This document shows positions 1 through 25,745 of a DNA stretch of 25,745 nucleotides, one piece after another. Made by a program: the position numbers and the translations under genes. The stretch is from positions 1-25,745 of the IMG/VR virus record IMGVR_UViG_3300020580_000051. One strand, written 5' to 3'. A model generated the notes under the pieces. That model ran no database searches and was not told the origin of the DNA. It saw only the letters and a list, made by a program, of their open reading frames with translations. The stretch comes from a virus. Position 1 is the stretch's first letter. The number at the start of each line of letters is the position of its first letter.

Positions 1-181
1 TGCCGGCCGCGGTGATGCCGGATTGATAGACGTTGTTCAAGCCGCCGGCCAGCCCATTCAGCCAGGTGCCGTCGACCGCGCCGAAGCCGTTGACCGGCGG
101 GTTGCCAACCACGGCAAAGGCTGCGCTGACGCTTGCGGCGATCAGGGCGCCGGCGAGCATGTTTAGAATCGTCTTGAGCAT
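1..181 (-). CDS. Signal-peptide protein, cut by window edge
   Basis: The reading frame opens at an ATG (bases 181-179) with a clear ribosome binding site, GGGAGAA, six bases upstream, and runs off the left edge after about 60 codons. The N-terminus has a lysine, then a hydrophobic run and an A-F-A end, which looks like a Sec signal peptide with cleavage near residue 23. After it the chain is rich in Gly and Asn. I do not recognise the family. It follows the gp4-like gene in a capsid operon, where tail or receptor-binding proteins are expected. Its leader (GGGAGAACTGAAATG) closely resembles that of the other signal-peptide gene at 9790-11178, and both proteins begin M-L-K. An exported or envelope-located phage protein is an inference. 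Confidence 0.6.
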   Translation of the reverse strand, partial: MLKTILNMLAGALIAASVSAAFAVVGNPPVNGFGAVDGTWLNGLAGGLNNVYQSGITAAG

Positions 182-219
182 TTCAGTTCTCCCATTGAGA
201 TGAAAAGCGAAATACAACC

Positions 220-999
220 TTACGGTGTATCCGAGCGATAGTTGTAAGCAGCCCCGCCGTTGTTGATCAGTTCGCGCGGCATCCTCAGCGTGGGGATCTG
301 GGCATTGGCCTTGCGAATGATGTTCTTGCCCTGGGCGGCGAGCCCATTCAGCGAGGAATCGGCCGGCATCTGGAAGCCGACCTTGAAGCGTCGCGCCAGG
401 CACCATTTCAAGGCCGCGCCGTATTCCGGCGGAAAGGCCACGCTGGCCTGTAGATTGGGAAATCGCGGCAGCGTCTGCTTGCAGAGGATATGGAGCTCAT
501 AGATCGACTGCTGTGGCACCGGCCACGGCTTCAAGGTGGCGACCGGCCAGCCCGGATCGTAAAACACGGCCGCCGAAAACGTGCCGAGCGTCTTCAGCCG
601 GATCGCGGCATAATCCTCATAGGCGTCGATGACTTCCAGCGGCCAGTCGAACGGCTGGGTGCCGGCATTCGGCGCCGGCATGCCGTTGTTGGAGAGTTGC
701 CTTAAGAATGCATATTCCAGCCGGTCCGGCCGCGGGTTGATATTGAAGTTCTGCCCAGCGCCGACCGTGTAGGACTGCGCGCCGGTGGACGCAAAACCGT
801 AATCCACCAACTGATAGACCATATAGCGCTCATGCTGCCACTGCGCGATCAGGTCATTGGCGAAATCCAGTGCCATGCTGCTTATCGCCGGCTCGACGCT
901 TTCGTCGATACCGACCACGCCGGCGATGATCAGGGCCTGCGTCAGCAGCGCCGAGACGACATACGGTGCCGGCAGCTGCTGGGCGGGGGCATTGGCCAT
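220..999 (-). CDS. P22 gp4-like head-tail tail accessory factor
   Basis: The protein has 259 residues. The N-terminal half (residues 13-55) is helical with a V-x-x-L-L-T-x-A-L pattern and an A-N-D-L-I-A-Q-W segment. This is followed by S-Y-T-V-G-A-G and I-N-P-R-P-D-R-L-E-Y-A (about residues 76-97). That order is typical of the gp4-like tail accessory/head-completion proteins of P22-type podoviruses, which bind under the portal and start tail assembly. The start is the ATG directly after the upstream TAA (TAAATG), so the two genes abut. Position after the coat gene agrees with the P22 gene order. A 220-base gap to the left holds only the leader of the next gene. Family placement rests on motif memory, not on a search. 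Confidence 0.7.
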   Translation of the reverse strand: MANAPAQQLPAPYVVSALLTQALIIAGVVGIDESVEPAISSMALDFANDLIAQWQHERYMVYQLVDYGFASTGAQSYTVGAGQNFNINPRPDRLEYAFLRQLSNNGMPAPNAGTQPFDWPLEVIDAYEDYAAIRLKTLGTFSAAVFYDPGWPVATLKPWPVPQQSIYELHILCKQTLPRFPNLQASVAFPPEYGAALKWCLARRFKVGFQMPADSSLNGLAAQGKNIIRKANAQIPTLRMPRELINNGGAAYNYRSDTP

Positions 1000-1665
1000 T
1001 TACAGGCCGAGCTCGGTCTTGATGCGCGCGTTGCTCCAGCGCTTGTCGATCTTGACGTTGTTGGTCTCCGCCAGTTCGAACAGCGCCTTGCGCTCGAGCG
1101 CAGCGTGCGGATCTTCCGGAGCGAGCGTTTCAACCGCAACGCGCGCTTCATTTTCCGATGCCTCGTCAGGCACCGCGGCAACCGGCGCAGCCGGCTGATT
1201 CTGCGGCAGCGCCGCCATCACCGCGGCGACCACGGCGGCGATCGCAGTTGCGTCGATGCTGCCCGCACCCTGGGTCTTGGCGGACAGCGACTGCGCGACC
1301 ACTTCGGCGAGGCGTTGGGTTTCCGACTTTGCCGGCGAGGCCTTGCCGGTCATGTCGATCCGCTTGATGGCGGGCGGCACAGGCGACCACTCCGGACCGA
1401 GCGCGATCACTTCGTCCTTGCTTTTGACGAGCTTGGGCTCTTCGCTCTTGTGGTACATCCATGCCGGAAACGGCCGATAGCGGTACGGCTTGAAATACTG
1501 CCCGTAGTGCTTGTGCTTCTTGAACGCGGCATAATCGGTGATGTGGGGCGGCTCGACGTCGGGCTGCCATTCTTCATCCTCGCCCTGCGTATTGGCCCAG
1601 GCGCCAGGCGACCATTTGTCGACGTGAATGCCTTCGAGCAGCGCTTCGTTGAGTTCTTCGGCCAT
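1000..1665 (-). CDS. Virion-module protein with C-terminal SAP/HeH-like motif
   Basis: I choose the ATG at 1665 (M-A-E-E-L-N), 221 residues, because AAAGGA lies seven bases upstream; an in-frame TTG at 1683 has no such site. The N-terminal 90 residues are rich in Trp, Tyr, His and Pro. A middle stretch (about 110-175) is Ala/Pro/Gln-rich and looks flexible. The last 30 residues (L-F-E-L-A-E-T-N-N-V-K-I-D then R-W-S-N-A-R-I) resemble the helix-extension-helix or SAP-like motif found at the ends of small phage structural and DNA-associated proteins. The function is unknown; the position between coat and gp4 suggests a head or head-tail component. It ends with TAA immediately before the next ATG. 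Confidence 0.6.
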   Translation of the reverse strand: MAEELNEALLEGIHVDKWSPGAWANTQGEDEEWQPDVEPPHITDYAAFKKHKHYGQYFKPYRYRPFPAWMYHKSEEPKLVKSKDEVIALGPEWSPVPPAIKRIDMTGKASPAKSETQRLAEVVAQSLSAKTQGAGSIDATAIAAVVAAVMAALPQNQPAAPVAAVPDEASENEARVAVETLAPEDPHAALERKALFELAETNNVKIDKRWSNARIKTELGL

Positions 1666-1706
1666 CGGTTTTCCTTTAAACAATCATTTCGGGGTGATCA
1701 TGCGCG

Positions 1707-2120
1707 TCACTCTTGCGCGATAGGCTCCATAGCCTTTGGCGCGGCATACAGTGGAATCTCGCCGCGCGGCGGCAGCCTCATATGATCTTCGACCCATCCG
1801 GCACCGAGCTTTTCGGCCTCTTCGGCGCTGGCGACATGCACCCAGACATGGTCGTGACGCTTGTCGTAGAAACTCGGCGGGATCGACGGGTCGGAGTGAT
1901 GGGTGCGCGAGAACATCATCTTCGGATATTCGAAGCTGTCGGCTTCAATGCCGTGATGGTCGATCGCGTTGGCGACCTGCGCCAGATTGAAATGGGTCGG
2001 CTCGACGCCAAGCTCGGCTGCGACCGCTTCGACGAACTTGACATGATGGCGCTCTTCGGCCGGCATCAGCGCGAGATGAAAATCGGGGCGCAGCTTGTCG
2101 GCCGCTTCTTTGGGGGTCAT
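1707..2120 (-). CDS. Hypothetical protein downstream of coat
   Basis: The likely start is the ATG at 2120 (M-T-P-K-E-A-A-D), 137 residues, with GGAGAAAT upstream; the longer frame from 2162 lacks a good site. The protein is soluble, His-rich in the middle (D-H-H-G, R-T-H-H, D-K-R-H-D-H-V-W-V-H-V-A) and ends in a Pro/Ala-rich tail. The D-K-R-H-D-H-V-W-V-H-V-A-S-A-E-E-A stretch looks like the strand and helix of a small alpha/beta fold. I do not recognise the family. It lies 63 bases after the coat stop and is probably co-transcribed with it. Confidence 0.55.
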   Translation of the reverse strand: MTPKEAADKLRPDFHLALMPAEERHHVKFVEAVAAELGVEPTHFNLAQVANAIDHHGIEADSFEYPKMMFSRTHHSDPSIPPSFYDKRHDHVWVHVASAEEAEKLGAGWVEDHMRLPPRGEIPLYAAPKAMEPIAQE

Positions 2121-2183
2121 GGGGATTTCTCCTGTCCAGATGAAAGAAAAGCGAGGCGCCATTTGACGCCTCGCGAGATGATG

Positions 2184-3434
2184 TCAGAGGGCGTCGCAGA
2201 CTTGACTCCCCCATTCTCCCCTCGGCCAGAAAAACCCGAAGAGAACGTCGACACGATCAACCGGCTGGTCGGTGCCGGGCTCGTAACAGACCAGCGACCG
2301 CAGCGAACAGCGGTCATAGTCATGCCGCGCCGATTCCACGACGCCCTTGCCGTTCGGCGGCATCCAGAGCGGCGCAATCACAAGCGACACGGCGCTACGT
2401 TCGAACGCGATCGACTGACGATAGGTGACGGATGCGTTGGCGAACGGCGTGATCACCGCATTGTTGGCCGGCGCGGCCGTCACCGTCATGTAAGCCTGCG
2501 CGGTATAGGGCAGGCCCGCATAAGGCACCTGCGAGGCCGGCGGGATCAGCGCCGGATAGACCGGGATCGAGGTCGCGCCCGCCGGCACGTTTGAGGTGAC
2601 AGTGAACTGGCGCGGCAGACCGGTGGAGGCGAACGTGTTCCGGTTGACGGCATTGACGCCGGCAATGGTGATGATGTCGCCCTGGTTGAGGGTGCCGACC
2701 AGCGCCGTGATCGTGACCGCGGTGCCGGTCTGGTTGGCACCGTTGACGGTCGCAGTCGTCGCCGATCCCGTGGTGTGCTTGATCACGGTCTGGTCGCGGA
2801 ACATGTCGAAGCCCAAGGCATTCTTCATGTGACCGCTAGTGAACTGATCCGAGATCTTGGTCGCCGGATTGAACTGGCCCGACAGCGATGCCACCAGCTT
2901 GGCGTCGGTGTGCGGATCGTTGGCGAGTTTCCATGGCTCGCCCGGAGGCGCCGAATTGTCGTCCAGCAGCGCGCCGGCATTCAATACGGCGGTCTGGTTG
3001 ATCGCCAGGATGTTGTTGTTGGCGTCGACCACGGCGGCCGCGTTACACACGGCACCTTGCGAGGAGAACATCAAGGTCTGGGCGACGTTGCCGGCGAGCT
3101 TCGCCATGCGCGGCATGATGAAGCGCTCGGCATAGTCCTGGATCGAGAGCGTCCGCTCCGCGGTGGTGAAGGCGATATCGACGTGACGCTGGGTCGAAAC
3201 CGTCAGCACTTCCTGCTGCTCGATGGTGTCCTGCAGCGACAGGCCCGGACCATCGGTCACGGAATAGTCGTTCGGAACACGCACGCGCAGCTGCGCGCCG
3301 ATCTTGGCGCCTTCTTCGCCGAACCGGTTGTCATAGTCGCGATTGACCGATTTCAGGAAGGTCTGATAGTTCAAAAAAAGCGGCAGAGAATACCGAGTGA
3401 TCATGCTCGGCGTCAGCAGATTGTTGCCGGCCAT
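2184..3434 (-). CDS. Major capsid protein, P22 coat family
   Basis: The protein has 416 residues, close to the 430 of the P22 coat protein. It starts M-A-G-N-N-L-L-T-P-S-M-I-T with AGGAGCC upstream. The N-terminal part contains R-V-R-V-P-N-D-Y, then Q-R-H-V-D-I-A-F-T-T and L-S-I-Q-D-Y-A-E-R-F-I-M-P, a pattern seen in P22-like coat proteins of many alphaproteobacterial phages. The middle (about 230-310) is a Thr/Ala/Val-rich insertion with T-I-A-G-V-N-A-V-N, likely a beta-rich surface domain. The C-terminus carries L-V-C-Y-E-P and V-D-V-L-F-G. The protein forms the icosahedral shell around the scaffold coded directly upstream. Confidence 0.85.
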   Translation of the reverse strand: MAGNNLLTPSMITRYSLPLFLNYQTFLKSVNRDYDNRFGEEGAKIGAQLRVRVPNDYSVTDGPGLSLQDTIEQQEVLTVSTQRHVDIAFTTAERTLSIQDYAERFIMPRMAKLAGNVAQTLMFSSQGAVCNAAAVVDANNNILAINQTAVLNAGALLDDNSAPPGEPWKLANDPHTDAKLVASLSGQFNPATKISDQFTSGHMKNALGFDMFRDQTVIKHTTGSATTATVNGANQTGTAVTITALVGTLNQGDIITIAGVNAVNRNTFASTGLPRQFTVTSNVPAGATSIPVYPALIPPASQVPYAGLPYTAQAYMTVTAAPANNAVITPFANASVTYRQSIAFERSAVSLVIAPLWMPPNGKGVVESARHDYDRCSLRSLVCYEPGTDQPVDRVDVLFGFFWPRGEWGSQVCDAL

Positions 3435-3771
3435 CGGGTGTGGCTCCTGGGATGCGGCGCCACCTCTAAGGGCGCACGATGTTTAAGGGGATGCGACGCG
3501 AAGCGGTCGCGGTTTCTCCCAGAGCCCGAGTCTGAGAAAGGCGAATTGGCGGGACAGAAAACCCGGTTCTCGATATCCGGTTCGGATCGGTGATCAGCCT
3601 AGCGGTTCGCAGTCACCGCAATCGTTTTGGCCTGCGCAAGTGCTCGCATGTGACGCCTGCGATGAGAGGCGGGTTTTTTTAAACCATCACCGCGTCGCCC
3701 GAGGCGCGGATATTTTACAGGCGCGTATCCTCCGTTGATCGACGGAGTCGGTGTAGAAAGGTCTAGACGAT
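3435..3771. other. Long spacer between scaffold and coat genes
   Basis: These 337 bases contain no convincing gene. Just after the scaffold stop there is a perfect six-base hairpin (CTCCGT at 3730-3735 with ACGGAG at 3742-3747). A second inverted repeat (CGCCT at 3654-3658 and AGGCG at 3667-3671) is followed on the plus strand by GG and seven T, so it could stop plus-strand transcription. On the minus strand the A run comes first, so it would not be an intrinsic terminator for the operon. The stretch is the 5' leader of the coat message; separate control or mRNA processing that favours coat over scaffold is possible. A 16-codon ATG frame (3599-3649) has no ribosome binding site and I do not call it. 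Confidence 0.5.
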
Positions 3772-4674
3772 TTACGCCCGGCGCTTCAGAAGCCCGTCGA
3801 CGCCCTGTGACTTCGCCCATTTCTCCCATTGGGCGTCGGTCATCTTGTCGTTGCCGTCCGGCGTGGTCGGGTCGACCTCGAGCGCGGGGGCCAGCGGCGA
3901 GACGCGAGGGGCTGGCGCCGGCGCTTTGCTGATGGCCGCGGGTTTCGGCTCTGGCGCGGCCGGCTTCGGTTCGGGGGTCTTCAGCGCATCGGCCATTCGG
4001 GTCAGCTCCGCAATCCGGCGACGGGAATCCATACCGACCAGGGACGCCGCCTTTTCCTGGTCCTTGGCGAGTTTATCGAAGATCTTGTGGGCGCCGGCCT
4101 TGTCGACCGCGAGCACGTCGGCGACGAAGTCGTCATTGGTGGCACCGATCGCGTTCAAGATGCCCAGGCTCTCGCCGAAATCCGCGAATGCGCCTTCACC
4201 GGCCGATCGCACAGCCAGCGTGTCTTCATAGAGACGGTCCTTGGCGGCTTGCATCTTGACCGCAGTGGCAAAATCCTGTGTCCCGGGCGCGGCGGCAGGT
4301 GCGGCAACCTTTGGTGTTGCTGCGGCGGCAGGATCAGCCTGCATGCGCTCGATGATGGCCGCAAGATCGGCCGCGCGCTGCTCGGCAGCTTCGCGCGCCG
4401 ATTTCTCCTCGCGCTTTTCCTGCCGCAGTTCGGCAATCGTGCGCTGGAACCACGGCGTCTGGCCGCGATTGCCATGGGCCGGCGCGGGCGCCGGTGCCGG
4501 GTCGGGAGTGGCAGCAGGATCGGCAACAATCGGATCAGCGGCAGGCGCAGGCGCAGCCGCCGCGGGATCGGCGACAAGCGCTGGATCGACGGGATCGACG
4601 ACCGGATCAGCCGCGATCACATCATCCGGCGCGCGGCAAGCGGAATTCAAATAGAGATGACGCAGGATATTCAT
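3772..4674 (-). CDS. Capsid scaffolding protein
   Basis: The protein has 300 residues. Residues 20-70 are a low-complexity Ala/Pro/Asp stretch. Residues 75-115 (W-F-Q-R-T-I-A-E-L-R-Q-E-K-R-E-E-K) form a charged coiled coil. A helical middle is followed by a second Ala/Pro/Lys linker (230-265), and the chain ends with a basic helix (Q-W-E-K-W-A-K-S-Q-G, then L-L-K-R-R-A). A flexible, helical, highly charged protein with a basic C-terminal helix, coded between portal and coat, fits the scaffolding proteins of P22-type phages, whose basic C-terminus binds coat. No motif proves it. The ATG has AGAGG seven bases upstream and lies 10 bases after the previous stop. Confidence 0.7.
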   Translation of the reverse strand: MNILRHLYLNSACRAPDDVIAADPVVDPVDPALVADPAAAAPAPAADPIVADPAATPDPAPAPAPAHGNRGQTPWFQRTIAELRQEKREEKSAREAAEQRAADLAAIIERMQADPAAAATPKVAAPAAAPGTQDFATAVKMQAAKDRLYEDTLAVRSAGEGAFADFGESLGILNAIGATNDDFVADVLAVDKAGAHKIFDKLAKDQEKAASLVGMDSRRRIAELTRMADALKTPEPKPAAPEPKPAAISKAPAPAPRVSPLAPALEVDPTTPDGNDKMTDAQWEKWAKSQGVDGLLKRRA

Positions 4675-4684
4675 GAGGTATCCT

Positions 4685-5176
4685 CTAGTGTCTGGTTGCG
4701 GTGGTGCTCAAAAGCCTGGCGAGATGCGAAGGCTCGGCATGGTTGCCATAGGTGGTCGCGATCTGCTTGACCTCGTGGCGGTCGCCGGCGAATTGCTGGC
4801 TGTCTTTTGCCAGCTGCACCGGCGTGTGCTGCGAATCGAGCGACAGGATTTCCTGCACCACCAGCGCCTTGTGGATCCGCTCCTTGTCCTTGTCCGGGAC
4901 GTCGGGACGGGCCAATAGGCCAGCCAGCGCGCGGCGGACATCCTCGGCAAAGTTCTGGTAATGGCTCTCGACATAGCAGGTTTGCGGATCGGCGCCGCAG
5001 CGGAAGCCGACCTCGGTCCAGAACGCGCGGAATTTTTCCGAGCGACCGGCGTCGCCCAGCAGGCCCTTGCGGCATTGTTCGAAGAATTCGCCAGCGGCCT
5101 CCTTGCACTCGTGATCGAAGAATTTCACGAGCTTGCGGACTTCGCTGCGGGTCAGGTTTTCGCCGTCGACGATCAT
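4685..5176 (-). CDS. Hypothetical protein between portal and scaffold
   Basis: The likely start is the ATG at 5176 (M-I-V-D-G-E-N-L-T), 163 residues, which overlaps the previous stop as ATGA and has GTGAGG upstream; a start at 5191 (M-G-E-A-S-M) is also possible. The protein is mostly helical and charged. It has four Cys (D-H-E-C-K-E, F-E-Q-C-R-K, F-R-C-G, Q-T-C-Y) and a segment H-Y-Q-N-F-A-E-D-V-R-R-A-L-A-G-L-L-A. I do not recognise it. Together with the two genes before it, it forms a translationally coupled block of small proteins between portal and scaffold, a place where P22 has no gene. Confidence 0.6.
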   Translation of the reverse strand: MIVDGENLTRSEVRKLVKFFDHECKEAAGEFFEQCRKGLLGDAGRSEKFRAFWTEVGFRCGADPQTCYVESHYQNFAEDVRRALAGLLARPDVPDKDKERIHKALVVQEILSLDSQHTPVQLAKDSQQFAGDRHEVKQIATTYGNHAEPSHLARLLSTTATRH

Positions 5177-5409
5177 ACTAGCCTCACCCATCCCGACGAC
5201 ATCGACCACGATGGCGGGCGCAATTCGAGCAACCGCTCGGTCGCCGCCACGCGCCTGGCGTTCGCCTCGAGGAATTCCTGGTACAGGTTTGTCAGCGCGC
5301 GCTGGCTCTGTTCGATCGAGTCGGCCGCCTCGACAATTCTGGCGCGGTCTGCGGCGCTCAGTCTCGTTTCGGTCGCGATGATGCGGAGTTCGTCGGAAAG
5401 ATCGGTCAT
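5173..5409 (-). CDS. Small helical protein, coupled to neighbours
   Basis: This gene has 78 codons from the ATG at 5409 (M-T-D-L-S-D-E-L). Its start overlaps the stop of the DUF2158 gene (ATGA) and its own stop overlaps the next start (ATGA again), so it sits in a three-gene coupled block. The sequence is one long amphipathic helical region (residues 2-66: heptad-like L, I, A spacing with many Glu and Arg), so a coiled coil is likely. No family is recognised. The overlap at both ends is the main support for its reality. Confidence 0.6.
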   Translation of the reverse strand: MTDLSDELRIIATETRLSAADRARIVEAADSIEQSQRALTNLYQEFLEANARRVAATERLLELRPPSWSMSSGWVRLV

Positions 5410-5663
5410 TGACCCGCCCATCCTGAATTGAACGCATTTTGTGCGGTGCCTTGTTCGATCCTGCGAAGGCCAGAGCGGGGCAACACCAATTCGCGATAAT
5501 CGAAACCGTCGCGGTGAACCGATGCGGACTCATCGAACCACACAGTTTCAATCACACCATCGGGGTAAACATCGGCGACAGTCATGCTCGGACCACCGCT
5601 GATCAATCTAACGATCGTTCCCCTCGCAAATTCAGATTTCACTCTGTCAAATTCTTCACTCAT
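5406..5663 (-). CDS. DUF2158/YodC-like small protein
   Basis: The protein has 85 residues. Residues 13-43 read G-T-I-V-R-L-I-S-G-G-P-S-M-T-V and then I-E-T-V-W-F-D. This is the hallmark of the DUF2158 (YodC-like) family of small beta-barrel proteins: G-x-x-V-x-L-x-S-G-G-P-x-M-T-V followed by a W-F motif. The family's function is not known. The ATG overlaps the portal stop (ATGA), and the next gene overlaps this stop. Members are common as short host genes, so its presence inside a capsid operon is unusual and may represent a captured accessory gene. Confidence 0.75.
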   Translation of the reverse strand: MSEEFDRVKSEFARGTIVRLISGGPSMTVADVYPDGVIETVWFDESASVHRDGFDYRELVLPRSGLRRIEQGTAQNAFNSGWAGQ

Positions 5664-7840
5664 TGCACCGGTTCCGGTTCGTTTTGCGCGGCGATATTGG
5701 CCGCGTTGGCCTGCTCGATGATGTTGAAGACGTGACCGCGGGTCTGCGAGGCGATCTCGTGCTCGATCTGGGCCTTTTGCTGCGGCGTTACCGCATGTTC
5801 GAGGATCGCCTCGATCAAGACCCTCATGCGCTCGCTTTCGGCCTTGAAGGCGTCGATGTCGCGCTTTTCGTCGCGGCCGCGGACCTTGAGCTTTTCATCG
5901 GCGAGCTTGGTCATCAACTCGGCATTGAGCTTGATGCCTTCGTTGATCTGGTTCTGCATCTCGGCCAGTTGCGGATTCTGGCCGTCATCGAACAGCCATG
6001 GGCTGGTGTGCTTGATCCATTTCTGGATCCGTTCGGCCATCTCCTGGGCGCCGGCGAAGTCGCCGTTCTTTAGCGCCAGATCGCCCATGATCGCGGTCAA
6101 TTCCTTGTTCGATGCGATGATCTGCGTCATGGCATCCCAGGCCTGCTGGCGCTGGGTGGCATAATTCGGACCAGGATCGGAGAGCACTTCGTATTCGCCG
6201 ACCAGCGGATTGAAGATGATCTCTTCCGCAGTCTCTGTTTCCTTCTTGATCCGTTTGAAGGCTTCTTTCGCGTCGGGGTCGATGGTGATGATCTTCTTGC
6301 TCAGATCCTCCCCCTCGACATGCAGAATACGCTTGGTGTCGTAGAGTTTCGGGTAGATGCCGATCAGCTGCTTTCCGAGATAGCGATACATGTCATACTG
6401 GTGCTCGGTGAAATGATAGGTCGCGACATTGCCGGTGCGCTGGCGCGCGTTGATGGTCTTGTCAGATTCCACTCCCCTTGGGTTTTCCTGACCCTGCGAC
6501 GCCTGCCATTGGCCCGTCACCATCATCGCCCAGCGTTCAGCGTCCTGCATGCCCTGCATGAAGACCGGCGCGATCTGCGGCGGCTCCTGGCGTTCCGGCT
6601 TAGCGACTGTCCGACCTTCCTCGCCTTCCTCCTGCACCCAGTCGTCATAACCGAGATAGGCATAGTCCTCGATGTTGGCGTTCGCCCATTCCTTTTCGTT
6701 GGTCTCGAACGCGCGAACCGGCCCGATATAGGGCGTCTTGCTTTGCAGCGCGCCGAACTGCACCTGGCCCGAGGCGTTGTAGTTGAGCATCTGCTGCGGC
6801 GAAATCTGCGAGCGGGTGTGGCCCTTGCAGTCCATCTTGCCGTCGATGATGGTCTTGATGCCATAGCAGGGGATGATCGGAATATATTGCCCGATCCAGC
6901 GGGTTTCGGGCTTGTCGCCGCGCTTGAGGATGCAATCACCCCCGATCAGATACCAGTTCACGGCTTGCGTAATGACGTCGCGGTATTTGCCCTCGATCTC
7001 GCCATTGTCGATCTGCTCGATGACCTTGTCGACCAGATCCTTGCCGGAATCCTTCTCCATGTCGGAGCGGTGGCCGCGGAATTCTGAGCCGTCCTCCAGC
7101 TTGTACCAGATCAGTTCGTCATTCTGCGCCTCGCGCTCATAGTACATCACGACCAGCACATGCTTGTCGGACAGCCAGAGCAGATCCTCGCCCAGCGTCG
7201 AGGAACCAACCTTGTCCTTGAACTTCCGATGCTCGCGGTTGAAGCGATCGCGCGGCACCTTGTCGAAGATGAAGCCGAAGCCGGCATCTGAGCCGTCCGG
7301 CTCCTTGGTGTCATAGTCGAGATAGACCGCGCGCGGATCCTTGACGTCCTTGATATAGACGTCCTGATCGAACGACTTGTCGTTAACGAACGCGGTCTCC
7401 AGCTGCAGGTAGCCGAACCCCCCATTGATCTGGTGGGTGATGGTGTTGCGATAGGCAATCGTCGCGCACGAGATATTCTCGGTACGGTCGATCAGCGCCT
7501 GCATGCCCTCGGCGGCATCCGCGGTCGCCTTGCTGCCCGTCGCCCGGATCCGGATTGAGGCCTTGTTCTGCATCGATTCGTTGATGACGAGGCGATTGTG
7601 CGGCTCGACGATATTGATAGTGAGGCACGGTTTGCGCTTGCCGTCGCGGTCGGCGAAAATCTTGTCCGGCCAGCCGTAATGGTTGCGGTCGTCCTGGTGC
7701 GCGAACTTGGTGTCCTCGAGGCTGTTCTTGTAGGCCTCATCATACCAGTTCTTGCAGCGCAGGAAGCGCTGCCGCGCGCGATGAATGATCCGCTCATCGC
7801 CCGTTAAGGTCGGATCGTCGTCGCCGCCACCATCCGCCAT
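5660..7840 (-). CDS. Portal protein, P22 gp1-like
   Basis: The protein has 726 residues, nearly the length of the P22 portal (725). Near the N-terminus it has R-F-L-R-C-K-N-W-Y-D-E-A-Y, then D-I/K-E-D-T-K-F-A-H-Q-D-D-R-N-H-Y-G-W-P, P-C-L-T-I-N, and N-R-L-V-I-N-E, all typical of P22-like portals. Later come Q-I-N-G-G-F-G-Y-L, D-P-R-A-V-Y-L-D-Y and I-P-I-I-P-C-Y-G. The C-terminal 100 residues are a long charged helical region, as in the P22 portal barrel. Twelve copies would form the DNA entry ring. The ATG overlaps the terminase stop by one base (TGATG), so the two are coupled. Confidence 0.9.
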   Translation of the reverse strand: MADGGGDDDPTLTGDERIIHRARQRFLRCKNWYDEAYKNSLEDTKFAHQDDRNHYGWPDKIFADRDGKRKPCLTINIVEPHNRLVINESMQNKASIRIRATGSKATADAAEGMQALIDRTENISCATIAYRNTITHQINGGFGYLQLETAFVNDKSFDQDVYIKDVKDPRAVYLDYDTKEPDGSDAGFGFIFDKVPRDRFNREHRKFKDKVGSSTLGEDLLWLSDKHVLVVMYYEREAQNDELIWYKLEDGSEFRGHRSDMEKDSGKDLVDKVIEQIDNGEIEGKYRDVITQAVNWYLIGGDCILKRGDKPETRWIGQYIPIIPCYGIKTIIDGKMDCKGHTRSQISPQQMLNYNASGQVQFGALQSKTPYIGPVRAFETNEKEWANANIEDYAYLGYDDWVQEEGEEGRTVAKPERQEPPQIAPVFMQGMQDAERWAMMVTGQWQASQGQENPRGVESDKTINARQRTGNVATYHFTEHQYDMYRYLGKQLIGIYPKLYDTKRILHVEGEDLSKKIITIDPDAKEAFKRIKKETETAEEIIFNPLVGEYEVLSDPGPNYATQRQQAWDAMTQIIASNKELTAIMGDLALKNGDFAGAQEMAERIQKWIKHTSPWLFDDGQNPQLAEMQNQINEGIKLNAELMTKLADEKLKVRGRDEKRDIDAFKAESERMRVLIEAILEHAVTPQQKAQIEHEIASQTRGHVFNIIEQANAANIAAQNEPEPVQ

Positions 7841-9453
7841 CAGCTTGCCATCCAGCCATGGCCGCTTCTGTCATCGGAAGCCAGAATCGGCGTGCGCGGC
7901 AGCGGCTTCTTTTTTTCTTTTTCCGGTTTATAGCCCAACGCGCCAGTCATGAGTGAAGATGCTCCATGGCTGGCCCAATCGTGCAACGGCTCGCGGCTCC
8001 AGGTCGCCAACTGCTCGTTCCACTTTTTGCGGTAGTTATCGAGACAGCGGATGCCCTGTTCGCAGTTCTTTTGGTCGATCCAGCAAAGCCCCAGAAATTG
8101 CCGCCCGGCGTCGATGGCGTCCCCAATCTCGGCGACGCGCGGGATCAGGGTGAACTTGATGCCGAGGCCCTGCGCGATCTGCATCCGGTTTTTTGCCGGG
8201 GCGCCAGGCTGTGCCACCTGCCCCCATTCGGTATTCCCGATATCGTGCGGGCCGTAATGCTTGCCATAGGTCCAGCCGAATTCGGACCGCCGCGCGCTCA
8301 ACTCGCGCGCATAAAACGAAATCGGCTCATCGGAATCTTCGAAATAGTCTATCAATCGGTGGCGCAGCCCGTCGGTCTGATGAAACCAGATCGAAGTGGT
8401 ATCGTTGCCGATATCCCAGAAGGTATTGACAAGCCGGCCTTCGTCGTAAGGAACATCTCCGATGCGCCCATCGATCCGCGCCCGATTCATCTGGCGCTTG
8501 AAATAGGCGCCGTCCACAGAGGCCTTGAACGCCTCTTCCGGAAACGACGGATATTCCGAAAACATTTTGTCGGGGCCGATCTGGTAACGCTTGGCCGTAT
8601 ACCAGGCGCGCTGAGCGGCATCGAGTTCAATTCCGTATTTGCCTTTCAACTCCAGAAAATACTCGTCCAGATCCTTTGGCACCCGCACCTTCTCCGGATC
8701 GATGCGGTAACCCGGATGTTGCCACCACGCGAAGAAGTGCAGCCGGAAATCCAATTCCGATAGCGGGCGACCCTCCTTCTGCAGCGCGTCGGCGCGCTGG
8801 ATCAATTCATGGAATTCGCCGCCGACGCCTTCGGCCGTGCTCTCAACATCGATGCGATAGCCGGGGTGGACGGTCCCGAAACCACCGGTCTTGATTTCCT
8901 TGGCCTTCTCCGGGCGCGTCGCGCTGATCTTGCCATATTCGGAGACATGCAGATGCTGGAATGTGCCGCCGCGATGTGAAATCCCGACTTCGATCTTGGA
9001 ACCGTTGGCGAATTCCAAGGTCTCGGTATTGGCCTTGAGCAGCGGGACTTGTTTCTTGATCCGCGCCGGCAGGTTCCGATAGGCAAACTTGATTTTCTCC
9101 AGCTTCTTCGAAGCATCATCCAGGCTATAGTCGATGATGCCGGCCGCGAAATTCGGAGTGAACAGACACTCGTCCAGCATCTCCAGCACAATGGCCGTCG
9201 AGAACCCCAACTGCCGCGCCTTCAGGATGGCATTGAGGCACCAGCGATTGCCCCACCATTGCCGTTGAGCATCATTGCGCACGAAGCGGATGGCTTTGCC
9301 GCCTTCGTCGAGGATCCAGTAGAGATTATCGATGCGCCAGTTCTGGTCGCCGAAGGTCACCCGTTCCAGTTCGGGCGCGATCAGATTATCGAGTTCTGCA
9401 ATCTCCGCGTCCCCCAACGAGGCAATATAGGCCTGCGCCTCGTTGAGGTTCAT
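7840..9453 (-). CDS. Terminase large subunit
   Basis: The protein has 537 residues. A Walker A-like motif (L-K-A-R-Q-L-G-F-S-T, residues 77-86) is followed by a Walker B-type V-S-E-Y (170-173) and an S-T-A-E-G coupling motif (205-209) of the ATPase domain. The nuclease domain begins with F-W-D-I-G-N-D-T-T-S (345-354), where Asp347 is the expected first metal ligand; Y-P-S-F-P-E-E-A-F precedes it. It pumps DNA through the portal and cuts it. The ATG at 9453 has GAGGGCGG upstream and lies 15 bases after the previous stop. Unlike P22, several genes separate it from the small subunit. Confidence 0.9.
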   Translation of the reverse strand: MNLNEAQAYIASLGDAEIAELDNLIAPELERVTFGDQNWRIDNLYWILDEGGKAIRFVRNDAQRQWWGNRWCLNAILKARQLGFSTAIVLEMLDECLFTPNFAAGIIDYSLDDASKKLEKIKFAYRNLPARIKKQVPLLKANTETLEFANGSKIEVGISHRGGTFQHLHVSEYGKISATRPEKAKEIKTGGFGTVHPGYRIDVESTAEGVGGEFHELIQRADALQKEGRPLSELDFRLHFFAWWQHPGYRIDPEKVRVPKDLDEYFLELKGKYGIELDAAQRAWYTAKRYQIGPDKMFSEYPSFPEEAFKASVDGAYFKRQMNRARIDGRIGDVPYDEGRLVNTFWDIGNDTTSIWFHQTDGLRHRLIDYFEDSDEPISFYARELSARRSEFGWTYGKHYGPHDIGNTEWGQVAQPGAPAKNRMQIAQGLGIKFTLIPRVAEIGDAIDAGRQFLGLCWIDQKNCEQGIRCLDNYRKKWNEQLATWSREPLHDWASHGASSLMTGALGYKPEKEKKKPLPRTPILASDDRSGHGWMAS

Positions 9454-9468
9454 GCGGTTTTTCCGCCC

Positions 9469-9786
9469 TCAAATACCCAGGATCGCGCGCAGATTCGGAT
9501 CGCCGTCGATCGAATTGACGCCGGTGACGACCAGCGAATTGCTGCCGTCGATCGACGCGCTGACGCCCGGAACGCCGTTGAGAACCGCGACGATGTCCGC
9601 GCCGCTCATGGAGCGGACATCGATCTGGACCTTGCGCCCGTTGACGATCAGCGGTGCCGGTGGCGGCACCGCAACCGATGGCGCCGCCTGGCTTGATCCG
9701 GCCTTGATCGGGGTATGCTGCTGCCCCACGCCCTTGGCGATCGGGAATTGCGAGACGCGATTGCCGATCAGGGTCTGGCCGGACAT
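9469..9786 (-). CDS. Hypothetical protein before large terminase
   Basis: This 105-residue protein starts M-S-G-Q-T-L-I-G-N-R-V, four bases after the previous TAA. The N-terminal half is Pro/Ala-rich. The C-terminal half (L-I-V-N-G-R-K-V-Q-I-D-V-R-S-M then A-D-I-V-A-V-L-N-G-V-P-G-V-S-A-S-I-D) looks like a compact beta-alpha-beta unit. I do not recognise the family. It lies between a putative fibre or surface protein and the large terminase, so it is probably a minor late protein. Confidence 0.6.
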   Translation of the reverse strand: MSGQTLIGNRVSQFPIAKGVGQQHTPIKAGSSQAAPSVAVPPPAPLIVNGRKVQIDVRSMSGADIVAVLNGVPGVSASIDGSNSLVVTGVNSIDGDPNLRAILGI

Positions 9787-9789
9787 TTT

Positions 9790-11178
9790 TTACAGCCCGG
9801 TCCAGGCGGTGATGACGCCCGAGCCGCCATTGTCGCCCAGATAGTTCGGGCTGCCGGCGGCAGAGAATGCTGCCGTCGAGGTACACTCAAGCATCACCCT
9901 GTTGGCGTCGGGCGCGAACGCCTGCAGCGTCGAGGTGCGGATGGCGGTGCAGTTGGCAAAGGTGCCGCCGGCCGTGGTGGTAGTGGCGGCAAAGCCCGCC
10001 GTATAGCCCATGGTCGGGGCCTTATACATGGTCACGGGGAACTGCAGCAACGCCTCGACCAGCGAAGTGGTCGACGAGAAGCCCAGCGCGCGCACCGAGC
10101 CGATCGCGCCTTCCGTGATCTTGTAGTAGAACTGCTGCGCATCCAGTAATTCGGCTTCCGCCGGCTGCGTCTCGAACGCCGAGGCAGCCGCGCCCACTTC
10201 CAACTGCGCGCCGGTCCAGGCCAGACCATCGGTCGCACCCGCGCCGGTCGCGGTCGGGGTAAAGCAGACGCCGACGCCGACTTCCGTGGCGGTCGACGGG
10301 ATCGACGCGCTTGTCGCAAACCGGGCAAACGTCGTCGTCAGCGCGACCGAGGTATTGACCGCGGTCGCAATGCCGGTCCATGCCGGGGTAATGGCGGGCG
10401 AGGCGGTCCATGACCCGTTGAGGCCTTCATCGGTGCCGGTGCCGCTGATCACCACCAGATTCGCAACGCCGCCATTGTCAGCGGCAAGCCCCGCCAATGC
10501 CGCCATGTTGACCGAGAACGTCACGGTCTGGCCGGCCAGCTGGGTCGCGCGCTTCGATGGCACGGCCGACCAGCTGCAAATCGGCTGCGTCAGTGCGCCG
10601 GAGGTGCGGAACAGCTTCACCGAGTTGGTGAAGCCGGCGGGAGGTGCCGGCGAAGCCGTTATGATGGCCGAGCGCCCCGCCCCGGAGGTGACATTGGCAT
10701 CGCAAATCCAGCGGTCGGCGGACAATGCCGCCGTGGTCGGCGCCGAGGTCGTGGCGCAGGTCACCGTCGAGGTGCCGTTGGTATTGGTGATGTTGAGCGC
10801 GCCATTGCCTAAGAAATTGCGCGGGGTGCCGCCATAATTGCCGAGCGCGGTGATGGGAATGCGCACGGTCTGCGGATTGCCGTTGGCGCCGATTTGGGTG
10901 TCGGCCGCCACCAGCTCCTGGCCGGTGAGGAAGGGAGGACCGGCCGGAATCGTCTGGGCGCAGATCGAGCCGGACGACGCCTGGCCCTGGCCGGTCGCGC
11001 CACTGCCACCGCCGGTGCCCGCGGCGTTGAAACCGCCGGCGCCCGACCCCGTCGAGCCGCAGAACGCCGCCGAACCAACGATCGGCAAGGTCGAATAGAG
11101 CCCGGCCGCCCAGGCGATCGAGCCGGTGATCAGCAATGCGCCCAGCCCGACGGCTGCGCTGCGATAGCGCTTCAACAT
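9790..11178 (-). CDS. Exported tail-fibre-like protein with signal peptide
   Basis: The protein has 462 residues. It starts M-L-K-R-Y-R-S followed by a hydrophobic run ending A-W-A-A-G, a typical Sec signal peptide with cleavage near residue 25. Next comes a Gly/Ser/Ala linker (40-70). The rest is rich in Thr, Ala, Ser and Gly with beta-strand character. Near residue 340 it has F-E-T-Q-P-A-E-A-E-L-L-D-A-Q-Q-F-Y-Y-K, which resembles the F-E-x-R-P-x-x-x-E-L-x-x-C-Q-R-Y-Y segment common in phage fibre and appendage proteins; the usual Arg and Cys are missing. A receptor-binding or decoration role is therefore likely. A secretion signal on such a protein is odd. AGGAGAAC precedes the ATG. Confidence 0.65.
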   Translation of the reverse strand: MLKRYRSAAVGLGALLITGSIAWAAGLYSTLPIVGSAAFCGSTGSGAGGFNAAGTGGGSGATGQGQASSGSICAQTIPAGPPFLTGQELVAADTQIGANGNPQTVRIPITALGNYGGTPRNFLGNGALNITNTNGTSTVTCATTSAPTTAALSADRWICDANVTSGAGRSAIITASPAPPAGFTNSVKLFRTSGALTQPICSWSAVPSKRATQLAGQTVTFSVNMAALAGLAADNGGVANLVVISGTGTDEGLNGSWTASPAITPAWTGIATAVNTSVALTTTFARFATSASIPSTATEVGVGVCFTPTATGAGATDGLAWTGAQLEVGAAASAFETQPAEAELLDAQQFYYKITEGAIGSVRALGFSSTTSLVEALLQFPVTMYKAPTMGYTAGFAATTTTAGGTFANCTAIRTSTLQAFAPDANRVMLECTSTAAFSAAGSPNYLGDNGGSGVITAWTGL

Positions 11179-11232
11179 TTTCAGTTCTCCTGTGTTGATT
11201 GCCGTGTTCCGGCCTATGACGGGGTCAAACGC

Positions 11233-11334
11233 GGCGCCGTCACGCGCCGATTCCAGTTAGAAAAAGGGTCTGCGGACTATTGACGGTGTGCCCGTCGTTC
11301 TTTCATCCGTGTGCTGACACGGTGCCGGGGGCAC
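11233..11334 (-). promoter_or_regulatory. Cluster of hairpins before exported-protein gene
   Basis: The 155-base gap between the stop at 11334 and the ATG at 11178 holds four inverted repeats: GTGCC/GGCAC (11322-11334), CCGTGT/ACACGG (11307-11322), GACGG/CCGTC (11282-11296) and GGCGC/GCGCC (11233-11248). The first two share a base, so they compete. None is followed directly by a T run on the minus strand, apart from a looser CCCTTTTTC near 11265-11273. I read this as a structured leader or a weak attenuator for the exported-protein gene. No promoter could be assigned with confidence. Confidence 0.4.
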
Positions 11335-11600
11335 TACGTGCGGTTATGGCCATCGGTAACGAACTGCAGAAAGGTCTCATCGGCATAGTCGCAAGTCTTT
11401 CCCTGCGCCCGCCATTCCGCGAACAGCTTTTCAAGCAGTGCCCATTCTTCAAGAAGATTTTGCTTTTCCCCCGCATCCATCTCGATCTGGAACGGTCCGA
11501 CGTCGATCGTATATGACCCATCCGGCCTAAATGCCTTCAGCAGGAAGGAATCGACCTGCGGCTTTTTCGTGCTTTTGGTGAGATCGAATACTTTTGCCAT
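11334..11600 (-). CDS. Small hypothetical late protein
   Basis: The protein has 88 residues, starting M-A-K-V-F-D-L-T-K. Residues 17-45 (S-F-L-L-K-A-F-R-P-D-G-S-Y-T-I-D-V-G-P-F-Q-I-E-M-D-A) suggest a short beta region; residues 45-68 (E-K-Q-N-L-L-E-E-W-A-L-L-E-K-L-F-A-E-W) form an amphipathic helix. It is acidic and soluble. The start at 11600 lies 15 bases after the previous stop. No family is recognised. Confidence 0.55.
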   Translation of the reverse strand: MAKVFDLTKSTKKPQVDSFLLKAFRPDGSYTIDVGPFQIEMDAGEKQNLLEEWALLEKLFAEWRAQGKTCDYADETFLQFVTDGHNRT

Positions 11601-11615
11601 TGAGATACCTCGAGA

Positions 11616-12131
11616 TCACTCTGGCAAAGGGTCGCCACCGTTCGACGCGGCGAACTGCTTCATGGCGTCGTCGAGGTCCACGATGGCGTCGATCTCATCC
11701 TTCGCCGATTCAACCGCGCGCGTCAGGATCAGCGGGCCCTGTTGTTCCATCTCGGTCATGTGCTTTTCGCCGGTATCGAGCAGGCCGGCGGCGAAATCCT
11801 GAAACTTGGCGCGACGCGCCGTCAGCGCGCGGACGCGGGCGGCAAGAGGATTCGGCTTTGCGATCGGCCGCTTCGGCGCCGCGGCCGCAGGATCTGCTAC
11901 AGGCAGCGGCGATGGCATCGGGAGGACCGCCTCGACTGGCGGCGCCGGGGCCGCAGCCGCGTCCTGGATGATTTCTTTGATTTCGTCGGGCATTTCTACA
12001 AACTGCGGTATCCGTTGTAATCCGCCGCTGGTGGCGAAGTTGCGATAGGGACCGACCGGCGCTTCCATGATCTCGCCGACCTTTCTCTCCTTGTGCAGGA
12101 AGAACGTCGGTTCCGTGATGCGGAATCTCAT
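11616..12131 (-). CDS. Hypothetical Ala/Pro-rich late protein
   Basis: I take the ATG at 12131 (M-R-F-R-I-T-E-P-T-F-F-L), 171 residues, preceded by AGAGGCC; a longer frame to 12326 would overlap the whole Cys-rich gene upstream. The N-terminus looks like a folded beta unit (K-V-G-E-I-M-E-A-P-V-G-P-Y-R-N-F). Residues 60-110 are Ala/Pro-rich and flexible. The rest is helical with basic segments (L-A-A-R-V-R-A-L-T-A-R-R-A-K-F). The function is unknown; the layout of small domain, linker and helix is common in phage structural helpers. Confidence 0.5.
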   Translation of the reverse strand: MRFRITEPTFFLHKERKVGEIMEAPVGPYRNFATSGGLQRIPQFVEMPDEIKEIIQDAAAAPAPPVEAVLPMPSPLPVADPAAAAPKRPIAKPNPLAARVRALTARRAKFQDFAAGLLDTGEKHMTEMEQQGPLILTRAVESAKDEIDAIVDLDDAMKQFAASNGGDPLPE

Positions 12132-12136
12132 GGCCT

Positions 12137-12331
12137 CTACCGCGCGTTGCAGGTCTCTCGCATATCGGCTGAAGCGGGCTGCGCTGTATCGTTCGAGAGC
12201 GGGTTGCAGTGGCAGGGCATCCCGGCCCCGCCGCAATCGCAGGCGTCTTGGCGGTCGCTGGTCCCGGCCCAGGGACGCTGGTCGTGGTTTTCGCAGACCC
12301 AGCCACCACCGCCGCAGCGCGGACACGGCAT
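12137..12331 (-). CDS. Small Cys-rich zinc-ribbon-like protein
   Basis: The protein has 64 residues with three Cys pairs: C-P-R-C at 3-6, C-D-C near 31-33 and C-H-C near 40-42, plus a V-C-E-N-H segment. The first unit, M-P-C-P-R-C-G-G-G-G-W-V-C-E-N-H, and the later C-D-C-G-G-A-G-M-P-C-H-C-N resemble DnaJ-type or small zinc-ribbon knuckles, so metal binding is likely. It lies nine bases after the small terminase gene, five before the next start. The role is unknown. Confidence 0.6.
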   Translation of the reverse strand: MPCPRCGGGGWVCENHDQRPWAGTSDRQDACDCGGAGMPCHCNPLSNDTAQPASADMRETCNAR

Positions 12332-12339
12332 GATACCGG

Positions 12340-12978
12340 CTAGACTTTCTCGGCCTGGGTCTTTGCGACGAAGGCCGTCAAGGCTCGCGCGCGATCCGCC
12401 ATGGTGATATTTTCGAATTGCATCGGAGCGCCGCCGGGGCCGGCGTGTTCGTTCTTGCTGGGCGCCTTGAAACCGTGCATGTCGCGGAGTTGTTGCAGCG
12501 ACTGCAGCGCATTATCGCGCTCGAAGTCGACCAGCATCCCGGTATCCTTGTCGAACTTGAATCCGGAGATGATCGGCGCCAGCGGCGAGGCTTTGACCGC
12601 ATCCCAGTCGATCACTGGCGTCTTGACGACATGGACCTCGGTCTTGCCGTCTTTCGTGCCGTCGTCGACATGCACGAAGATGCGGCGATCCATCATGGTG
12701 GTAAAATCGAAGATGTTCCCGAACGCCGCCAGCGCCAGCCGTTCCTCGACCCGGGCGCGCTTGGCCGCGATCATCTCGTCATCATGGCCGAGCGACCGGA
12801 AATAGGCGATCTGCTGCTGCACCGCCTTGTCGGCTTCCCACTTGGTAGCCAGGCCGTTCTCGACCTTGCCGCCGGCGCGGCGGCAGGCTTCCGCCGGCGT
12901 CATGCCGAGCGAGCGCTCGAAGGCGTAGGCCTTCTTGGGCGCACTGATCTTGCGGGGAGGTGCCAACGCGAGCGACAT
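12340..12978 (-). CDS. Terminase small subunit
   Basis: I choose the ATG at 12978 (M-S-L-A-L-A-P-P-R-K), 212 residues; an in-frame TTG lies five codons upstream. Residues 15-65 (A-Y-A-F-E-R-S-L-G-M-T-P-A-E-A-C-R-R-A-G-G and onward) form a helix-turn-helix like those of small terminases. They are followed by a helical V-Q-Q-Q-I-A-Y-F-R segment and A-K-R-A-R-V-E-E-R-L-A-L-A-A-F-G-N, which matches the common oligomerisation region after the DNA-binding part. It recognises packaging DNA and activates the large subunit. It is the first clear late gene after the structured spacer and terminators. Confidence 0.75.
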   Translation of the reverse strand: MSLALAPPRKISAPKKAYAFERSLGMTPAEACRRAGGKVENGLATKWEADKAVQQQIAYFRSLGHDDEMIAAKRARVEERLALAAFGNIFDFTTMMDRRIFVHVDDGTKDGKTEVHVVKTPVIDWDAVKASPLAPIISGFKFDKDTGMLVDFERDNALQSLQQLRDMHGFKAPSKNEHAGPGGAPMQFENITMADRARALTAFVAKTQAEKV

Positions 12979-13030
12979 CAAAGGGGATTCCAAAAGATTC
13001 CGTTTTGACTCAGTTTTGCCTCGAAAGATC

Positions 13031-13062
13031 GGGCCGCCCGCTTCACCCGAAACAGGCGGCCC
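13031..13062 (-). promoter_or_regulatory. Strong hairpin in late leader
   Basis: GGGCCGCC (13031-13038) and GGCGGCCC (13055-13062) form a perfect eight-base stem with a 16-base loop, about 50 bases before the small terminase start. It is not followed by a T run on the minus strand, so it is not a standard terminator. A smaller repeat (GCCC/GGGC) lies near 13091-13103. It could be an RNA structural element of the late leader. Confidence 0.5.
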
Positions 13063-13170
13063 AAGTCAGTAGACAGGGAGGAAACGCCCGAGGAGGGCAG
13101 CGCCACTCTCATCAACCCCTCCGGGTGGAACCCAGCAAGTCCGATCGCAGCGCCTACCTTATGGGACAGC

Positions 13171-13210
13171 AAAAAGCCCGACCGCTTTTTGGAAGCGGGC
13201 CGGGCTTTGG
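13171..13210 (-). terminator. Intrinsic terminator T2 before small terminase
   Basis: On the minus strand, AAAGCCCG (complement of 13201-13208) and CCGCTT pair with AAGCGG and CGGGCTTT (13173-13187), with a two-to-one base interior bulge. The RNA then continues CTTTTTGC, a run of five T. Stem, GC content and T tract fit an intrinsic terminator facing the late genes. It has the same outer stem (AAAGCCCG) as terminator T1 about 180 bases upstream. Confidence 0.8.
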
Positions 13211-13218
13211 GAGGGTTT

Positions 13219-13290
13219 AAGATTTTCGGGGGAACCACGTTGAGGAGCCCGTGTAAACCAACGGGGTGTCGTTCCTCAACTGCTCGGGAT
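13219..13290. repeat. Dispersed repeat R2, copy 1, between terminators
   Basis: The plus-strand core AACCACGTTGAGGA (from about 13232) and TTCCTCAACTGCT (ending 13283) match copy 2 near 15870-15921 with identical spacing; the central AACGGGG is also shared. Each copy carries GTTGAGGA and TCCTCAAC as an eight-base inverted repeat. This copy lies between terminators T1 and T2. Read on the minus strand, it gives A-V-E-E then P-V and L-N-V-V, like the start of the protein at 15626-15934. Confidence 0.65.
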
Positions 13291-13356
13291 TGCGGGGGAT
13301 TTACATGGCATCCATCCAAAGGTTCGGCGCGTTGGCGCGAGTTGCTACCCTTACAA

Positions 13357-13390
13357 GCAAAAAGCCCGACCTTTCGGCCGGGCTTCTTGC
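13357..13390 (-). terminator. Intrinsic terminator T1 after NusG-like gene
   Basis: On the minus strand, AAGCCCGGCC pairs with GGTCGGGCTT across a GAAA loop (13362-13385), with one mismatch, and is followed by a T run (GCTTTTTGCTTG). It is about 175 bases after the stop of the NusG-like gene and faces the late genes. The plus strand also shows a T-rich flank (GGGCTTCTTGC), but weaker. It is the first of two terminators in tandem. Confidence 0.85.
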
Positions 13391-13486
13391 GACTGTTTCT
13401 GCTTTCTCATTGTCCAGCAGGGGCGAAAGGTCTAAGACCAAAACCGCGCCGCACTCCCCTCCGGGTATTGCTGAATCGCTCTAACG

Positions 13487-13532
13487 GGACAATCTCTGGC
13501 GAGATTGTCCGGGGCCGGAAGCCTTGGCTTCC
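13487..13532 (-). promoter_or_regulatory. Two perfect hairpins after NusG-like gene
   Basis: GGACAATCTC (13487-13496) and GAGATTGTCC (13501-13510) form a perfect ten-base stem with a four-base loop. Next to it, GGAAGC and GCTTCC (13517-13532) form another, also with a four-base loop. They lie 30 to 75 bases after the NusG-like stop, and neither has a T tail. They could be RNA elements that bind a regulator or modify RNA polymerase, or a DNA operator. Confidence 0.6.
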
Positions 13533-13560
13533 CGTCGCTGCGTTGCCCGCGCCACTGGCG

Positions 13561-14124
13561 CTACACCGCCTCGACCTCATCCTCGTCCAGTTGGAGTCGG
13601 ACTTCACCCTGCAAGGCTTGTATGAGAACGGTGATTCTATAACGGCTGTCAAGCCGGTCGATGCGACCTTCCAACAGATCAAACAGGCCGCCACGCATGC
13701 GGACCTTCTGACCGATGGCGTATTTGCGCTGGCTTGGGCTGCGGTTACACTTTTCCTCGTATTTGCGGACCTCCGTCATGGTCTTGGGCGAGATGCGCAG
13801 GCATTCGCCGGCATATTTGACAAAGCCGCCGATGCCGTCGGCGGCCTTCTTGAGCCGCAGGATATCCGCGTCGAAATCGGGGATGAACATCGCGCCGGGG
13901 AAAATCGGGACCGTGCGGGTGACCTTGCGGTTCCAGACGCTGCGGATGGTTTTGCTTTCCTTCGGCACATAGGCCGAGATGCCGCGCTCATGGAGCTGGC
14001 GCTCGGCCTTGAGGTCGTAGTTTGGATGCAGGCGGAGCAAATACCATAATTTCGGGATCGGAACGGAGACGGCAGGCTGTTCCACGAACTCAATAAAGTC
14101 CCCGATGTTCAAAAGTGCCTGCAT
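13561..14124 (-). CDS. NusG-like transcription antitermination factor
   Basis: The protein has 187 residues. Residues 27-125 form an NGN-like domain: W-Y-L-L-R-L-H-P-N-Y-D-L-K-A-E-R-Q-L, then A-Y-V-P-K-E, and V-P-I-F-P-G-A-M-F-I. Residues 136-187 look like a KOW domain (I-G-Q-K-V-R-M-R-G-G-L-F-D-L-L-E-G-R-I then V-R-L-Q-L-D-E-D-E-V). The family binds RNA polymerase and modulates pausing and termination; specialised paralogues such as RfaH act on particular operons. Size and order agree with the family. The gene is the last before the structured spacer, with GGGGAG ten bases upstream of the ATG. A role in late antitermination is an inference from position. Confidence 0.8.
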   Translation of the reverse strand: MQALLNIGDFIEFVEQPAVSVPIPKLWYLLRLHPNYDLKAERQLHERGISAYVPKESKTIRSVWNRKVTRTVPIFPGAMFIPDFDADILRLKKAADGIGGFVKYAGECLRISPKTMTEVRKYEEKCNRSPSQRKYAIGQKVRMRGGLFDLLEGRIDRLDSRYRITVLIQALQGEVRLQLDEDEVEAV

Positions 14125-14142
14125 TTGCGAAGGTCTCCCCGT

Positions 14143-15162
14143 TCACTTGAAATCTTCCGCCATGTCCTGTTCGCTCATCAGGGCAGGCTCCGGCGGGCCG
14201 GTGGTGTCCGCCGATGGCGCGCCTTCCGGCTTGGGCGGCAGCGGCGGTGGCCATTCGGTTGATGTGGTCCAGCCGCCGCCTTGCGCGGCCCGGGTTTCCA
14301 TGAATTTGATCGATTGCCCGGTCGCGGCGAGATAATCGCGCCAGCGGTACCACTGTGGCGAATAGGGCTTTGCGAAACTCATGGTTCCGCGCTTAGGTGT
14401 TGCCGCGAAACGCTCGAACCGGGCTTCCCGGATGTAGGTCGTGAGGTCGCAGACCTTGCGCGAACTGAGCCGGCAGTCGTCGAGATAGCGCTGGCCAAGG
14501 TCGAAGGCCTGCTGACGGGCTATCCGCGTCAAATGCTGCCAGGCCTGTTCCGCTGCAACGCGGCTGAGGACGTGATCGGGAGGCCACAGTTTCACGAGGT
14601 CGGTGAACGTCGAGGGGGCTTTCTGCCCTGTTTCGAGCGAATTTTCAGCGCGCCCCGTTTGTGGGAGTCTGTTTTCTTCAGAATCTGTTTTCGTAGAGTC
14701 TATATAAGGACCATGATACGCCTTATCCGCACCATGGGTAACCCGTACTCCGGTTGAACCGTCATCCGGTAAAGGCGTATCATGGTTGGCAGCGGTCGCT
14801 TCCGGCGCGTTCGGCGCGGCGTCTTCCTCGGTGTCGGTTTCCTGGTCGAGCACGGCATCGGAGACTTCCTCGCCGGGCTCGTCGGTGATGATCCAGCGAA
14901 CCCCTAAGAAAGTGCCGTCCTCGCCGTGGATCCGTTCCACCTGGGCCCAGCCGCATTTGCGAAGCGAGCGGAAGATGCGGGCGGCCTTGTCGCGGCCGAT
15001 GTTCCAGAACCGGGCGCAGTTGGCGCGGGAGACTTCCCAGTCGTCGGGCAGCGATAGCAGATAGTGCAGCATTCCGTGCTCGTCGAGCGACAGCCGCCGG
15101 TCGCGCACCAGCGCGTTTTCCAGCGTGACGAAGGATTTGGTGTGGCGGCGGCGGATGATCAT
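14143..15162 (-). CDS. Winged-helix replication-type protein
   Basis: The protein has 339 residues. Residues 9-80 (F-V-T-L-E-N-A-L-V-R-D-R-R-L-S then G-M-L-H-Y-L-L-S-L-P-D-D-W-E-V-S) form a winged helix as found at the N-terminus of phage replication-initiation or DnaD/lambda O-like proteins. A flexible acidic middle (95-180) follows. A C-terminal helical part carries W-P-P-D-H-V-L-S and later F-A-K-P-Y-S-P-Q-W-Y-R-W. The tail is Pro-rich. Its likely role is to bind origin DNA and recruit host helicase, but no helicase loader gene can be named with certainty. The start overlaps the stop of the HNH gene (ATGA). Confidence 0.6.
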   Translation of the reverse strand: MIIRRRHTKSFVTLENALVRDRRLSLDEHGMLHYLLSLPDDWEVSRANCARFWNIGRDKAARIFRSLRKCGWAQVERIHGEDGTFLGVRWIITDEPGEEVSDAVLDQETDTEEDAAPNAPEATAANHDTPLPDDGSTGVRVTHGADKAYHGPYIDSTKTDSEENRLPQTGRAENSLETGQKAPSTFTDLVKLWPPDHVLSRVAAEQAWQHLTRIARQQAFDLGQRYLDDCRLSSRKVCDLTTYIREARFERFAATPKRGTMSFAKPYSPQWYRWRDYLAATGQSIKFMETRAAQGGGWTTSTEWPPPLPPKPEGAPSADTTGPPEPALMSEQDMAEDFK

Positions 15163-15629
15163 TTACGGCGCACCCACCATGAATTTCGCGAGGATCTACC
15201 CCGCGAATAGTATCTGGCCGCGTCGGGATAATTGTGAACGAACAGTTCCCGTGCGGCTTCGTCCGAATAGACGCAAAGCCAGTCGCGAAAATCGGGAGGT
15301 TCCTCGCAGGCGAACGCAAACAAGAAATCGCGCGACTTTAGAGCCTTCACGAAGCGGAATTCCTGGACGCTCAGGGATCCTTTCGCGGCATTGCAGGAAT
15401 AGCAGGAGCATAGGCGATTTGCGTAGCCGTCCTTCCCACCGCGTGTTTTAGGATATCCGTGATCAGCGACCATCGCGTCATTGCCCCGGACCAGCAACCA
15501 ATCGCGGTATGGCTCATGCTCCGCATCGAATCGAACGTGAATGCCACAGTAAAAACAGCGGCCATCCGTCCACGCAAAAAGCACCTGCCTGAAGATGACC
15601 GATAGTCCGCCTTTAGAACCATTACTCAT
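15159..15629 (-). CDS. HNH endonuclease
   Basis: The protein has 156 residues from the ATG at 15629, which overlaps the previous stop (ATGA) with GAGGTG upstream. C-F-Y-C-G near residue 26 and C-S-C-Y-S-C are Cys pairs that probably bind zinc. A-D-H-G-Y-P-K-T-R-G-G and A-N-R-L-C-S-C-Y-S-C-N-A-A-K-G carry the D-H, N and terminal elements of the HNH fold; the motif order is that of restriction-type HNH nucleases. A nick or cut in DNA is the expected reaction. It could be a free-standing homing nuclease, a packaging helper or an exclusion function. The location far from the terminases makes a direct packaging role less likely. Confidence 0.75.
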   Translation of the reverse strand: MSNGSKGGLSVIFRQVLFAWTDGRCFYCGIHVRFDAEHEPYRDWLLVRGNDAMVADHGYPKTRGGKDGYANRLCSCYSCNAAKGSLSVQEFRFVKALKSRDFLFAFACEEPPDFRDWLCVYSDEAARELFVHNYPDAARYYSRGRSSRNSWWVRRK

Positions 15630-15934
15630 GCATTCACCTCTATCGGCTCGCAAACCGGCGTCCCCGTCCCCTCGATCCGCTCCAGGGAGCGCCAGAACTC
15701 GGTCCAGTGAATCTCCCGCCCGCCCTGCCATTCGTGGCGGCCGACCTTGACGATGCCGCAGTTGTTCAGGCATTCGCGTTCGGTCTTGTGGGGGGAGATT
15801 GTTTGCTTGTCGCCCCAGCGGTGTTTCTTGGTCATGTGGCAGTGGCTTTCGAAGATAAGGTTTTGGAGAACCACGTTGAGGATTCCGGGCAAGGCAACGG
15901 GGAGGATTTCCTCAACTGCTTTCGTGAGGGTCAT
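15626..15934 (-). CDS. Small protein with single-zinc-site pattern
   Basis: The protein has 102 residues, starting at the ATG at 15934, which overlaps the methyltransferase stop (ATGA). The first 28 residues (A-V-E-E-I-L-P-V-A-L-P-G-I-L-N-V-V) are coded inside repeat R2 copy 2. The rest begins M-T-K-K-H-R-W-G, which could be an alternative start. C-L-N-N-C-G-I-V-K-V and a later T-P-V-C-E-P resemble the protein at 16891-17169 (C-L-N-C-G-A-I-K-I and A-P-P-C-D), so both may be members of one small zinc-binding family. The function is unknown. Confidence 0.55.
   Translation of the reverse strand: MTLTKAVEEILPVALPGILNVVLQNLIFESHCHMTKKHRWGDKQTISPHKTERECLNNCGIVKVGRHEWQGGREIHWTEFWRSLERIEGTGTPVCEPIEVNA
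15865..15922. repeat. Dispersed repeat R2, copy 2
   Basis: AACCACGTTGAGGA, AACGGGG and TTCCTCAACTGCT are spaced exactly as in copy 1 at 13219-13290. GTTGAGGA and TCCTCAAC give an inverted repeat. The copy lies inside the first codons of the 102-residue gene, so its sequence is read as protein there, unlike copy 1, which is in the terminator spacer. Confidence 0.65.
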
Positions 15935-16812
15935 TCGGCGGCCCTCGCGAACAGCGGCGTCAGGCTGCCGGCGTGCTCGTAATCGAGCGCGGCCGCGCAA
16001 GCTGGATTGATCCACAACACCTCGGTGCGCGGGCGTGCGCCGTCGGCCAGCGCAGCGAATTCGATCCGCCGCCAGTCGTGCAGGGCTTCGTCGTAAAGCG
16101 GATGGGCGTAGCCCGATAGGACCACCATGCCGGTCAGCGCGCGGAGCGTTTCCAGAAGCTTCGCATGCCCCCCCCGGTCGAGCTCGTGGCGATAGGCCGA
16201 TTTGCCGCTCTTGAACATCGAGCGGGTGTCGTGGACGTAGGGCGGATCGACGTAATGCAGCGACGTCAATGCGTCGTGGCGTTTCAACACGATCAGGGCG
16301 TCACGATGCTCGATGACGACGCCGCGCATTCGCTCGATGATCGCGCTGTAGGCATCGGGCAGGTTCTGCCAGTCTTGCGCCGGCGTGGTGCCGGAGCGGT
16401 TCGAGTTGGAACGGAAGCCAGTCGATTGATGGCCGCGCTGTGTCGCAGAATGGGCATTGGACCCGAACCCCATGAACGAGCGGATCACCAGACGCCGCGC
16501 GCGTTCGACCGAGTCGTCGGATGGATCATAGGCGATCTCGAATTCGCGCCTGGCGAACGGTGTCAGCCGCAGCAGTTCGACCAAGCGGGAGGCCTGCGCC
16601 GGATCCTGCAGCACCCGGAACAGCCCGACGATATCGTCATCGAGGTCGTTGAAGATCTCCGCATGCGCGCGCGGCTTATGCAGCAGCACGCCGGCGCCGC
16701 CGCCGAAGGCCTCGGTGTAAAGCCGGTGCGCCGGCAGATAGGGAATGATCTGCCGCGACATCAGGAATTTGCCGCCATGCCAGCGGACCGGCGGGCGCGT
16801 GATCGCGCTCAT
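15931..16812 (-). CDS. D12-class DNA adenine N6-methyltransferase
   Basis: The protein has 293 residues. Motif I-type A-F-G-G-G-A-G (35-41) follows W-H-G-G-K (11-15), which is the N-terminal signature of the D12/Dam class. The catalytic V-D-P-P-Y lies at 188-192. Between them are the D-P-S-D-D-S helix region and F-M-G-F-G-S-N-A. The enzyme transfers a methyl group from S-adenosylmethionine to adenine in a short target. It could protect phage DNA from restriction or mark it for regulation. The next gene overlaps its stop (ATGA). A second adenine methyltransferase of another class lies at 22061-23122. Confidence 0.85.
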   Translation of the reverse strand: MSAITRPPVRWHGGKFLMSRQIIPYLPAHRLYTEAFGGGAGVLLHKPRAHAEIFNDLDDDIVGLFRVLQDPAQASRLVELLRLTPFARREFEIAYDPSDDSVERARRLVIRSFMGFGSNAHSATQRGHQSTGFRSNSNRSGTTPAQDWQNLPDAYSAIIERMRGVVIEHRDALIVLKRHDALTSLHYVDPPYVHDTRSMFKSGKSAYRHELDRGGHAKLLETLRALTGMVVLSGYAHPLYDEALHDWRRIEFAALADGARPRTEVLWINPACAAALDYEHAGSLTPLFARAAE

Positions 16813-16861
16813 GCTGCTAGACTTCCAAATGAGGAAAGACTGACTGTTGGGTGACGCGGGA

Positions 16862-16891
16862 TCATCAACGTGGTTCTCCAGAATCTTCCCT
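16862..16891. repeat. Dispersed repeat R2, inverted partial copy
   Basis: The plus strand reads ATCATCAACGTGGTTCTCCA, then GAATCTT. This matches the minus strand of copy 2 (ATCCTCAACGTGGTTCTCCA then AAACCTT) with few changes. It therefore has the opposite orientation and only the right half of the element. It fills the 78-base gap between the methyltransferase start and the upstream gene stop. Confidence 0.55.
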
Positions 16892-17169
16892 CACCACGGC
16901 CACCCCGCTTCCCGATCGCACGGTGGCGCGATCCCGGTTGTGACCTGCGGCCCGTCGGCGCTGCGCCGCCAGGCGCGCGGCTCGCCGATCCCCAAGACGG
17001 TGATCTTGATCGCGCCGCAGTTTAAGCAGGTGCGCTCGATCTGCTCGAAGCCGGAAGGCGACAGGTCGCGCGCGACGCGGATGTCAGGCCCGAACACATG
17101 GCGCAGCGGCGGCCGGGATACCGGTGCGGGCAACTGCGCGACCTCGCCAGTTGGGGTCTCTCCGTTCAT
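16891..17169 (-). CDS. Small zinc-ribbon-like protein
   Basis: The protein has 92 residues from the ATG at 17169 (M-N-G-E-T-P-T), which overlaps the previous stop (ATGA). Near the middle it has R-T-C-L-N-C-G-A-I-K-I-T-V and later A-P-P-C-D. This resembles the C-terminal half of the protein at 15626-15934. Two Cys in C-x2-C plus a further Cys suggest one metal site or a reduced zinc finger. Basic and Pro-rich flanks support nucleic acid contact. The function is unknown. Confidence 0.6.
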   Translation of the reverse strand: MNGETPTGEVAQLPAPVSRPPLRHVFGPDIRVARDLSPSGFEQIERTCLNCGAIKITVLGIGEPRAWRRSADGPQVTTGIAPPCDREAGWPW

Positions 17170-17687
17170 CGCGATCGGCCACCAGAGGAAGCACCACCAC
17201 ATTTCATCGGCTCCGTTGGCAGTGTGACGGGCTTTGGCAGATACCAGTTGCGATAACCCGGCTGCTCGACGATGCCGGCGCGGCGCTTGTCGAGCGCGGA
17301 CCGCCCCGGCAACGGGTCGCCGAGCAGTCCTGCTGTCACGCCTTGCTCGCCGATCCGGGCGCGCAGCTCGGCATCCATCAGGAATTTCGCGGTCGAGGTC
17401 GGGCGCTGATAGGGTGCGTCGGTGACCAACACCTTGAGCGGCATGGCCTTGTCTTTCGGAACCAGGCTTGGCGCGCGGGCAACAGAGGCGCGGACGATCT
17501 GCGCCCGCAAGGCCTGCTCCTGCAAGCGGCGCTTCTGGGCTCGGCTGCGGGAAAGCATCTGCTGGCAGGAGTTGATCGGGTGGCCGACGGCTTTTGATAT
17601 CGTCGGCCATTTGCGGCCCGCGGCGTGCATCTCTTCCATGAGGGTGAGTTGCGGCGCGGTCCATTTGTTTCCGTTGTGGCCTGCCAT
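17166..17687 (-). CDS. SANT/Myb- or GcrA-like DNA-binding protein
   Basis: The protein has 173 residues. Residues 8-45 (K-W-T-A-P-Q-L-T-L-M-E-E-M-H-A-A-G-R then W-P-T-I-S-K-A-V-G-H-P) match a SANT/Myb or GcrA-type helix-turn-helix: a Trp start, an acidic first helix, I-S/A and a recognition helix, N-S-C-Q-Q-M-L-S-R-S-R. The rest is basic and has no clear domain. A transcription regulator or DNA-binding accessory factor is likely. GGGAGAAG lies upstream of the ATG and the previous TAG abuts it. Confidence 0.6.
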   Translation of the reverse strand: MAGHNGNKWTAPQLTLMEEMHAAGRKWPTISKAVGHPINSCQQMLSRSRAQKRRLQEQALRAQIVRASVARAPSLVPKDKAMPLKVLVTDAPYQRPTSTAKFLMDAELRARIGEQGVTAGLLGDPLPGRSALDKRRAGIVEQPGYRNWYLPKPVTLPTEPMKCGGASSGGRSR

Positions 17688-17843
17688 CTATGCCTTCTCC
17701 CCCAGCACTTCCCTCAAAACCCGTTCCACAAAATCGAGCGCATCGTTCCAGCCGCGCGGATGGGCGTTCTGCTCGGCGCGTGTGACCGGCTGACGGTTTT
17801 GGGCGAGTTTTTCGCGGAGGGATTTGAGTTGATCGGGGGTCAT
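17688..17843 (-). CDS. Small helical protein
   Basis: The protein has 51 residues from ATG 17843 (M-T-P-D-Q-L-K-S-L). The second half, G-W-N-D-A-L-D-F-V-E-R-V-L-R-E-V-L, resembles a short motif seen in small proteins of alphaproteobacterial prophages. R-Q-P-V-T-R-A-E-Q-N precedes it. Function unknown. The upstream 88 bases contain repeat R3 copy 1, which stays open in the same frame without a start codon. Confidence 0.55.
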   Translation of the reverse strand: MTPDQLKSLREKLAQNRQPVTRAEQNAHPRGWNDALDFVERVLREVLGEKA

Positions 17844-17868
17844 GTGATGCGGGCTCGTTTTGAGATGG

Positions 17869-17927
17869 GGACAACTGCCGGCGGCGTGGGCTGCGGCACC
17901 TGTCAGGTTATTGTTGAGTTTTTGCTC
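17869..17927. repeat. Dispersed repeat R3, copy 1
   Basis: GGACAACTGCCGG, then after eight bases GCTGCGGCACCTGTC, and at the end TTTGCTC, occur with the same spacing at 24394-24452. GACAaCTGCC and GGCAccTGTC can pair as a stem with two mismatches. The copy begins just after the stop of the GapR-domain gene. Read on the minus strand it would encode E-Q-K-L, then T-G-A-A-A and G-S-C-P, as the other copy nearly does. Confidence 0.65.
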
Positions 17928-17931
17928 GGCA

Positions 17932-18552
17932 TCACGGCGGCGCTGATCCCGGCGCGGGTGCCTTCGGATCGGAGCGCAATCGCTTGGCCGCCGCCGCCTC
18001 TTCGGCGCGATCGGCTGCGCTCTTGACGTGCGATTTGCGGATGCCGTCGACGTCTTCGGTCGGGAAACGCCCGGTATCGTCGAAGTCGTCGCGCGACATC
18101 GGCTTAATGGTCGGCGCGGGCTCGTCGACTTCTTCGGCAACGGCTTTGCCTTCGGCATCGCGGAACACGCGCACCGGCAGCCCGCCGAGCTTCAGCACGA
18201 TCTCGCCATGCGGCGGGCAGATGCTCTTTAAGAATTCCACGGCCTCTTCGCGTGCGGCAAGATCGACCGCGAATTTGCCGAGTGCCACGAACAGCGGCGG
18301 TTCTTCGGCCATGCCGATGGCGTGCATGTAGGTATCGAGCAGTGCCTCCTGCTCCTGCCGTTTGGAGACATCGAGTTTCCGCAGCGTCAGAATCGCGCGG
18401 ATGGTCTTGACGTCGAAGCCTTGCGCCTTGCCGCGCTGAAAGATTTCCTTCTCCTGTTCGGAGAGTTGCTTCTTGCGGTCGCGCACGCCCTCGATCTCTT
18501 CGATCAGGCCGCGCAGTTCCTTGCCGCTTTTGGTGCCCTTGCCGATGCTCAT
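17932..18552 (-). CDS. GapR/DUF2312-domain protein with long C-terminus
   Basis: The protein has 206 residues. The N-terminal 78 residues follow the GapR pattern: L-R-G-L-I-E-E-I-E, a charged helix, G-F-D-V-K-T-I-R-A-I, L-R-K-L-D and R-Q-E-Q-E-A-L-L-D-T-Y-M. Alphaproteobacterial GapR is a nucleoid-associated protein of about 90 residues that clamps overtwisted DNA. Here a further 125 residues follow, first folded (F-V-A-L-G-K-F-A-V-D-L then L-P-V-R-V-F-R-D), then charged and disordered. The phage might use it to alter host DNA topology during replication. Its start overlaps a 23-codon micro-ORF (ATGA). Confidence 0.75.
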   Translation of the reverse strand: MSIGKGTKSGKELRGLIEEIEGVRDRKKQLSEQEKEIFQRGKAQGFDVKTIRAILTLRKLDVSKRQEQEALLDTYMHAIGMAEEPPLFVALGKFAVDLAAREEAVEFLKSICPPHGEIVLKLGGLPVRVFRDAEGKAVAEEVDEPAPTIKPMSRDDFDDTGRFPTEDVDGIRKSHVKSAADRAEEAAAAKRLRSDPKAPAPGSAPP

Positions 18553-18620
18553 GACGAAACAACCTCCCCTGATCCCTGACCGATAGGTGCTGCTTCAATT
18601 TCAGTGGTTCGGTGATCCAT
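18549..18620 (-). CDS. 23-codon micro-ORF, R1 family member 1
   Basis: The frame is M-D-H-R-T-T, ending S-S, with 23 residues. GGAGG lies seven bases before the ATG, so initiation should be strong. The stop TGA overlaps the ATG of the GapR-domain gene. Position 14-15 is G-Q. Length and pattern match two other micro-ORFs (18788-18859 and 20878-20949). Such a coupled peptide may act mainly in translation of the next gene, or be an independent micropeptide; no function is known. Confidence 0.6.
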   Translation of the reverse strand: MDHRTTEIEAAPIGQGSGEVVSS

Positions 18621-18644
18621 ATCCTTCCCTCCCCTTCACTTGTC
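18610..18644 (-). repeat. 35-base direct repeat, first copy
   Basis: This is identical over 35 bases to 18849-18883. It contains the ribosome binding site GGGGAGGG, the start codon of the micro-ORF and the end of the previous coding frame. Because the upstream genes end differently, the repeat looks like a mobile translation start cassette. Confidence 0.9.
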
Positions 18645-18791
18645 GTGGCTTGCGCCATTCAAATTCAAAACAAGGATCAGTGCCCAGAAACCATATCCCC
18701 CGCCGCCGAATGCGTAGACGCCGACAATGATCGCGGCGATGACAATGAGCGTCACGATATTTTCGGTCACCGCCCACGCAAGGGGACTCAT
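18636..18791 (-). CDS. Small two-helix membrane protein
   Basis: The frame has 51 codons from ATG 18791, which overlaps the stop of micro-ORF member 2 (ATGA). The protein has two hydrophobic segments, about residues 11-28 (I-V-T-L-I-V-I-A-A-I-I-V-G-V) and 34-43 (F-W-A-L-I-L-V-L), separated by a Gly-rich turn. The end, N-G-A-S-H-D-K, is polar. It is an inner membrane protein by prediction; the function is unknown. Confidence 0.6.
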   Translation of the reverse strand: MSPLAWAVTENIVTLIVIAAIIVGVYAFGGGGYGFWALILVLNLNGASHDK

Positions 18792-18859
18792 GTTGAGGCA
18801 TCCCCCACTGATCCCTGACCGCTCGCTGCCGACGCGCCCTCGCTAGTGCGGTGATCCAT
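18788..18859 (-). CDS. 23-codon micro-ORF, R1 family member 2
   Basis: The frame begins M-D-H-R-T-S-E-G and has G-Q at positions 14-15. It has 23 residues, as does member 1, and its stop overlaps the next gene start (ATGA). The upstream 35-base region is identical to that of member 1. The Gly/Ser/Ala-rich end differs, so the peptides share pattern more than sequence. Confidence 0.6.
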   Translation of the reverse strand: MDHRTSEGASAASGQGSVGDAST

Positions 18860-18883
18860 ATCCTTCCCTCCCCTTCACTTGTC
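18849..18883 (-). repeat. 35-base direct repeat, second copy
   Basis: This is an exact copy of 18610-18644. It again spans the end of the upstream gene, a strong ribosome binding site and the first codons of a micro-ORF. Together with the first copy it brackets the membrane-protein gene and could recombine to delete or duplicate it. Confidence 0.9.
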
Positions 18884-19114
18884 TCGCTTCTTCGATGCCA
18901 CGCCGATCTCGTAACCCTCTCGCGTCAAGGCCTCGATCACCGCTGCCACCACCAGGCTGTTCGGGGTGATTTCGCGCTTCCAGAACTCGAACTGCATGGC
19001 GTAGTTGAGCGCGCAGGCGATGGTCTCGTCGGGATCGAGCAACGGGCCGGAGCGGGGCTTGCGGGTTTGCAGCGGCATGCGGTCGATCGAGACGGGGAGA
19101 TGCTTCACACTCAT
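18875..19114 (-). CDS. Small hypothetical protein
   Basis: The frame has 79 codons from ATG 19114, overlapping the previous stop (ATGA). It reads D-R-M-P-L-Q-T-R, then D-E-T-I-A-C-A-L-N-Y-A-M-Q-F-E-F-W-K-R and L-V-V-A-A-V-I-E-A-L-T-R-E-G-Y-E. It is a mixed helical fold, without a known family. Its stop lies in the 35-base direct repeat. The function is unknown. Confidence 0.55.
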   Translation of the reverse strand: MSVKHLPVSIDRMPLQTRKPRSGPLLDPDETIACALNYAMQFEFWKREITPNSLVVAAVIEALTREGYEIGVASKKRDK

Positions 19115-19302
19115 TTTCTGCGCACCGGGCCAAGTTCCCGCGACAGCATCATGCTTGCCGCTTCGTCGATCGGGACGTTCCACGCACTTGCAAGCTTGCC
19201 TAAGCGCCAATAGTCGCGCCGCGTCAGCTTCACCACGACGGCTTTCGCTTCGTCGTCACGTTCGATCCGAACGATGGGTAGGATCAGGATTTCAGCGCTC
19301 AT
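19111..19302 (-). CDS. Small hypothetical protein
   Basis: The protein has 63 residues. The N-terminal strands (I-L-I-L-P-I-V-R-I-E-R-D, A-V-V-V-K-L-T) are followed by a helix, Y-W-R-L-G-K-L-A-S-A-W-N-V-P-I-D-E-A-A-S-M-M-L-S. A beta-beta-alpha-alpha form would suit a small DNA-binding or antirepressor-like protein, but no family is recognised. Both ends overlap neighbours (ATGA), which supports the frame. Confidence 0.55.
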   Translation of the reverse strand: MSAEILILPIVRIERDDEAKAVVVKLTRRDYWRLGKLASAWNVPIDEAASMMLSRELGPVRRK

Positions 19303-19718
19303 GGCTCACCTTCCAAACCAACGGCGTCCGCGCCACCGAGGGGGGCGCCAGGGGGCGCGGACGCAAGCCGGCACGGGATGCCCTCCGGCGCGCCGGGTTC
19401 GTGGATAGGAAGATGCTGCGGACCATGACCGGCGGCGTGCTGGGCGGCAGCCGACTGGTGATCAGAGAGAATGCCGGGCTTCGCAATGGCCCCGGCAAGC
19501 ATCGGCATCAAATCCCACATGATGCAGGCTTGCTCCATGCTTATTTCTCCGAGCGATTCTTCCCCGATCGTGAGGAACGTCCCGGCCTTCGACATGGAAA
19601 TGCTCATAGGCTTGCCGATCCCAGCCTTCACCCTGTAGAGCATCTCATCGTTAGTCATCGGCACTGCGGGGTGACCGCTCGGTGCCGACGCGGATTCGTG
19701 ATCCAGAATCTTCGTCAC
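19299..19718 (-). CDS. Hypothetical protein with R1 sequence at its start
   Basis: The GTG at 19718 overlaps the previous stop (GTGA) and would give 139 residues; the ATG at 19658 (M-T-N-D-E-M) would give 119. With the GTG start, residues 6-19 (D-H-E-S-A-S-A-P-S-G-H-P-A-V) match the R1 micro-ORF pattern, so the linker is fused in frame. The folded part has G-K-P-M-S-I-S-M-S-K-A-G-T-F-L and S-M-E-Q-A-C-I-M-W-D-L. The C-terminal 50 residues are rich in Ala, Pro, Gly and His. The function is unknown. Confidence 0.5.
   Translation of the reverse strand: MTKILDHESASAPSGHPAVPMTNDEMLYRVKAGIGKPMSISMSKAGTFLTIGEESLGEISMEQACIMWDLMPMLAGAIAKPGILSDHQSAAAQHAAGHGPQHLPIHEPGAPEGIPCRLASAPPGAPLGGADAVGLEGEP
19664..19709. 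repeat. R1 linker copy fused to gene start
   Basis: The plus strand CGGGGTGACCGCTCGGTGCC is identical to that at 23951-23970. It is followed by GACGCG and, 10 bases on, GTGATCCA, matching the core of the micro-ORF at 18788-18859. The copy supplies the possible first 20 codons of the gene at 19299-19718. Confidence 0.65.
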
Positions 19719-19897
19719 GTCGGCACCCCGCAGCGCCCGCAGCCGTGGATCCACTCGCCCGCGATCTTGCGCACCTTCCAGCCCTCACGCCTCATCTTCT
19801 CTCGGGCTTCCTCGAAGTCTTTCGTCTCGGTATCGAGCACGGCATCGCACGAGTCGCACTCGACGATGAGGATGCCGCCTTTTTGCCGGTCGATCAT
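19715..19897 (-). CDS. Small zinc-ribbon protein
   Basis: The protein has 60 residues. C-D-S-C at 14-17 and C-G-R-C near the C-terminus (about 53-56) form two C-x2-C pairs. Between them are L-D-T-E-T-K-D-F-E-E-A-R and G-W-K-V, as in a small family of phage-associated zinc ribbons (C-D-x-C, then L-x-T, A-x-x-x-G-W and a final C-x-x-C). It starts three bases after the AAA+ gene stop. It is presumably a structural zinc ribbon that binds nucleic acid or protein. Confidence 0.65.
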   Translation of the reverse strand: MIDRQKGGILIVECDSCDAVLDTETKDFEEAREKMRREGWKVRKIAGEWIHGCGRCGVPT

Positions 19898-19900
19898 GAT

Positions 19901-20881
19901 CTAACGCCGGTGTTGTTTTGCGGGATGTAGGAATCCGACATTCCCGCGCTGTCCGCCAAGGCCGTCGGATTCGATTTTCTGCTGGCGCATTTCGTTGAGA
20001 CGGTCGAAGACGGAATCTTCCGTTTGATCGAAACATTTGATGGCGATGATGACTTCGCGCAAATGCGCGATGCTGTAATCATCGGTGCGGCGGACCCAGC
20101 GTTCCAGCGTCTCGGTATCGAGCGACGGTTCTTTTGCCTTGAAGTAGACGCGCCGCGCGTCCGCCGATGGCATGCCGACGCGCATGATGGTGTCAAAGCG
20201 CGATGGGCGGTCGACGAATCGCCGGTCGAGATATTCCGGGTAGTTCGTGGTCGCGACATGCACCACGTTGGAAATCTGCGTCTCGCCATCGAGCAGCGCC
20301 AGGAAGCCGTGATCGCCGTGCTGGCCCACGAGTGCATCCAGATCTTCCATGATCGTGATCATGGGCCGCTCCGGCTCGATCCGCCGCAACAGTCCGATGC
20401 AGGCTGTGGCAAGTCCGGGATGCTCGATGAAAACCACGATGCCGCGATGCAGCCGCACCAGCTCTTGCGTCATCTGCCAGATCGCCGAAGTCTTGCCGCT
20501 GCCGGGCGGTCCCCACATCAATAGCCCGCGCTTGAAGGTGAAGCCGCGCTTGGAAAAATTCTCCCGCAACGTCCAGAATTTCTTGAATTCGGCGAGCAGC
20601 GTCTCGACCGCGCTGTCGGGCAGCGTCAACAGGCTGTCGATCTCGATCGGCATCTTTTCGAGATAAGGCCCCTGATTGGATGATCGGCAGCGATAGGCGC
20701 CCGGCGGCAATTCGTTGACGACTTCGGCAACGGGAAAATAAGCATCTCCGCTTTGTGCCCAGCATCGCGCGCTGGCGGCAATCTGTGCCCAATTGCTATC
20801 AGGTGCAGAAGCCTCGATCGCCGGCTGCATGCCGCTGCGCTCCGAAACTCGCGTTCCAACCAAATTTGCAAAATCGCTCAT
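19901..20881 (-). CDS. AAA+ family ATPase
   Basis: The protein has 326 residues. Walker A is G-P-P-G-S-G-K-T at 124-131 and Walker B is M-I-T-I-M-E-D-L-D at 174-182. Sensor 1, A-T-T-N-Y-P-E-Y-L-D-R, is at 210-220, with Arg finger candidates in D-R-R-F-V-D-R-P-S-R-F-D. This is the layout of classical AAA domains such as FtsH and BCS1 types. About 80 N-terminal residues precede the domain and could select substrate. No protease motif follows. It may remodel a replication or repair complex. Its start overlaps micro-ORF member 3 (ATGA). Confidence 0.8.
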   Translation of the reverse strand: MSDFANLVGTRVSERSGMQPAIEASAPDSNWAQIAASARCWAQSGDAYFPVAEVVNELPPGAYRCRSSNQGPYLEKMPIEIDSLLTLPDSAVETLLAEFKKFWTLRENFSKRGFTFKRGLLMWGPPGSGKTSAIWQMTQELVRLHRGIVVFIEHPGLATACIGLLRRIEPERPMITIMEDLDALVGQHGDHGFLALLDGETQISNVVHVATTNYPEYLDRRFVDRPSRFDTIMRVGMPSADARRVYFKAKEPSLDTETLERWVRRTDDYSIAHLREVIIAIKCFDQTEDSVFDRLNEMRQQKIESDGLGGQRGNVGFLHPAKQHRR

Positions 20882-20949
20882 GCTAAAGCATCCTCAACTG
20901 CGGGGTGACCGATGATCGCCAACGCGAACTGGCTGGCGCGGTGAAACAA
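20878..20949 (-). CDS. 23-codon micro-ORF, R1 family member 3 (TTG start)
   Basis: With a TTG start at 20949 the frame is exactly 23 codons (M-F-H-R-A-S at the start, G-H-P-A-V-E-D at 14-20) and its stop overlaps the AAA+ ATG. The length and key positions agree with members 1 and 2. No good ribosome binding site is seen at normal distance (AAGG is one base before the TTG), so expression is doubtful. Confidence 0.45.
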   Translation of the reverse strand: MFHRASQFALAIIGHPAVEDALA

Positions 20950-20963
20950 ACCTTATTTCATCT

Positions 20964-21161
20964 TCACCCAAACCTCCGCCGCAAAATCTTCTCCACCGGC
21001 GAGCGTTCCTTGAACCTCACCACGCACTTGTGAACGACTACCCCCGAAAGCAGAAACCCCAGCGCCAGCAGCCAGAGAGCGAACAGCGGCATCGACTGCT
21101 CGATCAGAGAGTCGAGGCCGTCGATGTTGTCGGGGAACAGGGAGAGCGCGAGCGAGAGCAT
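20964..21161 (-). CDS. Small membrane protein
   Basis: The protein has 65 residues. A hydrophobic helix at 25-46 (P-L-F-A-L-W-L-L-A-L-G-F-L-L-S-G-V-V-V) follows an N-terminal L-S-L-A-L-S-L-F. The C-terminus is strongly basic (R-F-K-E-R-S, K-I-L-R-R-R-F-G), consistent with a cytoplasmic tail. One transmembrane segment is clear. The function is unknown. It begins three bases after the previous stop. Confidence 0.6.
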   Translation of the reverse strand: MLSLALSLFPDNIDGLDSLIEQSMPLFALWLLALGFLLSGVVVHKCVVRFKERSPVEKILRRRFG

Positions 21162-21164
21162 GGC

Positions 21165-21599
21165 TCAGAAATCCCCTTCGGCGACTTGCGCGCAGGGAAT
21201 GCCCGCATCGCGCCATGCCTTGACCACGCGGTTGCGATCATCGAATGCCATGAGCGGTTCGAAGCCGTCGGCGCGGACTTGCGCCAACAGCTCGATCTTG
21301 AGCAAGTCATCGTTTTTGTGATCGCCCTGCTTGCGCATGTAGAGCGCGTCGCAGGGGAAGCCATGGGTATCGAGCCAGTCGATCGTTTGCTGGCGGACCA
21401 TATCCGAGCGCCCGGAGACGTAGACGATCTGGGCAAACTCGCTCAACCCGGTGACGACCGCGCGCATGTGTTCGATCGGGATATCCGCGCCACAGGCGAG
21501 GAAATAATCGTCCCAGGCCTTCGGTTCCTTTTGGATGTGATGCAGCCGGTGGTCGCCGTTGGCGACCGTGCCGTCGATGTCGATCAGAAAACACTTCAT
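21165..21599 (-). CDS. HAD-type polynucleotide 3'-phosphatase domain
   Basis: The protein has 144 residues. HAD motif I, D-I-D-G-T, is at 7-11, motif II V-S-G-R at 61-64, the Lys of motif III near K101 and motif IV F-D-D-R at 119-122. The T-I-D-W-L, L-Y-M-R and V-V-K-A-W-R pattern is that of the phosphatase half of the T4 polynucleotide kinase/phosphatase (PNKP) family. There is no P-loop kinase half. It would remove 3'-phosphates from nucleic acid ends. A free nucleotide or protein phosphatase role cannot be excluded. Its start overlaps the MazG-like stop (ATGA). Confidence 0.75.
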   Translation of the reverse strand: MKCFLIDIDGTVANGDHRLHHIQKEPKAWDDYFLACGADIPIEHMRAVVTGLSEFAQIVYVSGRSDMVRQQTIDWLDTHGFPCDALYMRKQGDHKNDDLLKIELLAQVRADGFEPLMAFDDRNRVVKAWRDAGIPCAQVAEGDF

Positions 21600-21910
21600 G
21601 CCGTCGCTCCCAACCTCGCCTTGTGCTTCTCGACGACCTTGAGAAGTTTTTGCTCGACGTGCTGATCGAGCTTGATTCCCTCGATGCTGAAGCACTTGGC
21701 GAGCAATTCGAGATAGACCCGGATGTCGGCGATTTCCTCGCGGCATTCGTCGGTCAGATCGGCCCCGTCGCGCCAGCGTTTCTTGATCATGTTGCAGAGC
21801 TCGCCGACTTCGCCAGCCAGCGCGAGCGCCAGAAATCGCTCGTCCGTGTTCGAGTAGGCGGGAAAAAGATGGGCCGTCATTTTCTCGTGCAGCGCGTAGA
21901 TATCGGTCAT
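21596..21910 (-). CDS. MazG-like nucleoside triphosphate pyrophosphohydrolase
   Basis: The protein has 104 residues. G-E-V-G-E-L near 33-38 and E-E-I-A-D-I at 58-63 form the E-x-x-E and E-x-x-D metal-binding motifs of the MazG/all-alpha NTP-PPase fold. The motif spacing and the helical Y-L-E-L-L-A fit. Such enzymes hydrolyse nucleoside triphosphates to monophosphates and can clean dNTP pools or lower ppGpp in infected cells. The start overlaps a six-codon frame and the stop overlaps the phosphatase start (both ATGA). Confidence 0.75.
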   Translation of the reverse strand: MTDIYALHEKMTAHLFPAYSNTDERFLALALAGEVGELCNMIKKRWRDGADLTDECREEIADIRVYLELLAKCFSIEGIKLDQHVEQKLLKVVEKHKARLGATA

Positions 21911-21923
21911 TTGGTTTGCTCTC

Positions 21924-22064
21924 TCATGTGAAAATCCACTTCACCAGCGCGACGAACTTCAGTACTTCGAGCGCCACGCCGAACACGACGGCCGCGATCG
22001 ATGTTGCAATCACGGCGATGATGATGGCGCCGGTGTGATCCTTTTCGCGCGGTTGCTGCCTCAT
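21924..22064 (-). CDS. Small single-span membrane protein
   Basis: The frame has 46 codons from ATG 22064, which overlaps the methyltransferase stop (ATGA). Its polar start (M-R-Q-Q-P-R-E-K-D-H) is followed by a long hydrophobic helix, residues 12-40 (A-I-I-I-A-V-I-A-T-S-I-A-A-V-V-F-G-V). The stop lies 14 bases before the MazG-like start. It is too short for most gene finders. The function is unknown. Confidence 0.6.
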   Translation of the reverse strand: MRQQPREKDHTGAIIIAVIATSIAAVVFGVALEVLKFVALVKWIFT

Positions 22065-23122
22065 GCCGCCTCTTCCCCCTCTGCCATGCCGGGCGATGGC
22101 TGTTTTGCAACCGGCGCCTCAAGGCCCCATGCTTCCCAGCCAGGCCGCGCGCGGCGCGCGTTCAATTCGATCTTCGGCAGCGTCGGGAAATAGCTTTCGA
22201 TCATGGTGTAGACCGCATCCGGCTTTTCCGAATGCGCCCCGACCGGTGCCTCGAACATGCTGGTCAGTTGCGTGCCCATCGCTGGCGCCGGGATATTTCC
22301 CCGGGTGCCGACCAGCAGCAGCTCGTGCATGTTCCGGAACCAATAGCCGGTGCCAATGCGGTCCTTTTTCCAGATGCAGTGCGACTTGTAGGCAAACCCC
22401 CAGGCGGCCATGACGCGCAACGCATCGGGCAGCATCGGAACGGTCGCCCACAAAAACAGCGCGCAATCGTCGGCGGCGATATCCCATACCGGCCGCGCGC
22501 AGATCGCGTCTGTCTCCGACGTCGGATAGTGGTTGTCGGCTGAGCGATCCATCCCGGTGTCGCGGCTATAGGGTTGGAAGCGCCATTCCGGATCGGCGAG
22601 GATGACGCCGTATTTCTTGTCCGGCAGCGCAAGCTGGATGCCCCCCAGAATCCTCTCGCGGGTTTCGCGCGCCGTCTTTTTTTCGGCCTCTGATCCGATC
22701 CGCAGCAGATCCATGGTGACGCGGGCTTCGCCTTCGGATACTTCCGCGCGCCAGGCACCGATCCGCGATTCGAATTCCGCTGCCGGAACCGCCGCCATCT
22801 TCTGCGCGTGCGAGGAAAGTTTCTTGTCGATGCCGGCATCGGCCAGCGTCGGCCGTTCGTCCCGTGGTTCGGTTTCGGTACCACGGCGAAGCGCGCCGCG
22901 ATTTAATCCGACGCTCTCTTTCTGAGCGACGATCATCTGCCCCAGCCGCCGCTCGGCATGGAACCTGATCTCCGCAGCATCGACCTCAAGTGAGCGGTCG
23001 GCGGCGCGGCGGGCGTATTCCTTCATCGCCACCGCTTTGTCGAGAATCGCTTTCACGTCATCGACGGCCTTGGCTTCCGCCAGCATGATCCGGGCCTGGT
23101 CGTAGGGGACGAGCGCCGTCAT
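22061..23122 (-). CDS. MT-A70 family DNA adenine methyltransferase
   Basis: The protein has 353 residues. The N-terminal half (A-R-I-M-L-A-E-A-K-A-V-D-D-V-K-A-I and E-R-R-L-G-Q-M-I) is the helical region often found before phage MT-A70 domains. The catalytic domain has I-L-A-D-P-E-W at 174-180, the family's D-P-x-W motif with Glu for the common Pro, then Y-P-T-S-E-T and C-A-L-F-L-W-A-T-V-P, I-W-K-K and G-T-R-G-N-I-P-A-P. A-H-S-E-K-P-D follows. It should methylate adenine in DNA. It starts at an ATGA overlap. Together with the D12 enzyme it gives the phage two adenine modification systems. Confidence 0.85.
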   Translation of the reverse strand: MTALVPYDQARIMLAEAKAVDDVKAILDKAVAMKEYARRAADRSLEVDAAEIRFHAERRLGQMIVAQKESVGLNRGALRRGTETEPRDERPTLADAGIDKKLSSHAQKMAAVPAAEFESRIGAWRAEVSEGEARVTMDLLRIGSEAEKKTARETRERILGGIQLALPDKKYGVILADPEWRFQPYSRDTGMDRSADNHYPTSETDAICARPVWDIAADDCALFLWATVPMLPDALRVMAAWGFAYKSHCIWKKDRIGTGYWFRNMHELLLVGTRGNIPAPAMGTQLTSMFEAPVGAHSEKPDAVYTMIESYFPTLPKIELNARRARPGWEAWGLEAPVAKQPSPGMAEGEEAA

Positions 23123-24009
23123 GCCGCGATCCTCGCTTCCGGCGCGTCGATATTGGCCTTGATGACGCGGAAGGTGATGGCGACGACGAAGGGGTTTTCC
23201 GCCCATGACTTGTCGCCGTGAAGCGAGGACCACAAGAGATAGAACAACCGGCGCGCGACCGGGCCATAGTTGGTTTCCTCGGCAGCCTCAGTGCCACGCA
23301 AAAATGCTAGCCCGGCTTCTTTTCTCGACCAGCCGTCTCGCCAGGTCGAGACGCCTTCCGCCTTGGCATCCGCGTCGCTGATATCCCGTAGTCGCTCGAT
23401 CTTGACGCCGGTCACGATCAGCGTGAGACGGGAGGCCCAGCGCGGCATGTGGATCGGCGACCGCCAGGCATGCGTTTCGTTTTCGGCTTCGCAATCCGCA
23501 GCCCATACAGACCAAGCATTGCTGCCAGCCGGGAATTTTTCGTATTCGACTGGATAGCTCTCATCGACAAGATAGCGGCGGCCGGTGTCCGCGCGCGTCA
23601 GAAGCACGGGGCCATTGTCGCTATTGGCCGGACACCATGTCTCGCGAACCCATAATCTATCGCCGACAGCGTAGGGGATGCGAGCGTGCCAATGCGTTCT
23701 CGTCGCGGGCGCCTGGTGATCGAATGCTTTTGCGGACCAAGTCCATAGATTGCTGTCTATGTTTCTGAAGCCGGCGGCCTCGAGCAATGCGCGCGCGGCG
23801 CCGTCGCCTGTCAACGTGTAGGCCGAGGACTCCGGCGTTGCCCCAATACGAAGACGATTTAGCATGCGCCGCGTCATGGTCTTGCGGCCTTCCAGCAGCG
23901 CACGGACCATCGGAGCGGAAAAGATGATCGGGATATCCTTGCCGAAAGTGCCGGGGTGACCGCTCGGTGCCAAGGCAACGGCAGCGGCGCCTTGATTCAC
24001 ATCCTTCAT
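23119..24009 (-). CDS. ASCH-like phage protein with R1 linker at N-terminus
   Basis: The protein has 296 residues. After a short head, residues 26-50 read I-P-I-I-F-S-A-P-M-V-R-A-L-L-E-G-R-K-T-M-T-R-R, the hallmark of a widespread phage protein with ASCH/PUA-like fold. Later R-L-W-V-R-E-T-W-C and P-I-H-M-P-R-W-A-S-R-L-T-L and I-S-D-A-D-A-K-A-E-G-V follow in the same order as in that family. ASCH domains are thought to bind RNA or modified nucleotides; its role is unknown. Residues 10-25 (A-V-A-L-A-P-S-G-H-P-G-T) are coded by an R1 copy. The start overlaps the previous stop (ATGA). Confidence 0.7.
   Translation of the reverse strand: MKDVNQGAAAVALAPSGHPGTFGKDIPIIFSAPMVRALLEGRKTMTRRMLNRLRIGATPESSAYTLTGDGAARALLEAAGFRNIDSNLWTWSAKAFDHQAPATRTHWHARIPYAVGDRLWVRETWCPANSDNGPVLLTRADTGRRYLVDESYPVEYEKFPAGSNAWSVWAADCEAENETHAWRSPIHMPRWASRLTLIVTGVKIERLRDISDADAKAEGVSTWRDGWSRKEAGLAFLRGTEAAEETNYGPVARRLFYLLWSSLHGDKSWAENPFVVAITFRVIKANIDAPEARIAA
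23949..23985. repeat. R1 linker copy fused to ASCH-like gene
   Basis: CGGGGTGACCGCTCGGTGCC (23951-23970) is a 20-base match to 19670-19689. On the minus strand it gives A-P-S-G-H-P-G at the N-terminus of the ASCH-like protein. It is in frame without a stop, so the linker has become part of the protein. Confidence 0.65.
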
Positions 24010-24242
24010 CGCCGCGCCCTCCGCATCCCGTTCACCCAGACGGCAATGAACGCCGGCCACGCCACGATGACGGTAAGCGAAGCCAGCACGATTGCGATTT
24101 GCGCATTCCGCACTGACGACGAGCGCCCACTTTCGACGCGCTCGAGGAACGTGCTGCGGATCACCCCGGTCCGCTCCAGGAAGCACCACACCAGCGATCC
24201 GGCGGCGAGCCAGCAAAGCGAAACGGTGACGAGGTCGTGCAT
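24006..24242 (-). CDS. Small two-span membrane protein
   Basis: The protein has 78 residues. Hydrophobic segments are at 3-22 (L-V-T-V-S-L-C-W-L-A-A-G-S-L-V-W-C-F) and 48-70 (I-A-I-V-L-A-S-L-T-V-I-V-A-W-P-A-F-I). A basic loop lies between them and the C-terminus is R-R-A-R-R. By the positive-inside rule the loop and tail should be cytoplasmic. The function is unknown. It is the first gene after a 208-base spacer that holds repeat R3. Confidence 0.55.
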   Translation of the reverse strand: MHDLVTVSLCWLAAGSLVWCFLERTGVIRSTFLERVESGRSSSVRNAQIAIVLASLTVIVAWPAFIAVWVNGMRRARR

Positions 24243-24393
24243 GCGGGGTTTCTTTCACTCTTTAAGCGTCAGGCAACAGAACAGCGCTCTGCAAAACGGG
24301 ATGCAGACGCGGGATAAGCTTTTGGATTTCGGGTTACGCGGTGATGCTTACGTTACAAGTCGCACGACGCTTTGAAGCGCCTTAGTGGTTATT
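24243..24393. other. Spacer after XRE gene
   Basis: This stretch holds no convincing gene. CGCTT/AAGCG inverted bases occur near 24367-24382. A possible promoter exists for the block that begins at 24242, but I could not assign -35 and -10 elements with confidence. It may hold regulatory sites for the XRE protein coded upstream. Confidence 0.35.
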
Positions 24394-24452
24394 GGACAAC
24401 TGCCGGATTGATTTGCTGCGGCACCTGTCTGGTGTTCGATCAGTCTTTGCTC
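24394..24452. repeat. Dispersed repeat R3, copy 2
   Basis: This 59-base element shares GGACAACTGCCGG, GCTGCGGCACCTGTC and a final TTTGCTC with copy 1 at 17869-17927, at identical spacing. It overlaps the end of the XRE gene stop. Both copies begin immediately after a stop codon on the minus strand. Inverted arms (GACA..TGCC and GGCA..TGTC) allow a hairpin. Confidence 0.65.
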
Positions 24453-24651
24453 AACTACACGAGGCCAACCGCTCCAATTTGAGTCCGAGGGCCTTGGCGA
24501 TCTTGACGACGTTGCGCCAACTTGGATTCTTGATGTGTCCCGTCTCGATCTGCGAAAGAAGGGCGTTGCTGATGCCGGTCTGCTTTTCGAGTTCGCGAAG
24601 GGTTAAGCCTTTGCATTCTCGCGCGACTAGGATCAGCTCGCCCAGCCTCAT
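24451..24651 (-). CDS. XRE-family transcription regulator
   Basis: The protein has 66 residues and is almost only a helix-turn-helix of the Cro/CI-XRE type: L-T-L-R-E-L-E-K-Q-T-G-I-S (15-28) then L-L-S-Q-I-E-T-G-H-I-K-N-P-S-W. A-K-A-L-G-L-K-L closes the domain. It probably represses or activates early promoters, or controls lysogeny. The ATG overlaps the previous stop (ATGA). There is no separate oligomerisation domain. Confidence 0.85.
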   Translation of the reverse strand: MRLGELILVARECKGLTLRELEKQTGISNALLSQIETGHIKNPSWRNVVKIAKALGLKLERLASCS

Positions 24652-25010
24652 GCTGCCGCTTCCTCGCGTTTGACTGTTCCGATTTCGATTGGCGGCTTGC
24701 CGCTCGACAGCAAATCCTTTTCGCGCGCGAGATATGGCTTCTTGTCGCCCTCGTTGACCAGGATATACGTCACGCCGCGCGCACCGACTTGCGCCAGCGC
24801 CGGTCGCGGTTCACCGACAAGATCGGCGAGCGCCCAATCGGGCGAGAAACCCGGCGGGATCGCAACAGCGACAATAGCTTCACGCGGGAAAGTCCGCAGC
24901 GCCTTGGTGTTGCGCACCTTCACGATATCGCCGCGCTTGAAGATTGCGGAGTCGCACGGAGGCGTCTCGCCGTGGCCCGCATGCATCACCATGAGGATCG
25001 GATTGCTCAC
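24648..25010 (-). CDS. Hypothetical protein with small beta domain
   Basis: The frame has 120 codons from a GTG at 25010 (M-S-N-P-I-L-M-V-M-H), preceded by GGGGAGGG at 12 to 19 bases. F-K-R-G-D-I-V-K-V-R-N near residue 25 is a beta-barrel type motif like that of KOW or SH3 folds, and I-A-V-A-I-P-P-G-F-S-P-D follows. The C-terminus is K-P-P-I-E-I-G-T-V. I do not recognise the family. It follows the terminator candidate and linker E, so it may start the main early block. Confidence 0.55.
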   Translation of the reverse strand: MSNPILMVMHAGHGETPPCDSAIFKRGDIVKVRNTKALRTFPREAIVAVAIPPGFSPDWALADLVGEPRPALAQVGARGVTYILVNEGDKKPYLAREKDLLSSGKPPIEIGTVKREEAAA

Positions 25011-25020
25011 GCGCTCGCCC

Positions 25021-25092
25021 TCCCCGCCGAAGCTTCCCCACTGCCGCCTGACCGATGACTGCCGATCGGCATGCAGTGGCGCGGTGAAACAA
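25021..25092. repeat. R1 linker copy, probably decayed
   Basis: On the minus strand from the TTG at 25092 the frame reads M-F-H-R-A-T, and G-Q at positions 14-15, exactly as in the R1 micro-ORFs. It is very like member 3: TTTGTTTCACCGCGCCA is shared by both. No stop follows at codon 24, and the frame runs on past the next gene start. The GTG start of the next gene is in another frame. The copy therefore seems to have lost its coupling by a small deletion or insertion. Confidence 0.55.
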
Positions 25093-25120
25093 AAGAAAAC
25101 GCCCCACTGTCGCAGGGGCC
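25086..25120 (-). terminator. Intrinsic terminator candidate after Cro-like gene
   Basis: On the minus strand, GCCCCTG pairs with CAG(T)GGGGC across a CGA loop, with one bulge, and is followed by TTTTCTTTTGTTT. It lies 160 bases after the stop of the helix-turn-helix gene at 25284-25517 and would separate that gene from the early block. Confidence 0.6.
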
Positions 25121-25183
25121 GCGCCCGGTTAATGCAGATTGAAGGACGAGGGAGTCCCCATTATTGAGCGGCCTGCACTCCTC

Positions 25184-25213
25184 CCAAGTCCATCCATCGT
25201 GCATTGGACTTGG
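25184..25213. promoter_or_regulatory. Perfect nine-base inverted repeat
   Basis: CCAAGTCCA (25184-25192) and TGGACTTGG (25205-25213) are exact complements separated by 12 bases. No T run follows on either strand. The site lies 70 bases after the Cro-like gene stop. It could be an operator for a dimeric repressor or a hairpin in the early leader. Confidence 0.5.
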
Positions 25214-25283
25214 ATAGCTCACGACCTTTATCTCCGCCGCTGCAGCAGCTCGGAAGTCACACGAGAGCTTTAACCTTGAATCT

Positions 25284-25517
25284 TCACCCGATGATCTCGG
25301 CATAGACCGCAAGCGCGGCCCGCGCGTTCGGCTTGCGCTTGCCTTCGATGATAAGGTTGGCGTGGCGCTCGGTGCAGTGGACCCGTTCGGAAAGCCATCG
25401 CGCCGGCTTGATGCCGCGCGCGCAAACCACCACGCATTCACCGAACAAAGAGATAGGGAACTTTTGTTCCCTAACAGGCTTTGACCGCCGACGCGGTCGC
25501 TGGCTGATTCGCGCCAT
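25284..25517 (-). CDS. Small helix-turn-helix regulator, Cro-like
   Basis: The frame has 77 codons from the ATG at 25517 (M-A-R-I-S-Q-R-P-R-R-R), with GGAG 16 to 19 bases upstream; a GTG start at 25538 is also possible. The start is basic. The C-terminal half reads W-L-S-E-R-V-H-C-T-E-R-H-A-N-L-I-I-E-G-K-R-K-P-N, a helix-turn-helix with a recognition helix like those of XRE or Cro proteins, followed by A-L-A-V-Y-A-E-I. It may be the early repressor or a Cro-like switch. It is the first minus-strand gene near a divergent gene start. Confidence 0.6.
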   Translation of the reverse strand: MARISQRPRRRSKPVREQKFPISLFGECVVVCARGIKPARWLSERVHCTERHANLIIEGKRKPNARAALAVYAEIIG

Positions 25518-25538
25518 GATGCAACACCCCCACTCCAC

Positions 25539-25717
25539 ACCACACGAACTTGTGATCTCCCCGCAACTGTCCGCAGCAGTGCGAAATGCCGCGCTCTACC
25601 TAGGCGGGATATGCAAAAACGCCGTAAATAACCCGCTGCATTGCCGCAACGATTCCGATTGTGTCGGGAGAGCGACAAGCGCAGGATGGTATTTCCACCA
25701 CCTGCTGGGGAAAGACC
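25539..25717. promoter_or_regulatory. Divergent intergenic region
   Basis: This gap separates the minus-strand Cro-like gene from the plus-strand start at 25718. It is less GC-rich than its surroundings near 25607-25632 (ATATGCAAAAACGCCGTAAA), which could hold -10 elements, but I cannot assign promoters. An open plus-strand frame from 25516 runs through to the window end. Divergent control by the Cro-like protein is likely by position only. Confidence 0.4.
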
Positions 25718-25745
25718 ATGGGGACGATCGTTCGCTTCCCTGCGC
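25718..25745 (+). CDS. Start of divergent gene, cut by window edge
   Basis: ATG at 25718 begins M-G-T-I-V-R-F-P-A, with GGGGAAAG three bases upstream. Starts of this type occur in short alphaproteobacterial proteins of unknown function, but nine residues do not identify a family. It is the only plus-strand gene start I support. A repressor, integrase region gene or host gene is possible. An overlapping frame beginning at 25516 is the alternative. Confidence 0.4.

Follow-up and report, generated by a model that had tools for sequence, protein, structure and literature searches.

Recurrent translated elements in a virus record as probable left ends of exchangeable gene cassettes in related soil phages

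The window, by which we mean the whole stretch of DNA analysed here, corresponds to a virus record of IMG/VR that is 25,745 bases long and may be a fragment; a megablast search returned no relative among cultured phages. It contains several copies of a DNA element of ~65 nt, hereafter the left end, in which a Shine-Dalgarno-like sequence is joined to a start codon and ~18 codons, and which usually has AAGGAT or AAGAAT 5' of it. A 15-mer scan of IMG/VR and further pattern scans yielded full-length copies in other viral contigs. A sequence-only model (R2, from alignment A3) was built from 15 left-end copies, all outside the window, and its search of the window gave six loci and no others, all on the minus strand (E 1.3e-16 to 7.9e-6):

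18558..18625, minus strand: left end copy A; micro-ORF 18549-18620, ATGA-coupled to the GapR gene; R2 7.1e-8, external HMM 1.9e-10
18798..18864, minus strand: left end copy B; micro-ORF 18788-18859, ATGA-coupled to the membrane gene; R2 7.7e-12
20887..20952, minus strand: left end copy C; micro-ORF 20878-20949 with TTG start, ATGA-coupled to the AAA ATPase gene; R2 1.3e-16
25029..25094, minus strand: left end copy D; leader of gene 24648-25010, out of frame with that gene; R2 1.4e-11
19655..19711, minus strand: left end copy E; N-terminus of gene 19299-19718; R2 5.9e-10
23947..24005, minus strand: left end copy F; N-terminus of gene 23119-24009; R2 7.9e-6, the phrog_874 match of the gene running from about residue 20

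The genes behind or fused to these copies, together with a conserved neighbour, are as follows:

17932..18552, minus strand: GapR-domain gene behind copy A (PF10073, 3.3e-22)
18636..18791, minus strand: 51-aa membrane protein, cargo behind copy B (from sequence; no Pfam match)
19901..20881, minus strand: AAA ATPase, cargo behind copy C (PF00004, 4.5e-11; missing between the matching flanks in G002 and G777)
24648..25010, minus strand: 120-aa protein, first gene behind copy D (no Pfam or PHROG match)
24451..24651, minus strand: XRE-type HTH protein, second gene behind copy D (PF01381, 1.3e-11)
19299..19718, minus strand: gene fused in frame to copy E (open frame)
23119..24009, minus strand: gene fused in frame to copy F (phrog_874, 5e-61)
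18875..19114, minus strand: conserved gene upstream of the GapR-site cassette (blastp to the G778 homologue, 36% over 61 aa, 8e-10)

A preliminary description of this DNA had reported three minus-strand frames of 72 nt (18549-18620, 18788-18859 and 20878-20949) whose stop codons overlap the next start as ATGA and whose downstream genes are unrelated, a stopless copy at 25021-25092, and two in-frame fusions sharing a 20-mer (GGCACCGAGCGGTCACCCCG). All of these are present in the sequence, and the genes behind the three frames encode the GapR, membrane and AAA ATPase proteins listed above. The peptides read MDHRTTEIEAAPIGQGSGEVVSS (18549-18620) and MDHRTSEGASAASGQGSVGDAST (18788-18859), each followed by a stop, and (TTG)FHRASQFALAIIGHPAVEDALA, again followed by a stop, at 20878-20949. 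The same description had held that the family would be chance or plain repeats if related genomes showed no conservation. That condition was not borne out. R2, made of external copies, recovers all six loci, and under the external HMM the weakest window copy scores 26.6 bits against a maximum of 8.2 bits in 40 shuffled windows. The six window copies are real and exceed chance. Their core, GGTCACCCCGCAGT, is highly conserved, and an RNA-structure model of the left end contains five weak pairs. The shared sequence starts before the micro-ORF and includes the upstream AAGGAT, which had been overlooked; in copies A and B the similarity also reaches back into the last part of the gene before.

A second conserved element of ~45 nt, TAACCTGACAGG[TG]G..GG...TTGTCC, forms the right end. 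In all seven external genes fused to a left end, the cargo stop lies in or beside it. An HMM built from seven external right ends, with the window excluded, gives just two matches in the window:

17863..17910, minus strand: cassette A right end, 22 nt past the stop of GapR, TAACCTGACAGGTGCCG..CGGCAGTTGTCCCC (HMM 1.7e-12, match 17865-17910)
24390..24433, minus strand: cassette D right end, following the XRE gene (HMM 1.3e-6, match 24391-24432)

Both come after genes that stand behind left ends, those of copies A and D. A right end is recognisable for only two of the six window left ends, which counts against the cassette reading given below. This right-hand partner, 3' of the gene or genes behind A and D, also went unremarked in the preliminary description. 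The stop codons TAA, TGA and TAG occur in several frames within the right end, which folds as a hairpin; covariation supports none of its eight pairs. The notion that the right end is an inverted left end was rejected at profile level, where the best score was 1.1 bits and shuffled controls reach 2.9, despite which single stretches of the two look alike. Local alignment of window left ends with possible inverted partners was likewise no better than with shuffles.

Elsewhere the left end forms the start of unrelated genes in the related contigs G002, G777, G778, G780 and L228. Among these fusions, MDHRATEPASAVIGYPAV leads into NADAR (PF08719, 2e-28), MDHRATEPATAVIGHPTI into DUF4326 (PF14216, 4e-20) and MDHRITESASASSGHPTA into a weak DUF551 match (PF04448, 2e-4); four further external fused genes have no curated Pfam match. 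When the NADAR and DUF4326 cargo is compared with homologues from other phages, most of the listed alignments start after residue 12-40, past the tag. Left ends at two sites within G002 are 93% alike, and those of G002 and G777 at the same site 89%. The stretches searched in contigs L066-L076, which carry relatives of the AAA or GapR proteins, gave no left-end match.

Does the gene move, or only its start? Occupied and empty forms of one site bear directly on this. G778 holds the empty site: its upstream gene ends in AAGAAATGATGCACGC, with the TGA overlapping the GapR start. In G777, a left end, a DUF4326 gene and a right end split the same upstream gene/GapR pair that adjoins in G778, the two proteins of this pair being 78% and 71% identical between the contigs. 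G002 has the same upstream gene followed by a left end, NADAR and a right end, and in the window a homologue of the upstream gene (36% over 61 aa) precedes, in this order, copy B, the membrane gene, copy A and GapR. The junction shows the boundary-type pattern, a conserved sequence with a differing gene alongside, in which cargo varies among G002, G777 and the window and G778 is empty. At a second position, the window has copy C and the AAA ATPase between two conserved genes where G002 and G777 have one small gene alone. The holin/OMP slot encodes an Acb2-like protein in G004 (PF24729, 1.5e-19) and, in G003, a protein that is Tad1-like, putatively so beyond the shared hairpin domain (PF24729 at 24.1 bits, just below the cut-off of 27); in L350 it holds a 79-aa gene of no assigned family that ends in the right element. 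Because same-site cargo differs between phages and one site is empty, the gene and its ends appear to travel together.

The first left-end model matches seven of 196 Bradyrhizobium genomes: six share a single orthologous locus, at which the frame is not maintained, and the seventh has two copies separated by 12 kb. The right end was found in none of 243. A palindrome-end pattern recovered from Bradyrhizobium only the one orthologous relic locus and chance matches, and a 15-mer scan of genome contigs gave mostly chance matches, one Bradyrhizobium locus excepted. Neither end, searched as a single consensus, matched any of 50,697 cultured-phage records, nor did single consensus ends match plasmid records. 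Being rare or absent in Bradyrhizobium, and unmatched as single consensus ends in cultured phages and plasmids, the left/right-end family is essentially phage-borne. A chromosomal REP-type repeat was rejected, strong matches being confined to few host-like genomes. From the nearest matches, we infer hosts of the Bradyrhizobium type.

We consider it probable (roughly 0.66) that in related soil phages these copies form the left ends of gene cassettes that can be exchanged, moved mainly by homologous recombination. Two proposals of the preliminary description, a mobile gene-start cassette and a recombination boundary between modules, are supported: one element opens unrelated genes across related phages and has a matching right end, and one site carries different cargo and is once empty. 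The PAPS-reductase domain that lies between inverted arms in G780, where the homologous frame of G778 has the arms alone (see below), also speaks for exchange. The left end brings AAGGAT, a start codon and ~18 stop-free codons, and the hairpin-capable right end of ~45 nt brings stops in several frames, with one gene, sometimes two, between them. Flanked by these signals, the cargo should be translatable within the operon at any landing site. For copies A, B and C, the stop overlapping the next start (ATGA) severs the tag from the gene, so that translational coupling replaces fusion. Movement may proceed by homologous recombination of the single-strand-annealing type, with the ends of co-infecting phages as partners, given that the ends are ~60-93% alike while cargo and sites vary. 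The 93% likeness of the G002 ends at two sites and an ERF-type annealing recombinase in 3 of 11 records favour this route; against it, RecT was found in none of the 11 records, and ERF was missing from the window and from the four relatives nearest to it, all of which may be fragments. Recombination between shared ends accounts for cargo swapping and not for first entry into an empty site.

A stronger version, which we regard as doubtful, is a dedicated exchange system in which a specific recombinase acting on the ends would drop single genes or ORF domains into standard slots. If true, phages would use it to trade accessory genes and genes against host defence, such as Acb2-like, Tad1-like and NADAR genes.

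Inverted pairs make transposition the main rival, in which non-autonomous elements of the mobile insertion cassette or MITE-like kind have inverted arms moved in trans by a transposase and leave palindromes as their empty forms. In some contigs, the left element occurs as such pairs, empty or around a PAPS-reductase domain. A single large open frame of G780 contains a PAPS-reductase domain (PF01507) with one arm on either side (6299(+)/7224(-); 1.6e-8 and 1.2e-9 with a model lacking these arms), and in the G778 homologue of that frame the arms (16500(+)/16570(-); 1.7e-6 and 1.8e-7, again with a model lacking them) stand side by side without the domain. Further pairs occur in G323 (1501(+)/2053(-), 5.5e-4), in G003 (an inverted arm match of 0.003 with model R1) and in G004, which has an arm at 13109(+) (0.002) as well as palindromic pairs; model R3 contained some G004 right arms by construction, and the R2 values alone are independent. 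These pairs and palindromes also fit a transposon-like history. However, the window-type right end is not detectable as an inverted left end at profile level (1.1 bits, with shuffles reaching 2.9), visual inspection of G777/G778, the only occupied/empty pair, revealed no target-site duplication, and the elements are not spread in host chromosomes (right end 0/243, any arm 7/196 genomes). Taken as a whole, transposition is unlikely.

That the element is regulatory only, acting as a leader that binds RNA or protein, as a promoter or as a translation enhancer, and placed at many starts of genes that do not themselves move, as with mycobacteriophage SAS, would agree with its gene-start position, the Shine-Dalgarno-like AAGGAT, the strong conservation of GGTCACCCCGCAGT and the hairpin fold of the right end. 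Same-site cargo nevertheless differs between phages and is lacking in one, and the hairpin has no covariation support (0/8 pairs), which leaves this explanation quite improbable.

The remaining proposal was a family of functional micropeptides or N-terminal tags under protein-level selection, perhaps for a role in localisation or in forming complexes, in which case the DNA would be conserved as a consequence. In 12 aligned peptides, M1 and G14 are invariant and H3, R4 and E7 nearly so, and frame is kept at in-frame gene starts. In the suggested comparison of synonymous and non-synonymous change, a weak test, pN/pS is below 1 in 10 gene-start copies (0.68) and nearly the same in nine copies elsewhere (0.80). 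As a primary function, micropeptides are not supported, given the relatives at gene starts, which are mostly in-frame N-terminal fusions and not free micro-ORFs, and given L281, L287 and L289, where the element is conserved without a start codon or with an in-frame TAG; such copies keep the core GGTCACCCCGCAGT, the first of them having been found by searching that core. The tag is also absent from other-phage homologues in most of the listed DUF4326/NADAR alignments. We hold this reading to be improbable; the boundary probably yields the peptide as a by-product that is tolerated rather than selected.

Phage mosaicism is usually ascribed to illegitimate recombination followed by selection, with joints that leave little trace. 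The joints described here are conserved, recognisable on both sides of single genes and equipped with their own translation signals. Together with the occupied/empty comparison at one site, this makes the trade of accessory and anti-defence genes between phages directly testable, and the ends offer a handle for finding cargo of unknown kind, of which the 79-aa gene in the Acb2-like/Tad1-like slot is one example.

How do exchangeable cassettes with shared ends compare with known systems? The SAS and ESAS of cluster K mycobacteriophages are short repeats at the starts of many non-structural genes that are unrelated to one another, and nearly all point the same way; they are phage-specific, essentially absent from the host, and contain inverted repeats in the extended form (PMC3203893). 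SAS is a 13 bp sequence, GGGATAGGAGCCC, located 3-7 bp before the start codon, and a gene family keeps its ESAS across phages (PMC3203893). The six window copies are similar in lying on one strand at or just before gene starts, and in matching only 7 of 196 genomes of Bradyrhizobium, the assumed host. In contrast, the left end is ~65 nt long, its consensus AAGGATATGGATCACCG..GGTCACCCCGCAGT spans the start codon and takes in 18 codons, a matching element stands at the stop codon, and the gene between the ends changes.

The boundary sequences of lambdoid phages are short conserved sequences at gene junctions, proposed as points of homologous recombination for module exchange, and also show ATGA overlap. 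A conserved junction sequence and the ATGA stop/start overlap are found here too, whereas the left end is itself translated and single genes lie between two different ends at several sites, one empty site being available for comparison. The PeSL mobile regulatory cassettes of T4-type phages are repeated intergenic modules, each an early promoter plus a stem-loop, proposed to aid the shuffling of accessory genes. Repeated modules with a proposed part in gene shuffling are common to both; the left end, by contrast, is coding. Rickettsia palindromic elements are palindromic repeats read in frame inside genes, as are the arms within genes of G778 and G780; the present arms, however, lie on either side of cargo as well, and their setting is phage DNA and not a whole bacterial chromosome. 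The terminal inverted repeats around the cargo of mobile insertion cassettes and MITEs may have a counterpart in the inverted pairs of the five contigs named above; no such pair is detectable for window-type ends.

Integron cassettes and phage-borne attC arrays carry one gene with a hairpin site after its stop and exchangeable cargo, and have been reported in phages (PMC9892861). The hairpin-folding right end at the cargo stop, in 7/7 external cassettes and also after GapR and XRE, is comparable. As an actual attC site it was rejected: the 14 aligned right ends read TAACCTGACAGG..NTTGTCC, and the R box GTTRRRY (partner RYYYAAC) is absent from the conserved columns. Integrons differ further in that the left end here has a start codon, and no integron integrase was identified.

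The D12 adenine methyltransferase gene of the window (15931-16812) is bracketed by inverted 58-nt arms, and the same repeat occurs in a third copy:

15857-15914, plus strand, 58-nt arm on one side of the gene
16830-16887, minus strand, inverted 58-nt partner on the other side
13225-13278, plus strand, third copy of the repeat

This repeat is a family distinct from the left and right cassette ends, and was not detected in the other phage loci compared. In two other viral records, G780 (L298 and L303) and G778 (L212), several enzyme domains, including PAPS reductase and a D12-methyltransferase-like domain, are joined within very large open frames, and repeat arms serve as in-frame linkers between them.

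Bradyrhizobium genomes (L200, L202-L206, L251 and L306-L316) contain one left-end-like arm, degenerate and with its reading frame not maintained, placed between a terminator-like hairpin and a gene beginning MRFRRRAFW or similar. Right ends adjoin terminator-like hairpins, with no evident cargo gene, in two contigs:

L322, 5943-5989
L342, 9215-9262

Immediately upstream of position 8001 in the stretch L073, the short frame that precedes a GapR relative is a different one, MDSTTLASRRNGNAAAKF.

A single slot between a holin-like and an OMP-like gene varies in its contents:

L289 (G003), Tad1-like gene
L281 (G004), Acb2-like gene
L350 (IMGVR_UViG_3300021086_000038), unknown 79-aa gene

The 79-aa gene is a candidate anti-defence gene.
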